Source of the DNA: Anaerococcus sp. Marseille-P3915
GTDB taxonomy: Bacteria > Bacillota > Clostridia > Tissierellales > Peptoniphilaceae
DNA: 64,000 bases
Assembly (NCBI RefSeq): GCF_900258475.1
Contig: NZ_LT984888.1
Coordinates: 146,639-210,638 of the forward strand
Reading direction: 5' to 3'
The position numbers and the translations under genes were made by a program. This document shows positions 1 to 64,000 of the stretch, piece after piece; position 1 is the stretch's first letter, and every line of letters starts with the position of its first letter. The notes below the pieces were generated by a model. It saw only the letters and a list, made by a program, of their open reading frames with translations, was not told the origin of the DNA and made no database searches.

Positions 1-633
1 AATCATAAAAAAGTCTTAAGAATAATGAGAGAAGAATCCTTGCTATGCTCTAAATTTAAAACTAGATCAAGAAAATACTCATCATACAAGGGACAAATAG
101 GTAAAGTAGCAGATAATGTTGTAAAAAGACAGTTTAAAGCTACTAAACCAAATCAATTATGGCTAACAGATGTAACAGAATTTAGAATTAAAGGACAAGA
201 AAAGAAACTATACTTATCACCAATATTAGACCTATACAACAGTGAAATAATCAGCTATACACTAAGTAATCACCCAACAATAGAATCAACTAATACAATG
301 CTAGAAAAAGCATTAGAAGAAAATAAAGACATTAAAGATTTAATTATACACTCAGACCAAGGATTTCATTACCAACATAGTACTTGGACTAAAAAACTAG
401 AAAAGATGAATATAAGGCAAAGTATGTCAAGAAAAGGGAATTGTCTAGACAATTCTCCAATGGAGAACTTCTTTGGAATATTGAAACAGGAAATGTATTA
501 TGGAGAAGATTTTAAAAGTTATGATCATTTAAGAAATGAGATTGAAAAATATATAAAATGGTACAATGAGGATAGGATTAAAACAAAATTAAACGGAATG
601 TCACCTGTTATGTACAGATTACATTCCGCTTAA
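1..633 (+). CDS. IS3-family transposase (OrfB), 5' truncated by window edge
   Basis: This is the integrase-type DDE transposase that cuts and joins the element ends. The reading frame is open from base 1 and reads NHKKVLRIMREE before the first ATG at 25. That is the usual HTH_21-like segment of IS3 OrfB, so the gene starts upstream and the ATG is internal. The DDE triad is visible: Asp in LTDVTEF, Asp in HSDQGFHYQ, and Glu in CLDNSPMENFF, followed by the usual YNEDRIKTKLNGMSPV tail. No frameshift or stop interrupts the visible part. Confidence 0.88.
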   Translation, partial: NHKKVLRIMREESLLCSKFKTRSRKYSSYKGQIGKVADNVVKRQFKATKPNQLWLTDVTEFRIKGQEKKLYLSPILDLYNSEIISYTLSNHPTIESTNTMLEKALEENKDIKDLIIHSDQGFHYQHSTWTKKLEKMNIRQSMSRKGNCLDNSPMENFFGILKQEMYYGEDFKSYDHLRNEIEKYIKWYNEDRIKTKLNGMSPVMYRLHSA

Positions 634-672
634 AATATTATTAAATTATTCCGTGTTTACGGGTTCAGGTCA
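1..672 (+). mobile_element. IS3-family insertion sequence, right part
   Basis: This is the 3' part of an IS3-group element; the left part lies outside the window. It holds the catalytic part of the transposase. About 40 bases after its stop codon is a sequence ending GTTTACGGGTTCAGGTCA, whose reverse complement begins TGACCTGAACCCG. That fits the TG...CA terminal repeats of the IS3 family, so the right end is placed at 672. The left inverted repeat cannot be seen. It is a different element from the IS3 copy at 13821-15376; the two transposases share only the conserved family blocks. Confidence 0.8.
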
Positions 673-696
673 TTTTTAGCTCTTTCTCTTTTTGTT

Positions 697-1791
697 TTAT
701 TTAATTGACTGTTTAATTGACTCAGCCATGGATTTGACTAGGGATTCGTTGGCAAGTGGGCCTGCTACTATTAGGCTTATATAGGAGTCATTCGTTTTTA
801 TTAGGTATTTTTTGCCTGTTAGGGTGTCATTTTGTAGGTATATTCTTACATCTCCTTCTAGGATATTTTTGTATTTATTTATTTTTCCCATATTTACGAT
901 TTGGGCTGGGTAGAGTATTTGGCCAGAATTTTGACTATAAGCTTGGTAGATATCACCTGTAATTTTATCTTCTTTTATTATTATTTCTGCTATTACTTCG
1001 TTTTTATCCTTGGCTATGAAGGATTTTAGCTTATCATCGTCTTGGTGGAGGTAGAAATTTTCTGGGATTTTTATTTTTTGTTTTCCTACTAGGATATCTT
1101 TTGTGGCAAAGACTGATAGGGCATCCTTGTGGTCTTTGAATGATTTATTTATTTCTAAGGGATCATCTGGAGCATTGTAGGCTGTCATTAGGATATCTGC
1201 CATGATAGCTGCTGATGCATTTGACTTACTTGTATCTTCACTTATCACAAAATAGATTAGGCCCCTGTCTCCTTTTATAAAAAAGTGGGTTGATGTTTTA
1301 TTGCCATTTTTGCTTATAAAATATGCGCTATCAAGGTTTGCCATGCTATTTTTTATAGGCATAGATCTTATTTTTTGGCTTAGATTTTTTTCTTTTATTA
1401 TTTTGCTAGATAAGTCTATTAGGTCATAATCGTAAAAATCGCTTAAATCTTCAAAAGATATGACTAGATCATAGGCAAGACTTGTTGGAAAGTCTATATA
1501 ATATATATTATCGTTTTTGAAGATTTGGCCCTTTTCCGGTATCCTAAAAAATAAGTCGGCTAGCTTTACTTCTTTGTTATAATCAAGATTGGCTAAATCT
1601 TTTTTGTCATAGGAGTCTAGACCTTTAATATTTGATGGATAATCTATTAGCTTTACTTTTGTGTAGAGAGATTGGTCATAAGAATAAGCTTGTATTTTTG
1701 AAAGCGAATAGGCTTCTAAGTTTGGCCTATCTTTGCTTTTACAGCCTACTAAAAGTAAGGCAAAAATAAGTGTTATTAGAGTTTTTTTCAT
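697..1791 (-). CDS. Uncharacterised lipoprotein, 364 aa
   Basis: The protein starts MKKTLITLIFALLLVGC, a lipoprotein signal peptide with lipobox LVGC, so it should be lipid-anchored at about Cys17 on the outer face of the membrane. The remainder is hydrophilic and rich in Lys, Asp and Ser, with no motif I recognise. It is a single gene between the IS3 element and the divergent V-ATPase operon. It may be a peptide- or ligand-binding lipoprotein, but nothing in the sequence fixes a function. Confidence 0.7.
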   Translation of the reverse strand: MKKTLITLIFALLLVGCKSKDRPNLEAYSLSKIQAYSYDQSLYTKVKLIDYPSNIKGLDSYDKKDLANLDYNKEVKLADLFFRIPEKGQIFKNDNIYYIDFPTSLAYDLVISFEDLSDFYDYDLIDLSSKIIKEKNLSQKIRSMPIKNSMANLDSAYFISKNGNKTSTHFFIKGDRGLIYFVISEDTSKSNASAAIMADILMTAYNAPDDPLEINKSFKDHKDALSVFATKDILVGKQKIKIPENFYLHQDDDKLKSFIAKDKNEVIAEIIIKEDKITGDIYQAYSQNSGQILYPAQIVNMGKINKYKNILEGDVRIYLQNDTLTGKKYLIKTNDSYISLIVAGPLANESLVKSMAESIKQSIK

Positions 1792-1840
1792 AAAATTTCC
1801 TTTTTATTTGTAATATAGCAATTATTTTGTCTAGATTATA

Positions 1841-1868
1841 CCCGTTTTGGGTAAAAATATGATATAAT
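1841..1868 (+). promoter_or_regulatory. Candidate promoter of the V-ATPase operon
   Basis: A perfect TATAAT (1863-1868) lies 24 bases before the first ATG of the operon. The -35 region (CCCGTT, 1841-1846) matches poorly. It is the only good -10 in the gap between the divergent lipoprotein and the operon. Confidence 0.45.
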
Positions 1869-1892
1869 TTAAGTATAAACAGGGGGTGAAAT

Positions 1893-2202
1893 ATGACTGA
1901 TGATATTCTAAGTCAAGTTAAGCTTGCAGAAGAAACTGCGGCAAAAGAGCTTGACGCTGCCAAAGATCAGGCTAGGGAGCTCATTGAAGAGGCGAAAAAT
2001 CAAGCAAATCTTGCCTATAAAGATGAGATCGCCAAGGCTAAGAAAAAGGCCGAAGAGATCCTAGCTGATGCTAAAAAAGAGGCAGAAAAAAAGAGAGAAC
2101 CAGTGATAGCAAAAGCAAGAGATGAGTCAAAAAAAATCTTGGATGTAGATAAGGCCAAGGTTGAAGCGACTATCAATACTCTTGTAGAAAGGATAGTAAA
2201 TA

Positions 2203-2216
<14 letters not shown>
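1893..2216 (+). CDS. ntpF: V-type ATPase subunit G/H-like peripheral stalk protein (NtpF)
   Basis: A 107-residue, almost wholly alpha-helical, charged coiled coil rich in Ala, Lys and Glu (repeats such as AKKKAEEILADAKKEAEKK). This matches the small stator subunit of bacterial V/A-ATPases, which pairs with NtpE to form the peripheral stalk. It is the first gene of the ntp cluster, as in Enterococcus hirae (order F-I-K-E-C-G-A-B-D). A GGGGGTG ribosome site precedes the ATG. Its 3' end overlaps ntpI by 14 bases, suggesting translational coupling. Low-complexity helices give little family signal, so the name rests largely on gene order. Confidence 0.8.
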
Positions 2217-4592
<2,376 letters not shown>

Positions 4593-4607
4593 TATTAGGG
4601 TAAGATT

Positions 4608-5156
4608 ATGACTAATCTTGATTTAATATTAGAATCAATAAGGAAAAAAGGCGAAGAGGAAAAAAATCAGATATTAAAGGCTGCTGAAGGCGAAGCTAAG
4701 GAAATTAGGGAAAAATCTGAAGCAGAAGTAAAAGTTGAGGTAGACAAGATTATAGGTGCAGCCAAAAAAGAAGCTAAGCAAATTTTGGCCAATGAAGAGC
4801 TTTCAGCATCAAGAAATGCCCGTGATATAAAAATTACAGCCAAAAACGAGCTCATAAATTCTATAATCGAAAGGCTCATAGAAGAGCTTAAAGGCCTAGA
4901 TAATCATTCTTACAAGAAGTTTGTCCTAAATAGACTTAAGGACTTCCCAGGCAAGAAGGCAGATATCATCTTAAGGGATGGAACCTTCTTTGACTCAGAA
5001 GACCTAAAAGGACTAAATGTTTCATATGAAACAGTCGATGATGGTTTCATAATAAAAGATGGGGATGTTATCTATGACAATAGCTTTTCATCAATAATCG
5101 ACTATAACAAGGATGAAATTAAGAAAATAATATCTGGTATTTTTGAAGAAAGGTAA
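4608..5156 (+). CDS. ntpE: V-type ATPase subunit E (peripheral stalk)
   Basis: A 182-residue protein. The N-terminal ~90 residues are a charged coiled coil (GEEEKNQILKAAEGEAKEI...), and the C-terminal part is globular with the ending KKIISGIFEER. This is the E subunit layout: it pairs with NtpF as a stator and contacts the catalytic head. It sits between K and C in the canonical order, 15 bases after ntpK and 2 bases before ntpC. Confidence 0.9.
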   Translation: MTNLDLILESIRKKGEEEKNQILKAAEGEAKEIREKSEAEVKVEVDKIIGAAKKEAKQILANEELSASRNARDIKITAKNELINSIIERLIEELKGLDNHSYKKFVLNRLKDFPGKKADIILRDGTFFDSEDLKGLNVSYETVDDGFIIKDGDVIYDNSFSSIIDYNKDEIKKIISGIFEER

Positions 5157-5158
5157 TT

Positions 5159-6154
5159 ATGAAAAGAGATGACTTCATAGGAGCTTCTATATCAACTAGA
5201 ATATATGAAGATGATCTAGTAAAGGATTTTTATAGGCTAAATGAATTAGACTCCCTAAGCGAGATAATGAATGCCCTATCAGATTCATCCTATGGTAGAT
5301 ATATCCAAGAATTAAGAAGGCCAGAAGAATATGAAGAAATCCTAAGCAAGGAACTGGTAAGGGTGTATGACAAAATCGAAGATATAACCCCAGATAAAAA
5401 TCTGACAGAATATCTAAGAGAAAAGTACAACTTCCACAATTTAAAAGTCCTTGCCAAGGAAATTATCCAAGATGAAGATTATAAGTATTCCCCAATGGGC
5501 AATATAGATGTAGACTATCTTAAAAGACAAATTTTAAAGACAGACGAAAAAGATATCTTTGAAGATGATGAAGAAAACATCTATCTTACCTATCTAAAAA
5601 GAGCCATAGATGCTTATGAGGATAGGAAAGACCCAGCCATGATAGACATATCCCTAGATAAGTCTTATTATGAAAGAGAGCTTGATATAGCAAATGCCAC
5701 TGGCATGGATTCACTTATAAACTACACAAAAGAAGCCATTGACCTTATAAATGTCAAAACCCTACTAAGGGTAAGAGATTTAGACCAACTAGGTGATTGC
5801 CTAATAGATGGCGGCTTTATAGACAAGGACAGGTTTCTTGAAATGTATAAGCTTGATATGACAGGACTTTTGATAAAAATGTCCAATGATAAGATTTATC
5901 CATATCTAGCTAGGGCCCTTGACAATGATAAGGGAGAGGTTGAAAATCTCCTAAATCTAGAAAAGGCAATAGATGATCACTTTATGGACTTTGCAAAGGC
6001 CAGCAAGGCTGTAACCTATGGCCCAGAAGTTCTACTTGCATATCTAATCAGCAAGGAGCAAGAAATCAAAAACCTAAGGATAATCTTTATATCTAAGCTA
6101 AATGGCCTTTCAAAAGAATTCACAAAAGATAGATTGAGAGAAGCTTATGTATAA
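5159..6154 (+). CDS. ntpC: V-type ATPase subunit C (d subunit, rotor socket)
   Basis: A 331-residue, helical, soluble protein of the V-ATPase C/AC39 family. It forms the funnel that couples the central stalk to the K ring. Family features include the near-C-terminal run [21 protein letters not shown], typical of bacterial NtpC. The length is normal. It overlaps ntpG by 8 bases. Confidence 0.93.
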
Positions 6155-6458
6155 AATAGCAGTAATAGGCGATAAGGATTCGATACTAGCCTTTAAGGCC
6201 ATAGGTATCGAGGTTTTTACAGCCATAGACAAAGACGATGCAAGTAAACTTGTAAAAAAATTAGCAGGGGATAATTATGGAGTAATCTTCATAACAGAAG
6301 CCTTTGCCAAGGACATACAAGAAACAATAGATAAATACAGAGAAGCTCTAAGGCCAGCCATTATCCTAATCCCATCTAATAAGGGATCTTTAGGTCTAGG
6401 CCTTGCCGATATCAACCGTTCAGTTGAGAAGGCAGTCGGAGCAAACATTCTAAATTAA
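6147..6458 (+). CDS. ntpG: V-type ATPase subunit F (NtpG, central stalk)
   Basis: A 103-residue, Rossmann-like small protein beginning [24 protein letters not shown], characteristic of V/A-ATPase subunit F. It binds NtpD in the central rotor shaft. The tail [11 protein letters not shown] is the usual C-terminal helix. It overlaps ntpC by 8 bases and lies 11 bases before ntpA. Confidence 0.93.
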
Positions 6459-6469
6459 AGGAGCTTAAT

Positions 6470-8239
6470 TTGAATATAGGTAAAATTACTAAAGTATCTG
6501 GACCACTAATAGAGGCATCAGGCCTATCTGATGCTAATATCTATGACGTGGTAGAGGTATCAAAAGATAAGCTCATCGGCGAAATAATTGAGATGAGGGG
6601 AGATGTAGCAAGTATTCAAGTTTATGAAGAGACAACCGGTATAGGACCTGGCGATGAAGTTAGGTCAACAGGTAGGCCTCTATCAGTAGAGCTTGGACCA
6701 GGCATGCTTGAAAGAATGTATGATGGTATCCAAAGACCACTAGAAAAACTTGAAGAGCTTGCAGGAAATTTCCTAACAAGAGGGGTAACTTCCCCAGGAC
6801 TAGATAGGGACAAAGTTTGGGAGTTTAAGGCTCTTTTAGAAAAGGGCGCAGAAGTTGTTCCAGGTGATATACTAGGAGAAGTAGAAGAAACAACAGTTAT
6901 CACCCACAAGATTATGGTTCCAAACGGAATAAAAGGAAGATTAAAAGAGATTAAATCTGGAGAATTTAAGGTAGCTGACACCATTGCTGTTGTAGGAACA
7001 GAAGATGGGGATAAAGAGCTAAATATGATCCAATATTGGCCAGTAAGAAAGGCTCGTCCTATCAAAAGAAAGATAGACCCAAATGAGCCACTTATCACAG
7101 GCCAAAGGGTAATAGATACCTTCTTCCCAGTAGCCAAGGGCGGTACAGCTGCAATCCCAGGACCATTTGGTTCAGGTAAGACTGTAGTCCAACACCAGAT
7201 AGCAAAATATGCTGATGCTGACATAGTAATCTATGTAGGTTGTGGTGAACGTGGAAACGAGATGACAGACGTACTTAACGAATTCCCAGAGCTAATTGAT
7301 CCGAAAACTGGCGAATCAATCATGAAACGTACAGTTCTTATAGCAAATACATCAAACATGCCAGTAGCAGCCAGAGAGGCATCAATTTATACAGGTATAA
7401 CCCTTGCTGAATACTTCAGAGATATGGGCTATAACGTAGCTATGATGGCAGATTCTACAAGCCGTTGGGCAGAGGCCCTTCGTGAGATGAGTGGTCGTCT
7501 AGAAGAGATGCCTGGTGATGAAGGTTATCCAGCTTATCTAGCAAGTAGGGTTGCAGAATTTTACGAAAGAGCTGGTAAGGTAGAGGTTTTAGGAAATAGA
7601 GATGATATCGGTACACTTTCAGTAATAGGAGCCGTCTCTCCTCCAGGTGGAGACTTATCAGAACCAGTAACCCAAGCTACCCTACGTATAGTAAAGGTAT
7701 TCTGGGGACTTGATTATGACCTATCCTACCAAAGACACTTCCCAGCTATCAACTGGTTAAACTCATATTCACTCTACCAAGACAAGATGGATAAGTTTAT
7801 AGACAAGGCAGTTGACCAAGATTTCTCAACTCATAGAAAACGTGCTATGAGCCTACTCCAACAAGAATCAGGCCTTTTAGAGGTAGTAAGACTTGTAGGT
7901 CGTGATGCCCTATCAGATGATGATAAGCTTAAACTAAATGTAACCAAATCTATCAGAGAAGACTACTTACAACAAAATGCCTTCCACGATATAGATACCT
8001 ACTGTTCACTAGATAAACAGGATAAGATGCTTGGCACAATCCTCTATAACTATGATAAGTCCCTAGAGGCACTAGGAGCAGGAGTAGAGTTAAAAGATAT
8101 AGAAAATCTAGAAGTAGTAGAAGCAATCACCAGACTAAAACTAGTAAGTGAAGATGACAAGGCTAGATTTGACCAAATAAAAGAAGAAATAGACAAACAA
8201 ATCGGCGAACTAATTAAGAGGGAGGCAAAAGATGCTTAA
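6470..8239 (+). CDS. ntpA: V-type ATPase catalytic subunit A
   Basis: The 589-residue catalytic ATPase subunit. The Walker A loop GPFGSGKT lies near residue 231, and the bulge domain inserted before it is typical of V-type A subunits. The adenine/arginine-finger regions and [27 protein letters not shown] are highly conserved. The start is TTG at 6470, preceded by AAAGGAG at proper spacing; no in-frame ATG fits the conserved N-terminus ([13 protein letters not shown]). It overlaps ntpB by 8 bases. The TTG start may lower expression relative to neighbours. Confidence 0.97.
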
Positions 8240-9599
8240 GGAATATAAAACCGTAACAGAAGTAGTTGGCCCTCTTATGCTCGTAGAAGGAGTAGAGGGA
8301 GTCGATAACGAAGAGCTTGTTGATATCAAGCTACAAAATGGCGAGCACCGCAGAGGTAGGGTAATAGAAATAGAAAAAGACCGTGCCATGGTTCAGCTAT
8401 TTGAAGGATCAACAGGTATCAACCTAAAATCAACCTCAGTAAGATTTTTGGGTAGGCCACTAGAGCTTGCAGTAAGCGAGGACATGATTGGTCGTGCCTT
8501 CAATGGTCTAGGTGAAGCCATTGATGATGGTCCAGAAATCATCCCTGAAGAAAAAAGAGATGTAAATGGTACAGCCATCAACCCTGTATCAAGGGACTAC
8601 CCATCAGAATTTATCCAAACAGGTATATCAACAATCGATGGACTAAACACCCTAGTTCGTGGCCAAAAGCTACCAATATTTTCTGGAAACGGTCTGCCAC
8701 ACAATCAAGTAGCAGCTCAAATTGCCAGACAAGCAAGGGTACTCGGAGATGACGAAGGCTTTGCCGTAGTCTTTGCAGCCATAGGTATCACCTTTGAAGA
8801 AGCACAATTTTTCATGGATGACTTCAAAAAGACAGGGGCAATCGACCGTTCAGTACTCTTTATGAACCTAGCAGATGACCCAGCCATAGAGCGTCTATCA
8901 ACACCAAAAATGGCCCTAACCTGTGCTGAATACCTAGCTTTCGAAAAGGATATGCAAGTACTAGTAATCATGACAGACATGACAAACTACGCAGAAGCCC
9001 TTCGTGAAGTATCAGCAGCTAGAAAAGAAGTACCAGGTCGTCGTGGTTACCCAGGTTATCTTTATACAGACCTTTCAACAATCTATGAGAGAGCTGGAAA
9101 ACTTCGTGGAAAACCAGGAACAATTACCCAAATTCCAATCCTATCCATGCCAGAAGATGATATAACCCACCCAATCCCAGACCTAACAGGCTACATCACA
9201 GAAGGACAGATAATCCTAGATAGGAGCCTATATAACCAAGGAGCCCAACCACCAGTATCAATCCTACCATCCCTATCAAGACTTAAAGATAAGGGTATAG
9301 GCAAGGGCAAAACAAGAGAAGACCACGCAGATACAATGAACCAAATCTATGCAGCCTACGCCTCAGGTGTAGATGCTCGTGAGCTTCAAAAAATCCTAGG
9401 TGATTCAGCCCTATCAGATGCAGACCTTGCCTTTGCAGAATTTGCCAAGGCCTTTGAGGAAAAATACATTAATCAAGGTTATTACACAAATAGGACCATA
9501 GAAGAAACCCTAAACTTGGGTTGGGAACTCTTAAAAATAATACCAAAATCAGAACTTAAGAGAATTGATGATGCCCTTATTGAAAAATACATGGATTAG
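8232..9599 (+). CDS. ntpB: V-type ATPase regulatory subunit B
   Basis: The 455-residue non-catalytic B subunit, which alternates with A in the hexameric head. It has the ATPase fold but no Walker A; the corresponding loop reads [12 protein letters not shown], as expected of B subunits. The conserved block [23 protein letters not shown] is present. Overlap with ntpA and the 9-base gap to ntpD support a single transcript. Confidence 0.97.
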
Positions 9600-9608
9600 G
9601 AGCATAAA

Positions 9609-10241
9609 ATGGCAAGACTAAAAGTAACTCCAACAAGGATGAACCTAAACACCCTTAAGGATAGGCTTGCCACTGCCAAAAGAGGCTACAAGCTATTAAA
9701 AGATAAGCAAGATGAGCTAATGAGACAATTCCTAGAATTAATCAGGAAAAACAAGACCCTAAGAGAAGAAGTCGAAAAAGAATTATCAGATTCCTTCGCC
9801 TCCTTCCTTATGGCCTCAGCCTTCATGAGCCCAGAAGTCCTCGAAGAAGCAGTAAGCTTTCCAACACAAAAGGTAGGCATTGACATAAAAACAGCCAATG
9901 TCATGAGTGTTAGGATTCCTAAGATGGAGTTTAAAGTAGAAAAAAACGAAAACGCAAGCGATTTGCCATATGGTTATGCTACAACAAGTGCAGGTCTAGA
10001 TGAGGCCCTACTAAAGCTAAACCATGTCACAGATAGACTTCTAAGCCTAGCCGAGCTAGAGAAGACAACCCAGCTAATGGCTGATGAAATAGAATCAACC
10101 AGAAGAAGGGTAAACGCCCTAGAATATAGGACAATCCCAGACTTAGAAGAAACAATCAAATATATCAGATCAAAACTAGAAGAAAACGAAAGAGCAACCA
10201 TCTCTCGTTTGATGAAGGTAAAAGATATAATTTCAGAATAA
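9609..10241 (+). CDS. ntpD: V-type ATPase subunit D (central shaft)
   Basis: A 210-residue protein with long N- and C-terminal helices, starting MARLKVTPTRMNLNTLKDRL, the family signature. The C-terminal helix RRRVNALEYRTIPDLEETIKYI is the part inserted in the A3B3 head. It is the last gene of the operon and is followed at once by a terminator. The ntpH and ntpJ genes found after ntpD in E. hirae are absent here. Confidence 0.95.
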   Translation: MARLKVTPTRMNLNTLKDRLATAKRGYKLLKDKQDELMRQFLELIRKNKTLREEVEKELSDSFASFLMASAFMSPEVLEEAVSFPTQKVGIDIKTANVMSVRIPKMEFKVEKNENASDLPYGYATTSAGLDEALLKLNHVTDRLLSLAELEKTTQLMADEIESTRRRVNALEYRTIPDLEETIKYIRSKLEENERATISRLMKVKDIISE

Positions 10242-10248
10242 AGATAAG

Positions 10249-10275
10249 AAACTCCCCGGTCTGGGGAGTTTTAAA
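10249..10275 (+). terminator. Rho-independent terminator of the V-ATPase operon
   Basis: A perfect 7-bp stem, ACTCCCC / GGGGAGT with loop GGTCT, followed by a T-rich run, lies 8 bases past the ntpD stop. Confidence 0.85.
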
Positions 10276-10373
10276 TTTGTTTAAAATTTAAATGATTTTT
10301 AGCAAATTCCTTTATAATAAATTTTTAGTCAGTATAATATAAGTCGTGACCTTAAATTTATGAGAGGAAAGAA

Positions 10374-11960
10374 ATGAAAAAGAACAAATTATCAATAGTA
10401 TTCCTAAGCTTAGTTGGGATATTATCAATATATATAGCAAATACCCATCCAGAAACTTTCGCAAGCCCCTGGGCCCTAATGCCGCCTATAGTGGCAATCC
10501 TTATGGCCCTAATCACCAAGGAAGTTTATTCTTCCTTATTTATAGGCCTTGTAATCGGGGCAATTCTTGCAAGTGGCGGCTCGATTGGAAGTTTTTTAGA
10601 CAATGTAATAGTAGAAGGTTTCATAAATGCCATACAGGATAATGGGGGAATCTTTATTTTCCTTATTTCCTTGGGAGTTATGGTAAGTCTTATAAATGAA
10701 TCAGGAGGATCGAAAGCCTTTGGCAAGTGGGCCCATTCCAAGATTAAATCTAGGAAACAAGCCCAAATCTCGACCTATTTCCTATCAGCCATGCTCTTTA
10801 TAGACGATTATTTTAATTGCCTAACCACAGGCTCAGTCATGAAGCCAATTACAGATTCCTACAAGATTTCAAGGGCAAAGCTAGCCTATATAATAGATGC
10901 AACAGCAGCTCCCATCTGCATGATAGCACCTATTTCATCCTGGGCAGCGGCTGTATCAGGCTATGCAGAGGGGACAGGCCTTTCTGGCATAGAGATGTTT
11001 ATAAGGGCCATTCCCTTCAATTTCTATTCGCTTTTAACCCTAGTTTTCGTAGCGACCATAATTCTTACAGAAAATGACTATGGCCCAATGAAAGAATTTG
11101 AACAAAGGGCAAAAGAAAGCGGAGAGCTTGGGATAAATAGCAAAAAACAAATAGAAACTAGTGATGATGGGATAGAAGGTAGAGTTAGAGACTTGGTCTT
11201 CCCAATTATAATCCTGATCATATCCTGCATCAGCAGCCTAATCTATGTGGGTGGATTTTTTGATAAGGCAAGCCCTTATTACATGGACTTTGTAAATGCC
11301 TTTGCCAACACCGATTCCCAGGTAGCCCTAGCAACAGGATCAGTCATTGCCCTAATAATTTCTATGATATTTTTAAATTTGAGTGGCAGGATTAGCTTTG
11401 AAAGATCTATGGAACTCCTTCCAGAGGGCTTTTCATCTATGACATCAGCCATCCTTATTTTAAGCCTTGCCACAAGCCTTAAAAATATTTCTAATGACCT
11501 TCTAGGCTCTGCAGCCTTTGTTGGAAATGTCATGACAAATGTGGCAGGAAGTTTAAATAATTTCCTACCTGCGGTTATCTTTGTGGTAGCCATAGCCCTT
11601 GCCTTTGCGACAGGCACAAGTTGGGGGACCTTTGGTATCCTTATACCAATAGTCGCATCTATGTTTGACCCAACAAATCCCCTATTTTTTATAGGCATAT
11701 CAGCCTGCCTATCTGGGGCAGTATGCGGAGATCACATCTCTCCAATATCAGATACAACAATCATGTCATCAGCAGGTGCAGGAGCTAACCACATCGACCA
11801 TGTCAAAACCCAACTTCCTTATGGATTAACAGTAGCAGCCATAGCCTTTATATCCTATATAATAGCTGGCTTTAGCAAAAGTGCGACTATTTCCCTTGCC
11901 TTTGGGATAATAGCTATAATGGTCCTCATGTTTCTAATGAAAAAGATAAAGCGAGCCTAG
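10374..11960 (+). CDS. NhaC-family Na+/H+ antiporter
   Basis: A 528-residue polytopic membrane protein with about 11-12 hydrophobic helices. Segments such as FLSAMLFIDDYFNCLTTGSVM and ISACLSGAVCGDHISPISDTTIMSSAGAG are hallmarks of the NhaC/MleN superfamily, which exchanges Na+ (sometimes with organic acids) for H+. A TATAAT at 10333-10338 and a GAGAGGAAAG ribosome site precede the ATG, so it is probably its own unit after the ATPase terminator. I infer that it works with the neighbouring Na+-type ATPase in sodium and pH balance. The exact substrate (Na+/H+ or malate/lactate type) cannot be read from sequence. Confidence 0.88.
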   Translation: MKKNKLSIVFLSLVGILSIYIANTHPETFASPWALMPPIVAILMALITKEVYSSLFIGLVIGAILASGGSIGSFLDNVIVEGFINAIQDNGGIFIFLISLGVMVSLINESGGSKAFGKWAHSKIKSRKQAQISTYFLSAMLFIDDYFNCLTTGSVMKPITDSYKISRAKLAYIIDATAAPICMIAPISSWAAAVSGYAEGTGLSGIEMFIRAIPFNFYSLLTLVFVATIILTENDYGPMKEFEQRAKESGELGINSKKQIETSDDGIEGRVRDLVFPIIILIISCISSLIYVGGFFDKASPYYMDFVNAFANTDSQVALATGSVIALIISMIFLNLSGRISFERSMELLPEGFSSMTSAILILSLATSLKNISNDLLGSAAFVGNVMTNVAGSLNNFLPAVIFVVAIALAFATGTSWGTFGILIPIVASMFDPTNPLFFIGISACLSGAVCGDHISPISDTTIMSSAGAGANHIDHVKTQLPYGLTVAAIAFISYIIAGFSKSATISLAFGIIAIMVLMFLMKKIKRA

Positions 11961-11973
11961 GCTTGCTTTTTTA
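11949..11973 (+). terminator. Terminator overlapping the end of the antiporter gene
   Basis: An interrupted hairpin AAGCGAGCC / GGCTTGCTT followed by six T; the stop codon TAG forms the loop. Confidence 0.7.
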
Positions 11974-12035
11974 GTGGGCAAAACTTTGACAGGCCAAGGA
12001 CAAATCCATATAGTCATAGAGATTAAGGAGAGAAA

Positions 12036-12986
12036 ATGGATTATATTTATAAATTTGATACCGACAATGGTTTTGAAAAAACCGACATAGATAGTTTTTA
12101 TGATGTAATAGAAGATGAAGATTTTTACCTTATGTATCTGGGCAAGGATTCCTTTATAGATTTTGCCAAGACTTATGACATAGATACAGCAATAATTGAC
12201 TTGCTTTTGACAGATTCATCCAAGAAATCCTACATGGCAGTAGAAGATAAGTACACCTTCGCCATCCTAGAGATGCTTGATATCAGGGGTAATTTAGATG
12301 CATCTGACCTTATAGGTTTTTATATAGAAAATAACAGGCTAATAATTGTAGACCTCTACGATAGGGATAAGTCTTCAGCCAGAGCCTTTAAGAAAATCTT
12401 GACCAAGAAATTTTCAGCCAGGTCTCCAGGAAGAATCTTAAAACATTTCATAACAGCCATAATAGAAAATCACAACTCAATCTTTGACCAAATCAAAAAC
12501 TCAACAGCCTCCATAGAAGATGGGATAAACAAGAACAAAAAGCCAAAAAATTCTATAGAGATGATTTCAGATAATAGGCACAAGGCCCTAAATCTCTACA
12601 CATCTTACGAAAGACTTCTGGATACCATAGAAGTCCTAGTAGAAAATGAAAACGACATTTTTGATGACGATGACATCAAACACCTAAAGAGCGTATCCTT
12701 TAGGGTAGACAGGTACTCATCAAACATATCCTATCTTTCAGATTATATAACAAATGTAAAGGACTCCTACGCTTCAAAAATGGACCTAACCATGAACAAC
12801 ACCATGAAAGTCCTAACAGTAGTAACAACAATATTTACTCCAATAACAATACTTACAGGATGGTACGGGATGAACTTTGAAAACATGCCAGAACTAAACT
12901 GGGAACACGGCTACCTATATGTGATAGTCTTGTCATTATTTTCACTTCTAGTTGGGACCTTATTATTTAGGAAGTTGGACAAATAA
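12036..12986 (+). CDS. corA: CorA-family divalent cation (Mg2+) channel
   Basis: A 316-residue CorA protein. The N-terminal ~250 residues form the cytoplasmic funnel with a long helix. Two C-terminal membrane helices follow, with the pore signature YGMNF (GMN at 278-280) just after the first helix and a short outer loop ENMPELNWEHG. The C-terminus LFRKLDK is basic, as usual. It imports Mg2+ and possibly Co2+ or Ni2+. An AAGGAGAG ribosome site precedes the ATG. It is a single-gene unit with its own terminator, just before the repeat island. Confidence 0.92.
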   Translation: MDYIYKFDTDNGFEKTDIDSFYDVIEDEDFYLMYLGKDSFIDFAKTYDIDTAIIDLLLTDSSKKSYMAVEDKYTFAILEMLDIRGNLDASDLIGFYIENNRLIIVDLYDRDKSSARAFKKILTKKFSARSPGRILKHFITAIIENHNSIFDQIKNSTASIEDGINKNKKPKNSIEMISDNRHKALNLYTSYERLLDTIEVLVENENDIFDDDDIKHLKSVSFRVDRYSSNISYLSDYITNVKDSYASKMDLTMNNTMKVLTVVTTIFTPITILTGWYGMNFENMPELNWEHGYLYVIVLSLFSLLVGTLLFRKLDK

Positions 12987-12990
12987 TATC

Positions 12991-13029
12991 GGATTTAGGG
13001 GGCTTCCCCCTAAATATCCCCTTTTTTTA
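12991..13029 (+). terminator. Terminator after corA
   Basis: A stem ATTTAGGGGG / CCCCCTAAAT with loop CTT, then CCTTTTTTT. A similar hairpin in inverted orientation lies at about 16285-16325, so this also belongs to the inverted flanks of the repeat island. Confidence 0.75.
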
Positions 13030-13061
13030 TTACTTAATTTTTTAATGAATTATTGTTATTT

Positions 13062-13143
13062 ATTATTTTTCTTCGTAAATTTATCTTTTATTAAATGATT
13101 ATTATTTACAATTGAATCTTCGTCTCAAGGGGGAGCCCCAAGG
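13062..13143. repeat. Left inverted flank of the repeat island
   Basis: Two blocks occur here. Block 1 (13062-13102) matches the reverse complement of 16089-16127 and, less well, 16200-16240. Block 2 (13107-13143) is a perfect 37-base inverted match to 16158-16194. Together with the terminator-like hairpins at 12991 and ~16285, they give the whole 3.3 kb island inverted ends. No coding potential is evident. Confidence 0.85.
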
Positions 13144-13154
13144 GACCTTCCGCA

Positions 13155-13820
13155 TGGTCCCTTATCGGGCTCCCCCTCGCACCCCCCTCCCCGTTACACC
13201 CCCAGGCGGCCCCTAAAGCGGGGAGCATGATTAGAAGCTTGCCTTCGGCAAGCCTCTCTCTGTAGACGGAACTCCTTGTTTTAGAAATCTTTATTATTAC
13301 TGATTTTGACATTCCGATGCCTAAAAATCTCAATCTAGCCCAAATTTATGTTTTGTATACATTCTTCATCTCAGTAGTTACAGAATTTTAATCTTTACTC
13401 GTGCGTCAGGAGATTTTCTTAACGGCATCTCCATTTACAAAATCTCCCGACCTCGGGAGATTTGTTCTGTATTCTGAGAGAATATTAACGAAAAAGCAGG
13501 TTCAAGGCTCGTTTGCTCTCGCAAACTTTGCGATTAGTGGGTTTAGAGAATAGAGCTTTAAGATATACTTAATTAAAATCGTTAATTATTTCAAAGCAAG
13601 TCAGCGTTAAGAAAATTTTGTTGAACGAAACGAAGTGAAGTGAATCTAAATTTTTAGCTGACGAGATTTGAAATAATAGATTTTGAACCAGAATGAATAG
13701 CAGTCATGTCTAACAAATAAGATTGCCATGGGCAATCTTCAGTTTGCCCTCTGCAAGAGCCGCTTGGAGGGTGTAGCGAAGAGGGGGTGTAAGGGGGAGA
13801 GCGGTGAGGGAACATGTAGG
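13155..13820. repeat. Noncoding direct repeat unit, copy A (~0.7 kb)
   Basis: This block is repeated in the same orientation at 15378-16075 with high similarity. Long shared stretches include ACTGATTTTGACATTCCGAT and GCTCGTTTGCTCTCGCAAAC. It has no convincing ORF. Its two ends are imperfect inverted repeats of each other, C-rich at the start and G-rich at the end. Inside, AAAATCGTTAATTATTTCAAA can pair with TTTGAAATAATAGATTTT ~100 bases later, with inner GTCAGC/GCTGAC. It resembles either a non-autonomous (MITE-like) element or the gene of a structured RNA; I recognise neither. The right end touches the IS3 element. Confidence 0.75.
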
Positions 13821-13855
13821 ACTCCCCAAAAGTTGTAGCTAGAAAAGAGGCTGCA

Positions 13856-14404
13856 ATGAAAAAATATAGTTTAGAATTAAAGAAAAAAGTAATAAAAGAA
13901 TACGAAGAAGGCGAAATAAGTTTAAATAAATTAGCAAGAAAATATAAAATAAAAAGTCCCAAAAGCATAAGAGAATGGGTAAGAAAAAGCAAAATATTTG
14001 GTGAAACTAGTCTAGAAAATCCTAAAATCAACGAATATCCTTTAGAAATAAAGCAAAGTGTGATAAAATGTGCCTTAACAGGAGATTTAAATTTTAGGGA
14101 AATATCTGATAAATTTGGAATAAGAGATCCGAAAACAGTAAGTTCTTGGGTAAAAAACTTTCAAAAAGAAAAAAACTTCCCTAAAATCAATCTAACAATA
14201 GATTTAAAGGAAGAATACTTAGACATGAAGAAGAAAAATAAAAAGAAAGACTACACCGAAAAAGAAATCCAAGAAATCCTAGAAGAAAACCTCCACCTAA
14301 GAATAGAAAATGACTATTTAAAAGAACTCAGGAGGTTGGTATTAGAAGAAGACTTGACAGATGCGATAAACAATACAAACAAACCAGAGCAATCTGCAAA
14401 GTAA
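13856..14404 (+). CDS. IS3-family transposase OrfA (DNA-binding)
   Basis: A 182-residue protein with two helix-turn-helix units: KKKVIKEYEEGEISLNKLAR and a second at KQSVIKCALTGDLNFREISD. A Lys/Glu-rich leucine-zipper-like helix (IQEILEENLHLRIENDYLKEL) follows. It binds the element ends and forms the OrfAB fusion by -1 frameshifting. The slippery heptamer T-TTA-AAA lies at 14317-14323, directly after the upstream stop (14311-14313) that bounds the orfB frame. OrfA alone usually acts as a repressor in this family. Confidence 0.88.
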   Translation: MKKYSLELKKKVIKEYEEGEISLNKLARKYKIKSPKSIREWVRKSKIFGETSLENPKINEYPLEIKQSVIKCALTGDLNFREISDKFGIRDPKTVSSWVKNFQKEKNFPKINLTIDLKEEYLDMKKKNKKKDYTEKEIQEILEENLHLRIENDYLKELRRLVLEEDLTDAINNTNKPEQSAK

Positions 14405-15288
14405 TAACCAGCCTCCGTGAGAACTATCAATTAAAAGACATACTAAAAGTAGTAAAAATAAGCCAATCAACCTACATGTACTGGCAAAGAAAAGAAAAAG
14501 AAGAAAATCCAGACGCTGAAATACTAGAAAAAATACTAGAAATAAGAAAAAAACATGAAGATTGGGGATGTAAAAGAATCCATGGATATCTAAGCAGAAG
14601 CATAAAAATAAACATAAAAAAAGTTCATAGAATAATAAAAGAAAATAACCTACAAGTAAGAACATATCACAAGAAAAATGGAAAATACAACTCATATAGA
14701 GGAGAAGTAGGAAAAGTAGCAGACAATATAATAGATAGAAATTTCAAATCAGAAAAACCACACAAAAAAATAACAACAGACACAACAGAATTCAAATACT
14801 ATGAAAAAGACAAATCAAACAACTATCAAATAAAAAAACTTTACTTAAACCCATACTTAGATATGTACAACTCAGAAATAATAAGTTATTCAATAAGTAA
14901 AAGCCCAAACTATGCAGCAGTAGAAAAAGCCCTAGATAAAGCATTAGAAATAACAAAAGATCAAACAGAAGTAATCTACCATTCAGACCAAGGCTGGCTG
15001 TATCAGATACCAAGATATGTAGAAAAGTTAAAATATAAAGACATAATCCAATCAATGTCAAGAAAAGGCAACTGCCTAGACAACTCCATAATGGAAAACT
15101 TCTTCTCAATAATAAAGCAAGAAATGTACAACAAAAAAACATTTCATAGCTACAAAGAATTAGAAAGAGCAATAATTAAATACATGGACTATTACAACAA
15201 TGAACGAATAAAAGAGAAATTAGGCTTTATGAGTCCAGTAGAATATAGAGAAAATAGGTCGAAAGAAAAAATCAGTATATTATCTTGA
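14314..15288 (+). CDS. IS3-family transposase OrfB frame (made by -1 frameshift)
   Basis: The frame is open from 14314. The first ATG (14476) is too late, because the segment read before it (RRRLDRCDKQYKQTRAICKV...) is the normal N-terminus of IS3 OrfB. Translation probably enters by -1 slippage at 14317-14323. An AGGAGG at 14330-14335 also stands five bases before ATT at 14341 in this frame, the arrangement known for the AUU start of IS911 OrfB. The DDE residues are present: Asp in TTDTTEF, Asp in HSDQGW, and Glu in CLDNSIMENFF. The frame is intact to its stop, so the element may be active. Confidence 0.88.
   Translation, partial: LFKRTQEVGIRRRLDRCDKQYKQTRAICKVITSLRENYQLKDILKVVKISQSTYMYWQRKEKEENPDAEILEKILEIRKKHEDWGCKRIHGYLSRSIKINIKKVHRIIKENNLQVRTYHKKNGKYNSYRGEVGKVADNIIDRNFKSEKPHKKITTDTTEFKYYEKDKSNNYQIKKLYLNPYLDMYNSEIISYSISKSPNYAAVEKALDKALEITKDQTEVIYHSDQGWLYQIPRYVEKLKYKDIIQSMSRKGNCLDNSIMENFFSIIKQEMYNKKTFHSYKELERAIIKYMDYYNNERIKEKLGFMSPVEYRENRSKEKISILS
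14317..14341 (+). promoter_or_regulatory. Frameshift site and possible AUU start of orfB
   Basis: Heptamer TTTAAAA in phase T-TTA-AAA with orfA fits the X-XXY-YYZ rule. AGGAGG (14330-14335) and ATT (14341) follow. Confidence 0.65.
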
Positions 15289-15377
15289 TAAATCGCCCTT
15301 TTCTATAGAAAAGGGCCACCATCAATCTATAATATATTTGTATTGTAAGAAATTGAGCTACAACTTTTTGGGGGTAC

Positions 15378-16075
15378 CATACCCCCTCACCGGTTCCCCC
15401 TAAGGCCCCCTTACGCTACACCCCCGTCTGCTCCTAAAGCGGAGTGCGAACAGAGAAGATTGCCTAACGGCAATCCTCCCTTTTTAGACAGAATCCTTTG
15501 TATTAGCTATCCTTATTCTTACTGATTTTGACATTCCGATGCCTAAAAATCTCAATCTAGCCCAAATGTTTCTTTTATATGCACTCTATATCTTAGTAAT
15601 TACAGGAATTTAATTTTAACTCGTGCGTCAGGAGATTTTATTAACGGCATCTCCATTTACAAAATCTCCCGACCTTGGGGATATAGTTCTGTATTCTGAG
15701 AGAATTATAACGACGAATCAGTTCTAAGGCTCGTTTGCTCTCGCAAACATTGCAATTAGTATGTCTAGAGAAGGTGATCTTAAGATTTACTGAAATAAAA
15801 TCGTCAATTATTTCAAATCAAGGAAGCGTTAATAAAATTTTGTTGAGCGTAACGAAGTGAAGCGAATCTAAATTTTTAGCTGACGAGATTTGAAATAATA
15901 GATTTTGCACAAGGATGAATAGCAGTCAGGTCTGACAAAGAAGATTGCCATGGGCAATCTTCAGTTTGCCCTCTGCAAGAGTCGCTTGCGGGGTGTAACG
16001 AAGAGGGGGTGTAAGGGGGAGGGCGATGAGGACCCATGCGAAAGGGTCCTTGGCCCTCCCCCTTTGGCGGAGTCA
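15378..16075. repeat. Noncoding direct repeat unit, copy B (~0.7 kb)
   Basis: This is the second copy of the unit at 13155-13820, in the same orientation on the other side of the IS3 element. Substitutions are scattered through it, so the duplication is not very recent. The start CCCCCTCACCGG and the end GGCGATGAGG are again inverted. It includes a hairpin GAAGATTGCC-ATG-GGCAATCTTC near 15941-15963. I see no reading frame with a ribosome site. Confidence 0.75.
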
Positions 16076-16088
16076 TCAGCTTGATGAC

Positions 16089-16325
16089 AATCATTTAATA
16101 AAAGATAAAGGTACGAAGAAAAATATCATATGATATTGTATCACTAAAAGAAAAGCTCCTTGGGGCTCCCCCTTGAGACGAAGATTCAATTGTATATAGA
16201 AATAATTCATAATGAGATAAAGTTACGAAGAGAAAAACTTTATAATACTATTATCATGGATAATAAAGCATAAAAATTATTATCTTTGATAAAAAAGGGG
16301 TATTAGGGGTAAAGCCCCTAAAATT
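16089..16325. repeat. Right inverted flank of the repeat island
   Basis: This stretch contains the inverted partners of the left flank: 16089-16127 (block 1), 16158-16194 (block 2, perfect over 37 bases), a second weaker block 1 at 16200-16240, and a G-rich/C-rich hairpin at about 16285-16325. The remaining bases up to the next gene at 16418 show nothing else except a GGAGAG ribosome site. Confidence 0.75.
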
Positions 16326-16417
16326 ATTTATCTTGGATAAAACAAGCCTTTGACTTTAGCCCCAACACTTGATATAGTTATAGTAATTGATTATTTTACA
16401 ATAAGGAGAGATTTTTT

Positions 16418-17743
16418 ATGGAAACTGGGCCCTACCACAGTTTGATTACGATTTTAGTTACAATTGGATTAATTTTATTAAATGGATTTTTGACTAGCTT
16501 ACATACTTCGCTTATTTCCCTTAATGGAGCTAAGCTTAGGGAGGCGGCTGAGTCTGGGGATGATAAGGCGGCTAGCCTTTTTAAGCTTGTTACTGATCAG
16601 GATAGGCTTAATCAGTCTTTTGCTATGATTAATGCTTTTTTATCCCTTACTACCCTCGCCTTTTTGGCTAAGAGGATAAGGGATATGTCTCTGCTTGCTT
16701 CCTTTATTTCAGATTCTTCTGTTTTGTTTTTTACAATTATTGCCTATATCATTATTAAGATAATTTTTGTAGACAAGATTCCGCAGAGGTTTGGGGTTAG
16801 AAATCCTATGGCCCTTTCTTCAGGGGCAAGCGGCCTTGCTAGGCTTGTTATTCTCCTTACCAGTCCCTTGGTTAAGTTTACCGACCTTATTACCAATTTT
16901 ATTATGAAGATTTTTGGGATTAAGGCTAAGGATATACAAAGGGAAGTTACTGGCGAGCAGATTAAATCTATTGTCCAGATTGGAGAAGACCAGGGAATTA
17001 TTCGACCTATGGAGTCTAAGATGATTCATTCTATCATGAGTTTTGATGATATCCTGGCTGAGGAAATTATGACTGCTAGGACTGATGTCTTTATGATTGA
17101 TATTAACGATAAGGATAGGACTTTCCTTGAGGAGTTTGTCAAAATTAGACACAATAGGATTCCAGTTTATGAGGATGATGTGGATAATATTTTGGGTATT
17201 ATCTATACCAAGGACTATCTTTTGGAGGCTACTAAGGTTGGCCTTAGTGATGTTAATATTAAAGATATCTTAAGACCGGCTCATTTTGCTCCTGATAAGA
17301 TTGAAGCTGACAAGCTCTTTTCTGATATGCAAAAAAACCACATCCATATGGCTATTCTTATCGATGAATATGGTGGATTTTCTGGAGTTTTGACTATGGA
17401 AGACTTGATCGAGGAGATTGTAGGAGATATGGAGGATTCCTTTGACTATGATATTCCTGATATCAAGATTAATAACAAGAATGTCTTTGTGGTCAAGGCT
17501 TCTATTGGTATCAAGGACTTAAATGAGAAGATTCCAATTGATATAGATGAAGAAAATGAAAACTACGATTCGCTCGGCGGTTTTATTATAGATAGGCTTG
17601 GCTATATACCAGAAAAGGATGCCAAGGAGACCATTATCTATAATGGCTACGAGATCAAAATTCTTTATATGGAAGACAATAGGATTAAGGCCTGCAGGAT
17701 TCGAAAATTGAAGGAAGATGAAGATAAAAAAGAAGAGGAATAA
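16418..17743 (+). CDS. CorC/HlyC-type CNNM transporter-associated protein
   Basis: A 441-residue protein with three parts. An N-terminal DUF21/CNNM membrane domain with about four helices spans residues 1-150. A CBS-domain pair (IMTARTDVFMIDINDKD... and ILRPAHFAPDKIEADKLF...) lies around 205-335. A C-terminal CorC_HlyC domain covers about 350-430 (NYDSLGGFIIDRLGYIPEKDAK). The family is linked to Mg2+ or Co2+ efflux and tolerance; older 'hemolysin' labels are historical. CorA lies upstream across the repeat island, so two divalent-cation proteins were probably neighbours before the insertions. Confidence 0.88.
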   Translation: METGPYHSLITILVTIGLILLNGFLTSLHTSLISLNGAKLREAAESGDDKAASLFKLVTDQDRLNQSFAMINAFLSLTTLAFLAKRIRDMSLLASFISDSSVLFFTIIAYIIIKIIFVDKIPQRFGVRNPMALSSGASGLARLVILLTSPLVKFTDLITNFIMKIFGIKAKDIQREVTGEQIKSIVQIGEDQGIIRPMESKMIHSIMSFDDILAEEIMTARTDVFMIDINDKDRTFLEEFVKIRHNRIPVYEDDVDNILGIIYTKDYLLEATKVGLSDVNIKDILRPAHFAPDKIEADKLFSDMQKNHIHMAILIDEYGGFSGVLTMEDLIEEIVGDMEDSFDYDIPDIKINNKNVFVVKASIGIKDLNEKIPIDIDEENENYDSLGGFIIDRLGYIPEKDAKETIIYNGYEIKILYMEDNRIKACRIRKLKEDEDKKEEE

Positions 17744-17794
17744 AAAAGTCATTGCCTGTCTAGCTTTTGCTAGGTTTGTGCAATGACTTTTTTT
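17743..17794. terminator. Bidirectional terminator between convergent genes
   Basis: A stem AAAAAGTCATTGC / GCAATGACTTTTT encloses an inner CTAGC/GCTAG hairpin. It has A-runs on one side and T-runs on the other, and serves the CNNM gene and the convergent lipoprotein. Confidence 0.85.
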
Positions 17795-18661
17795 CTATTC
17801 TTCTGCTTCTAGGTTAGGTTTTAGGATTATGGATTTTAATTTACCTTCCTGATCAAAGGCAAAGAGCAATTCTAGGTTGTCCTTATCTTTTGATACTGCT
17901 GTTATGAAGATATTTACCATGTCTTTTTTATCCTTTAGGTCTTTAAGGTTTGGGTTTGATAGGAATTGGTATTCCATGCTTGTGATTTCGCCAGCTTCAT
18001 CGAAGGCCTCTTGTAAGGCTTGGTAGATTTCTTCCTTATCTGCCAAATCTGGAGTTTCCTGGTCAAATTCTTCTTTTCTTTGGTTGTAGATTAAATTTAC
18101 TAGGTTGTTGGCCTTTTGGAGCTCGTCTTGGTATTTTTCTGTCATGTATTTTTGCTCTTTTTCGAAGGAATATGGGCTTATTTGATAATTTGTAAGCTTG
18201 CCATCTTTATTCCTAACTAGAGTAAATTCCAAGCTTCCTTCTTCATTTATGCTTATTACCCTTATTATGGTATCATCTGTAGTCTCGCTTGTTTCGTTTG
18301 TTATAGCCTTTATTCCGCCTATGTGGCCGTAGTCATCTATCGGTTTAAAGGATGCGGCAATCTTATCATTATCCATTAGCTTTCTATAATCATCGGCTAA
18401 AAGGTTTGAAAATTCCTCGCTTCTTTTCTCATCGACAAGTCTTAGGACGCTTAAAACGAAGGCTTTGTCTTCATCTTTTATATTTTTGTCTATAAAGGTG
18501 TATTTAAGCCAAGCATCTCCTATGTCATCTTTTAGCATGACACTTTCTAGCTTATTTTCTGTATTTTCTTTTACATTAGCCTTAGGCTTTTCTTTTTTAG
18601 CACAGGCTGAAAGTGCTAGTACACATAGGCCTAGGGCTAGTAAGTTTTTAATTTTTCTCAT
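17795..18661 (-). CDS. Uncharacterised lipoprotein, 288 aa
   Basis: It begins MRKIKNLLALGLCVLALSAC, a signal peptide with lipobox LSAC, followed by a Lys-rich linker (AKKEKPKANVKENTENK). The rest is acidic and helical with two similar-looking segments (SVLRLVDEKRSEEFSNLL... and NLVNLIYNQRKEEFDQET...), each followed by a beta-rich stretch. It may therefore be an NTF2-like or duplicated surface domain. I do not recognise a family. It is transcribed alone, convergent with the CNNM gene. Confidence 0.7.
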   Translation of the reverse strand: MRKIKNLLALGLCVLALSACAKKEKPKANVKENTENKLESVMLKDDIGDAWLKYTFIDKNIKDEDKAFVLSVLRLVDEKRSEEFSNLLADDYRKLMDNDKIAASFKPIDDYGHIGGIKAITNETSETTDDTIIRVISINEEGSLEFTLVRNKDGKLTNYQISPYSFEKEQKYMTEKYQDELQKANNLVNLIYNQRKEEFDQETPDLADKEEIYQALQEAFDEAGEITSMEYQFLSNPNLKDLKDKKDMVNIFITAVSKDKDNLELLFAFDQEGKLKSIILKPNLEAEE

Positions 18662-18744
18662 ATATCCTCCTTGAACTTATTCTTATTTTACCATAAAGGC
18701 TTGAAAAATCTTCTTTTGAGGGCGTTTCATCTTAAAATGGGCAC

Positions 18745-18774
18745 AAAAAAGCCAATCCTTTTGGATTGGCTTTA
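18745..18774 (-). terminator. Terminator after the PTS IIB gene
   Basis: The perfect stem AAAGCCAATCC / GGATTGGCTTT with loop AAAA (minus strand), then a T run. Confidence 0.85.
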
Positions 18775-18777
18775 AAA

Positions 18778-19251
18778 TTAAAATAATAGGTTTTCGTCAG
18801 AAGCTTCATCACTTGATAGGATTCTTAGGTCAAGGGCTACACCCTTGTCGTGGATTTTCTTAAAGTTTGCTCTATCTTCTGCGCTTACAAATACATCGTC
18901 GATTACCTTTTCTTTGCCTGGTAATTCTCTCATGTTTCCTACGTTGATTGATTTGATATCAAGACCAGCATCTAGTAGTTTTAGAGCATCTTCTGGGCCT
19001 TCTACTAGGATTAGGACCTTTTTACCGTCGTGGTCGTCTTTTATTTTTTCGATTAGGTTATTAACGCTTAGAAATCTTGTGTCAGCGTAGAGAGGGGTTG
19101 CTATGTTCATTAGCTTTTGAGTTTCTCTATCTTCTGCTACTCTGTCATTTGCTACTACTATTAGGTTTGCGCCTTCTTCTTTTACCCAGCTTCTTGCAAC
19201 TTGGCCATGAAGAAGTCTGTCATCGATTCTTACAAATACTATTTCTGCCAT
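18778..19251 (-). CDS. PTS mannose/fructose/sorbose-type IIB component (orphan)
   Basis: This is the phosphocarrier IIB domain of the mannose-class phosphotransferase system. I place the start at the ATG at 19251, which has GGAGGC eight bases upstream. The longer frame from 19287 adds 12 residues without a ribosome site. With that start the phosphorylated histidine is His15 in RIDDRLLHGQV, the canonical position. The length (157 residues) is normal. No IIA, IIC or IID gene is nearby, so it must either serve a system elsewhere or act as a regulator. The enclosing stretch holds galE and a nucleotidyltransferase. Confidence 0.88.
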   Translation of the reverse strand: MAEIVFVRIDDRLLHGQVARSWVKEEGANLIVVANDRVAEDRETQKLMNIATPLYADTRFLSVNNLIEKIKDDHDGKKVLILVEGPEDALKLLDAGLDIKSINVGNMRELPGKEKVIDDVFVSAEDRANFKKIHDKGVALDLRILSSDEASDENLLF

Positions 19252-19309
19252 TTTAGCCTCCTTGTTTATTTTGTAATGATTGCTCAATTAATTTTATAAT
19301 TTCACAAAT

Positions 19310-19337
19310 ACTATATATCACTTATAATTTAATTCAA
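19310..19337 (-). promoter_or_regulatory. Candidate promoter of the IIB gene
   Basis: On the minus strand TTGAAT and TATAGT are separated by 16 bases, in the 94-base gap upstream of the IIB gene. Confidence 0.4.
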
Positions 19338-19345
19338 ATTAAATT

Positions 19346-20269
19346 TTACTTAGACCATATATTTGCTGGATAGACCCCATCCTTTAACATTTCTTTAAAG
19401 GCTTCTTGAGCTAGGGCCAAATCCTCCTTATAGGTGATTCCTATCCATTTTTCGCTTGTTGGGATTATTGTTACTTCTGCCTTGTCACTTCTTATTAGAT
19501 CATCTATCATCTCTGGTAGGACGTATTCGCATTTTTCTAGATTATCCTTGTTTTTTTCTAGGTAGGATATGAAATGCTCTTCGCCTAGGTTTATAAATTC
19601 AGGGAAGGATGCCCAGAGATTCATTGAAACTAGGGATTCTAGGTTGAGGATGTCAGAGTCAAGATTTTCCTTTGATGAGAAGGTCTTAGCTTGCCTGTCA
19701 TAAGAAATTTCGTGGGTTTCTATGATTTTTACTAGCTTGTTATCTTCGTTTCCTAGTGAAACGCCTCTTGTGACTGTACCGTTGTCTGATAGGGTATTTT
19801 TAAGCTTGTAGCCTGCCATGGCGATTTGAAGCTTGCCATTTTCATCTGAAGGTGTATTTACTAAGAAGTCGTGAAGGTCTTTAAAGACTGTCTTTCCATA
19901 ATAATCATCTGCATTTATTACAAGAAATGGCTCTTTTACAAGGTCTTTTGTAGATAGGACTGCATCTACTGTGCCCCAAGGTTTGGTTCTTGCCTTTGGA
20001 GATTCAAAGCCTCCTGGCAGACTCATATCTTGGTAGGCATATTCTACTTCGATTATTTTTTCTATCCTATTTCCTATTACTTCTTTGAAGTCTTTTTCTA
20101 TATCACGCCTTATGATAAAGACTACCTTGTCAAAGCCTGCCTCGATTGCATCAAAGATTGAGTAATCTATTATTGTATAGCCATTTTCATCCATCTTGGC
20201 TAGTTGCTTGATGCCTGCTCCATACCTTGATCCTATGCCTGCGGCAAGGACCACTAGACTTGTCTTCAT
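19346..20269 (-). CDS. Sugar-phosphate nucleotidyltransferase-like protein
   Basis: A 307-residue protein of the NTP_transferase fold. It has the N-terminal nucleotide loop LAAGIGSRYGAGIKQLAK and the metal-binding region LVINADDYYGKTVF. Such enzymes join a sugar-1-phosphate to a nucleotide. The gene starts two bases after galE ends, so the pair is an operon. I infer a UTP-sugar uridylyltransferase role in galactose or hexosamine metabolism, or in making cell-surface precursors. The true sugar is not readable from sequence, and it is not a close match to GalU or GlmU. Confidence 0.78.
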   Translation of the reverse strand: MKTSLVVLAAGIGSRYGAGIKQLAKMDENGYTIIDYSIFDAIEAGFDKVVFIIRRDIEKDFKEVIGNRIEKIIEVEYAYQDMSLPGGFESPKARTKPWGTVDAVLSTKDLVKEPFLVINADDYYGKTVFKDLHDFLVNTPSDENGKLQIAMAGYKLKNTLSDNGTVTRGVSLGNEDNKLVKIIETHEISYDRQAKTFSSKENLDSDILNLESLVSMNLWASFPEFINLGEEHFISYLEKNKDNLEKCEYVLPEMIDDLIRSDKAEVTIIPTSEKWIGITYKEDLALAQEAFKEMLKDGVYPANIWSK

Positions 20270-20271
20270 TT

Positions 20272-21297
20272 TTACTCCTTTTCTTCATAACCATTTGGGT
20301 TATTTTTTTGCCATCTCCAAGAATCTTCGCACATCTCATCGATTCCATTTTCTGCCTTCCAGCCAAGAAGTCTATAGGCCTTACTGGCATCTGCGTAGGT
20401 TCTTGCTATGTCTCCTTCTCTTCTTGGAACAATTTTGTAAGGGATTTCTCTTCCAGAAGCTTTTTCGAAGGCCCTTAGGACTTCAAGGACTGAATAGCCC
20501 TTGCCTGTGGCAAGATTTATTATCTCAACTCCTTCTAGGTCATCTATCTTATCACAAGCTAGGACATGGCCCTTAGCAAGGTCTACTACGTGGATATAAT
20601 CCCTAACTCCAGTGCCATCGACTGTGTCATAATCATCGCCAAAGACTCTTAGATAGTCTAGTTTTCCTACTGCTACTTGGGCAATGTATGGGAGGAGGTT
20701 ATTTGGGATACCTTGTGGGTCTTCGCCGATTTTTCCTGACTTGTGGGCACCGATTGGGTTAAAGTATCTTAGCAAAACTACCTTCCAAGAATGATCTGAT
20801 GTGTAAAGGTCGGTCATGATTTGTTCCATCATTGACTTAGTCCAGCCGTAAGGATTGGTGCATTCGCCTTTTGGGAAGTCTTCTGTTACAGGTACTTCTT
20901 CTGGATCTCCATAGACTGTTGCTGATGATGAGAAGATTATATTTTTACATCCTACTTCATTCATAGCTGCTAGGAGGGAGAGGGTTCCTGTGATGTTGTT
21001 ATGATAATATTCTAGAGGTTTCTTTACAGATTCTCCTACAGCCTTAAGGGCTGCGCAATGGATTACCACGTCGATTTTTTCATCTTTTAGGACTTCTATG
21101 AGCTTATCCTTATCTAGAACATCTGCTTCATAGAATTTTAGCTTTTTGCCAGAAATTTCTTCGACCCTGTCTAGGGCTATGGTTGAAGAATTTATGAGGT
21201 TATCATAAATTACAACCCCATAATCTTTTGCCAAAAGCTCTACTGCTATATGGCTACCGATGTAGCCGCATCCTCCAGTTATTAATACCTTTTTCAT
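20272..21297 (-). CDS. galE: UDP-glucose 4-epimerase
   Basis: A 341-residue short-chain dehydrogenase-type epimerase that interconverts UDP-glucose and UDP-galactose with tightly bound NAD. The dinucleotide motif GGCGYIGSH is at 8-16. The catalytic Tyr150-x3-Lys154 is in NPYGWTKSMME, with Ser125 in SSSATVYG. Length and the C-terminal block ARTYADASKAYRLLGWKAE are standard. It is the first gene of a pair with the nucleotidyltransferase. No galK or galT is nearby. Confidence 0.95.
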   Translation of the reverse strand: MKKVLITGGCGYIGSHIAVELLAKDYGVVIYDNLINSSTIALDRVEEISGKKLKFYEADVLDKDKLIEVLKDEKIDVVIHCAALKAVGESVKKPLEYYHNNITGTLSLLAAMNEVGCKNIIFSSSATVYGDPEEVPVTEDFPKGECTNPYGWTKSMMEQIMTDLYTSDHSWKVVLLRYFNPIGAHKSGKIGEDPQGIPNNLLPYIAQVAVGKLDYLRVFGDDYDTVDGTGVRDYIHVVDLAKGHVLACDKIDDLEGVEIINLATGKGYSVLEVLRAFEKASGREIPYKIVPRREGDIARTYADASKAYRLLGWKAENGIDEMCEDSWRWQKNNPNGYEEKE

Positions 21298-21464
21298 ATG
21301 TCTACCTTTCTCTTATATATATTACAATTATACTATATTGTGAAGAAATTTTGAAGCTTTTAAATTTATATGAAAGCTTTATAAAGATTATATAGATAAA
21401 TAATCTTAGTTTTATTAAAATAATTTGCAAATTTTCTCTTATTGAGTAAAATAGAACCATATAT

Positions 21465-21676
21465 TAGACTAAGAAGGGAATGTGGATAGGATTTTATCTA
21501 CAGAGAGGAGCCGGATGCTGCAAGGCTTTGATTAATTTGTTCACTACCGACCCTGAGTTTCATGTGAGATAAGCATGACGTATGGCTGCGATAAAGCTTT
21601 TAATGAGTAAAAAATTAGGTGGAACCACGAATCTTTCGTCCTGATATCCCATATGGGGTATCAGGATTTTTTGATT
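21465..21676 (+). promoter_or_regulatory. T-box riboswitch leader of thrS
   Basis: The T-box core AGGTGGAACCACG lies at 21617-21629. It is followed by an intrinsic terminator with stem CCTGATA..CCC / GGG.TATCAGG (about 21640-21666) and a T run. Upstream is a long structured stem I region from ~21470. An ACC at 21546-21548 in CACTACCGACC is a candidate threonine specifier, but I did not fold the leader. Uncharged tRNA-Thr should favour read-through. This accounts for most of the 410-base gap between galE and thrS. Confidence 0.9.
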
Positions 21677-21707
21677 TTGGGCCTATCTGAAAAATTAAGG
21701 AGAGATT

Positions 21708-23630
21708 ATGATTAAAATTAAATTACCAGACGGATCAGTTAAGGAATATGAAAGTGGAGTCTTGGTAGGAGATGTAACAAAGGATATCTCTGAAGGACTT
21801 TACAGGGCAGCATTAGGTGCTGTTGTAAATGGCAGAGTTATGGGCTATGAAGAGCCAATTAATGAAGATAGCGACTTTAGAGTTGTGAAATTTGAAGATG
21901 CTGAAGGTAAGGAAATCTTCTGGCATACATCAAGCCATGTCATGGCTTCAGCTATCAAAGAGCTTTGGCCTGAAACAAAATTTGCTATAGGACCAGCTAT
22001 TGCTGATGGTTTCTACTACGACATGGACCTAGACCACAGATTTACTCCAGAAGATCTAGAAAAAATCGAAAAGAAGATGAAAGAGATTGCCAAAAAAGAC
22101 CTTAAGCTAGAAAGAGTTGAAATCTCAAGAGATGAAGCCCTTAAGCTCTTTAAGGAAGAGGGCCAAGACTATAAGGTTGAGCTTATAGAAGATTTACCAG
22201 CAGATGAATTAATTACTCTTTATAAGATGGGCGATGCTTTCACAGACCTTTGCAGAGGACCACACCTTGTTTCAACAAAGAAAATCAAGGCAATCAAGCT
22301 TAAGGCTATAGCAGGTGCTTATTGGAGAGGTGATTCTGATAAGGCCATGCTTCAAAGAATCTACGGTATTTCTTTTGAAAAGGCTAAGGAATTAGAAGAA
22401 TACGAAGTTTTACAAGAAGAGATTAAAAGACGTGACCACAGAAAGATTGGCAAGGAAATGGACCTATTTGCCTTCCATGAAGAAGGACCAGGCTTCCCAT
22501 TCTTCCATCCAAACGGCATGATTCTAATGAATGAACTCCTTGATTGGTGGAGAGGTGTTCTTGATAATAATGGTTATGGAGAAATTAAAACACCACTTAT
22601 CCTAAATGAAGACCTATGGCACAGATCAGGCCACTGGGACCACTACAAGGAAAACATGTACTTTACAAAGATAGATGATGAAGACTACGCAATCAAGCCA
22701 ATGAACTGCCCAGGATCAGTTTTAACTTACGCATCTAACCAACATTCTTATAGGGACCTACCAATAAGACTTGCAGAATTTGGCCAAGTTCATAGACACG
22801 AGCTTTCAGGAACTCTTCACGGCCTATTCAGAGTTAGAACTTTCACTCAAGATGATGCCCACGTTTATTGTCTTCCAAGCCAAATCAAGGAAGAAGTTTA
22901 CAAAATGATCGACCTAGCTGACCTTCTTTATTCAACATTTGGTTTTAAATATACAATAGAATTATCAACAAGACCTGATGATTATATGGGAGATATCAAG
23001 GATTGGGACTTTGCTGAAGACCAACTAAAGGCTGCCCTTGAAGAAAGAAACATAGAATATCAAATAAACCCAGGCGATGGTGCCTTCTACGGTCCAAAAA
23101 TCGACTTCCATCTACTAGATGCTGCTAAGAGAGAATGGCAATGTGGGACAATCCAGCTTGACTTCCAATTACCAGCCAACTTCAACCTAGAATATGTAGA
23201 TGAAGATGGTTCTAAAAAACGTCCAGTAATGCTTCACAGAGCCCTACTTGGTTCTGTAGAAAGATTTATCGGTGTCCTAACAGAGCACTTTGCAGGAAGA
23301 TTCCCACTTTGGATTAACCCAAGACAAGTAACAGTAATCCCTGTAGCAGATAGGTTTGCAGATAAGGCAAATGAATTAGCTGATAAAATCAAAGAAGCAG
23401 GCTTTAGGGTAAATGTAGATTCTAGAAGCGAGGGAGTAGGCTATAAGATTAGAGCTGCTCAAATGATGAGAGCAAACTACATGCTAGTAGTAGGTGATAA
23501 AGAAATCGAATCAGGCCTATTAACTGTAAGAAACAGAGACGGCGAAGAAACTAAAGATGTCAAAGTAGAAGACTTCATCTCACAAATCTCAAAAGAAAGA
23601 GATGAAAAATCAAGGGAATCAATCTATTAA
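21708..23630 (+). CDS. thrS: Threonyl-tRNA synthetase
   Basis: The 640-residue class II synthetase has all four parts: TGS domain (1-60), editing domain with HTSSHVMASA near residue 72 and the second zinc/editing motif CRGPHL, catalytic core with MNCPGSVLTY and RLAEFGQVHRHELSGTLHGLFRVR, and the anticodon-binding domain (from ~535, LWINPRQVTVIPV). It charges tRNA-Thr in the cytoplasm. Control by the upstream T-box is clear. The next gene starts at or before the stop codon. Confidence 0.97.
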   Translation: MIKIKLPDGSVKEYESGVLVGDVTKDISEGLYRAALGAVVNGRVMGYEEPINEDSDFRVVKFEDAEGKEIFWHTSSHVMASAIKELWPETKFAIGPAIADGFYYDMDLDHRFTPEDLEKIEKKMKEIAKKDLKLERVEISRDEALKLFKEEGQDYKVELIEDLPADELITLYKMGDAFTDLCRGPHLVSTKKIKAIKLKAIAGAYWRGDSDKAMLQRIYGISFEKAKELEEYEVLQEEIKRRDHRKIGKEMDLFAFHEEGPGFPFFHPNGMILMNELLDWWRGVLDNNGYGEIKTPLILNEDLWHRSGHWDHYKENMYFTKIDDEDYAIKPMNCPGSVLTYASNQHSYRDLPIRLAEFGQVHRHELSGTLHGLFRVRTFTQDDAHVYCLPSQIKEEVYKMIDLADLLYSTFGFKYTIELSTRPDDYMGDIKDWDFAEDQLKAALEERNIEYQINPGDGAFYGPKIDFHLLDAAKREWQCGTIQLDFQLPANFNLEYVDEDGSKKRPVMLHRALLGSVERFIGVLTEHFAGRFPLWINPRQVTVIPVADRFADKANELADKIKEAGFRVNVDSRSEGVGYKIRAAQMMRANYMLVVGDKEIESGLLTVRNRDGEETKDVKVEDFISQISKERDEKSRESIY

Positions 23631-23631
23631 T

Positions 23632-24807
23632 ATGACCTATAATGCTATAATCCTAGGCACAGACCACAACTCCTACTCGGTGGCCAGGTCCTTTTATGAG
23701 GCCTACGGCAAAAAGCCAATAGTAGCAGGCTCTGCAGTCCTTGTGCCTTTCTATAAGTCAAAGATAGCAGATGTTTATACAGCTAAGGACTTTTCATCAG
23801 ATGATGAGGTCTTTGTCAAAACTCTAAATGATCTAGCCAAGGCAAGGGATGAGGAAGATTTTATCTTCTTCGCCCCAACAGAGCATTACGTAGACTTGCT
23901 TTTAAGAAATATAGATAAGCTTAACTTTTCTTATAAGGTTCCTTATCCAAATCCAGAAGAAGCTTCTAAGCTAATCAAAAAATCTGAATTTTACAAGCTT
24001 TTAGAGAAATTTGGCCTCCCTTATCCTAGGACCTTTAGGGCAGATAGAGATAATTGGAAGGATTTAGACCTTGATGGCGAGCTTTTCCTAAAGGCTGATG
24101 AATACGATGATTTCATAGCAAGTGATATAAAGGTTAAGCAAAAGGGCTACCATGTAAAAGACAAAAGCGAAGCCCTAGAAGTTTTGGAAAATATCTACGA
24201 TAGTAAGTATGAGGGCCATGTCATTGTCCAAGAATTTATCCACGGTGGCCAGGGAAGCGAATATTCCCTAAACGGATACAGGGCAAAGGATGGTTCCGTA
24301 TCAATGGTTCTTGCTAGAAACCTCTTATCAGATATGCGTCCTATGTGGGTAGGCAACCATCTAGTCCAGGTTGACCATGATGAAAAAGCCATGTATGACC
24401 TAGCAGAGGAGATTGTCACTAACTTATCTTATGAGGGCCTTTTCAATTTAGACTTTAAAAAGGATAGTAAGAGTGGTAAGATTTATATCCTGGAGATGAA
24501 TATTAGACAAGGAAGGACTTTCTATTATTCAACCCTAGGTGGAGTCAATCTCATAAAGATAGCTACAGATGATTTGATTTTAGGCAAATCTGTTAGCGAA
24601 AGGACCAAAAGACATTTCATGCTTACAGCTATCAACAAGGATGTGGCAAGAAGCCATGTAGATCCTTCATTACTAGAAGAGTTTGACAAGAAAGAAAGAA
24701 ATGAAAACTCAGCCATCCACATCATAAACAAGGCAGATGATGGATTTATGAGAAGTTTGAAAGTTAAAGAAGCCCTAAAAAGGCAAGAAAAAGAATTATT
24801 TGACTAA
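23632..24807 (+). CDS. ATP-grasp ligase of unknown substrate
   Basis: A 391-residue ATP-grasp protein resembling carbamoyl-phosphate synthase-like and carboxylate-amine ligases. It starts MTYNAIILGTDHNSYSVARSFYEAYGKKP, a pre-ATP-grasp Rossmann domain. The ATP-binding lobes are around HVIVQEFIHGGQGSEYSLNG and the Mg2+ loop is NLDFKKDSKSGKIYILEMNIRQGR. I chose the ATG at 23632, one base after the thrS stop, because it begins the conserved domain. An upstream in-frame ATG at 23602 would overlap thrS by 29 bases. Sharing the T-box transcript suggests it is made when threonine is short, unless a promoter inside thrS is used. In related Firmicutes such genes have been proposed to act in peptidoglycan or amino-acid ligation; substrate unknown. 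Confidence 0.8.
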   Translation: MTYNAIILGTDHNSYSVARSFYEAYGKKPIVAGSAVLVPFYKSKIADVYTAKDFSSDDEVFVKTLNDLAKARDEEDFIFFAPTEHYVDLLLRNIDKLNFSYKVPYPNPEEASKLIKKSEFYKLLEKFGLPYPRTFRADRDNWKDLDLDGELFLKADEYDDFIASDIKVKQKGYHVKDKSEALEVLENIYDSKYEGHVIVQEFIHGGQGSEYSLNGYRAKDGSVSMVLARNLLSDMRPMWVGNHLVQVDHDEKAMYDLAEEIVTNLSYEGLFNLDFKKDSKSGKIYILEMNIRQGRTFYYSTLGGVNLIKIATDDLILGKSVSERTKRHFMLTAINKDVARSHVDPSLLEEFDKKERNENSAIHIINKADDGFMRSLKVKEALKRQEKELFD

Positions 24808-24876
24808 GTTTAAAGAGATAGAAGCAAAAAAATGCGGCTATCTCTTTATCTTGTAAAGAAAACAAAAGGAGGTTTT

Positions 24877-26238
24877 ATGAGCGAAACAAAAGTTACAGAA
24901 AATAGAATGGGGACCATGCCCGTTGGCAAGCTCCTATTTTCAATGTCTTTGCCGATTATAATTTCGTTTTTGGTCCAATCAGTCTATAACCTGGTCGACT
25001 CAATCTTTGTGGCAAGGCTATCTGAAAAGGCCCTAACAGCAGTATCCTTGTGTTTCCCAGTTCAAAATATAATGATATCTGTGGCAGTCGGCATAGGAGT
25101 AGGATCTGCAGCCCTTATTTCAAGGTATCTGGGCATGAATGATAAAAAAAGAGTGGGTCAAGTTGCAACTCACGGCTTAATCTTAGCGGCCCTTGCTACA
25201 GGATTATTTGTTTTATTTGCAATATTTTTTACATCCTTTTATGCAAGTAGCCAGTCACAAGACCCTGAGATAATTAAGTATACAGAAGAATACCTATCTG
25301 TAGTGCTCATATTTTGTGGCGGGGTATTTTTCCAAATATTTTTTGAAAAGACCCTCCAAACAACAGGTAATACAGTTTACACCATGGTTACCCAGGGAAC
25401 AGGAGCGGTGATAAATATTATCCTTGACCCAATCATGATCTTTGGCCTACTTGGCTTTCCAGCCATGGGCGTAAGGGGAGCTGCCCTTGCGACAATCATT
25501 GGCCAAATGGGTGGAGCCCTTGTTGGTGTTTATTTCCACACCCATAAAAATAAGGAAGTTAACTTTGAATTTCACAAGTTCCGCTTCCATGGAGATATCC
25601 TAAGTCAAATATTTACAATAGGCCTTCCATCAATAATAATGAGTGGTATCGGTGCTTTTGTCCTATTTTTCATGAATGCCATGCTTTATGGATTTGGGTC
25701 ATCTGCAGTAGCTGCTTATGGTATTATGTTTAAGCTCCAGTCCTTTGCCTTTATGCCAATGTTTGGTATATCAAATGCCCTTCTTGCCATAGTTTCTTTT
25801 AACTATGGAGCAAGAAATAAGGAGAGGATAAAAAAAGCAATCAGGCTTTCTATGACAGCATCTTTTGCGATTGTTGGCCTATCAATAATACTTATGTGGG
25901 TCTTTACCAATCAGATTTTCGACCTCTTTGCTGCTACTGATGTCATGAGAGAGATTGGTGTACCAATGGTTAGGATAGTTTCCCTATCCCTTATCATTTC
26001 TATCCCATCAGTGGTAGGGGTAGGCGGGGTCTTCCAGGCCCTTGGCAATTGGAAGTTTCCAATCTTCCAGTCTTTCTTAAGACAGGTAATAATACTCCTT
26101 CCTATATTTTACCTATTTACAAAAACAGGCAGACTAAATATAGCTTGGTGGGCCTTTGTAATAAGTGAATTTATAAATTCCACCTTCTGTGTTTATTTCC
26201 TAAAGAGAGATATTAGAAATAAAATTGATGTATTATAA
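24877..26238 (+). CDS. MATE-family multidrug/cation exporter
   Basis: A polytopic protein of 453 residues with about 12 membrane helices in two similar halves, typical of the NorM/DinF-like MATE family (GKLLFSMSLPIIISFLVQSVYNLVDSIFVARL in the first helix pair). It exports drugs or metabolites using Na+ or H+ gradients. The start ATG at 24877 has AAAGGAGG just upstream. The 15-residue extension to 24832 lacks a ribosome site. It follows the ATP-grasp gene by 69 bases and ends in a terminator. Confidence 0.9.
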   Translation: MSETKVTENRMGTMPVGKLLFSMSLPIIISFLVQSVYNLVDSIFVARLSEKALTAVSLCFPVQNIMISVAVGIGVGSAALISRYLGMNDKKRVGQVATHGLILAALATGLFVLFAIFFTSFYASSQSQDPEIIKYTEEYLSVVLIFCGGVFFQIFFEKTLQTTGNTVYTMVTQGTGAVINIILDPIMIFGLLGFPAMGVRGAALATIIGQMGGALVGVYFHTHKNKEVNFEFHKFRFHGDILSQIFTIGLPSIIMSGIGAFVLFFMNAMLYGFGSSAVAAYGIMFKLQSFAFMPMFGISNALLAIVSFNYGARNKERIKKAIRLSMTASFAIVGLSIILMWVFTNQIFDLFAATDVMREIGVPMVRIVSLSLIISIPSVVGVGGVFQALGNWKFPIFQSFLRQVIILLPIFYLFTKTGRLNIAWWAFVISEFINSTFCVYFLKRDIRNKIDVL

Positions 26239-26240
26239 AA

Positions 26241-26266
26241 TTTAGCCCTTAGGGGCTATTTTTTTT
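26241..26266 (+). terminator. Terminator after the MATE gene
   Basis: Hairpin TAGCCC-TTA-GGGGCTA followed by eight T, just past the stop codon. Confidence 0.82.
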
Positions 26267-26270
26267 ACAA

Positions 26271-26316
26271 AAAAACTAGCAAGGAATCTTTATGATTTGC
26301 TTGCTAGCTTATTTTT
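26271..26316 (-). terminator. Terminator after the FMN-lipoprotein gene
   Basis: Perfect inverted repeat CTAGCAAG / CTTGCTAG with a T run on the minus-strand side. Confidence 0.75.
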
Positions 26317-26323
26317 AGAATAT

Positions 26324-27490
26324 TTACTTGTCTTCTTTTGTAGCAGCCTTATAGATTTCTTCTAGGTAGCCTACTGTGTTATTGAGGGTTGCACCAGTTA
26401 CTGCATCTACTGGTTTGCCATTTTCGTTTGAATCTATTACTTCTTTGATTTCTTCTGGAGTCTTGCCTACTACGAATTCTTCGATTGCCTTGTAGTTTTC
26501 GTCAAGGTTTTTAGTAGCCTTGGCCATATCTTTCATCATCTTAGAATATTCTTCGTTGTTTTCAAGCTTGCTTGAAAGTTTCTTTGCAGGATCTGCGTAG
26601 TTTTCGCCGAATTTCTTATCAGAGTTTGGTACTCCAGCATCAGCGATATATTGAAGTTCATCTATGCTTGCTGCAACGATTTTGCCATCTTCTACTACTA
26701 CAAATGTGTCTGTTACAGCATTATTTGCACCAGCTGTACCAAAGAATTGTTGAAGTTTTATATTTGCAGGGTCACCCTCAAAGGCAACTGCATTTTCAGA
26801 TTTTTCAGCTGTGTTGATGATTGCTTGTAGGTAGCCTTTTGTATCTACAAGTGTAGCACCTGTTACTGAATCGATTGCTTTTCCATCTTCAGCACCTTCT
26901 ACAACTTCTTTAAGCTCATCGATTGTTTTACCTTTAGCGAAATCTTGGATAGCTTTGTAGTTATCTGAGATTGATACTGTTGATTTAGCCTTTTCTGTCA
27001 TAAGTTTAGAATAAGCTTCGCTATTTACAACCTTTGAACCAAGGATTTTGCCTTCTTTTGCACCTTTTTTAAATTCTGTGTCAGAATCTTGGTTTGGAAG
27101 GGCTACGAAATCTGATCCTTCGTCAAAATATTGGAATTCATCGATGCTTGCATCTACGATTTTTTCGCCATCTGTTACAACAGCAACTCTAGCAAATGAG
27201 CCTTCTCCGTGAGGAGCTTCTAGGCTACGTCTTAGGACAAGTTTTCCCTCAAAATTTGCCTTTAAATCTTCTGCCTTATCTTCTGCTGCATCTTTGGCAT
27301 CTTCAGCAGCATCCTTTGCATCTTCAGCAGCATTTTCTGCCTTATCTTTTGCATCGCTAGCAGCATCCTTAGCTTCTTCAGCTACATTTTCTGCCTTTTC
27401 GCCAGCATCCTTAGCTGCTTGGTTACCACATCCAACAAAGACTAGTGATAAAGCAAGAGCTAGGCTCGCTAACTTAATTTTGTTTGTCAT
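26324..27490 (-). CDS. Lipoprotein with two FMN-binding domains (PplA-like)
   Basis: A 388-residue lipoprotein with signal LALALSLVFVGC (lipobox FVGC). A highly charged Ala/Asp/Lys/Glu spacer of about 55 residues (repeats of AEDAKDA) follows, then two tandem FMN_bind domains. Each domain ends in a flavinylation motif, DSVTGATL near 210 and DAVTGATL near 366, where ApbE-type transferases attach FMN to the final Thr. Two such domains on a lipoprotein is the design of Listeria PplA, which passes electrons outside the cell in flavin-based extracellular electron transfer. I infer a similar extracytoplasmic redox role. No apbE or ndh2-like gene is in the window. Confidence 0.87.
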   Translation of the reverse strand: MTNKIKLASLALALSLVFVGCGNQAAKDAGEKAENVAEEAKDAASDAKDKAENAAEDAKDAAEDAKDAAEDKAEDLKANFEGKLVLRRSLEAPHGEGSFARVAVVTDGEKIVDASIDEFQYFDEGSDFVALPNQDSDTEFKKGAKEGKILGSKVVNSEAYSKLMTEKAKSTVSISDNYKAIQDFAKGKTIDELKEVVEGAEDGKAIDSVTGATLVDTKGYLQAIINTAEKSENAVAFEGDPANIKLQQFFGTAGANNAVTDTFVVVEDGKIVAASIDELQYIADAGVPNSDKKFGENYADPAKKLSSKLENNEEYSKMMKDMAKATKNLDENYKAIEEFVVGKTPEEIKEVIDSNENGKPVDAVTGATLNNTVGYLEEIYKAATKEDK

Positions 27491-27630
27491 TTTTCCTCCT
27501 ATAACATTCGTTTATGCAAGTGGTTTGCGCTTTGCTTGCAAATGTTTACCTTTTGACTATACCTGACCTTTCTTAAAATACAATATTGTTTGATTTTATA
27601 ATGATATTATAATTATAATCGGAGGGGATA

Positions 27631-28155
27631 ATGAAATTAATAATAACTAATAAGATAGAAAGTCTGAATTTAGATTCTTTGATGGAAGTTTATGCGGAGT
27701 CTAATAGGGAAAACTTGGAAAAATTTGCATATAAAAACCTAGATGATTTAGAAAATGCTTATAAGGAGTATTTGAGTAAAGACTTCTTAAATAATAAAGA
27801 TAATTACCTAGCTATCTTAAGTGATGGGAAGAATTATTTATCAGCCCTTAGACTTCATAGGGAAGATGGGGGATATTTGATAGAAGCTATTGAAACAAGA
27901 GAAGACTCTAGAAAAAAGGGCTATGGATTTAAGCTATTAAGCCTTGTCGTAGATTGGACTTGTGAAGACTTATATTTAAGGTCTGAAGTGGGTGAGGATA
28001 ATATAAAGTCAATTGGCCTTCATAAGAAATTGGGTTTTGTAGAAAAAGAAAAAATTGGAAAGAGCTTTGTATTTATAAGATATGGGCAAAAAAAGAAAGC
28101 TATATTGAAAACAGAAGCGGGAAACACTTTTCTAGGAGATTTACCTTTAAGTTAA
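27631..28155 (+). CDS. GNAT-family N-acetyltransferase
   Basis: A 174-residue protein with the GNAT core: a substrate-binding N-terminal part, the acetyl-CoA loop around ETREDSRKKGYGFKLLSLVV (the R/Q-x-x-G-x-G/A pattern as RKKGYG), and the C-terminal motif DNIKSIGLHKKLGFVEKEKIG. It acetylates a small amine or protein N-terminus; the acceptor is unknown. A GGAGGGG ribosome site precedes the ATG. It is a single gene, divergent from the FMN-lipoprotein. Confidence 0.83.
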   Translation: MKLIITNKIESLNLDSLMEVYAESNRENLEKFAYKNLDDLENAYKEYLSKDFLNNKDNYLAILSDGKNYLSALRLHREDGGYLIEAIETREDSRKKGYGFKLLSLVVDWTCEDLYLRSEVGEDNIKSIGLHKKLGFVEKEKIGKSFVFIRYGQKKKAILKTEAGNTFLGDLPLS

Positions 28156-28273
28156 GAAAAAATTATGGTATATGGAGAGTAATCTAAAAATTTAGATTTA
28201 TTCAAATTTTCTGTTTTCTATTTTAGCTTTCCTTGTGTGGAAATCTTTTAAGGATTTATTATTAATTTTAAAC

Positions 28274-28450
28274 TTATCTTTTATTGGATTCGTAGATAGC
28301 ACCTAGGCCATAACCAAGTCCTAAACATATGATAAAGGATGCTACCATGCCATTTTTGAGGGATAGACTTGCAAATAGACCAAGCATTGATCCTAGCTGG
28401 AGACCCATAAGCTTATAGTTTTTGGTAGCGTTTTCTTGAATATTAAACAT
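28274..28450 (-). CDS. Small glycine-rich membrane protein, 58 aa
   Basis: A short gene on the minus strand with AAAGGA seven bases before the ATG. The translation starts MFNIQENATKNYKLMGLQLG and continues through GSMLGLFASLSLKNGMVASF to GLGYGLGAIYESNKR. It has two hydrophobic segments with Gly-x-x-x-Gly spacing, so it is likely a small hairpin membrane protein. Function unknown. The rest of the 540-base gap (28156-28273 and 28451-28654) shows no other gene. Confidence 0.65.
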   Translation of the reverse strand: MFNIQENATKNYKLMGLQLGSMLGLFASLSLKNGMVASFIICLGLGYGLGAIYESNKR

Positions 28451-28654
28451 AATTAGTCCTTTCTGTATTTTCTATCTCTATCGATTTATCATGATATCTT
28501 GCTCTTGCAAACATTATACCAGAAAGCTTTAACTTTATCAAGATAATGTACTATCCAAGTCCTAAAAATTTTACTTTTTTATCAAATTTTTACAGACAAA
28601 GCCCTAAGCCATGCCGATTTTATTAATTTAAAAAAATTTTTAAAATTTAAGTAA

Positions 28655-28680
28655 AGAAAAACCAGTAGTCGCCTACTGGT
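28655..28680 (-). terminator. Terminator after the 241-aa lipoprotein gene
   Basis: Stem ACCAGTAG / CTACTGGT with loop around TCGC, followed on the minus strand by TTTTTC. Confidence 0.8.
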
Positions 28681-28695
28681 CATAATTTTTTGATT

Positions 28696-29409
28696 CTATG
28701 ATGAAATTGAAACTGATTTTGCCACGCCATCTTCTACAAATATGATTAGGGCAAGGCCTGTTTCTTTAACTTCTTCGAAATATTTTACAAATTCATCCCT
28801 AGTCATTTCTTTAGCTGGTGCAGTACCGCCTACAGCTTCAAATGTTGTATTATCATCTATGACAAATTTTTGTTCTTCTTTATTTTCGATTTCTTTTGCA
28901 TTTTCATAGTCAGATGGATCTTTATAATAGTCAAAAGATCCTGACACTATAAGCTTGTCATCTTCGATTTTTGCTGCATAAGATGTAGCACTTATATAGT
29001 CATCGCCTTTACCTTTTAGGCTTGCGATTACACTTGTAGAATATTTGCCATCTTCTGTAAGGGCATCTTCAGCCTTTGTTTGGTCCTTAGCTTTGGCAGG
29101 TGCTTTTTCCTTTTTATCTATCTTTTTGTCTTCTTTTTTCATATCAGCTTTTTTAACTTCTATAGTTTCTTTTTTGATATTTTCATCATCTTTATCTGTA
29201 TTTTCTGCTGTAGCCTTTGCATCTTGGTCATCTCTTGCAGGCTTGTTCTCGCTTGCCTTATTTGGGGTATTTATATCTTCGCCTGTATCTTCGCTTGCAA
29301 CAGCTTCAGGTTCTGTAATTTCACTTGTTTGTGGTTTTGTATCATCACAAGATACTAGGGCTAGTGCCATCATTGAAATTATTACTGGTTTTAAAAGTTT
29401 ATTTTTCAT
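28696..29409 (-). CDS. Uncharacterised acidic lipoprotein, 237 aa
   Basis: The start is the ATG at 29409, preceded by GAGGTGG; a GTG at 29421 would place that ribosome site inside the gene. The signal ends in lipobox LVSC (ALALVSCDD). A long low-complexity linker of Glu, Lys, Asp and Ala follows (about residues 25-115). A compact C-terminal domain (GKYSTSVIASLKGKGDDYIS... to SVSISS) remains. It should be displayed on the outer membrane face, the linker spanning the cell wall. The C-terminal domain is not recognised. Confidence 0.72.
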   Translation of the reverse strand: MKNKLLKPVIISMMALALVSCDDTKPQTSEITEPEAVASEDTGEDINTPNKASENKPARDDQDAKATAENTDKDDENIKKETIEVKKADMKKEDKKIDKKEKAPAKAKDQTKAEDALTEDGKYSTSVIASLKGKGDDYISATSYAAKIEDDKLIVSGSFDYYKDPSDYENAKEIENKEEQKFVIDDNTTFEAVGGTAPAKEMTRDEFVKYFEEVKETGLALIIFVEDGVAKSVSISS

Positions 29410-29553
29410 ATTCCACCTCACCCTTATTATACCCTAAATAAGATTTTAAAAACTTAAAATCCATGTAAGTTTTGATAAAATTGGGTATTTATATAGTAGA
29501 TGAGTAGTAGAATTAGGAAGATGTTTATATTAAAATACTAAGATAATTAATTT

Positions 29554-29568
29554 TGATAAAAATTATCA
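29554..29568. promoter_or_regulatory. Fur/PerR-like box upstream of the dehydrogenase-FDP operon
   Basis: TGATAAAAATTATCA matches the TGATAATNATTATCA 7-1-7 Fur consensus at all but one defined position and is itself palindromic. It lies about 110 bases upstream of the -35 element. Confidence 0.5.
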
Positions 29569-29675
29569 TGATTTTTTATCCAAGTTTGAAAGATGACATT
29601 GGTCTTTTAGTTATCTTGATAAAACTTGCTTTCTACTCAAACAAATTTATAAGATATTTGACAGAAAAAATATTC

Positions 29676-29704
29676 TTGACAAAACGTTTTCTTAATATTA
29701 TAAT
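29676..29704 (+). promoter_or_regulatory. Consensus promoter of the dehydrogenase-FDP operon
   Basis: TTGACA (29676-29681) and TATAAT (29699-29704) are separated by exactly 17 bases, a perfect sigma-70-type promoter 35 bases before the ATG. High expression is likely; the genes also use adenine-rich, apparently preferred codons. Confidence 0.88.
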
Positions 29705-29738
29705 TTACTCATAAGGATAATAATGTAAGGAGGATTAT

Positions 29739-31664
29739 ATGCTTTTTAAAACAACAGAACAACACGAAGAGCTTAGAAAAAAAGTTAGAGCTTTCGCAGA
29801 AGAAAAGGTAAAACCAATAGCCTTCGACCTCGATCAAAATAACCAATTTCCTGATGATATAGTTAAGGAAATGGGTGAAATGGGCCTTATGGGTATACCA
29901 TATCCAAAAGAATATGGTGGAGCAGGACTTGATGTTACCTCTTACGCTATAACAGTTGAAGAATTATCTAGAGTAGACGGTGGTGTGGGCGTTATTTGCT
30001 CAGCACATACTTCTTTAGGTAGCTGGCCAATCTTTGGTTTTGGTACAGAAGAACAAAAACAAAAATACTTAGTTCCACTTGCAAAAGGTGAAAAAATCGG
30101 TGCTTTTGGTCTTACAGAAGAAAACGCTGGTTCAGATGCTGGTGGTACAGAAACTACAGCAGTTCTTGATGGAGATTACTATATCCTAAACGGTAAGAAA
30201 ATCTTTATCACAAATGCACCAAAAGCTGACATATATGTAGTATTTGCAGTTACTACACCAGGTATTGGTACACATGGTATCTCTGCTTTCATAGTAGAAA
30301 AAGAATTTGAAGGATTCACCTTCTCAGACCACTATGACAAATTAGGTATCAGATCATCTTCAACAGCAGAACTTCATTTTGACAATGTAAAAGTTCCAAA
30401 AGAAAACTTACTTGGTAAAGAAGGCCAAGGATTTAAGATAGCTATGGCTACCTTAGACGGTGGTAGAATCGGTATAGCTTCTCAAGCCCTAGGTATCGGC
30501 CAAGGAGCATATGAATCCGCTCTTACTTATGCAAAAGAACGTGAACAATTTGGTATGCCTATAGCTCACCTACAAAGAAATACATTCAAACTTGCTGATA
30601 TGGCAACATATCTACGTGCAGCAAGACTAATGATCTATTCTGCAGCAGAACTTAAAGAAAATCACGAAAGATATTCTGCAGAAGCAGCAATGGCTAAACA
30701 AGTAGCATCAGACCTTGCAATGAAGATAACAACAGAAGCTATCCAACTATACGGTGGTTCAGGTTATATCAAGGGTGTAGATGTAGAAAGATTCTTCAGA
30801 GATGCTAAGATAACACAAATCTACGAAGGAACCAATGAAATCATGAGAGTAGTAGTTGGTGCTAGTACAGTAGGTCGTGCTCCAAAGATGAAAAGAGCAG
30901 GCTCAGCTGCTAAATCAGGTCCAATCGCAGGTGTTCGTAAAGGTGAAATCTTTGAAGGAGACCCAAAAGAAGCAGTTAAAAACCTAGTAGCAGCCCTCAA
31001 AAAAGACGGCTACGACTTTACAATAGGCATCGACCCAATGACACCAATTGGCGAAGCACAAAGAGTAGTAGTAGCAGGCCGTGGTATAGGTGAAAAGAAA
31101 AACATGAAGCTAATAGAAGACCTAGCTTACCAAGCAGGAGCAGCTATTTCATCATCTAGACCAGTAGCAGAAACATTAAAATACGTACCACTAGATAGAT
31201 ACATCGGTATGTCTGGACAAAGCTTTAGAGGCAACCTATACATCGGTGTAGGTGTATCAGGAGCAGGCCAACACTTAAAAGGCATGAAAGATGCATCAAC
31301 AATAGTAGCAATCAACAACAGCAAAAACGCTCCAATCTTCAATAACTGTGACTACGGTATAGTAGGCGATGCAATGGAAATTCTTCCACTATTAATCAAA
31401 GAACTTGATAATGGCCAAGAAAAGAAACCAGCACCACCACAACCAAAAATCAAAAGAAGTAAACCAAGAAAAATGGCTCCAAAAGAAGACGTTTATCTAG
31501 ACCTAGGTTCAGGATATGAATATGACCCAGAAGTAGGCGATCCAAGCCAAGGAATAGAACCAGGAACACCATTTGACAAACTACCTGACAGCTGGGTAAG
31601 CCCAGTATCTGGCGAAGCAAAAGAAGAATTCATCAGAATGGAATTCCCAGAAGATAGAAAGTAG
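29739..31664 (+). CDS. Acyl-CoA dehydrogenase / EtfA FAD-domain / rubredoxin-like fusion
   Basis: A 641-residue, three-part protein. Residues 1-~380 are a full acyl-CoA dehydrogenase with the FAD-binding region and the catalytic Glu363 in [11 protein letters not shown]. Residues ~405-565 are the C-terminal FAD domain of electron-transfer flavoprotein alpha ([41 protein letters not shown]). Residues 584-641 have the rubredoxin framework ([21 protein letters not shown]...LPDSWV) but all four iron ligands are replaced: YLDLGSG for Y-x-C-x-x-C-G, and SPVSG for CPxCG. The fused ETF part would accept electrons from the dehydrogenase flavin. With the flavodiiron gene 12 bases downstream, I infer a route from acyl-CoA to O2 or NO reduction, but the tail cannot carry iron in the normal way. 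No etfB is nearby. A GGAGG site precedes the ATG. Confidence 0.9.
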
Positions 31665-31676
31665 TAGGAGGAAATA

Positions 31677-32930
31677 ATGTATACAGTTAGAAAAGTAACA
31701 GATGATTTATATTATGTAGGTGGCGATGATAGAAGACTTGCCTTATTTGAAAATATATTTCCAATACCTGAAGGCGTATCTTATAACTCCTACCTATTAA
31801 TGGATGAAAAAACAGTTTTAATCGATGCGGTTGACTGGGCAATAACAAGAGAATACATGGTAAACGTAGCAAGAGTATTAGATGGCAGGGACCTAGACTA
31901 CTTGATTGTTCACCACATGGAACCAGACCACTGCTCATCAATAGAATTGATGCTACAAAGATATCCAAACCTAAAGATAATTTCTTCTGAAAAAGGAGTT
32001 ATGTTCATGAGACAATTTGGTTATCACGTAGACGATAGATACATCGAAGTAAAAGAAGGCGACACAGTAAGCTTTGGTAAACACGAATTCACCTTCGTAG
32101 AAGCACCAATGGTACACTGGCCAGAAGTATTAATGTCATATGATTCATACGACAAAGTCCTATTCTCAGCAGATGCCTTTGGATCATTTATCGCAAACAA
32201 CGGTAGACTATTCGCAGACGAAGTAAACTGGGATAGAGACTACCTAGACGAAGGACGTAGATACTACACAAACATCGTAGGTAAATACGGTACATTCGTA
32301 CAAAAGGCCCTAGCAAAAGCAGGTGGTCTAGACCTCAAATATATCTGCCCACTACACGGCCTAGTATGGAGAGATAACTTCGGCTACATCATCGACAAAT
32401 ACGTACACTGGGCAACCTACGAACCAGAAGAAGAAGGTGTCCTAATCGTATATGCATCAATGTATGGTAACACAGAATTTGCAGCCCAAGCCCTAGCAAG
32501 CAAGCTATGTGAAAAAGGCATGACCAACATCTCCCTAAGAGACGTATCAAGCACTCACGTATCAACCCTAATAGCAGAAAGCTTCAAATACTCAAACATA
32601 GTCCTAGCATCTGTAACCTACAACCTAGGAATCTATCCAGTAATGCTCAACTACCTAGAAGACATGAAAGCTCTAAACCTACAAAACAGAGCAATCTCAA
32701 TCATAGGTAATGGAACATGGGCTCCACAAGCAGCAGAAAAAATGGAAAAATTCATAGACGAAGAACTAAGACTAATGGACGTTCTACCAGAAAGCTTAGA
32801 CATAGTATCATCACTAAAGAAAGCAAAAGAACCAGACATGGATGCCATAGTAGATGGAATCTTCGACTCAATGAAGAAGAGAAGAGAAGAAAAAGCAAAA
32901 GCAGCTTCTCAAAAGAAGGGCAAAAAATAA
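31677..32930 (+). CDS. Flavodiiron protein (class A, O2/NO reductase)
   Basis: A 417-residue protein with a metallo-beta-lactamase-like diiron domain (1-~250) and a flavodoxin domain (~255-400, VLIVYASMYGNTEFAAQALA). Diiron ligands are seen as H80-x-E82-x-D84-H85 in HHMEPDH, His147 in MVHWPE, Asp in LFSADAFG and His in CPLHGL. Class A proteins reduce O2 to water or NO to N2O with electrons from rubredoxin or a partner flavoprotein. It is co-transcribed with the dehydrogenase fusion, whose degenerate rubredoxin-like tail may dock to it. The C-terminus is a Lys-rich tail of about 20 residues. An AGGAGG site precedes the ATG. Confidence 0.94.
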   Translation: MYTVRKVTDDLYYVGGDDRRLALFENIFPIPEGVSYNSYLLMDEKTVLIDAVDWAITREYMVNVARVLDGRDLDYLIVHHMEPDHCSSIELMLQRYPNLKIISSEKGVMFMRQFGYHVDDRYIEVKEGDTVSFGKHEFTFVEAPMVHWPEVLMSYDSYDKVLFSADAFGSFIANNGRLFADEVNWDRDYLDEGRRYYTNIVGKYGTFVQKALAKAGGLDLKYICPLHGLVWRDNFGYIIDKYVHWATYEPEEEGVLIVYASMYGNTEFAAQALASKLCEKGMTNISLRDVSSTHVSTLIAESFKYSNIVLASVTYNLGIYPVMLNYLEDMKALNLQNRAISIIGNGTWAPQAAEKMEKFIDEELRLMDVLPESLDIVSSLKKAKEPDMDAIVDGIFDSMKKRREEKAKAASQKKGKK

Positions 32931-32940
32931 GTAAAAATTT

Positions 32941-32967
32941 AAAAGGCGGGGATATCCTCGCCTTTTT
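32941..32967 (+). terminator. Terminator after the flavodiiron gene
   Basis: Stem AAAAGGCGGGGA / TCCTCGCCTTTT (one mismatch) with T run. Confidence 0.85.
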
Positions 32968-33131
32968 GCGTGGAAATTTTTTTCAAGCCTACTTATAGGA
33001 AATTGAAAGCAGGCTTGAAAAAATCAATCTTCTCCTTATAATGGTAAAAAGTAGAAGATGTCAATTACAATTTAAAATTGATAGTGATAAGTCAATGTAA
33101 AATCATTTTAAAATTATAAATAGGAGAAAAA

Positions 33132-34883
33132 ATGAACTTAAAATCACAAGAATCTAGAAAAATAGCGCCTGAGCTTGACCCTTTAAGAATAGGAATGGGC
33201 TGGGAAGTTGAAGATCTATCTAAGGCTCAAATCTACATAGGCTCAACCTTTGGAGACTCCCATCCAGGATCAGCACATTTGGATAGTTTGGTTGAAATAG
33301 CTAGGAAAGAAATTTACGATAAAGGTGGATTTGGGTCAAGATATTATTACACAGACATGTGCGATGGCCAAAGCCAGGGAACAGACGGGATAAATTATTC
33401 CTTAGTCAGTAGGGAGATGATTGCAAATATGATTGAAATTCAAGCAAGTGCCCTACAATTTGACTCTGCAATTTTTGTAGCATCTTGTGATAAGGGAGCG
33501 CCCGGATCCTTGATGGGCATGTTAAGGGTAGACTTGCCAGCTGTATTTCTTCCTGGTGGAGTCATGGCAGCAGGGCCAGAAATGCTAACCCTAGAGCAAC
33601 TTGGCATGTATTCTGCCCAATATGAAAGAGGAGAAATTACAGAAGAAAAATTAAACTGGGCCAAGCACAAGGCCTGTCCATCTTGTGGGGCCTGCTCTTT
33701 TATAGGCACAGCCACAACCATGCAAATAATGGCAGAAGCCCTAGGTCTTGCCCTACCAGGAAGTGCAGTCTTACCTGCCATAGGAGATGATATTAAAAAA
33801 TACGCTCAGATGGCAGGAGCTAGAGCCTTTGAAATAGCAGGCGATGAGTCTATGAGGCCATCTAATATTTTAACAAAGAAAAGCTTTGAAAATGCCATCC
33901 TAATCCACGCAGCCATATCAGGATCAACCAATGCCATGATGCACCTTCCAGCCATAGCCCACGAACTAGGCATAGAAATAGATGGGGATGACTTTGATAG
34001 AATCCATAGAAAGGTAAACTTCCTACTAAATATAAGGCCAGCTGGCAGATGGCCTGCAGAATTATTTTATTACGCAGGAGGCCTTCCAGCTGTTATGAAA
34101 GAATGCTATGACCTACTAAATCTAGATGAGATGACCATAACAGGTAAAACAATCAGAGAAAACCTAAAAGATTTAGAAAGATATGGATATTTTGAAAAGT
34201 GTCAGGGCCTTCTTGATAAATTCAATGAGAAATTTAAGCTAAATATCAAAAAAGAAGATATAATATTTCCTTATTACAAACCAATAAGTGTGGGTGGGTC
34301 AGTCGCAGTCCTAAAGGGCAACCTAGCCCCAGAAGGAGCAGTCATAAAGCATACAGCCTGTCCTAAAGAGATGTTTGTGGCAGAACTTATCGCAAGGCCT
34401 TTTGATAGCGAAGAAGAATGCCTAAAAGCAGTATTAAATAAAGAAATCAACAAGGGTGAAGCAGTATTTATCAGGCACGAAGGCCCAGTTGGAAGTGGCA
34501 TGCCAGAGATGTTTTATACATCAGAAGCGATCTCATCAGACAAGGACCTTGGAGCATCAATAGCCCTAATAACAGATGGTAGGTTTTCTGGAGCATCAAC
34601 TGGACCAGTCATAGGCCATGTAAGCCCAGAAGCAGCCAAAGGAGGCCCTATTAGCCTAGTAGAAGAGGGAGATATAATCGAAATAAATATCCCTGAAAGA
34701 AGGCTAAATATAATAGGAATAAATAGGGGAAAATGTAGTGAGGAAGAAGTCGAAAAGATCTTGGAGAGTAGAAGAAAAAAATATAAAAAAAAGGACCCAA
34801 AATACAAGAGGGGAGCCATCAAAATTTTGATGGAACATTCAGTAAGTCCAATGAAGGGTGCTTATTTGGAATTTGATGATTAG
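33132..34883 (+). CDS. IlvD/Edd-family dehydratase (substrate uncertain)
   Basis: A 583-residue Fe-S dehydratase of the dihydroxy-acid / phosphogluconate / sugar-acid dehydratase family. The cluster cysteines appear in TDMCDGQSQG, VASCDKGAPG and ACPSCGACSFIGTA. The C-terminal swivelling domain carries ALITDGRFSGASTGPVIGHVSPEA. No other ilv gene (B, C, E) and no sugar-acid catabolic gene lies next to it. It may make 2-keto acids from a sugar acid such as xylonate or gluconate instead of serving valine synthesis. A TAGGAG site precedes the ATG. It forms a single unit. Confidence 0.85.
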   Translation: MNLKSQESRKIAPELDPLRIGMGWEVEDLSKAQIYIGSTFGDSHPGSAHLDSLVEIARKEIYDKGGFGSRYYYTDMCDGQSQGTDGINYSLVSREMIANMIEIQASALQFDSAIFVASCDKGAPGSLMGMLRVDLPAVFLPGGVMAAGPEMLTLEQLGMYSAQYERGEITEEKLNWAKHKACPSCGACSFIGTATTMQIMAEALGLALPGSAVLPAIGDDIKKYAQMAGARAFEIAGDESMRPSNILTKKSFENAILIHAAISGSTNAMMHLPAIAHELGIEIDGDDFDRIHRKVNFLLNIRPAGRWPAELFYYAGGLPAVMKECYDLLNLDEMTITGKTIRENLKDLERYGYFEKCQGLLDKFNEKFKLNIKKEDIIFPYYKPISVGGSVAVLKGNLAPEGAVIKHTACPKEMFVAELIARPFDSEEECLKAVLNKEINKGEAVFIRHEGPVGSGMPEMFYTSEAISSDKDLGASIALITDGRFSGASTGPVIGHVSPEAAKGGPISLVEEGDIIEINIPERRLNIIGINRGKCSEEEVEKILESRRKKYKKKDPKYKRGAIKILMEHSVSPMKGAYLEFDD

Positions 34884-34968
34884 GAGTTTTCAAATACTTA
34901 CAAAACTTGTAATTAAATTTCTTCTGATTTAATGTTACTATTTAATTAACAAAAATGAGGAGGATATT

Positions 34969-35382
34969 ATGAAAAAAATATTCAAAATCCTAGTCCTAAT
35001 TTTAATACTTGCTTCCTGCTCATCCCAAGGCAAAGTCAAAAATCCGGCCACCCAGTAATATATAGTAGGAACAGGCAATATAAAGGGCAATGTAGATATA
35101 GATAAATATTTAAAAATAGATCAGAGATTTGAAATAGGGGCAGATAAAGAAGGCATGGCAGTATTCAAAGACCCCCACAAAGCCTACCAGGCCCTTATAG
35201 AAAAATACACAGCTGGCATAAATCTAATCCAAAAAGAATTTGACCTAGAAGATTTAAGCGAAACATCCTATGAGGCCTACAAAATTTACGGAGGGCAGGT
35301 AGAAACAGGGACTTCAGAAGAAAAGAACCAAGCCAAATTTGTATCGAGATTTTTTGATATTTATGAAAATAGTTTTGAGTAA
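34969..35382 (+). pseudogene. Small lipoprotein gene interrupted by an in-frame TAA
   Basis: A GAGGAGG site and ATG at 34969 start a lipoprotein signal (KILVLILILASCSS, lipobox LASC). After 29 codons there is a TAA at 35056-35058 (reading PATQ-stop-YIVGTG). The same frame then stays open for 108 more codons (GTGNIKGNVDIDKYLKIDQRF ...) to a stop at 35380-35382. The part after the stop looks like a normal protein and has no ribosome site of its own. The simplest reading is one nonsense change (for instance CAA to TAA) in a 137-residue lipoprotein. A sequencing error or read-through is possible. Family unknown. Confidence 0.72.
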
Positions 35383-35440
35383 TATTTTTATAAAATTTTT
35401 GTTTTAATCTATGTAAAATATATGAAAATATAATATTTAA

Positions 35441-35477
35441 AAAAATGACCTCTAAGTCAAGTTGTAGAGGTCATTTT
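35441..35477. terminator. Bidirectional terminator
   Basis: Stem AAAATGACCTCTA / TAGAGGTCATTTT with runs on both sides, between the broken lipoprotein gene and the convergent PRD regulator. It overlaps the regulator's stop codon. Confidence 0.82.
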
Positions 35478-37392
35478 ATGATTTTGAAAAAAATAATTTC
35501 CAAAAATCATCTATGTTAGATGATTTTATAGATTTTAAAATCCTAGTGTCATCATTTAGAAAATCGCTAAGATATTTATAAAAATTTTCAATAGTGGATC
35601 TTTTTACCTTATCATTTAAATTTAGTAAAAATACAATGTTTACTGGTTTTCCGTCCCAATCAATTTCGTCTGAGCTAATGTATAAAGCAAGGAAATTATC
35701 ATCTAATACTTGATTAAGAGGATGAGGAATAGCGACTCTATTTTCTAGGCCTGTGCTAGCAAATTCTTCTCTTCTAATTAATTCTCTAATAAAAATTTCC
35801 TTATCAATTATAACATCAATTTTATCGACCATTTCTTTAAGGAGTTCTTCTCTAGTGAATTTGTTGGATTTGTTAGGATTAAAGAAAATATTATTAGCAA
35901 AAAGATCTTTTATTTCTTGGATAGATTCTTCGCTTTTTAAAGCCATGAGGATTTTATCTACATCTTTTTTATATAGATAAGCACTTACCTCTATAATTGG
36001 GACCTCTGTTTTAAGTTTTATGGGAATTGTTGAAACTATTAAATCGTATGAACTTAAATCCATGCTTATTGCCATTAGATAGTCACTTGTATCCAGTATA
36101 TTTATATATTTTGAAAATTCATGCATAAATCTATACTTTAGCACTCTTGCTGTAGCTCTACCACTAGCACAAATAAGAAGAATGTTCTTTTTGTTTAGAT
36201 TATCCCTTATCTTAGCTAGGGAAGCGCTGAAGTGTAAGGCTATGTAACCAAGCTCATCTGGATTTATATTAATTTTGTAAATATCGTTAATATAGGATGC
36301 ACAGAGTTTTGCACATTCCATAGCTATGTGATCTCTTTTTATATCATCTAAGAGAGGATTTTTAAGTTTGATACCGTATTTAATTCTCTTAATCATTGGT
36401 GTTAGGTGAATAGTGAGTGATGATTTTAAATCGGTATCGTTTGATAAGTCAATAGAGAGGGTGTTTCTAATTGCCATTAAGGATCGTTCAATGATTTGTT
36501 CAATGTTTTCGTTATATTCTGATGGAATATAGGAATCTATTTTACTAAGGAGATTTATATATAAGTACTCAATTTCTTTATTATCAAGCTTAAGATTAAA
36601 AAGTTTTTCTGCTTCTTTTGCTATACTTAGGCTCAATTTATATATTGATGAATATTTTTCATAAATTGGTTCATTTTTATTATCATTAGATATTAAAAAT
36701 CCCATATTCACTCTTGAAATTGATATTATTAAATAGTTAATAAAGTTATTGTATTTAACGAGGTTTGTATCGAATCCATATTCCTTAAATTTATTTAGGA
36801 CAAAGGAACTTATTTGATTAGTTCTATAAGTGCTTATTTTACTAACTTCTTGTAAGATGTTACTATTAAATTTAGAACTTTCTTCTATATATTTTACAAT
36901 AAAAGATCTTACATCTATCTCTTGCGCTTCTATCTTCATTCCATAATGAGGTTTAGAAATTATATTTATGTTGTTTTCAGATAGAATTTCTCTAACAATT
37001 TTCAAATCTTGGTTTAATTGAGACCTGCTTATATATAATAAGTCTAGAAACTCATCAGATTTAAAATAAGATTTTTCTCTTGCCAAGGTTAAAATTATTT
37101 GATTAACTCTATATTCTTGATTGTTCAGATCATCATTAAAGGCATAATTAGGCCATTCTTCTTTGACAAACCTATAGAATTTATTTTTATCACTTAATAT
37201 AAACCTATAACCAACACCTGATTTGGATTCAATACGTGCTCCGTTATTTTTTAAAAGTAAGTTTAATTCTTTGATATCTTCCCTAATCGTTTTACTAGAA
37301 TACCCGACAAATTTAGAAATATCGTTTGCAGTATAAGCTTTAAAATCATCGGTTAGGATTTCAAATATCTTTTTAATTCTATTTTCTTTCAT
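35476..37392 (-). CDS. BglG/MtlR-type PRD transcriptional activator with EIIB/EIIA domains
   Basis: A 638-residue regulator. Its parts are an N-terminal DeoR-like HTH (KKIFEILTDDFKAYTANDISKFVGYSSKTIREDI), a second HTH/Mga-like region, two PRD domains (~190-395), an EIIB-like domain with Cys in LLICASGRATARVL, and a C-terminal EIIA domain with His in NRVAIPHPLN. Such proteins are phosphorylated by the PTS and activate adjacent sugar genes. I chose ATG 37392 because GAGAGG is five bases upstream; the ATG at 37398 abuts that site. It is divergent from the PTS-mannosidase operon at 37640-42040, which it probably controls. Confidence 0.9.
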   Translation of the reverse strand: MKENRIKKIFEILTDDFKAYTANDISKFVGYSSKTIREDIKELNLLLKNNGARIESKSGVGYRFILSDKNKFYRFVKEEWPNYAFNDDLNNQEYRVNQIILTLAREKSYFKSDEFLDLLYISRSQLNQDLKIVREILSENNINIISKPHYGMKIEAQEIDVRSFIVKYIEESSKFNSNILQEVSKISTYRTNQISSFVLNKFKEYGFDTNLVKYNNFINYLIISISRVNMGFLISNDNKNEPIYEKYSSIYKLSLSIAKEAEKLFNLKLDNKEIEYLYINLLSKIDSYIPSEYNENIEQIIERSLMAIRNTLSIDLSNDTDLKSSLTIHLTPMIKRIKYGIKLKNPLLDDIKRDHIAMECAKLCASYINDIYKININPDELGYIALHFSASLAKIRDNLNKKNILLICASGRATARVLKYRFMHEFSKYINILDTSDYLMAISMDLSSYDLIVSTIPIKLKTEVPIIEVSAYLYKKDVDKILMALKSEESIQEIKDLFANNIFFNPNKSNKFTREELLKEMVDKIDVIIDKEIFIRELIRREEFASTGLENRVAIPHPLNQVLDDNFLALYISSDEIDWDGKPVNIVFLLNLNDKVKRSTIENFYKYLSDFLNDDTRILKSIKSSNIDDFWKLFFSKS

Positions 37393-37464
37393 TTCCATCC
37401 TCTCTTTAGATATAAATAGCTCATTTAATCCTATTATATCATCTTTTTACTTATTTATTATTTA

Positions 37465-37503
37465 CATTTCTTCCACAAGTCTACTTAACTTGTGGAAGAA
37501 ATG
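37465..37503. promoter_or_regulatory. Perfect 16-bp inverted repeat, candidate operator of the PTS operon
   Basis: Arms CATTTCTTCCACAAGT and ACTTGTGGAAGAAATG are separated by seven bases, between the divergent PRD regulator and the PTS genes. There is no T-run after it, so it is unlikely to be a terminator. It is a candidate binding site for the adjacent regulator, or a transcribed RNA hairpin. Confidence 0.6.
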
Positions 37504-37639
37504 AATAAGGACAAATATAAGTATTTGATATATGATATAAGCAACAGGAAAAGGTATTCTTAATCAGATATCATTTTTCAAAAAGTAATATAAGGGGGCG
37601 ATATTTTAGAAATGAAAAAATATGAAGGGAGGTATTTAT

Positions 37640-38077
37640 GTGTCTTATATTGAAAAATCAAATATCATATACAATCTAGAGGCTAAAAATAAGTATGAAG
37701 CTATCAAAGCTCTAGCAAAGAAATTAGATGATAACGGTTATTTAAATGATTTTGATGTATTTTTAGAAGATGTAATTGAAAGAGAAAACCAAATAACTAC
37801 AGGAGTTGGTAATGGGATTGCTATACCACATGGAAAAAGCAAGGCTATAAAAAAATCAGCTATAGCAATGGCAACTTTAATCAATCCCATTAACTGGGAA
37901 AGCCTAGATGGTGAAGAAACAAAATATGTTTTTTTATTGGCCATAAAGGATGGAGATGGAACAGAACATTTAAAGGTTTTAGCGAACTTATCAGCTAAAT
38001 TGATGGATGATGCTTATATATCATCCATAAAAGAATCAAAAAGTTTAGATCAATTATATGAAGCAATTAATATTTAG
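37640..38077 (+). CDS. PTS fructose-class IIA component
   Basis: A 145-residue PtsN/FruA-type IIA domain. The phosphorylated His64 lies in GVGNGIAIPHGKSKA. I placed the start at GTG 37640, which has AGGGAGG seven bases upstream; an in-frame ATG at 37622 would lie upstream of that ribosome site. It takes phosphate from HPr and passes it to the IIB encoded 10 bases downstream. It belongs to a four-gene unit IIA-IIB-IIC-mannosidase. Confidence 0.87.
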   Translation: MSYIEKSNIIYNLEAKNKYEAIKALAKKLDDNGYLNDFDVFLEDVIERENQITTGVGNGIAIPHGKSKAIKKSAIAMATLINPINWESLDGEETKYVFLLAIKDGDGTEHLKVLANLSAKLMDDAYISSIKESKSLDQLYEAINI

Positions 38078-38087
38078 GGGGTAATAA

Positions 38088-38393
38088 ATGAAAATAGTAG
38101 CAGTAAGTGCATGTATAGCAGGAATAGCTCATACTTATATGGCAAAGGCAAATCTAGAAAAATTTGCAAAGCAATTAGGTCATGAAATAAAAGTTGAGAC
38201 CCAAGGAGCAATGGGATTTGAAGATAAGCTATCTGAGGATGATATTAATCAAGCGGACGTAGTGATTTTTGCTGTCGATACAGTGGTGAGTGAAAGAGAT
38301 AGATTTGATGGTAAAAAAATTTATGAATTTGGCACTAATGAAGTAATTAAAGATGGTAAATCAGTTATAGAGAAGGCAACAAGCGAACTTTAA
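38088..38393 (+). CDS. PTS fructose-class IIB component
   Basis: A 101-residue IIB domain of the fructose/mannitol class, starting MKIVAVSACIAGIAHTYMA with the phosphocysteine at Cys9. It passes phosphate from IIA to the incoming sugar on IIC. A GGGGGT ribosome site precedes it, and IIC follows after 18 bases. In E. coli MngA and FruA these domains are fused; here they are separate proteins. Confidence 0.92.
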   Translation: MKIVAVSACIAGIAHTYMAKANLEKFAKQLGHEIKVETQGAMGFEDKLSEDDINQADVVIFAVDTVVSERDRFDGKKIYEFGTNEVIKDGKSVIEKATSEL

Positions 38394-38411
38394 TTATTAG
38401 GAGGAAAATTT

Positions 38412-39428
38412 ATGAAAAATAAAGGTAAGGAAATTTTAAGGCATTTACAGACTGGCGTTTCTTATTTAATTCCACTTTTAACAGCGGCAGGTTTGTTAAC
38501 ATCAATTGCTGTTATATTTGGTGGCTTAAGCGTTTGGGATGAAACAGAAACATTCTGGGGAGTTCTCAGAATGATTGGACAAACAGGTTTGAATTTTATC
38601 GTTCCAATGATTTCAGCTTTTATAGCATTTTCAATTGCTGATAGACCGGGCTTAGCACCAGGATTTGTTACTGGTATTATAGCTTATAATATGGGAACAG
38701 GATTCTTAGGCGGAATGATTACTGGTTTACTATGTGGTTATCTAGCACAAGAATTAAAGAAAATTCCTATTCCAGCTAGAGTTCAAACTCTTAAAGTTTT
38801 ATTTATTATCCCTATAATTACAACCTTCGTAACAGGTTTGCTTTTATGGTATGTAATAGGTACTCCAATTTCAATGATGACAGAAGGGGTTTCTAATTGG
38901 TTAAATGGACTCTCTGGTGTAAATAATGCTATTTTAGCAGCTGTAATCGGTGCAATGATGGCTTTTGATATGGGTGGTCCTATAAATAAAATAGCCTATG
39001 CTTTTGGAATGGCAGCATTTACTGATGGAAACTACGCTATAAGTACAGCTATGCTTATTGCAATAGGCCTACCTCCATTTGGTATGTTCTTAGCTACTCT
39101 TTTAGCACCAAAACTTTATTCTGACTCTGAAAAAGAAAATGCAAAATCTGCTATAGTAATGGGAATAGTAGGAATTACAGAAGGTACTATACCATTTGCT
39201 GTTGCAGACCCACTAAGAGTTATACCAAGCATAATGATTGGTACTGCTATATCAAGTAGTATGAATGCTCTATTTGGAATTACTCATGCCACAACAATGG
39301 CAACATTCTTTGCGATTCCATTTGTTAACAATATACCTTTATACCTAGTATCTATAGCAGCTGGTGGTATTGCTACAGCTCTAATAGTTAATTTCTTAAA
39401 AGGTAGAAGTCAAAAGAAGGAAGCTTAA
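38412..39428 (+). CDS. PTS fructose-class IIC permease
   Basis: A 338-residue membrane permease with about nine hydrophobic helices. The substrate-site motif of this class is seen in ITEGTIPFAVADPLRVIPSIMIG, as is DMGGPINKIAYAFG. It takes up and phosphorylates the sugar together with IIA and IIB. Its stop overlaps the start of the mannosidase gene by one base, so the two are translationally coupled. That suggests the substrate is a mannoside such as 2-O-alpha-mannosyl-D-glycerate (inference from MngA/MngB). Confidence 0.92.
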   Translation: MKNKGKEILRHLQTGVSYLIPLLTAAGLLTSIAVIFGGLSVWDETETFWGVLRMIGQTGLNFIVPMISAFIAFSIADRPGLAPGFVTGIIAYNMGTGFLGGMITGLLCGYLAQELKKIPIPARVQTLKVLFIIPIITTFVTGLLLWYVIGTPISMMTEGVSNWLNGLSGVNNAILAAVIGAMMAFDMGGPINKIAYAFGMAAFTDGNYAISTAMLIAIGLPPFGMFLATLLAPKLYSDSEKENAKSAIVMGIVGITEGTIPFAVADPLRVIPSIMIGTAISSSMNALFGITHATTMATFFAIPFVNNIPLYLVSIAAGGIATALIVNFLKGRSQKKEA

Positions 39429-42040
39429 TGAAAAAAATACACTTAGTAAATCATACTCATTGGGACAGAGAGTGGTATTTTACTCTCCAAGATTCACTGG
39501 TATTAAGCGATATAGTTTTTTCGAAAGTTATAAATGAACTAGAAAACAATCCAAATATGAAATTTGAGATAGATGGTCAAGCGTCTGTAGTTGAAGAATA
39601 TTTAAGATGTAATCCTAATGATATAGGAAGGGTTAAGAAGTTAATAGAGAATAAACAATTGTTCATCGGACCTTGGTATACACAAACTGATTGTTTATTA
39701 GTTACTGATGAATCTATCTTAAAAAACCTATTGATTGGTATTAGGGAAGCAAATAAAATTGGTGGGTCATCTATGTGTGGATATTTGCCGGATACTTTTG
39801 GCTTTAATGCTCAACTTCCTACTCTATTAAATCATGCTGGAATAAACAACTTTTTCTCATGGAGGGGAATTGACTATGGTGTTAATGTTGATGCACCATA
39901 TTATATTTGGAAGGGACTTAGCGGCAAAAAAGTAGTTGGTGCAAGCTTCCCATATGGATATTCTATTGGTGCTATTTTTAAAAAGGATTATGAAGATCCA
40001 GATTATTTTGCAAATACAAGAATAAAAAATTATGTGGATTTCATATGTCAGTGGAAAAATTTTAATAACATTTTAATGCCTGTAGGTGGAGATCAAAAAA
40101 ATATTACACCGAATTTTGAGGAATATGTGGAAAAATTAAATGAACTATCTGATTATGAAATATTAATAAGCGATTATCAATCTTTTGCAGATGATTTAAT
40201 TGAAGAGGATTCTTTAGTTGAATATGAAGGAGACTTAAGAGCACCTAGATTTTCTAGAATACACCGTACAATTGGTGGAATAAGAATGCCTCTAAAATTA
40301 GAGAATTTTGATATTGAACAAAAAATGATAAGAAGAATTGAGCCTTTAGCAGTAATAGCAAAAAGTTTAGGTATCCATTTATCAACTGAAATAATAGTTG
40401 AAATTTGGAAAAAAATTCTTCAAAACCATGCTCACGATAGCATTGGTGGATGCGTATCGGATGATGTTACAAAAGATATTTTGCAAAGGATAAAAGAAGC
40501 AAATGAATTAGCTGATGGCGTTGAAAATTATATTAAAAAATATATATCAGAATCATTAAAGTTAGAATATAATGAAATATTAGTATTTAATACTGATCCA
40601 ATCCCTTTTGAGGGCTATAAAGAAATAGAATTCATTAGTAAAGAGGAAAATATAAGATTTTTAAACCATGGAAAATCAATCCTTATAGATAAAGAGTATA
40701 TACCAGGTAGAAACAATATAAAGTTATGGAATTCTGATGGTGACACATATATTAATGAAGATGGATATTATAAAATAAAAGCTAAAATCTATTGTAAATT
40801 ACCAGCTATGGGCTACAAAGTAATTAGCTTTGAAGAGTCAGATTCAAGTTTAGATAATCTTCAAAAAGTGACAGGTAAGAATTATATTGAAAATAGTAAA
40901 TATAGATTTGAATTCAATGATGGATCTATAGATATGATCTGTGAATCAAATGTATATAAAGATTTTATTAGGTTAAAAGATATGGGAAATGGAGGAGATA
41001 CATATGACTTCTCGCCTATACCAGAAGATAAAGAGATAATATTATCTTGGGAAAACTTTGAAGTTTATGAATATGATGATTATAAGATCATGGTGGTTAG
41101 AGGAAGTGAGAAACTTCCGAAAAATCTAGAAAATAGATTAAGTAATAACGAAATGGAAGAAGTTTCTTATGAGTTAAAAATCACCTTGATAGAAGGAGAA
41201 AATGCCAAGTTTAACTTAGTCTTCGATAATACTATATATTCTCATAGGCTAAGATTATCTGTTAATACTAATAGTGATTGTGGCAATTCTTATTCTCAAA
41301 TTCAAAATGGATTCTATGAATATGATAATAAAATCATTGATGAAAATTGGAAAAATATTTATGAAGAAAAGCCAGTTAATATATACAATATGGATAAATC
41401 TGTATCTTGTACTAACGAAGAACAAACAGTAACCATATTTACTAATGGTTTGAAAGAATATGAAAAAAATGAGGATAGAATTGATATAACATTATTATCA
41501 ACCACTAATCAACTTGGAAAACCAAATTTATTGTGGAGACCTGGAAGGGCCTCAGGGGATACAACAAATGCTGGTCACATCATGATGCCAACCCCATTAG
41601 CAGAAGAAATAGGATTAATTGAGTATAAGTTTGGCATTTTAGTAAATGATGGACCAATAGATGAGGAGTTAATATCAAAAGAAAGTGCGCTAAGGCTGTC
41701 ACAAGATATAAGCTACCAAAAACAAGAACTAAATAAATTTGTAAATAGGTTAGATAATAAGATATGGTATGATTTTGAGTATTTAGAACTGCCAAGAGAG
41801 TATTCACTATTTGAAAATATAGATAATGTATTAATGACTTCAATATATCCTGCCTTTACAAATGATGATGGTTTTGTAATAAGATATTCTAACCCAACAA
41901 ATAAAGATAAGAATCTTAAGTTCGAAGGGCTTGAAGATTACGAAATAAAATATTTAGATGCTGTAGAAAATGAAATAGAAACAGATTCAATAATTAGAGC
42001 TTATGACTATAAGACAATTTCCATATCTAAAAAAGTTTGA
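39428..42040 (+). CDS. GH38 alpha-mannosidase (MngB-like)
   Basis: The 870-residue family 38 glycosidase. Zinc ligands are in the N-terminal HTHWDREW (His9, Asp13 positions), and the nucleophile is Asp122 in YLPDTFGFNAQLP. A further zinc-site histidine is in KILQNHAHDSIGGC. The C-terminal half is beta-rich as usual. No signal peptide is present, so it acts in the cytoplasm on a phosphorylated mannoside imported by the adjacent PTS, as E. coli MngB does on mannosyl-6-phosphate-glycerate. Other alpha-mannosides remain possible. Confidence 0.93.
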   Translation: MKKIHLVNHTHWDREWYFTLQDSLVLSDIVFSKVINELENNPNMKFEIDGQASVVEEYLRCNPNDIGRVKKLIENKQLFIGPWYTQTDCLLVTDESILKNLLIGIREANKIGGSSMCGYLPDTFGFNAQLPTLLNHAGINNFFSWRGIDYGVNVDAPYYIWKGLSGKKVVGASFPYGYSIGAIFKKDYEDPDYFANTRIKNYVDFICQWKNFNNILMPVGGDQKNITPNFEEYVEKLNELSDYEILISDYQSFADDLIEEDSLVEYEGDLRAPRFSRIHRTIGGIRMPLKLENFDIEQKMIRRIEPLAVIAKSLGIHLSTEIIVEIWKKILQNHAHDSIGGCVSDDVTKDILQRIKEANELADGVENYIKKYISESLKLEYNEILVFNTDPIPFEGYKEIEFISKEENIRFLNHGKSILIDKEYIPGRNNIKLWNSDGDTYINEDGYYKIKAKIYCKLPAMGYKVISFEESDSSLDNLQKVTGKNYIENSKYRFEFNDGSIDMICESNVYKDFIRLKDMGNGGDTYDFSPIPEDKEIILSWENFEVYEYDDYKIMVVRGSEKLPKNLENRLSNNEMEEVSYELKITLIEGENAKFNLVFDNTIYSHRLRLSVNTNSDCGNSYSQIQNGFYEYDNKIIDENWKNIYEEKPVNIYNMDKSVSCTNEEQTVTIFTNGLKEYEKNEDRIDITLLSTTNQLGKPNLLWRPGRASGDTTNAGHIMMPTPLAEEIGLIEYKFGILVNDGPIDEELISKESALRLSQDISYQKQELNKFVNRLDNKIWYDFEYLELPREYSLFENIDNVLMTSIYPAFTNDDGFVIRYSNPTNKDKNLKFEGLEDYEIKYLDAVENEIETDSIIRAYDYKTISISKKV

Positions 42041-42072
42041 TATATTCTAGATAATTTATAATCAATTAATAT

Positions 42073-42132
42073 TTCAACCAATACAAAAACCAGAGCTAAG
42101 TAATTTAAGCTCTGGTTTTTGTATTGGTTGAA
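42073..42132. terminator. Very long perfect hairpin terminator
   Basis: Two 25-base arms, beginning TTCAACCAATAC and ending GTATTGGTTGAA, are perfectly complementary around a 10-base loop. They lie between convergent genes and are followed by T runs. It is much longer than the other terminators here. Confidence 0.85.
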
Positions 42133-42154
42133 TTTTTTAGAATAAATCAAGGAT

Positions 42155-42784
42155 TTACATTACCTTCTTATTGATAGCATTAACAATGATTTCCTTGCCA
42201 TCTTTTAATTCAAATTTGTATTTTTCGCCTTCGCCGTCGTTATAGAGTTTCCATTCTTTTATTTCTCCGCCGCCGTTTGATTCTAGGGCTATGTGCATGG
42301 CTTCTTCTGGTGGGATGGCCTTGCCTAGGTCTACTGGGTTTTCCTTATCTGCTCCCTTTTCCATTTCAGCTTCTGTTGTTTCTGCTGAGTTGGCATTTAC
42401 TTTTAGCTTATATTCATCACCATTTTTCTCGCCTTCAAAGGTATAGTAAGCCTCTCCATCTTCAACTTCGTAGCTTACCTCTGTAAGATTGTAAGGAGCG
42501 CCACCTACGTGGCTTTCAAATTTGTAGCTTGCAGCCTTTAGTGTTACCTTGTTATCTGGCATGACCATTTCAGCTGTAGTTTTTTCTTTATTGTCATCTG
42601 CTTGATCAGTAGCTTGTTCTTTATTGTCATCTGCTTGATCAGTAGCTTGTTCTTTATTATCGTCAGCAGGAGCTTCTGCTTTTTCTTCAACTTTAGTTTC
42701 TTCTTTGGTATTAGCTTTTTCACCATTGCATCCAGCAAAAACAAAACTTGTTGCTAGAAGTAGAGCTAGTATTTTTTTATTCAT
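42155..42784 (-). CDS. PepSY-like small lipoprotein with tandem repeat linker
   Basis: A 209-residue lipoprotein with lipobox FAGC (LLATSFVFAGCNG). A linker with tandem copies of DDNKEQATDQA and a partial third follows. The C-terminal domain resembles PepSY modules (AIPPEEAMHIALESNGGGEIKEWKLYNDGEGEKYKFEL). The family is found on cell surfaces and is thought to bind or inhibit peptidases; the role here is unknown. It is the most diverged member of a group of four similar lipoprotein genes (to 44997), each with its own ribosome site. Confidence 0.78.
   Translation of the reverse strand: MNKKILALLLATSFVFAGCNGEKANTKEETKVEEKAEAPADDNKEQATDQADDNKEQATDQADDNKEKTTAEMVMPDNKVTLKAASYKFESHVGGAPYNLTEVSYEVEDGEAYYTFEGEKNGDEYKLKVNANSAETTEAEMEKGADKENPVDLGKAIPPEEAMHIALESNGGGEIKEWKLYNDGEGEKYKFELKDGKEIIVNAINKKVM
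42587..42652 (-). repeat. 33-bp tandem repeat inside a lipoprotein gene
   Basis: Two identical 33-base units (42587-42619, 42620-42652) with a degenerate third start after them encode the DDNKEQATDQA linker. The perfect identity suggests recent slippage or length variation between strains. Confidence 0.88.
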
Positions 42785-42926
42785 ATTTTCCCCCTTATAA
42801 AAGCTTTGAACATTAGTATTATACCAAAAGGCCTATGTTTTACAAATTATAGAGTTTAATGTCTATTCTATATCAAAAGCTTTTTAGACTTGATAAATCA
42901 ATTAAATTGTAGCAGGATTTTTTAGT

Positions 42927-43496
42927 CTATTTTATTATCTCTCCCGTTGACCCGTTGATTTTTATATCTCTGCCTTCTGCTATATTTATGTAGTAAACTG
43001 CCTTTTTATCTTCGATTTTTAACTCGTATCCCTTTACCCAAGCGCCTTTACTTTGCTTCTCTAGGGCCTTTTCCATTGCATCAACGCCAGAAATAATATT
43101 TTTGAAGTCTAGGGCGAGTTTTTTATTGGTAGTGTCTTTTTCGATTTTTTCTTCTAGGATTTGGGCATTGTCATCGATTTTTAGCTTATATATCTTTCCG
43201 TTTTTAAATCCCTCAATATTTAGGATGAAAAGCTCATTGGTAAATTCCATTTTTATTTTATCTATATTTATTGAATCCATGTCTGTCTCACCAAAGTTGT
43301 GGTTGTGGAATATTTTTAGGGCGTCATCTAAGCTTTTTGCAAAATCTGGGACAGGTTTCTTTTTTATTTTGGAAATTTTCGTATTTTTATTTTCAACTTG
43401 CCTTATACCTGCTTCACTATTTTCCTTATTTGTATTATTACATCCCGTTAGCAAGAAAACAAAGGCTAATAAACCTATTAACACTTTTTTATTCAT
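42927..43496 (-). CDS. PepSY-like small lipoprotein, 189 aa
   Basis: The lipoprotein signal MNKKVLIGLLAFVFLLTGC is followed by a short Lys/Asn-rich linker. A duplicated alpha/beta domain follows: SLDDALKIFHNHNFGETDMDS then ISGVDAMEKALEKQSKGAWVKGYELKIEDKKAVYYI. It ends DIKINGSTGEIIK, the strand typical of PepSY repeats. It is paralogous to the next two lipoproteins. GGAGATATAG precedes the ATG. The function is unknown; a surface peptidase inhibitor or cofactor-binding role is only a family-level guess. Confidence 0.78.
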   Translation of the reverse strand: MNKKVLIGLLAFVFLLTGCNNTNKENSEAGIRQVENKNTKISKIKKKPVPDFAKSLDDALKIFHNHNFGETDMDSINIDKIKMEFTNELFILNIEGFKNGKIYKLKIDDNAQILEEKIEKDTTNKKLALDFKNIISGVDAMEKALEKQSKGAWVKGYELKIEDKKAVYYINIAEGRDIKINGSTGEIIK

Positions 43497-43584
43497 CTAT
43501 ATCTCCATAAGAATCTCTTTGTTATTGAGATTATACTAAATAGCTTTGCCTTATCAATTTTTATTGGTTTGCTTTGATTTTAGC

Positions 43585-43612
43585 GAAAAAATAGACCCAT
43601 TTGGGCCTATTA
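43585..43612 (-). terminator. Terminator after the 204-aa lipoprotein gene
   Basis: Stem ATAGACCCA / TGGGCCTAT (one G-T) with minus-strand T run. Confidence 0.75.
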
Positions 43613-43622
43613 ATTTTAGAAT

Positions 43623-44237
43623 TTAGTCTCTTTTTATTATGTCGCCTGTTGTGGCGTCAATTTTTACGTCCTTGCCATTATCTAGCTCTATGTCGTAGAC
43701 AACCTTGCCGTCTTCAATTTTTAGTTCATATTCTTTGACTTTAACATCTTCAGCTTGGCCTTCTAGGGATTTTTCCCAGGCGTCCTCACCAGAAATTATC
43801 TTAGTAAAATCTATGGCAAGTTTTTTCTTATCGTCGTCATCTTCGATTTTTTCTTCTAAAATTTTGCCATTGTTGTTTATCTTAAGCTGGTATTCTTTGC
43901 CATCTTTAAAACCTTCAATGCTATAGATTATATCCTTATCTAAGATTTCTACCTTAATTTTATCGAAATTAAAAGAATCAGCTGATGCATCTCCGAAATT
44001 ATGTTCGTGGAAAATTTTGACTGCGTCTTCCATATTCATGGCCACTTCAGGAGCTTTTTCTTTATCTGTGTCATCAGTTTTTTTATCATCTTCAGAAACT
44101 TCTTTTACACCTGTATTTGTATCTTCAACCTGGCTTGGTTTTTGCTTGGCATCTTCTACTGGCTTTGCATCTTTATTGCCACAGGCTCCTAAAATAAGGC
44201 TTGCTAAAAGAATTAGGCTTAAATTTTTGATTTTCAT
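43623..44237 (-). CDS. PepSY-like small lipoprotein, 204 aa
   Basis: The signal MKIKNLSLILLASLILGAC (lipobox LGAC) is followed by an Asp/Lys-rich linker. Two PepSY-like modules follow: MNMEDAVKIFHEHNFGDASADSFNFDKIKVEI... and IISGEDAWEKSLEGQAEDVKVKEYELKIEDGKVVYDIEL. It ends VKIDATTGDIIKRD. It is close in sequence to its neighbours at 42927 and 44395, showing local gene duplication. Its own terminator and ribosome site indicate separate transcription. Confidence 0.8.
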   Translation of the reverse strand: MKIKNLSLILLASLILGACGNKDAKPVEDAKQKPSQVEDTNTGVKEVSEDDKKTDDTDKEKAPEVAMNMEDAVKIFHEHNFGDASADSFNFDKIKVEILDKDIIYSIEGFKDGKEYQLKINNNGKILEEKIEDDDDKKKLAIDFTKIISGEDAWEKSLEGQAEDVKVKEYELKIEDGKVVYDIELDNGKDVKIDATTGDIIKRD

Positions 44238-44362
44238 ATTTTACTCCTCTTATATAATATTAGCTCAAAAAAGGAATTCCTGTTTTCTTAAATATATTAT
44301 ACCAGATATTAGAAAAGTTCAATATTTCTTACAAAAGTTTTAAGATTTGTAAGTATGATAAT

Positions 44363-44388
44363 AAAAAAATAGACCCGAAGGCCTATTT
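44363..44388 (-). terminator. Terminator after the 200-aa lipoprotein gene
   Basis: Stem ATAGACC / GGCCTAT-type hairpin (loop CGAA) with seven-base T run on the minus strand. Confidence 0.75.
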
Positions 44389-44394
44389 ATAAAA

Positions 44395-44997
44395 TTATTT
44401 GATTATTTCACCTGTCGCTGCATCAATTCTTACATCTTCTGCATTTTCTAGGTCTATGTCATAGACTGCTTTGCCATTTTCTACTTCTAGTTCATAGCCT
44501 TTAATATAAACACTATCAGCTTGACCTTCTAGGGCTTTTTCCATGGCTTCTTTGCCTGTTATTATAGCTTTTCTATCTATAGCCATTACCTTTGTGTCAT
44601 CTTCTGCTTCTGTTTTTTCGCTGATGATTTCAAGAGTATTGGCATCTAAAACGGCTTCGTATTCTTGACCATCTTTAAAACCCTTTACGCCATAGCAATA
44701 TTTGCCATTTTCTTCGTCAAGTTCTGCACTTGTTAGCTCGATTGCCTCATCTTTATAGTGGGCATAAAAAGCGTCGATTGCTTCTTCTAGTGTTTTTTCT
44801 GTGGCTGGGATTGGATTTTTTGCAGCTGTGTTTGCATCATTTGCTACTTCCTTTACTGCATCATTATTTTCTGCTACTTGGCTTTCTTCTTGTTTTACTT
44901 CTTTTGCTCCATCATTAGCTGGCTTTGCTGCTTGATTGCCACAAGCGCTAAGGACTAGGCCTGCTGCTAGCATCATTATTAATTTTTTATTTTTCAT
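44395..44997 (-). CDS. PepSY-like small lipoprotein, 200 aa
   Basis: The start is ATG 44997 with AAGGAGA upstream; the ATG at 45018 precedes that site. The signal is MKNKKLIMMLAAGLVLSAC, then an Ala/Lys/Asn-rich linker. Two PepSY-like modules follow (TLEEAIDAFYAHYKDEAIEL and ITGKEAMEKALEGQADSVYIKGYELEVENGKAVYDIDLENA), ending DVRIDAATGEIIK. It is the first member of the group of four and lies divergent from the radical SAM gene. Confidence 0.8.
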   Translation of the reverse strand: MKNKKLIMMLAAGLVLSACGNQAAKPANDGAKEVKQEESQVAENNDAVKEVANDANTAAKNPIPATEKTLEEAIDAFYAHYKDEAIELTSAELDEENGKYCYGVKGFKDGQEYEAVLDANTLEIISEKTEAEDDTKVMAIDRKAIITGKEAMEKALEGQADSVYIKGYELEVENGKAVYDIDLENAEDVRIDAATGEIIK

Positions 44998-45155
44998 TCT
45001 ATCTCCTTCAATTTTCATCGTCTTATTTTACTTTATACCCAAGGATTGCAGGTTTTAAGCAAATTTTCCTTTTTTCTGTATGAGGGTTATGTATATATTA
45101 ATTTTTGTGGTAGAATCCAGGTAAGATTTGAAGGAAATTTTAGGGAGGTGGTTTT

Positions 45156-45839
45156 ATCAATAGGTATTCAAAGATTACGAATAAGACTAAAAGGGAGATT
45201 GTTCTTTTAAAGGCTAGGCCTTGCAAGTGGGGCAAGTGTAGCTTTTGTGATTATATAGATGACAATGAAGTCGATGAAAAAGCGATTGATGAGGTCAATT
45301 TTGAGGTTTTAAAAAATGTGACCGGAGAGTATGGGGTCCTAGAAGTCATCGATTCAGCATCGGTTTTTGACTTAACTGATGCTACTCTTGCTGAGATAAA
45401 GAGGATTGTAGATGCTAAAAATATCAAGCACTTATTTTTTGAGGCCCATTGGATTTATAGGAATAGGCTAGATGAGATTAGGGATTATTTTAAAATTCCT
45501 ATTACCTTTAAGACTGGCGTTGAGACTTTTGACAATGACTTTAGGGAAAAGATCCTTAGAAAGGGTGCGACCTTTACAGATTATAGACAGGTTAAGAAAT
45601 ATTTTGATTCTCCTTGCGTGATGGTTGGAATTAAGGGCCAGACTAAGGAGATGATTGATAGGGATATGGAGATAATTAGGGAATTTTCCCATGCTACTGT
45701 CAATATTTTTATGAATAATTCCACACCTATAAAGAGGGATGAAGACCTGGTTAGCTGGTTTGTCGAAAAGTATAGGTATCTTGAAGATGATCCAAAGATT
45801 GATATCTTATTTGAAATCACTGATTTTGGAGTGGGTTGA
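45156..45839 (+). CDS. Radical SAM protein with apparent ATC start codon
   Basis: A 227-codon frame carries the radical SAM cluster motif as CKWGKCSFC (C-x4-C-x2-C) near residue 23, followed by DYIDDNEVDEKAI. The only in-frame ATG/GTG/TTG start (GTG 45318) would remove the cluster. AGGGAGG at 45142-45148 stands seven bases before ATC at 45156, where the translation would read NRYSKITNKTKREIVLLKARPC, a natural N-terminus. So either ATC initiates translation or a G-to-C change has damaged the start. The enzyme would use a 4Fe-4S cluster and S-adenosylmethionine; its substrate is unknown. Confidence 0.75.
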   Translation: MNRYSKITNKTKREIVLLKARPCKWGKCSFCDYIDDNEVDEKAIDEVNFEVLKNVTGEYGVLEVIDSASVFDLTDATLAEIKRIVDAKNIKHLFFEAHWIYRNRLDEIRDYFKIPITFKTGVETFDNDFREKILRKGATFTDYRQVKKYFDSPCVMVGIKGQTKEMIDRDMEIIREFSHATVNIFMNNSTPIKRDEDLVSWFVEKYRYLEDDPKIDILFEITDFGVG

Positions 45840-45983
45840 TTAAAATTTATTTTAAATGACTTGTTAGCACGTAAATAGGTCTTTTGACTTGATTTTACAT
45901 CTAGCAAGCCATTTTTATTTGCTAAACTTTATCTAAATTTAACAAGGATTTGATATAATTATACTAGAAAGTTAGGAGGTTTT

Positions 45984-46664
45984 ATGAAGGTTCTTATTGT
46001 TGAAGATGAACTCGACTTGCTTGATTCTGTTGCCGAAGGGCTCAATCTTTTGGGCTATGCGACTGATAAGGCAAGCGATGGAGATACTGCCATTGATATG
46101 GCTTATGTAGAAAATTATGATATCATCATCCTTGATGTGAATTTGCCTGTTAAGGATGGTTTTGAGGTTTTAAAATCTATCAGGTCTTTTGATAAGGAAG
46201 TTGCAATCATCATGCTTACAGCCCGTTCTGATATAGAAGATAGGGTGGCAGGACTTGACCTTGGGGCAAGTGATTATATGACCAAGCCTTTTGCCCTTAA
46301 GGAGCTTGATGCCAGGATGAGAAGCCAGCTTAGGCGCAAGCAAGTTCACACTGAAAGTGAGATTGCCATAGCAGGACTTGTATTTGATACGGCTAAGAGA
46401 GAGGCTTCCTATCAGGGCAACCCTATTAGCCTTACCAGCAAGGAAACAGGGATTTTGGAATATTTGTTCTTAAATTCTGAGCGTTTTGTCCCAACTGAAG
46501 AGCTTATCGAGCATGTGTGGGACTCTAATGTGGATGAATTTTCAAACTCGGTTAGGGTTCATATGTCATCTTTAAGGAAGAAAATCAAGAAGGTTTGCGG
46601 GAAGAATCTGATTGAAAATGTGATAGGCAGGGGCTATCGTATCCATGAAACAGAAGTTTTATGA
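45984..46664 (+). CDS. OmpR-family response regulator
   Basis: A 226-residue regulator with a receiver domain (phosphoacceptor Asp51 in IIILDVNLPVKDG, Lys in DYMTKPF) and a C-terminal winged helix (FSNSVRVHMSSLRKKIKKVCGKNLIENVIGRGYRI). It is co-transcribed with the histidine kinase, whose start overlaps by 20 bases. A TTAGGAGG site precedes the ATG. Because the redox genes at 47799-49462 follow directly, they are the likely first target (inference). Confidence 0.95.
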   Translation: MKVLIVEDELDLLDSVAEGLNLLGYATDKASDGDTAIDMAYVENYDIIILDVNLPVKDGFEVLKSIRSFDKEVAIIMLTARSDIEDRVAGLDLGASDYMTKPFALKELDARMRSQLRRKQVHTESEIAIAGLVFDTAKREASYQGNPISLTSKETGILEYLFLNSERFVPTEELIEHVWDSNVDEFSNSVRVHMSSLRKKIKKVCGKNLIENVIGRGYRIHETEVL

Positions 46665-47757
46665 TTCGATAATTTTTAAACTCATAGCATCTGTCGTAAT
46701 AATTTTTATAGTCATGCTCCTTGTAGTCATGTATCTTGTAAATCGCAAGCAGTCCATGGTTATAGATGCTGTGATGGAGGAGTTTCAGACCAATTTGCCC
46801 TTTAGAGACCATTCGGTTGTCCTTTTTGTGGATTCGTCCAAACTCCAATTTACCAGCGATTTTAAAATCTATCTTTTCTTTATAATTACCGGTGTAATTA
46901 TAGTTGGATCCTTTGTTTTTGCCCTAATTATCAGGAAAATCTTGGCACCCCTTAAAAATCTCCAGGAAAAGATAAGCGATGTGGATATAGATAAGCCAGA
47001 AAGCTTTGAAAATCTGGCCCTAGTTGATTCTACATCGACAGAGATTGTCGAGCTTTCCCAAAGTTTTGACAAGATGCTTAGGAAAATTTACGCAGATTAC
47101 AAGAGGCAGAAGGATTTTTCTTCAAATGTGGCCCACGAACTGAGGACTCCGATTGCCGTTATGAAAAGCCAGCTTGATGTCTACAAGCAAAAAATCCACA
47201 CAGAAGATTCTATGAAGATGGTAAGGGTCCTTGAACACAATGTAGACAAGTTAAATGGCCTTGTTGATGCGATTTTATCCTTGAGGAAGAAGTCCCAACT
47301 TAAGCTTAGCAAATTTTCCCTAGAGAGCTTGGTCGATGAGATAATCCTGGACTTAGAAGATAAGGCAAGTGATAAAAAGGTAAGCCTTGCCTATGAGAAT
47401 TTAGACCTAGATATCATAAGCGATGACTCCCTCATGCAGAGGCTCCTTTACAATATTATTGATAATGCCATCAAATATAATAAGGAAGGCGGTTCTGTCA
47501 AGGTCAGCGGGGAAAAATCAGGCGATGAGATAAGGATTTTGGTTAAGGATACAGGCATTGGCATAAGCGATTCTGATAAGGCTAGGATTTTTGATCTTTT
47601 CTACCAGGTAGATAATTCTAGGGGAAGCGAGGGTTATGGTATTGGCCTTTCCCTTTCAAAAACCATAGCTGATATGCTAAGGGCAGATATTGATATCAAG
47701 GAAAACGAGCCTTGCGGGTCAATATTTATTATAAAAATCCCTAGGTCTTTATCATAA
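46645..47757 (+). CDS. Sensor histidine kinase
   Basis: A 370-residue membrane kinase. Helix 1 is near residues 8-28, a short outer segment of about 40 residues follows, helix 2 is near 73-96, then a HAMP region (ILAPLKNLQEKISDVDID), a HisKA domain with phospho-His164 in NVAHELRTP, and a HATPase domain (IIDNAIKYNKEGG, DTGIGISDSDKARIF, GYGIGLSLSKTIA). The small outer loop suggests sensing of the membrane or a small ligand. It partners the regulator just upstream. Confidence 0.94.
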   Translation: MKQKFYDSIIFKLIASVVIIFIVMLLVVMYLVNRKQSMVIDAVMEEFQTNLPFRDHSVVLFVDSSKLQFTSDFKIYLFFIITGVIIVGSFVFALIIRKILAPLKNLQEKISDVDIDKPESFENLALVDSTSTEIVELSQSFDKMLRKIYADYKRQKDFSSNVAHELRTPIAVMKSQLDVYKQKIHTEDSMKMVRVLEHNVDKLNGLVDAILSLRKKSQLKLSKFSLESLVDEIILDLEDKASDKKVSLAYENLDLDIISDDSLMQRLLYNIIDNAIKYNKEGGSVKVSGEKSGDEIRILVKDTGIGISDSDKARIFDLFYQVDNSRGSEGYGIGLSLSKTIADMLRADIDIKENEPCGSIFIIKIPRSLS

Positions 47758-47798
47758 CTTAACAAGGCCTATGTTATCATGATTAAGGAAGGTGAGAA

Positions 47799-47936
47799 AT
47801 GAAAAAATATAAAAAATCACTGGCTATCTTAGCCCTAAGCCTTGCCTTCATTGGCTACGGGCTTTATAGAAAAGAGGCCGACACAGTCTTTATGAAGGCA
47901 ATTAACTTATGTTTGGAGTGTATAGGAATTGGATAG
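47799..47936 (+). CDS. Small CXXC membrane peptide (CD1871A-like), 45 aa
   Basis: A short gene with AAGGAAGGTGAG before the ATG. It encodes one membrane helix (LAILALSLAFIGYGLY) followed by RKEADTVFMKAINLCLECIGIG with a Cys-x-x-Cys near the C-terminus. This matches the small CXXC family named after C. difficile CD1871A, found next to NapH-like ferredoxins. Its stop overlaps the TTG start of the next gene. I infer a redox or metal-handling partner of that membrane ferredoxin. Confidence 0.78.
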   Translation: MKKYKKSLAILALSLAFIGYGLYRKEADTVFMKAINLCLECIGIG

Positions 47937-48798
47937 AGTAAAAAATACAAAGAGAATGATTATCCAAGCCCTATCAACCCTAGCTCACAACTTCCACTTA
48001 CCCAACTTCCTAAAGGGAAAGATTTACCAGGGGCCTGGCAAGAAAATTTGCCTGCCAGGTCTTAACTGTTATTCCTGCCCAGGTGCTGCAGGATCTTGTC
48101 CTATAGGAAGTTTGCAAGCTGTAATTGGCTCAGCCAAGTACAGGGTCTCCTTTTATGTGATGGGCCTTATGATGTTTTTTGGTATAATGGTCGGTAGGCT
48201 TATATGTGGGTTCTTGTGTCCTTTTGGATTTTTCCAGGACCTATTTTATAAGATACCAACAAAGAAATTTTCCACCAAAAAACTAAAGGTCCTAAGATCA
48301 ATTAAATACATAATCCTAACTAGCCTATTAATATTTGTAGGCTTTGCCTTGAAGGGAAAATACGAAGTGGTTCCCCCTTATTTCTGCAAATATATTTGCC
48401 CCCAAGGCATAATGGAAGCAGCCCTTCCTCTAGCAAGCAGAAATGCCAACCTAAGGATGGCCCTAGGCCCGCTATTTAGGATGAAATTTGTAATATTAAT
48501 AATTACAATAATCTTATCAATCATATATTTTAGACCATTTTGTAAGTGGATTTGCCCACTTGGAGCCTTTTATTCCTTGTTCAACAAGTTTTCCTTCTAT
48601 CAATTGGAACTAAGCAAGGATAAGTGTATAAATTGCGGCAAGTGTGCTAGAGTTTGTAAGATGGATGTGGATATAAGACAGTCAACCAGTCACTTAGAAT
48701 GTATAAGATGCGGCGATTGCTTAAAGGCTTGTCCAACAAAGGCAATCACAAGCGAATTTTTAAATATCAAAAAGAAAGAGGAAAAAGATGAAAAATAA
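47929..48798 (+). CDS. NapH/NosR-like membrane polyferredoxin
   Basis: A 289-residue membrane protein with about four or five helices and several Cys clusters. CGFLCPFGFFQD, CKYICPQGIMEA and CKWICPLGAFYS are the typical membrane-associated CxxxCP motifs. Two C-terminal 4Fe-4S motifs follow, CINCGKCARVCKMDVD and CIRCGDCLKACPTKAI. An early CLPGLNCYSCPGAAGSCPIG segment is also present. Such proteins carry electrons across or along the membrane. The TTG at 47929, overlapping the upstream CXXC gene and nine bases after GGAGTG, is the probable start; ATG 47956 is an alternative. It overlaps the TlpA-like gene by 11 bases. Confidence 0.88.
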   Translation: MDRVKNTKRMIIQALSTLAHNFHLPNFLKGKIYQGPGKKICLPGLNCYSCPGAAGSCPIGSLQAVIGSAKYRVSFYVMGLMMFFGIMVGRLICGFLCPFGFFQDLFYKIPTKKFSTKKLKVLRSIKYIILTSLLIFVGFALKGKYEVVPPYFCKYICPQGIMEAALPLASRNANLRMALGPLFRMKFVILIITIILSIIYFRPFCKWICPLGAFYSLFNKFSFYQLELSKDKCINCGKCARVCKMDVDIRQSTSHLECIRCGDCLKACPTKAITSEFLNIKKKEEKDEK

Positions 48799-49462
48799 TA
48801 TCAAAAAAGGCCTAGGAGCCTTAGCCCTAGTTCTAGTACTTGCAGGATGTGGAAACAGCGCACCAAAAGAAGAAGCTAAAGATAAGGGAGCTGAACAAGC
48901 CCAAGAAATGGCAGTTCCAGAAGGACAAATGCCAGAAGGAGCTCAAATAACAAAAGATACAACTACAGAAATCGAAGATGTAGACCCAAGCCAAAGACCA
49001 ACAAACCTAGGCAAGTTTGAAGCGACAGACCAAGAAGGTAAGAAATTTACCAATGAAGATTTAGGAAAATATGATGCAACAGTCATCAACCTATGGTTTA
49101 CAGGTTGTTCTGCTTGTATACAAGAAATGCCAGAGCTAAATAAGCTAGCAGATGAATTCAAAAAGGATGAAAAAGTAAACTTCGTAACCCTCTGCACAGA
49201 CAGCGAATACGATGACTCAACAAAGGCAGCCTACAAGAGAATAATCGAAGAAAATAAGCCAACCTACCAAGCTCTAGGCGTAAAACAAGAAGGCGACATC
49301 AAAAAATTCATCGACAATATTTTTGCCTACCCAACAACAATAGTAGTAGATAAAAATGGCAATGTCATAGGAGATGATGTAGTAGGAGCAATTGCAAACA
49401 AGGACCAACAAGAAAAATTGATGAAAAACATCGAAGCTGCAAAAGAAGCAAGCAATAAGTAA
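48788..49462 (+). CDS. TlpA/ResA-like thioredoxin-fold lipoprotein
   Basis: A 224-residue protein with a lipoprotein signal (ALALVLVLAGCGN, lipobox LAGC). A low-complexity linker (~25-75) follows, then a thioredoxin-fold domain with active-site C107-S-A-C110 in NLWFTGCSACIQEMPEL and the cis-Pro region AYPTTIVVDKNG. It is anchored outside the membrane and reduces or shuffles disulfides in exported proteins. Electrons plausibly come from the NapH-like protein and CXXC peptide encoded with it in overlapping genes. A terminator follows. Confidence 0.92.
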   Translation: MKNNIKKGLGALALVLVLAGCGNSAPKEEAKDKGAEQAQEMAVPEGQMPEGAQITKDTTTEIEDVDPSQRPTNLGKFEATDQEGKKFTNEDLGKYDATVINLWFTGCSACIQEMPELNKLADEFKKDEKVNFVTLCTDSEYDDSTKAAYKRIIEENKPTYQALGVKQEGDIKKFIDNIFAYPTTIVVDKNGNVIGDDVVGAIANKDQQEKLMKNIEAAKEASNK

Positions 49463-49489
49463 AAACTCAAACCCCTTAATAACTTTTTT

Positions 49490-49513
49490 CCCGGCAAGAG
49501 CCGGGATTTTTTT
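49490..49513 (+). terminator. Terminator after the redox operon
   Basis: Stem CCCGGC / GCCGGG with loop AAGA, then ATTTTTTT. Confidence 0.85.
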
Positions 49514-49611
49514 GCCCAAAGATTGCCTTATTTGATATAATAAACTTATGTAAAATGAAATCATTAGGTTTATTTTTATAAGCGAAAATTTTAATTACAA
49601 ATGGAGAAAAA

Positions 49612-50892
49612 ATGAAAAAGAAGGTTTTATTGTTAAGTTTAATATTAGCAGGAATTATGAATTTTAACACAGCCTTTGCTGCTGATATTATTTATTATGA
49701 TGATTCTGATTTAGATGCTTTTCTTGAGGAATTTCAGGCAAGCACAAGTGATGAAAAAGAACAGGCTCCTACTCTAAATGAAGAAGAACCTACTAGGGAA
49801 GATATTTATTATAAAAATCCTGATGGCACCCTTGCCAAGGGCTTGACAGATACAGGCGAGGTCCGCAGGTATTTTGACAAAAAGACTGGTCAAATGGTCA
49901 AAAATATGACAATCGCCAGTGAAAATATCCATGTTGATAAATCTGGAAAGGCCCATTACATCGGTTGGGATTATTTTAATGGTAAGCTTGGCTATTACGA
50001 CCCCCAAACAGGATATGCCAAGGGCCTAAAAACTATTGGCAATATCACCTATGGTTTTGATGAGAATGGGTCAATTTTTAGGAAGAAAAATAGGGTCTTT
50101 AATGGGCAAAATTATTATTTCAATAAATTTGGCGAAGCGACTAAGACTGATGGGTCTTATGCCAGGGGCTGGGTTGGGGATAGGTATTTTTTTGAAGATG
50201 GCAAGCCTGCTGAGGGCTTGGTAGAAATTTCTGGCAAAAAGTACGCCTTCCACGAAAGAAGTCTAAGGCTACTTAGAAATACAGAGAAGGTCTTTAATCA
50301 CAAGCTTTATAAAATAAATGATAAGGGCGAGGCTATCTATCAATATGATGTGGCTCATGCAAACCTAAGTAGGGGGACTAATGGTGAATTTAAGCCAGGC
50401 TTTTCTCAAAATCTTATGAGAAAGACCCCTTATTTTTACCAGAAAGATGGGCGTTGGGCAAAAAGAGCCTACGCAACAGGTACCATGGCAGGTTTTGGTT
50501 GTGGGCCAACAGCCATGGCCATGGTCCTAAATAGAAAGCTTAATACCAACGACATCTACCCAACCAACACCATGGCAGTAGCCCGTGACTACTCATCTTG
50601 GGATGGGACTGATTGGCAATATTTCATAGAAGGAGTCGAAGCCTACGGCCTTAAATCCTACGACATACCAGTCCAAAAAGACGCCTTCGTTCAGGCCCTT
50701 AAAAATAATCCCATAGTTGTAAGGGTAGGGGCAGGATCCTTTATAAATTCAGGCCATTACATGGTTGTAGATTCCTACCAAAAGGACCATTTCCTCATAA
50801 ATGACCCTTATAATATGAGAAGAAATACCCTTGATAATATTTCATGGAGAAGATTAAGGGGAGAAGTGACAGTAGCCTGGGAGATAAAATAA
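49612..50892 (+). CDS. Secreted C39-like cysteine peptidase with wall-binding repeats
   Basis: The 426-residue exported protein has a signal peptide ending in NTAFAADI. Residues ~60-255 are aromatic/Gly-rich repeats like choline- or glucan-binding motifs (GDRYFFEDGKPAEGLVEISGK type). Residues ~270-426 are a peptidase_C39_2-type domain with Cys297 in GFGCGPTAMAMVLN and His382 in SGHYMVVDS, followed by an Asp in NDPYN. It probably sits on the cell wall and cuts peptides or peptidoglycan stems. It is a single gene. A GGAGAAAA site precedes the ATG. Confidence 0.86.
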   Translation: MKKKVLLLSLILAGIMNFNTAFAADIIYYDDSDLDAFLEEFQASTSDEKEQAPTLNEEEPTREDIYYKNPDGTLAKGLTDTGEVRRYFDKKTGQMVKNMTIASENIHVDKSGKAHYIGWDYFNGKLGYYDPQTGYAKGLKTIGNITYGFDENGSIFRKKNRVFNGQNYYFNKFGEATKTDGSYARGWVGDRYFFEDGKPAEGLVEISGKKYAFHERSLRLLRNTEKVFNHKLYKINDKGEAIYQYDVAHANLSRGTNGEFKPGFSQNLMRKTPYFYQKDGRWAKRAYATGTMAGFGCGPTAMAMVLNRKLNTNDIYPTNTMAVARDYSSWDGTDWQYFIEGVEAYGLKSYDIPVQKDAFVQALKNNPIVVRVGAGSFINSGHYMVVDSYQKDHFLINDPYNMRRNTLDNISWRRLRGEVTVAWEIK

Positions 50893-50915
50893 AAAAGCAA
50901 GCCTATAAAGCTTGC
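50891..50915 (-). terminator. Terminator of the 285-aa membrane protein gene
   Basis: Stem GCAAGC / GCTTGC with loop around CTATAAA and a minus-strand run of six T. It overlaps the convergent peptidase gene's stop. Confidence 0.75.
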
Positions 50916-50919
50916 AATG

Positions 50920-51777
50920 TCAATCAATTCCTAAAAGCAAATAGGAAAGGTATTTATTTTTTATCTTGTAAATAGCTTCAGCAATAATGTAGGAGGCAAG
51001 GATTGAAATTATTAGAATTCCAATATCCTCTATAGGCATCCTTGCCTTAATTATCACAAAGAGGGCTGGATATATATAAATTAATCCAAAGATAAGATAA
51101 TCACTAAAGCCCATAGCCTCTTCCTTGCTAATGGTTTTAAGGGCTAGATAGGTCAGAGGGAAAATTGTAAGCATAAAGCCATAGTCGACTTTGACCAACC
51201 TTTCTTTCAGGTAGAATTCACCAGCCACAAGGCCTAGGGCAAGTACTAAAAGGATTGGTCTGATATTTGATGCAGATCTAACCTTAATAGCCATTAGATA
51301 AAAGCTAAAATATAGGAAATAATCTTTATAAGGACTAAGGCCACCGAGCCTTCCAATAAAAATTATGGCGAAAAAAATCACAAGACAAAGTCCTGCAAGA
51401 TAAGGTGTGATAGAGCTGCCAAGAATTTGATTTATGATAAGCTCCAGGATAAAAAATCCACCCATCATGATCATTAACCTGTAAATGCTTGTGATAATTT
51501 TAAGTAGATCGGCAGGGATTTTTTCGAAACTTCTCCCATTTACAACAAAAGCCATGACCAGGCTATAAAAAATGAGAGGGATAAACATGATAAAGACCTT
51601 TTTTGTATCAATAAAGGAAATCTTAAAGGCTAGATAGGCGACGGTTAGGGATGTGAGAGTCCTTTCTATTAAATTTTCATCAATTACAAGAGCTTTTGCA
51701 AGAAAAGCCTTAAAAATTAGCCCGATAAGGGCAAGAATCGTAAAGCTTGCTGCAAAATTATTTTTAAAATACTTCAT
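50920..51777 (-). CDS. Uncharacterised polytopic membrane protein, 285 aa
   Basis: Eight or nine hydrophobic segments cover most of the length. Short basic loops alternate (FKISFIDTKKVF, IGRLGGLSPYKDYFLYF, LKERLVKVDYG). There is no signal peptide and no motif I recognise. The layout is that of a small permease or a polysaccharide-biosynthesis accessory protein, but neither is supported by specific residues. It is transcribed alone, divergent from the next gene. Confidence 0.6.
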   Translation of the reverse strand: MKYFKNNFAASFTILALIGLIFKAFLAKALVIDENLIERTLTSLTVAYLAFKISFIDTKKVFIMFIPLIFYSLVMAFVVNGRSFEKIPADLLKIITSIYRLMIMMGGFFILELIINQILGSSITPYLAGLCLVIFFAIIFIGRLGGLSPYKDYFLYFSFYLMAIKVRSASNIRPILLVLALGLVAGEFYLKERLVKVDYGFMLTIFPLTYLALKTISKEEAMGFSDYLIFGLIYIYPALFVIIKARMPIEDIGILIISILASYIIAEAIYKIKNKYLSYLLLGID

Positions 51778-51834
51778 ACTATTATCATATCATAAATTCA
51801 TCGTAAATGGTATAATAAATAAAAGGAAGGAATT

Positions 51835-52485
51835 ATGGCAAGAGATACAACAAGACAAAGACATGACAGACGTGAAAGACCTTCCCCTTCTAGGGAAAGA
51901 GTAGATAGGACCAGGCGTAGAAAAGCTAGGGAGAAGAAAAGAAAAAGAAGGACCTTTGGCCCTTATATCTTAATATTTATCCTCCTAATAGCAAGTGTGT
52001 TTTTTATAGCAAGGTCCATAAGCCACAATGTAGATAGGACTGTGGCAAGAATTGAATCAGCAATCAAAAGCGACGATGAACTCTTCATGAAAGAAAACAT
52101 GGATAGGATCGATCTGATTTTTGACGTGCTCAAAAAATCTTACTCAGAAGATGAGGTCAAACAAGAAGACTTTATAAAAAATAATTTCAAAAATCTTGAT
52201 ATAAAAGTTTTAAATAAATTAGATATAGACGGGGGCAAGGAAATAAGTCTAAGGATATCAAATGTGAACTATGTAGAGGAATTTGACAAGGTCAAAAACA
52301 TAGAAGAAGCCAACCAGCACGAAGAATATATGAGAAAGCTCTCAGCATCAGATGCCAAGCTTAAAAACACCGATGCCAAGATATTTCTAAAGAAAAAACT
52401 CTTTGGCTATGATATCTACGAATCAAGAGAATTTATAAATGGGATAATAGGCGGAGCCTTGGATTTAGTCAATGAAAGCAAATAG
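51835..52485 (+). CDS. Single-pass membrane protein with highly basic N-terminus
   Basis: A 216-residue protein. The first 40 residues are extremely basic (RRRKAREKKRKRR at its core), followed by one membrane helix (YILIFILLIASVFFIA) and a ~150-residue acidic, helical outer domain (MKENMDRIDLIFDVLKKSYSEDEVKQEDF). The charge pattern puts the N-terminus inside, where it could touch nucleic acid or phospholipid heads. The family is unknown. It overlaps the CPBP protease gene by 14 bases, so the two are coupled. Confidence 0.65.
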   Translation: MARDTTRQRHDRRERPSPSRERVDRTRRRKAREKKRKRRTFGPYILIFILLIASVFFIARSISHNVDRTVARIESAIKSDDELFMKENMDRIDLIFDVLKKSYSEDEVKQEDFIKNNFKNLDIKVLNKLDIDGGKEISLRISNVNYVEEFDKVKNIEEANQHEEYMRKLSASDAKLKNTDAKIFLKKKLFGYDIYESREFINGIIGGALDLVNESK

Positions 52486-53368
52486 ATCAATTAAGAGAAC
52501 AAAAGAAGAAGCCCGTGACCTAAATCCGGTCCTAATCACCCTAATATTGTCAATTCTTATCATAATTCCCCAATATATCCTAGGTCTTATAGGAGGTCTT
52601 GGGAAAAATATCAAGGTCATAGATGATTTTTTCACCTACATGGACACAAATAACATGTCCTTCTTGCTAATAATTTATTCAACCGCACTCACCCTATTTT
52701 TAGCCTATATATTTGCAAGGAAAGTCTTAAAAAGAGATAAAATTTCCCTAGGCCTCGTAGATGATAAGAAATTTATCTCCTATGCCAAGGGCATCCTGCT
52801 GGGATTTTCACTTTTAAGCCTCATAGCCCTAATCTTAAAATCATTAGGCTTTGCAGAAATAGTAACAAACAAGACAGACCTTAATATAAAGCTCTTTTTA
52901 ATCTTCATCCCAGCCTGGATGATTCAAGGTTTTGAAGAAGAATTTCTAATGAGGGCAATCCTAATGAACCAAATGGCAGGAAGGGGCAAAATCATCCTTG
53001 CAATGGTCGCAAACTCCCTAATATTTTCCATCCTCCACTTGGGAAACTTGGGCTTTAGCCCTATGGCCTTTATAAATATATTTTTAATTGGAATGATATT
53101 TTCCTTATTATTTTATAAGGAAGACTCAATATATATTTCAGCTGGGGCCCACTCCTTTTGGAACATGACCATGGCCAATATATACGGCGTAGCTGTCTCA
53201 GGCTTTAGCCAAAGCGGAGCAAACATACTTAAAACCACCCTTAAGGGAAGTCCCCTAATCTCAGGAGCAGACTTTGGCCTAGAAGGCTCAATTGTCACAA
53301 GCCTGGTATTAGCGATTGTTTTGATAATTTTAATAAGTAATATAAGAAAGAAATCTTGCCCAAAGTAA
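52472..53368 (+). CDS. CPBP-family intramembrane metalloprotease
   Basis: A 298-residue protein with about seven or eight membrane helices. The family motif EExxxR is at Glu156-Glu157...Arg161 in GFEEEFLMRAIL. Later conserved His-containing segments are FSILHLGNLGF and AGAHSFWNMTMA. These are putative glutamate-type intramembrane proteases (CAAX-processing or bacteriocin-processing/immunity). Just downstream lies the Rgg-like/exported peptide locus, for which such a protease could process signal remnants; that link is inference. Confidence 0.88.
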   Translation: MKANRSIKRTKEEARDLNPVLITLILSILIIIPQYILGLIGGLGKNIKVIDDFFTYMDTNNMSFLLIIYSTALTLFLAYIFARKVLKRDKISLGLVDDKKFISYAKGILLGFSLLSLIALILKSLGFAEIVTNKTDLNIKLFLIFIPAWMIQGFEEEFLMRAILMNQMAGRGKIILAMVANSLIFSILHLGNLGFSPMAFINIFLIGMIFSLLFYKEDSIYISAGAHSFWNMTMANIYGVAVSGFSQSGANILKTTLKGSPLISGADFGLEGSIVTSLVLAIVLIILISNIRKKSCPK

Positions 53369-53384
53369 GCAGGATTTCTTTTTG
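53348..53384 (+). terminator. Terminator after the CPBP gene
   Basis: Interrupted stem AGAAATC-TTGC / GC-AGGATTTCTT followed by a T run, overlapping the stop codon. Confidence 0.65.
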
Positions 53385-53398
53385 TAAGGACGGACACT

Positions 53399-54274
53399 AT
53401 GTCTATATATAAATTTGCAAATAATTTAATAAAAATTAGAGAAAATAAAAAACTTAGCCAGGAAGACTTGGCGCATCTTTCAGGAGTAAACCGCAGGTCC
53501 GTATTAAGGCTAGAAAATGGCCTAATAAAAGAGCCGACCATCGACACCCTCCTAAAATTATCAGCAAGCCTAGAAGTTGATCTAGTTGATTTATACATAA
53601 AAGATATCTATGAATCCCATTACTTATATAAGGACCTTCTATCAAGCTTTGACATTCTATGCGGTTTTAAACCTAAGGAAGAAATCCTTCTTTTAGAAAA
53701 AAAGTTAAATATATTAGAAGCTGACCCAAATTTCAAGGGAAAAGACTATGAACTAGCTCTAATGAGGCTTTTTATAAAAAACTTAAAAACACCCATCCTG
53801 ATTAGCCTACAGGAAGAATTTGAAGACCTTACATCTACTAGGCTTAACAAAAATAATTTGCTGACTAAGGATTTGAGTTTTTTAGAAGCTAGATTGCTGC
53901 TTAATATTTGTAATAAAAATAAATCTTATAAGGAAATAGAAAGAGAAGATATTCTGAATAATTTAATTACAAAAAGAGACAAACCTATTATAGTTATAAT
54001 GGCATATAATATTCTTATAAATAGAATGTATGTAAATGGGACATCTAAGGAAGCCTTAGAATTGGCGGATAAATCGATACAGTATGCTATAGATAATCAT
54101 ATTATTAATTCATATGCTCTTTTATATTACTTAAAATTTTTGTGTTTTTATGAAATAGGAGATGACAGATATATTAATTCACTTAATTGTGCAAATATGT
54201 TTTCATCACATTTAGATAATTGTATGTTATCAAAAATTATTGACAAGAAATCCAAAATTGTTTTTGGAGATTAA
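53399..54274 (+). CDS. Rgg-like XRE regulator, copy 1 (291 aa)
   Basis: The N-terminal HTH (FANNLIKIRENKKLSQEDLAHLSGVNRRSVLRLENG, about residues 6-45) is followed by a long all-helical C-terminal region of TPR-like repeats. Size and layout match Rgg/PlcR-type (RRNPP) regulators that bind small peptides in the cytoplasm. It is paralogous to the protein at 55847-56725, nearly identical over the first ~85 residues and diverged after. It starts 30 bases after the CPBP gene, with AAGGA upstream. Its likely targets are the peptide and exported-protein genes directly downstream. Confidence 0.82.
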   Translation: MSIYKFANNLIKIRENKKLSQEDLAHLSGVNRRSVLRLENGLIKEPTIDTLLKLSASLEVDLVDLYIKDIYESHYLYKDLLSSFDILCGFKPKEEILLLEKKLNILEADPNFKGKDYELALMRLFIKNLKTPILISLQEEFEDLTSTRLNKNNLLTKDLSFLEARLLLNICNKNKSYKEIEREDILNNLITKRDKPIIVIMAYNILINRMYVNGTSKEALELADKSIQYAIDNHIINSYALLYYLKFLCFYEIGDDRYINSLNCANMFSSHLDNCMLSKIIDKKSKIVFGD

Positions 54275-54392
54275 TTATATAAATTTATATAACTAAATCA
54301 ATAAATCCTAAATTTAATAAATTTTTTCAAAATAAAAATTTGAAGTAATTTAAAACATTTAATTATTGTTTTAATGGGTTTTTATAAAAGAT

Positions 54393-54515
54393 TTATTTTA
54401 AATTTTTATATGACTTAATTTCTATTATAGTAGACTCTTTTTTATCATTAGCATAAGAAGTACTAACGTTTAGTGTTAATAATATTGCAATTAGAAGTAA
54501 TATATTTTTTTTCAT
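54393..54515 (-). CDS. Small exported peptide, 40 aa (candidate pheromone)
   Basis: An AAAGGAG site seven bases before the ATG starts a 40-codon gene on the minus strand. Residues 1-22 are a classical signal sequence (MKKNILLLIAILLTLNVS, then TSYA as cleavage site). The predicted mature peptide is NDKKESTIIEIKSYKNLK. It lies between an Rgg-like regulator and the divergent exported protein. By analogy with peptide-sensing RRNPP systems it may be the signal, but it could equally be a remnant or a small exported effector. No paralogue was seen near copy 2 of the regulator. Confidence 0.6.
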   Translation of the reverse strand: MKKNILLLIAILLTLNVSTSYANDKKESTIIEIKSYKNLK

Positions 54516-54570
54516 AAAGCAACTCCTTTTAATATCGTTTGTAATATTATATAGTTGAATTAATTATAAA

Positions 54571-54592
54571 AAAGTGACATGGATGTCACTTT
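54571..54592. promoter_or_regulatory. Perfect palindrome between divergent exported genes
   Basis: Arms AAAGTGACAT and ATGTCACTTT are separated by GG. It is centred in the 139-base region between the small peptide gene and the 214-aa gene and lacks a downstream T-run. It is a good candidate binding site for one or both Rgg-like regulators. Confidence 0.6.
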
Positions 54593-54654
54593 GAATATTT
54601 TAATTTGCTTGTAAAGTTTATATGCAAATTATTTGAATAGTAAAGGAGAAACTT

Positions 54655-55299
54655 ATGAAAAATAAAAAAACAAAATATTTTGCCTGCTTATTAAGTGCTA
54701 GCATATTAGCTAGCCCAATTGGCCAAGCTTTTGCTAGCCAATGTAATATTGGAATGAATAAAGATGATATAAAAATCAATTCGATAACTCAAAGCTCAAC
54801 AAAAGTTACAAACCAGAGTATATTAAATAATATAGAAATTAAAGATGAAGGTGATAAAAGAATCGTAACAATAACTGATAGTAAAACTGGAGAAAAAAAT
54901 CAATTAATTGCGAATTTTAAAGATAATACCCTCTATTCTACAATCACCAATAAAACAATAGATTTGCCAGCTGATTTATCATTTTATAGGGTAGAAACAA
55001 CTTATGAGACAAAAAGGCTTACCTATAAGCAGATAAGTGATTCCCTAGGTGATAAGATTGATGTTGCTAGCCTAGTTGGTCTTGTTATGTCTTATGTACC
55101 AGGACTAGAAGGAGCTGGTGGTGTAACTGTTGTGATTAGTGAAATTGTAAGGTATTATAATAATCATCTGGCCAATAAGTCAACTGAGCATGGTCTTATA
55201 TTTAAGATAAAAAAGGTAAGACATATAAGGCGTAGGGGATCAAAACATAATGTAGCGTATAGAACTTCAAAAACAATTGTGGGTGTGACTAAGTTCTAA
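54655..55299 (+). CDS. Exported 214-aa protein, possible bacteriocin
   Basis: A signal peptide (KKTKYFACLLSASILASPIGQAFA) ends after AFA at about residue 27. The mature part has an Asn/Thr/Lys-rich region, a hydrophobic helix SLVGLVMSYVPGLEGAGGVTVVISEIV, and a very basic C-terminus (KIKKVRHIRRRGSKHNVAYRTSK). That combination of a central hydrophobic helix with a cationic tail resembles some large secreted bacteriocins, but I do not recognise the family with certainty. A small membrane protein follows 28 bases later, as immunity proteins often do. AAAGGAG precedes the ATG. Confidence 0.65.
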   Translation: MKNKKTKYFACLLSASILASPIGQAFASQCNIGMNKDDIKINSITQSSTKVTNQSILNNIEIKDEGDKRIVTITDSKTGEKNQLIANFKDNTLYSTITNKTIDLPADLSFYRVETTYETKRLTYKQISDSLGDKIDVASLVGLVMSYVPGLEGAGGVTVVISEIVRYYNNHLANKSTEHGLIFKIKKVRHIRRRGSKHNVAYRTSKTIVGVTKF

Positions 55300-55327
55300 A
55301 AAGTAAATATTTATACGGAGCAAAATT

Positions 55328-55594
55328 ATGCAAGAAAATACAAATAAATTAAAGATAGTCAACATAATATCTATAGCATTAACAGCACTTATTCTTTTAT
55401 CTATATTTGATATATTTAAATTAAAAGAGTATAGGTCAGTTTTTGTAGGAGCTTTTTTAGTGACGTTATTTTTAAAAATCTTATTGTCTGATTTAAACAA
55501 AAAGGAGAAAATTTATTCACTGGTAGCTTTAGTGATAATAGCAATAATTTTTGTTTTTATATTTGTTAAGTTTTCCTATCTATGGGTTTTGTAA
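55328..55594 (+). CDS. Small three-helix membrane protein, possible immunity protein
   Basis: An 88-residue protein with three hydrophobic segments (IVNIISIALTALILLSIFDIF, FVGAFLVTLFLKILL, YSLVALVIIAIIFVFIFV) separated by short charged loops. It lies 28 bases after the exported protein and shares its transcript. Size, topology and position fit a bacteriocin immunity protein; this is inference, and no family motif is evident. The ribosome site is CGGAG. Confidence 0.6.
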   Translation: MQENTNKLKIVNIISIALTALILLSIFDIFKLKEYRSVFVGAFLVTLFLKILLSDLNKKEKIYSLVALVIIAIIFVFIFVKFSYLWVL

Positions 55595-55750
55595 AATAAG
55601 GGGATTTATAGATTTAATAGTTACTATATAAATGCATGTTGCTTGAGCTTGTAGTAAATAAGGATCAATTTTACTAAGTTAAGAAGCTCTATGATTAGGT
55701 GAATACTCTAAAATAGGTGATGATAAAAAGCTTATAAGAGAAATTTAAGG

Positions 55751-55778
55751 AGACCTCGGATAAAATGAGGTCTTTTTA
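55751..55778 (+). terminator. Terminator upstream of regulator copy 2
   Basis: Stem AGACCTC / GAGGTCT with loop GGATAAAAT, then TTTTTA. The rest of the 55595-55846 gap shows no gene. Confidence 0.75.
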
Positions 55779-55846
55779 TATGACTAATTTTAATGTAGCT
55801 ATCAAGTTAAGGTGGTATGATATAAGTCAAAACGAAAGGAGGTTCT

Positions 55847-56725
55847 ATGTCTATATATAAATTTGGAAATGACCTTACAAAAATCAGGGAAAACAAAAGA
55901 ATTAGCCAGGAAGACTTGGCATTTTTATCAGGAATCAGCCGCAGGTCCATATCAAGGATAGAAAATGGCCTAATAAAGGAACCGAGCATTGACACTCTCC
56001 TAAAATTATCAGCAAGTCTTGATGCTGACATAGTTGATTTATACATAAAAGATATCTATGAATCCCAATATTTATATAGGGAACTTCTATCAAGTTTTGA
56101 CATTCTTTCTAGCTTTAAATCCAGGGAGGAAATCCTATTATTAGAAAAGAAAGTCGATATTTTAGAAAAGGATCATAATTTTAAGGGAAAAGACTATGAA
56201 CTAGCCTTAATGAAGCTTTTTATAAAATCCTTAAAAACTCCAATTTTACTTAGTTTAACAGAGGAGTTTGAGGATATCACGAGCGCTAGGATAAATAAAA
56301 ACAATATACTAACTAGAGATTTGAGCTTTTTAGAAGCAAGACTTCTTATAAATGTTTGTAATAATAAAGCTTATTTTAAAAATATTGATAGGAAAGAGAT
56401 TTTATCATCCATAATAGATAAAAACGACGAAAGTCTTATAAAATTAATTGCCTACTACTCACTTGTTAATGTCATGGATATAGAGAGGGATTCTCTTAAT
56501 GGCTTAGAAAAAATTAACGAAGCTATATCTTTTGCAAAATATTCTAATCATAGCGAGATGTTTGCATTTTTATATTATCTGAAATTTTTATGCCAACATG
56601 AATTGGGAGATGAAAACTATAGAAATTCAATAAAATTATCGAGAATTTTTGCAAGCCACCTTGACAAAGATGGGGCACTAAAGTCAATAAATCAAGGCAT
56701 AGGAGATGTTTTGGGAAATAATTAA
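55847..56725 (+). CDS. Rgg-like XRE regulator, copy 2 (292 aa)
   Basis: The same layout as the protein at 53399: HTH in FGNDLTKIRENKRISQEDLAFLSGISRRSISRIENG, then TPR-like helices. The shared block LIKEPSIDTLLKLSASLDAD-IVDLYIKDIYES shows recent duplication; the C-terminal sensing half differs, so the two probably bind different peptides. A strong AAAGGAGG site precedes the ATG. Next downstream, past a terminator-like hairpin, is an ABC protein that could export the peptide or effector. Confidence 0.82.
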   Translation: MSIYKFGNDLTKIRENKRISQEDLAFLSGISRRSISRIENGLIKEPSIDTLLKLSASLDADIVDLYIKDIYESQYLYRELLSSFDILSSFKSREEILLLEKKVDILEKDHNFKGKDYELALMKLFIKSLKTPILLSLTEEFEDITSARINKNNILTRDLSFLEARLLINVCNNKAYFKNIDRKEILSSIIDKNDESLIKLIAYYSLVNVMDIERDSLNGLEKINEAISFAKYSNHSEMFAFLYYLKFLCQHELGDENYRNSIKLSRIFASHLDKDGALKSINQGIGDVLGNN

Positions 56726-56729
56726 AATT

Positions 56730-56750
56730 GGGACAGCCATGTCCCTTTTT
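56730..56750 (+). terminator. Terminator after regulator copy 2
   Basis: Stem GGGACA / TGTCCC with loop GCCA and a TTTTT run. Confidence 0.72.
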
Positions 56751-56803
56751 AATTTACTAGACTTAAGTATATTGACCCTATATAAAAATAAAGGAGGTAG
56801 CCT

Positions 56804-58276
56804 ATGTTGAGATTTTTTTATTTGACTGATAAGAAAGAATTTGTAAAGCTTTTATTAATTAGGCTAATAGTAATCTGTTTGGGATTGTTAATTCCTATTA
56901 ATACAGCAAAGGCCATTGACTTTGCTATTGCTAAGGACTTGGACCAGACAATAAAGCATATAGGGATCATGGTTTTACTTGATATTGGTATCCATATTTT
57001 TTATGTCCTCGAAGATTATATTTTTGGGAAAAATGACGCCAAGGCCTATCTAAAGCAATTTGTAAGTCTTGATAGGGCCTTGAAATTTTATGACAGTAAG
57101 GTTTATAATATCGACCAGGCAAGGATTAACCAAGAGCTTGGCCAAAATTTTGAAATTGTCCAGCCCTTTATCTACAAAAATACCTTGAGGATATTTTTAA
57201 ACGCCCTTAAGTTTGTGGCAATTTGCATAATTGTATTTTTTATCTCACCATATCTTTTAATTTCATTTTTAATCATAGCCCCAATAGCAGCTGTGGTTTC
57301 CTATAAGAGTGAGGAGAAGATTTCGGATTATTCCTCAAACCACTTGGACGATATGAAAAATATCAAGGGCTATTTGCTTGATTCTAATAATCTAAGTAAG
57401 GAAGAAAGATTTTTAGAAGAAAAGCAGCTTCCACCTATTAAGGACTTTTTTAAGGGGTTTTTCAAAAATCTAATAACAAAGGTTCGCTATGAAAGCGTGA
57501 TTTATAATATTTTCGTCTATGGAACCCTAAACATGGCCATCACCCTTACAACCATTATTTCAATTATCCTTATTATAAAGGGCAAGATGACCCCAGGCTC
57601 CTATGCAGCTGTGTCAATCTATATCAGCTCCCTTTGGGATCCCATGCTTGATACTTTTAATACAAGAAGAGAATACGTCTCAGGCAAGCCTGCCATGGAC
57701 TCTTTCTATGAATTTATAAATATGACTCCTGTAAAATTTGATAAGGCAAAGATAAATTCTTTAGAAATAAGAGGATATACAAGTCTTGGAAGTGGAGGAG
57801 AAAGACTCCACCAAGCCTTTAGTGAAAATTTTGAAAAAGGAAAAATCAACCTTATTGTAGGAGATAATGGCATTGGAAAGACAACCCTTATAGAAGCAAT
57901 TATGAATCTTACAACCAGGTATGAGGGAGAAATTTTTATAAATGGCAAGGCTCTTGATAAGAAATCAGGTATTTTATTTGATGACCTGGTCTATATTCCT
58001 GCAAATCCACTCATAAGTGAGTATGGCAAGCTAAAAGAAAAGCTTAAGGGCTCATCAGGTCAGAAAAAACTAGCCCAAGTAGAATTTGCTACAAGAACTG
58101 ACAAGTCTCTCTATATCTTTGACGAGCCGACAAACTTTTTGGATAAGGAAGTTAAGGGAAGGGTCTTGGATTTAATTAGAGGACTTACCAGTAAGGGCAA
58201 GCTAGTAATAGTAATAAGCCATGACCAAGTATTTATGGATGCAAGTGATGTGAATTTGATTAGGATTAATAAGTAA
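56804..58276 (+). CDS. ABC exporter half-transporter (membrane + ATPase)
   Basis: A 490-residue fusion of an ABC membrane domain (about six helices within residues 10-300) and an ATPase domain. Walker A is GDNGIGKTTL near residue 354, a shortened signature is SSGQKKLAQVEF, Walker B is LYIFDEPTNFLD, and the switch His is in VIVISHDQ. The ATPase domain is shorter than usual between Walker A and signature. It presumably works as a homodimer exporting a peptide or lipid. Its position at the end of the Rgg-like locus suggests export of a locus product. A GGAGG site precedes the ATG. Confidence 0.85.
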   Translation: MLRFFYLTDKKEFVKLLLIRLIVICLGLLIPINTAKAIDFAIAKDLDQTIKHIGIMVLLDIGIHIFYVLEDYIFGKNDAKAYLKQFVSLDRALKFYDSKVYNIDQARINQELGQNFEIVQPFIYKNTLRIFLNALKFVAICIIVFFISPYLLISFLIIAPIAAVVSYKSEEKISDYSSNHLDDMKNIKGYLLDSNNLSKEERFLEEKQLPPIKDFFKGFFKNLITKVRYESVIYNIFVYGTLNMAITLTTIISIILIIKGKMTPGSYAAVSIYISSLWDPMLDTFNTRREYVSGKPAMDSFYEFINMTPVKFDKAKINSLEIRGYTSLGSGGERLHQAFSENFEKGKINLIVGDNGIGKTTLIEAIMNLTTRYEGEIFINGKALDKKSGILFDDLVYIPANPLISEYGKLKEKLKGSSGQKKLAQVEFATRTDKSLYIFDEPTNFLDKEVKGRVLDLIRGLTSKGKLVIVISHDQVFMDASDVNLIRINK

Positions 58277-58278
58277 AG

Positions 58279-58304
58279 CAAAAAGACCTCGGCTGAGGTC
58301 TTTT
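58279..58304 (+). terminator. Terminator after the ABC gene
   Basis: Stem AAAAGACCTC / GAGGTCTTTT, loop GGCT, just past the stop. Confidence 0.85.
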
Positions 58305-58317
58305 GTATGATTTAAAG

Positions 58318-58471
58318 CACCCCAGCTAGGGCTGGGGTGTAGAGAACGTAATCTTTTTCAACGAACGCTCCTATACGTCGCGTTCTTATGAAAAAATTAC
58401 ATAAGGTTTCTCATCAATCTATCTTCACACTTCGTGTTTGATATATTGTGAGAACCGCAAAAAAATCGCTT
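58318..58471 (-). repeat. Structured repeat family, copy R1
   Basis: Read on the minus strand, this unit runs from the second half of a hairpin (AAGCGATTTTTTTGC), through GGTTCTCA, an inner stem CAATATATC / GATAGATTG, TGAGAAACCTTATGTAAT, a stem AACGC / GCGTT around GACGTATAGGA, then ATTACGT and a closing GC hairpin CACCCCAGC / GCTGGGGTG. It is downstream of pgi, in the same orientation as copy R2. Its first hairpin arm has been replaced by the 57-nt motif. Confidence 0.78.
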
Positions 58472-58473
58472 AT

Positions 58474-58530
58474 GAAGTCCTATCCCAATTTTATGAAATA
58501 AAATTGTTGGAAGGACTGATACTTTAGTAC
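58474..58530 (+). repeat. 57-nt covarying motif, copy a
   Basis: The motif has three nested or adjacent stems: TCCT/AGGA, AATTTTAT/ATAAAATT around GAA, and ACT/AGT around TT. The other copy (61424-61480) has different bases in all three stems but keeps every pairing. The strand of function is not certain because stems read on both. Confidence 0.75.
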
Positions 58531-58538
58531 GATTTAAA

Positions 58539-58714
58539 GCACCCCGGCTAAGGCCGGGGTTAAGGAACGTAATGTTTTTAGAATCAATGCTCGTATTCCT
58601 CGCATCGCTTCTAAAAAATTACATAAGGTTCTTCATCAATTTCTACTTCGGTGCTTCGCACCTTGAGAAATTGTGAAGACCGCAAAAAAATCGCTTACGA
58701 TTTTTTTGCTACCA
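58539..58714 (-). repeat. Structured repeat family, copy R2 (after pgi)
   Basis: A full-length unit in the sense of pgi, starting right at the pgi stop (TAATGGTAGC on the minus strand). The first hairpin AAAAAAATCG-TAA-GCGATTTTTTT can act as the pgi terminator. Next come GGTCTTCA / TGAAGaACC, inner stem CAATTTCT / AGAAATTG, a stem with ATGC / GCAT around the conserved loop, and the terminal hairpin ACCCCGGCC / GGCTAAGG-type with CCCCGGC / GCCGGGG. Compared with R1 and R3, the stems have changed on both sides. Confidence 0.8.
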
Positions 58715-59986
58715 TTAGTATCCAGGTTTACCTAGTAGTTTAAACATTGCTTTCTTATATGCTTCTACTCCTGGTTGGTCGAATGGGTTTACTCCTAGCA
58801 TGTAGCCTGATACTCCTACTGCTATTTCGAAGAAGTAGAATAGTTCTGCTAGAGTTCTTTCGTTTACTTTGTCTATTTTTATTCTAATATTTGGTACATT
58901 TCCTTCTACGTGGGCCATTGCTGTACCTTCCATGGCTTGTTTGTTGACGTAGGACATTTTTTTGCCTGCTAGGTAGTTTAGGCCATCTAGGTTGTCGGCA
59001 TCTGTTTTGATTTCTATGTCTTTGTCTACATTTTCGACTTCTATTACTGTTTCAAATAGGTTTCTCTTGCCATCTTGGATCATTTGGCCTACTGAGTGGA
59101 GGTCTGTTGTGTTATTTACACTTGCTGGGAAGATTCCTTTGCCATCTTTTCCTTCAGATTCGCCGTAAAGTTGTTTCCACCATTCTGCTACATATTTTAG
59201 CTTTGGTTCGTAATTTACAAGGACTTCGATTTCTTTACCATTTTCATGGAGCATATTTCTTATTGCTGCATATTTTATAGCATCATTTTCCATTGATTTA
59301 AGAGTGTATTTTTCTCTACCATCAGCAAAACCTGCCATAAATTCGTCTATATCAATGCCTGCTACAGCTAGTGGGAGTAGGCCTACTGCAGAAATTACAG
59401 AAAATCTTCCGCCTATATCATCTGGCACTACAAAGGTTTCATAGCCTTCATTTGTTGCAAGCTCTTTTAAGGCACCCTTGGCCCTGTCTGTTGTGGCAAA
59501 AATTCTTTCTCTTGCACCTTCCTTGCCATATTTTTCCTCAAGAGCTTCTTTTAAAAACCTAAAGGCTATGGCAGGCTCTGTGGTTGTACCAGATTTTGAG
59601 ATTACATTTACTGAATAATCCTTATCCTTGAGGTAGTCAAGAAGCTCTACCATATATTGGCTGGAAATTTGATTACCGGCATAGATTACTTCTATTTCTC
59701 TTTTTGAGTCAAAGTAAGTGTCGCATGCCACATCTATTGCCTTGATACCTAGGTAGGACCCACCTATACCAACTGATACGAATACATCAGAGTTTGCTCT
59801 GATTTTTTTAGCTGCCTTTTTAATTCTTTCAAATTCGTCCTTGTCATAGTCAACTGGCCTATCAATCCAGCCTAAAAAGTCATTGCCAGCTCCAGACCTG
59901 CTAATAAGAGTGTCAAAAGCATCCAGAGCCCTTCCTTCATAGTCTTTTAAATTTTCTAAGTTAACATTATTTAAATCTAATTTCAT
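58715..59986 (-). CDS. pgi: Glucose-6-phosphate isomerase
   Basis: A 423-residue sugar isomerase of glycolysis. The signature blocks are [19 protein letters not shown] (phosphate loop), [22 protein letters not shown], and the C-terminal catalytic helix region [24 protein letters not shown], with [20 protein letters not shown] in between. It is somewhat shorter than the ~445-450 residues of many Firmicute enzymes, mostly by a compact N-terminus. It is transcribed alone; repeat copy R2 begins at its stop codon. A GGAGG site precedes the ATG. Confidence 0.95.
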
Positions 59987-60097
59987 ATTGCCTCCTATCC
60001 TTCTTTATATGATTATACCCTTAAAGGAAATTTCTTATAATAAATTATATTTATTAAAAAACAACCTTTAATCACTAGTCTGCATAATATTTCAAAA

Positions 60098-60112
60098 TGA
60101 AAATCATTATCA
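60098..60112. promoter_or_regulatory. Fur/PerR-like box 1 upstream of rubrerythrin
   Basis: TGAAAATCATTATCA matches TGATAATNATTATCA at all but one defined position. Confidence 0.55.
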
Positions 60113-60217
60113 ATATCACAAGAGTAGGATCCATTATAAAAACAAATCTTCTACTCACATCTAGGCAATCTATGTAAATATGTATTTTAAAAGAATTTTG
60201 GAATTAATGCCTGCTAA

Positions 60218-60232
60218 TGATAATGATTATAT
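60218..60232. promoter_or_regulatory. Fur/PerR-like box 2 upstream of rubrerythrin
   Basis: TGATAATGATTATAT keeps the first half-site perfectly and differs at the last two bases of the second. It lies about 40 bases upstream of the -35 element. Confidence 0.5.
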
Positions 60233-60270
60233 ATATCATGCTTAGAAAGAATAAAACTTTAGAATCATTC

Positions 60271-60298
60271 TTGACATTTGTATAATTAATAATATAGT
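60271..60298 (+). promoter_or_regulatory. Promoter of the rubrerythrin gene
   Basis: TTGACA (60271-60276) and TATAGT (60293-60298), spacing 16. This, with the two Fur-like boxes, is what the 360-base gap before the gene holds. Confidence 0.75.
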
Positions 60299-60346
60299 AT
60301 GAATAACAGGTGATATGAAGTCACAAAAAATATAAAGGAGATTATT

Positions 60347-60940
60347 ATGGCAGAACTAAAAGGAACAAAAACAGCACAAAACTTAATTACATCATTCGTT
60401 GGTGAATCACAAGCTAACATGAGATATACATATGCTGCAAAAACTGCAGAAAAAGAAGGCTATAGACAAATCGCAGCAATCTTTAGAGAAACAGCAATGA
60501 ACGAAAGAGAACACGCTGCAAGATTCTACAAATTCCTAAAAGAAGAATACAAACTAGAAACAATTGAATTAACAGAAGGCTATACAGCTTGGCCAGTAAT
60601 TTGGCATGACACATTAACAAACCTACAAGGCGCTATCGATGGTGAAAACGAAGAATGCGAAGATATGTATCCAGCATTTGCTGACGTAGCAGAAGAAGAA
60701 GGATTCGACGAAATCGCTAGAGCATTCAGAAACATAGCAAAAGCTGAAGGCGCTCACAGAGATAGATACCAAAAACTACACGACAATGTAGAAAATGGCA
60801 CAGTATTTGAAAAAGAAGAATCAGTAATCTGGAAATGTGGAAACTGTGGCTTCCTATATGAAGGCAAAAAAGCACCAAAAATATGCCCAGCATGCCACCA
60901 CCCACAAGAATGGTTCGAAGTAGCAGCATTTAACTATTAA
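60347..60940 (+). CDS. rbr: Rubrerythrin
   Basis: A 197-residue, non-sulfur-protected peroxidase. Residues 1-~145 are the four-helix diiron domain with Glu/His ligands (GESQANMRYTYAAKTAEKEG, AMNEREHAARFYKFL, AFRNIAKAEGAHRDRYQ). Residues ~160-197 are a complete rubredoxin-like domain, CGNCGFLYEGKKAPKICPACHHPQEWF, with all four cysteines. It reduces H2O2 in the cytoplasm of anaerobes using NAD(P)H through a reductase. Two Fur/PerR-like boxes and a strong promoter suggest induction by peroxide or metal stress. Repeat copy R3 starts at its stop codon. Confidence 0.96.
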   Translation: MAELKGTKTAQNLITSFVGESQANMRYTYAAKTAEKEGYRQIAAIFRETAMNEREHAARFYKFLKEEYKLETIELTEGYTAWPVIWHDTLTNLQGAIDGENEECEDMYPAFADVAEEEGFDEIARAFRNIAKAEGAHRDRYQKLHDNVENGTVFEKEESVIWKCGNCGFLYEGKKAPKICPACHHPQEWFEVAAFNY

Positions 60941-61120
60941 TGGTAGCAAAAAAATCGTGAGCGATTTTTTGCGGTTCTCAAAGTTTTTCAAGCAAGCAAA
61001 GCTTGCGAAGTGAAAACTGATGAGAAACCTTATGTAATTTTTTATGCAAGTCGCGACGAATAGGAGCGACTGGAATAAAAACATTACGTTCTTAACCCCG
61101 GCTTTAGCCGGGGATTTTTA
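60941..61120 (+). repeat. Structured repeat family, copy R3 (after rubrerythrin)
   Basis: A full-length unit beginning directly after the stop (TAATGGTAGC), exactly as copy R2 follows pgi. Hairpin AAAAAAATCG / CGATTTTTT, then GGTTCTCA / TGAGAaACC, inner stem with AGTTTT / AAAACT, stem AGTCGC / GCGACT around GACGAATAGGA, ATGTAAT / ATTACGT, and the GC hairpin CCCCGGC-TTTA-GCCGGGG followed by ATTTTTAA, which would be a terminator. Confidence 0.82.
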
Positions 61121-61244
61121 ATTGCGAAATTTTTATGGTTTTCACAATATAACCGAGTGCGTAGCACGAAGGTTAGATTGATGAAAAAATTTATGTAATT
61201 TTAAGCAAGCCTGCCCGGCTCTTTGAGGACATGCGACGAATATA
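61121..61244 (+). repeat. Structured repeat family, copy R4 (degenerate)
   Basis: A shorter and more diverged unit: GGTTTTCACAATATAACC ... GGTTAGATTGATGAAAAAATTTATGTAAT and a final GCGACGAATA. The inner ATAACC/GGTTA pairing is kept; the later part is scrambled. Confidence 0.6.
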
Positions 61245-61415
61245 ATGGTAGTAAAAAAATCGTAAGCGATTTTTGCGATTCTCACAGTTTTTCAAGCAAG
61301 CACAGCTTGCGAAGTTAAAACTGATGAGAAACCTTATGTGACTTTTTATTTTAATTACGACGAATAGGAGTAATTTAAATAAAAATCACTGAGCATTATA
61401 AATAAAAAGATTACG
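61243..61415 (+). repeat. Structured repeat family, copy R5
   Basis: It starts TAATGGTAGTAAAAAAATCG and runs through the first hairpin, CACAGTTTTTC ... TTAAAACTGATGAGAAACC, a stem AATTAC / GTAATT around GACGAATAGGA, and ends near ATTACGTTCCT. The middle GTGA here (TTATGTGACTTTT) is matched by TCAC downstream, where other copies have TAAT and ATTA. Confidence 0.75.
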
Positions 61416-61423
61416 TTCCTTAT

Positions 61424-61480
61424 GAAGACCTATCACAATCCGATGAAATCGGATTGCATGAAGGTCTGATGCTTTAGCAC
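61424..61480 (+). repeat. 57-nt covarying motif, copy b
   Basis: It is the partner of 58474-58530. Stems here are ACCT/AGGT, AATCCGAT/ATCGGATT around GAA, and GCT/AGC around TT. Differences from copy a are paired on both sides of each stem. Confidence 0.75.
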
Positions 61481-61531
61481 AAAATTTAACTTGTTAAATT
61501 TTGCAATATTAGCAAGACTAAAATAAATATC

Positions 61532-61557
61532 AAACCCGGCCTCGGTCGGGTTTTTTA
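61532..61557 (+). terminator. Intrinsic terminator before nagB
   Basis: Stem AAACCCGGC / GTCGGGTTT-type with loop CTCG and a TTTTTT run. It has no gene immediately upstream other than the repeat units, so the repeats may themselves be transcribed. Confidence 0.7.
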
Positions 61558-61620
61558 TTTTGCCTATGATGGTAAAAATATTTAAAATGGGTATCTATAT
61601 AACTATAAGGAAAGTAAGGC

Positions 61621-61704
61621 TTCCAGTTCGTTTTTCTTTGCACTTCGTGCTTGAAAAACTGTGAGAACCATAAAAATTTTATCTATAAAATTTTTATTAC
61701 CATT
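61621..61704 (-). repeat. Structured repeat family, partial inverted copy R6
   Basis: On the minus strand it reads AATGGTAATAAAAATTTTATAGATAAAATTTTTATGG-type hairpin (changed on both arms relative to the others), then GGTTCTCACAGTTTTTCAAGCACGAAGTGC. It stops there. It ends eight bases before the nagB ribosome site. Confidence 0.65.
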
Positions 61705-61717
61705 AAAGGAGTTATAT

Positions 61718-62440
61718 ATGAAAGTTATAGTATGCAAAGATTATGATGATATGAGCAAGAAGGCTAGTGAGCTTGTTATTAGCAATATGATTGAAAAGCC
61801 TCAAATAAAGTTTGGTTTTGCGACAGGTTCTAGTCCTATTGGTCTTTATAAAAACCTGATAGCTGCCCAAAAAGAAGGGGAGATTTCTTTTAAATATGCT
61901 AAGAGTGTGAACTTAGATGAATATGTAGGAATTGATAAGGCTAATGAACAATCCTATTCTTATTTTATGGATGAGAATCTTTTTGATCATGTAAATATCA
62001 ATAAAGAAAACACCCACCTACCATATGCTCCAGAAAATGATGAGAAATATGCTATCGAATACAGAAAAATCTTAGATGATTTTGGCCAAAGAGATATTCA
62101 AATCCTAGGTCTTGGACCAAATGGCCATATAGCCTTTAATGAGCCTGCTGATAAATTAAATAGACGCGCATCTATTATAAAATTAACAGATTCTACTATC
62201 GAAGCCAACTCAAGATTTTTTGAAAATGAGGATGAAGTTCCAAAATACGCCCTTTCAATGGGGGTTGAAGAAGTATTTGATGCCAAGACCCTAATAGTAC
62301 TTGCTAGTGGCAAGAGCAAACATGAAGCTGTAAAAAGACTCTTAAATGATGATACAATTTCAACAGAGCTTCCATGCTCTCTTCTAAACCTTCACCCAAA
62401 TGTTTATCTATTTGTAGATGAAGAAGCTTATAATGGCTAA
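61718..62440 (+). CDS. nagB: Glucosamine-6-phosphate deaminase
   Basis: A 240-residue enzyme converting glucosamine-6-phosphate to fructose-6-phosphate and ammonia. The ATG at 61718 has AAAGGAG upstream; the longer frame from 61661 reads through the repeat and has no ribosome site. Signature blocks are FATGSSPIGLYKNLI (phosphate loop), VNLDEYVGIDKANEQSYSYFM (catalytic Asp) and ILGLGPNGHIAFNEP (His of the relay). No nagA is adjacent. Its product feeds the step catalysed by Pgi, encoded nearby. Confidence 0.94.
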   Translation: MKVIVCKDYDDMSKKASELVISNMIEKPQIKFGFATGSSPIGLYKNLIAAQKEGEISFKYAKSVNLDEYVGIDKANEQSYSYFMDENLFDHVNINKENTHLPYAPENDEKYAIEYRKILDDFGQRDIQILGLGPNGHIAFNEPADKLNRRASIIKLTDSTIEANSRFFENEDEVPKYALSMGVEEVFDAKTLIVLASGKSKHEAVKRLLNDDTISTELPCSLLNLHPNVYLFVDEEAYNG

Positions 62441-62465
62441 AACTTTATAGTTTTATTTAAAAAAT

Positions 62466-62518
62466 CACCTCTATTAGCTGATGCTTATTTTTCCATTTGC
62501 TAATAGGGGCGTTTTTTT
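62466..62518. terminator. Terminator between nagB and the AraC-type gene
   Basis: Stem CACCTCTATTAGC / GCTAATAGGGGCG (few mismatches), with a ~20-base loop and seven T. Confidence 0.7.
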
Positions 62519-62558
62519 CATTTTTATTTGCTTTTCTTTATAATTTTTAGATGGTTTA

Positions 62559-63485
62559 CTACTGATTAGTTTTTCTGTAGGAACTTGGGCTTAGGCCTGT
62601 GAAATCCTTGAAGGCTCTGGTAAAGTTGGATGGATTTTTGAAATTAAGGTCATTGCTTATTTCAATAATGCTTAAGTTACTTTTTAGAAGTAGTTCTTGG
62701 GCCTTTATTAATCTTAGTCTTTGTATATATTTCATAGGTGTGTATTGAAAGGTTTTGGTAAATTTATCATTTAGACTTGATTTTGAAATTTTAAATTTCT
62801 TTGAGATTTCTTCTAAGCTTATATCATTATCAAGATTTTCTCTCATATATATTTCAATTTCATTAACGAGTTCAGTATGATTTATCTTAAAATAGTTCAT
62901 CTTATTTGGATTCATTCCTATTTTTCCAATCCTATAAATTAGCTCTAGGGTTAGCAATTTTATTAGTAAAAAATCTTCACTTTTTAGGGCTAGAATTAAG
63001 TTGTTGGCAAGATTTATTAGGCTTTTTTCTCTCATTACATAACCCATATTCTTAATATTTTTAAAGTTATAGAGGAATTTGCCAATGTAAGGGAAGAGCT
63101 TGGAGTTTTTATCTAGGACTTTATCTAAGATTATAATATTAAAGGCCCTAGTTCTGTGGCTAGTTGTGAAGGAAAATTTCGATTCTGGTATAGATCTTCC
63201 TATAAAGAGTTCATTAGTTGTTATTAAGACCTTTGAATCTTTTATATAGGTAAAGTAGTTTCCCTCATAGCAATAGCCTATCCTATAACCTAAGCTGCCT
63301 TTTGAGGCTGAATTTTTGGCTTCATATTTTTTGTCAAGGCTAATATATAAGACAAAGACGCCAGGTATAAGCTCATAAGAAGTCATCTTATTTTCGGCAT
63401 TTTCTATGCCCATGTATTTTATAATCCTAGGATCACTTGTTGGGAAGGATTCAAAACCCCAAGATTTTAATCTAGTATCTTTCAT
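62559..63485 (-). CDS. AraC-family transcriptional regulator
   Basis: A 308-residue protein. The N-terminal part (~1-190) is a beta-rich ligand-sensing region without a recognised binding motif. The C-terminal ~100 residues are the double-HTH AraC DNA-binding domain (DISLEEISKKFKISKSSLNDKFTKTFQYTPMKYIQRLRLIKAQELL, then IIEISNDLNFKNPSNFTRAFKDFTGLSPSSYR). Its start overlaps the end of the ABC ATPase gene by 14 bases, so the two are coupled and it likely controls that transporter. Confidence 0.88.
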   Translation of the reverse strand: MKDTRLKSWGFESFPTSDPRIIKYMGIENAENKMTSYELIPGVFVLYISLDKKYEAKNSASKGSLGYRIGYCYEGNYFTYIKDSKVLITTNELFIGRSIPESKFSFTTSHRTRAFNIIILDKVLDKNSKLFPYIGKFLYNFKNIKNMGYVMREKSLINLANNLILALKSEDFLLIKLLTLELIYRIGKIGMNPNKMNYFKINHTELVNEIEIYMRENLDNDISLEEISKKFKISKSSLNDKFTKTFQYTPMKYIQRLRLIKAQELLLKSNLSIIEISNDLNFKNPSNFTRAFKDFTGLSPSSYRKTNQ

Positions 63486-64000
63486 TTATAAACTCCACTA
63501 TATTTTCGTCAGTATTTTTTATAAATTCATAATCGTGGCTTATGATTATTATAGTTTTTCCGGCAATTTTCATTTGCTTTATTATGTCTATAAGTCTTTG
63601 CATATTTTCGTAGCAAAGACCAGATGTTGGTTCGTCTAGGATGGCTATTTCTTTGGGACTTGCCATAGCAAGACCTAGGGCGAGCCTTTGTTTTTCTCCG
63701 CCAGATAGCCTTTGGGGATGGCGGTCTTTTTTGTCGGCTAAGTTTAAAGCTAATAGGCTTTTTTCTATTAGACTCTTATCATCGCTTACAATTGCCATCT
63801 CCATTTCAACTGATTCTGTAAAAAGCTGATAGTTTACATCTTGCATGACAAGGGAAATATAGGCTCCATGATTTTTTATAAGCTTATTTTTATAATAGAT
63901 TTTTCCATTTTGTTTTTTATTTAGACCGCATAGGTTTCTAATAAATGAGCTTTTGCCTATACCATTAGCCCCAATTATAAAATATATACCAGGCTCAAAA
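63472..64000 (-). CDS. ABC transporter ATPase, C-terminal part (continues past window)
   Basis: The frame stays open to the window edge and begins FEPGIYFIIGANGIGKSSF, containing Walker A GANGIGKSS. It continues with the Q-loop MQDVNYQLFTESVEMEM, signature LSGGEKQRLALGLAM, Walker B IAILDEPTSGL and the switch His in IIIISHDYEF. The Q-loop sequence resembles ECF-type and cobalt/vitamin transporter ATPases, so this may be the second half of a double-ATPase protein. The ATG at 63846 is internal. The start lies outside the window. Confidence 0.9.
   Translation of the reverse strand, partial: FEPGIYFIIGANGIGKSSFIRNLCGLNKKQNGKIYYKNKLIKNHGAYISLVMQDVNYQLFTESVEMEMAIVSDDKSLIEKSLLALNLADKKDRHPQRLSGGEKQRLALGLAMASPKEIAILDEPTSGLCYENMQRLIDIIKQMKIAGKTIIIISHDYEFIKNTDENIVEFINERY

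What the first reader, a model, noticed from the sequence alone, without database searches (positions are those of the whole stretch)
29739..31664. Rubredoxin-like domain lacking all four iron cysteines, fused to acyl-CoA dehydrogenase and EtfA
The C-terminal 58 residues keep the rubredoxin skeleton ([25 protein letters not shown]) but each ligand cysteine is replaced, giving YLDLGSG and SPVSG. The rubredoxin domain of rubrerythrin in the same window is intact. A domain kept in sequence but stripped of its metal site suggests a new job, for instance docking to the flavodiiron protein encoded next.
Basis: partly seen in the sequence, partly recalled or inferred. Interest (0 to 1): 0.82.

Follow-up and report, generated by a model that had tools for sequence, protein, structure and literature searches.

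The report
Oxygen-scavenging enzyme with iron-free rubredoxin
Nearly all examined members of one genus of anaerobic bacteria carry a known kind of oxygen-scavenging enzyme whose small iron-carrying domain has lost all four iron ligands yet is still preserved, which offers a natural test of whether that iron is needed to pass electrons to oxygen.

Summary
Window 29739-31664 encodes an acyl-CoA dehydrogenase fused to the EtfA FAD domain and a rubredoxin domain, 12 bases before a flavodiiron protein (FDP) gene. This is the gene pair of the known butyryl-CoA:O2 oxidoreductase (BOOR) of Fusobacterium nucleatum. The genus is Anaerococcus, judged from named homologues. All 28 distinct Anaerococcus proteins (29 of 31 genomes) have D,S,S,S where all 130 other distinct complete homologues have C,C,C,C; no intermediates. 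The loss is one event, and the two nearest relatives keep the cysteines. The stripped domain is under purifying selection (dN/dS 0.093, EtfA 0.094), so it is not decay. Well-conserved positions replaced in Anaerococcus fall in the two flavin domains on either side of the lost iron (EtfA plus FDP flavodoxin 9 of 118) rather than in the catalytic domains (1 of 296; p 7.5e-5). Most likely this BOOR reduces its FDP without a rubredoxin iron, FAD to FMN directly, with the iron-free domain kept for structure or docking. Direct transfer and docking are inferred. New variant of a known kind.

The parts
29739..30878 (+). Acyl-CoA dehydrogenase domain (residues 1-380), butyryl-CoA dehydrogenase type; Glu of YEGTNEI kept
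   Evidence: Pfam PF02771/PF02770/PF00441; best solved chain 5ol2_C; that Glu in 143 of 143 distinct proteins; its catalytic role is recalled
31047..31418 (+). C-terminal FAD domain of EtfA (residues 437-560)
   Evidence: PF00766; aligns with EtfA chains 1efp, 1efv, 5ol2
31071..31073 (+). V445: near-universal Ser replaced by Val in all 28 distinct Anaerococcus proteins
   Evidence: S in 114 of 115 others
31245..31247 (+). G503: Ala replaced by Gly in all 28
   Evidence: A in 115 of 115 others
31254..31256 (+). V506: near-universal Ile replaced by Val in all 28
   Evidence: I in 112 of 115 others
31491..31634 (+). Rubredoxin domain without iron ligands (residues 585-632)
   Evidence: PF00301 50.9 bits; dN/dS 0.093 in the genus; predicted rubredoxin fold, 1rdg at 0.9 A over 51 columns
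31500..31511 (+). First ligand loop: CxxC replaced by D588-L-G-S591
31599..31610 (+). Second ligand loop: CPxC replaced by S621-P-V-S624
31677..32930 (+). Flavodiiron protein (ODP/beta-lactamase plus flavodoxin domains), partner subunit
   Evidence: PF19583, PF00258; four motifs recalled as holding the diiron ligands identical in 28 of 28 genus FDPs; same-strand FDP in 169 of 173 BCR loci
32691..32708 (+). FDP A339 to G344: flavodoxin strand leading into the GNGTWAP loop; T339 and E344 of the other FDPs are replaced in all 28
   Evidence: T in 107 of 114 and E in 108 of 114 others; both sisters keep T and E; that the loop binds FMN is recalled

Best explanation
The two genes encode an Anaerococcus form of butyryl-CoA:O2 oxidoreductase (BOOR). 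The dehydrogenase FAD takes electrons from butyryl-CoA (or another short acyl-CoA) and passes them to the FAD of the EtfA domain. In ordinary BOOR the fused rubredoxin iron is expected to relay electrons to the FMN of the flavodiiron protein (FDP), which reduces O2 to water. In the ancestor of Anaerococcus all four iron ligands were lost, and the relay was probably replaced by direct one-electron transfer from the EtfA FAD to the FDP FMN, helped by changes in the EtfA FAD domain (S445V, A503G, I506V) and in the FDP flavodoxin domain (T339, E344). The folded, iron-free rubredoxin domain is kept as a structural or docking part of the complex. Shown: family, gene pair, complete ligand loss, single origin, purifying selection, changes concentrated in the two flavin domains. 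Inferred: O2 reduction here, direct FAD-to-FMN transfer, docking role.
For: Domain order and adjacent FDP as in F. nucleatum BOOR. DSSS in 28 of 28 distinct Anaerococcus proteins, CCCC in 113 of 113 other complete ones (2 more truncated) and in 17 further new ones (130 in all). One loss event, sisters L053 and L106 intact. Rubredoxin-domain dN/dS 0.093 in the genus against 0.094 (EtfA) and 0.061 (ACAD), and 0.072 and 0.047 in two CCCC groups; six aromatic positions invariant in 28 of 28. At 90% conservation in the others, positions fixed differently in Anaerococcus: ACAD 0 of 198, EtfA 6 of 72, FDP lactamase 1 of 98, FDP flavodoxin 3 of 46; flavin domains against catalytic domains p 7.5e-5, while four control clades give p 0.14-0.71. 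Counting only positions where both sisters keep the old residue: 7 of 118 against 1 of 296, p 8e-4. G503 in 45 of 50 fusions without an iron rubredoxin, 0 of 113 with one; 5 of 5 two-subunit EtfA genes of the genus keep Ser and Ala there. Paralogous fusions with no rubredoxin lie beside a divergent FDP in 17 of 20 Anaerococcus stretches fetched. The two Anaerococcus genomes without the fusion have no ETF_alpha match. PDB 1qcv is a 'rubredoxin variant PFRD-XC4', recalled as the designed cysteine-free form of 'Rubredoxin Variant Folds without Iron' (title seen as a reference).
Against: No biochemistry on an Anaerococcus member was found. G503 and V445 are confounded with genus: the 3 rubredoxin-less fusions from other genera, and 2 of Anaerococcus (L187, L188), keep Ala503. 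Four of the nine flavin-domain changes are weak: 495 and FDP 307 are already changed in one or both sisters, and 471 and 535 also change in CCCC groups g318 and g7. The EtfA-against-ACAD test depends on threshold (p 0.27 at 100%, 0.014 at 97%, 0.0036 at 95%); flavodoxin alone against lactamase is not significant (p 0.24). In the five proteins nearest the window the rubredoxin domain is less constrained (dN/dS 0.130) than EtfA (0.080). A free rubredoxin could relay instead. Four of five tail models have pLDDT 49-58.
Confidence: 0.55

Rival explanations
1. Trans relay: the stripped domain is only structural, and one of the free, intact rubredoxins of the cell carries electrons from the EtfA FAD to the FDP.
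For: 31 of 31 Anaerococcus genomes have a full-length free rubredoxin match; the three read in full keep four cysteines. Rubredoxins are usual donors of FDPs (recalled).
Against: Free rubredoxin is also present in family genomes with an intact fused domain (such as G031, G032, G034, G036) and in the two Anaerococcus without BOOR, so its presence is not tied to the loss. It does not explain why the fused fold is kept.
Confidence: 0.21
2. Decoupled enzyme: without the iron the protein no longer feeds the FDP; it uses another acceptor or works as a crotonyl-CoA reductase, and the tail is a stability or assembly domain.
For: All four ligands are gone; conserved EtfA positions changed.
Against: The FDP stays 5-13 bases downstream in the 29 genus loci, its diiron motifs are kept in 28 of 28, and the genomes without the fusion lack EtfA altogether.
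Confidence: 0.14
3. Neutral relic: the tail is decaying after loss of the iron and has no function.
For: All four ligands lost; paralogues lack the tail altogether; dN/dS somewhat raised in the closest five (0.130).
Against: Genus-wide dN/dS 0.093 with normal synonymous divergence (pS 0.549), 33 of 48 domain positions identical in all 28, DSSS itself invariant, and no truncation in the 29 genomes that have the gene.
Confidence: 0.05
4. The D,S,S,S site binds another metal and still relays electrons.
For: D and the three S are invariant in 28 of 28.
Against: One carboxylate and three serine hydroxyls make a poor soft-metal site (recalled chemistry); no natural precedent among the titles listed.
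Confidence: 0.05

Closest known systems
Butyryl-CoA oxygen oxidoreductase (BOOR; BCR plus FDP, FN1423-FN1424) of Fusobacterium nucleatum
   Same: Same domain order (dehydrogenase, EtfA C-terminus, rubredoxin) and adjacent FDP gene
   Different: All four rubredoxin ligands replaced by D,S,S,S; conserved EtfA and flavodoxin positions replaced; activity untested
Fusions of acyl-CoA dehydrogenase and EtfA without rubredoxin, next to a divergent FDP (Anaerococcus paralogues such as G000:C1:69693-71366)
   Same: Same first two domains, FDP neighbour in 17 of 20 stretches, Gly503 in 17 of 22 rubredoxin-less proteins
   Different: Tail absent instead of stripped; placed apart from the stripped clade on the trees
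EtfAB/Bcd complex (C. difficile, 5ol2)
   Same: EtfA FAD domain exchanges electrons with the dehydrogenase FAD directly, about 8 A apart (PMC5691135, passages)
   Different: EtfA and EtfB are separate subunits; no rubredoxin, no FDP
Rubredoxin variant PFRD-XC4 (PDB 1qcv)
   Same: Rubredoxin fold without iron ligands (name; the rest recalled)
   Different: Designed from P. furiosus rubredoxin, with other replacement residues (recalled)

Membership tests
BOOR (BCR subunit) | Fusion of butyryl-CoA dehydrogenase-type domain, EtfA C-terminal FAD domain and rubredoxin domain | tested here: met
   Pfam domains in that order; named non-Anaerococcus homologues at 66-79% identity align to residue 631 or beyond, except two cut by contig ends
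BOOR (BCR subunit) | Adjacent FDP gene | tested here: met
   12 bases between stop and FDP start; same-strand FDP in the locus in 169 of 173
BOOR (BCR subunit) | Fe(Cys)4 rubredoxin site | tested here: not met
   D588 S591 S621 S624; 28 of 28 distinct genus members
BOOR (BCR subunit) | Butyryl-CoA-dependent O2 reduction in an alpha4beta4 complex | not testable with these tools
   Reported for F. nucleatum (PMC12288474, passages)
Rubredoxin (PF00301) | Sequence profile above cut-off | tested here: met
   50.9 bits against 23
Rubredoxin (PF00301) | Four cysteine iron ligands | tested here: not met
Rubredoxin (PF00301) | Rubredoxin fold | tested here: inconclusive
   Predicted only: best tail model pLDDT 79 but the other four 49-58; best PDB match 1rdg, rmsd 0.9 over 51 columns; residues 591-630 have block means 80-86 in the full-length model

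The most novel reading that the evidence does not exclude
In BOOR-type enzymes the fused rubredoxin is at heart a docking and assembly module, and the EtfA FAD can reduce the FDP FMN directly. Anaerococcus is a natural iron-free version, with both flavin domains adjusted, that removed the rubredoxin iron from an O2-reducing chain and kept the chain.
Probability: 0.42. Interest if true: 0.75.

Novelty: new variant of a known kind. Interest (0 to 1): 0.61.

Why it matters
BOOR is reported to let anaerobes use O2 while conserving energy, and to occur in many Firmicutes including butyrate formers (PMC12288474, passages). Whether its fused rubredoxin iron is an obligatory relay can be tested directly with a lineage that has removed it. 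It would also be a natural counterpart of the designed cysteine-free rubredoxin, and the comparison names residues in two flavin domains to swap.

Tried and rejected
Strain-level decay or sequencing error: rejected, since 29 genus genomes agree and 50 of 50 loci carry the motifs. A constraint on DNA or RNA rather than protein: not supported, since pS in the rubredoxin region (0.549) is like that of the other domains (0.516-0.563, the 9-residue end 0.373). Gene conversion between the two Anaerococcus paralogues as the source of G503/V445: DNA identity near these codons is only slightly higher (0.62-0.79) than over EtfA (0.61-0.67) or overall (0.68-0.69) in the six genomes compared (in two of them the printed codons are off by one residue); a very short tract cannot be excluded. 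Position 495: dropped as part of the change, because sisters L053 and L106 already have Thr.

FDP co-change: at a 95% threshold I saw only position 307, shared with CCCC relative L106, and first wrote that the FDP shows no linked change. Rechecking at 90% found N17, T339 and E344 replaced in all 28 with both sisters unchanged. A seeming insertion in the FDP of G024 is a run of N.

Rows dropped before counts: L094 and L111 (cut by contig ends) from complete-ligand counts; L192 (partial) from the position-503 counts; identical proteins merged; 21 named Anaerococcus loci left out of the FDP comparison as copies of the genus set. One class-draw match (G909) had no locus and was not read.

Full report
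What is there. Window 29739-31664 (+) is a 641-residue ORF. Pfam gives acyl-CoA dehydrogenase N, M and C domains, ETF_alpha at 437-517 and Rubredoxin at 592-631 with 50.9 bits. The next gene, 31677-32930, is a flavodiiron protein (FDP). Only the C-terminal FAD domain of EtfA is present. The rubredoxin ligand positions hold D588, S591, S621 and S624. The rubrerythrin at 60347-60940 has both CxxC pairs.

Known system. A review (PMC12288474, passages) describes in Fusobacterium nucleatum a fusion of butyryl-CoA dehydrogenase, EtfA C-terminus and rubredoxin (BCR), bicistronic with an FDP; [quoted passage not shown] The primary paper (Bystrom & Wolthers 2024) is not held and was not read. A 2026 preprint (PMC13404960, passages) finds the same pair in gut Clostridia. 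So the locus is a BOOR locus; the rubredoxin state is what is unusual.

Census. In family f1, 88 of 130 genomes match at E 1e-230 or better; one (G490) lacks the rubredoxin part, leaving 87: 29 of 31 in the genus and 58 elsewhere. I fetched all 58, besides the 80 named loci kept (of 399 relatives it found) and a few from a phylum draw (5 of 398 genomes). Of 143 distinct proteins, 28 are DSSS (all Anaerococcus), 113 CCCC, and 2 are cut by contig ends. A class draw (31 of 391 genomes) added 25 loci, 17 with new proteins, all CCCC. A recount over residues 10-632 gives 28 DSSS and 130 CCCC. No intermediate was seen.

Origin and selection. On a tree of 141 proteins built without the rubredoxin columns the DSSS proteins form one clade (SH-aLRT 99) and the loss is one change; two CCCC proteins (L053, L106) join next, support 99, though only 83 on a smaller tree with paralogues. 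Pooled dN/dS in Anaerococcus is 0.061 for the dehydrogenase, 0.094 for EtfA and 0.093 for the rubredoxin domain; the rubredoxin domain has 0.072 and 0.047 in two CCCC groups, 0.070 in 16 Anaerococcus at 89-91%, and 0.130 (EtfA 0.080) in the five nearest the window. In the domain 33 of 48 positions are identical in all 28, as in EtfA (86 of 124), including six aromatic positions. A rubredoxin fold is predicted for the tail from Anaerococcus sequences alone (best model pLDDT 79, the other four 49-58; nearest solved structure 1rdg, 0.9 A over 51 columns) and in the full-length model.

Changes elsewhere. Among BCR positions conserved at 97% or more in the other 113 proteins, EtfA is replaced at 3 of 55 (S445V, A503G, I506V), the dehydrogenase at 0 of 169, the first linker at 1 of 10 (T397A, also in sister L053) and the rubredoxin domain at 4 of 14 (the ligands); EtfA against dehydrogenase p 0.014, but 0.27 at 100% and 0.0036 at 95%. 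At 90%, and with the FDP, the counts are dehydrogenase 0 of 198, EtfA 6 of 72, FDP lactamase 1 of 98, FDP flavodoxin 3 of 46. Flavin domains against catalytic domains: 9 of 118 against 1 of 296, p 7.5e-5. Six other clades served as controls: g322 0 of 110 against 4 of 308 (p 0.58), g3 3 of 114 against 6 of 301 (0.71), g318 8 of 116 against 14 of 306 (0.33), g7 9 of 119 against 12 of 304 (0.14); g294 and g324 have 0 and 1 changes and were not tested. Of the nine, 495 is already changed in both sisters and FDP 307 in L106, leaving 7 of 118 against 1 of 296 (p 8e-4); 471 and 535 also change in CCCC groups g318 and g7. The flavodoxin changes T339 and E344 lie in and just after the strand that leads into GNGTWAP, recalled as an FMN loop. 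In the model 445 and 503 lie in EtfA strands 442-446 and 500-504. Partners face the strand C-ends of this domain around its FAD in C. difficile EtfAB/Bcd (PMC5691135, passages). Five two-subunit EtfA genes from Anaerococcus, 5 of 5 looked at, keep Ser and Ala at 445 and 503.

Paralogues without rubredoxin. Anaerococcus also has dehydrogenase-EtfA fusions that end near residue 560; an FDP lies on the opposite strand in 17 of 20 stretches fetched, the other three being short. Gly503 is found in 28 of 28 stripped, 17 of 22 rubredoxin-less and 0 of 113 iron-site proteins; the position needs four changes on that tree and five on a smaller one. This fits retuning where no iron relay is present, but all Gly503 cases are in Anaerococcus, and the three rubredoxin-less proteins from other genera and two of Anaerococcus keep Ala, so genus is a confounder.

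Context. A same-strand FDP is in the locus in 169 of 173 BCR loci (copies between collections counted); in the 29 genus loci the gap is 5-13 bases, elsewhere mostly under 300 (three listed gaps of 314, 371 and 864); the four without one lie near contig ends. The two Anaerococcus genomes without the fusion (G012, G025) have no ETF_alpha match, which fits loss of the butyryl-CoA pathway. A full-length free rubredoxin match is in 31 of 31 genus genomes, with or without the fusion.

Reading. The enzyme is a BOOR whose rubredoxin lacks every usual iron ligand, by descent from one that had them, and whose stripped domain is selected. I think it most likely that electrons pass from the EtfA FAD directly to the FDP FMN and that the domain holds the partners together. 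The steps after the dehydrogenase are inference. Searches for Anaerococcus with flavodiiron (0 papers) and with rubredoxin (1 paper, on indoor anaerobes by its title, not opened) showed no prior report in the held library; most subscription papers are not covered.

Noticed in passing
G000:C1:68308-71366 (outside the window; locus L177): Second gene pair in the same genome: a dehydrogenase-EtfA fusion without any rubredoxin tail, divergent from a second FDP 42% identical to the window's. The electron route from one to the other is unexplained.
   Followed up: partly
G012 and G025 (same genus, whole genomes): Both lack the BOOR fusion and have no ETF_alpha match, though 98-99% complete; they keep a free rubredoxin and an FDP 47-50% identical to the window's.
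   Followed up: partly
window 26324-27490 (-): Lipoprotein with an Ala/Lys/Asp/Glu-rich stretch and two repeats, each with a VTGAT motif that recalls flavin-attachment motifs (recalled); no Pfam match at E 0.001.
   Followed up: partly
window 42155-45018 (-): Four consecutive small lipoprotein genes that look related; the two scanned, 42155-42784 and 43623-44237, end in a PepSY domain.
   Followed up: partly
window 45144-45839 (+): Radical-SAM-like frame with CKWGKCSFC (PF04055, 28.4 bits, just under the cut-off of 29.5); the ORF start listed at 45318 is downstream of the cysteine motif.
   Followed up: partly
G004, G005, G006, G018, G021 (same genus): Two free rubredoxin genes in tandem about 300 bases apart.
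   Followed up: no
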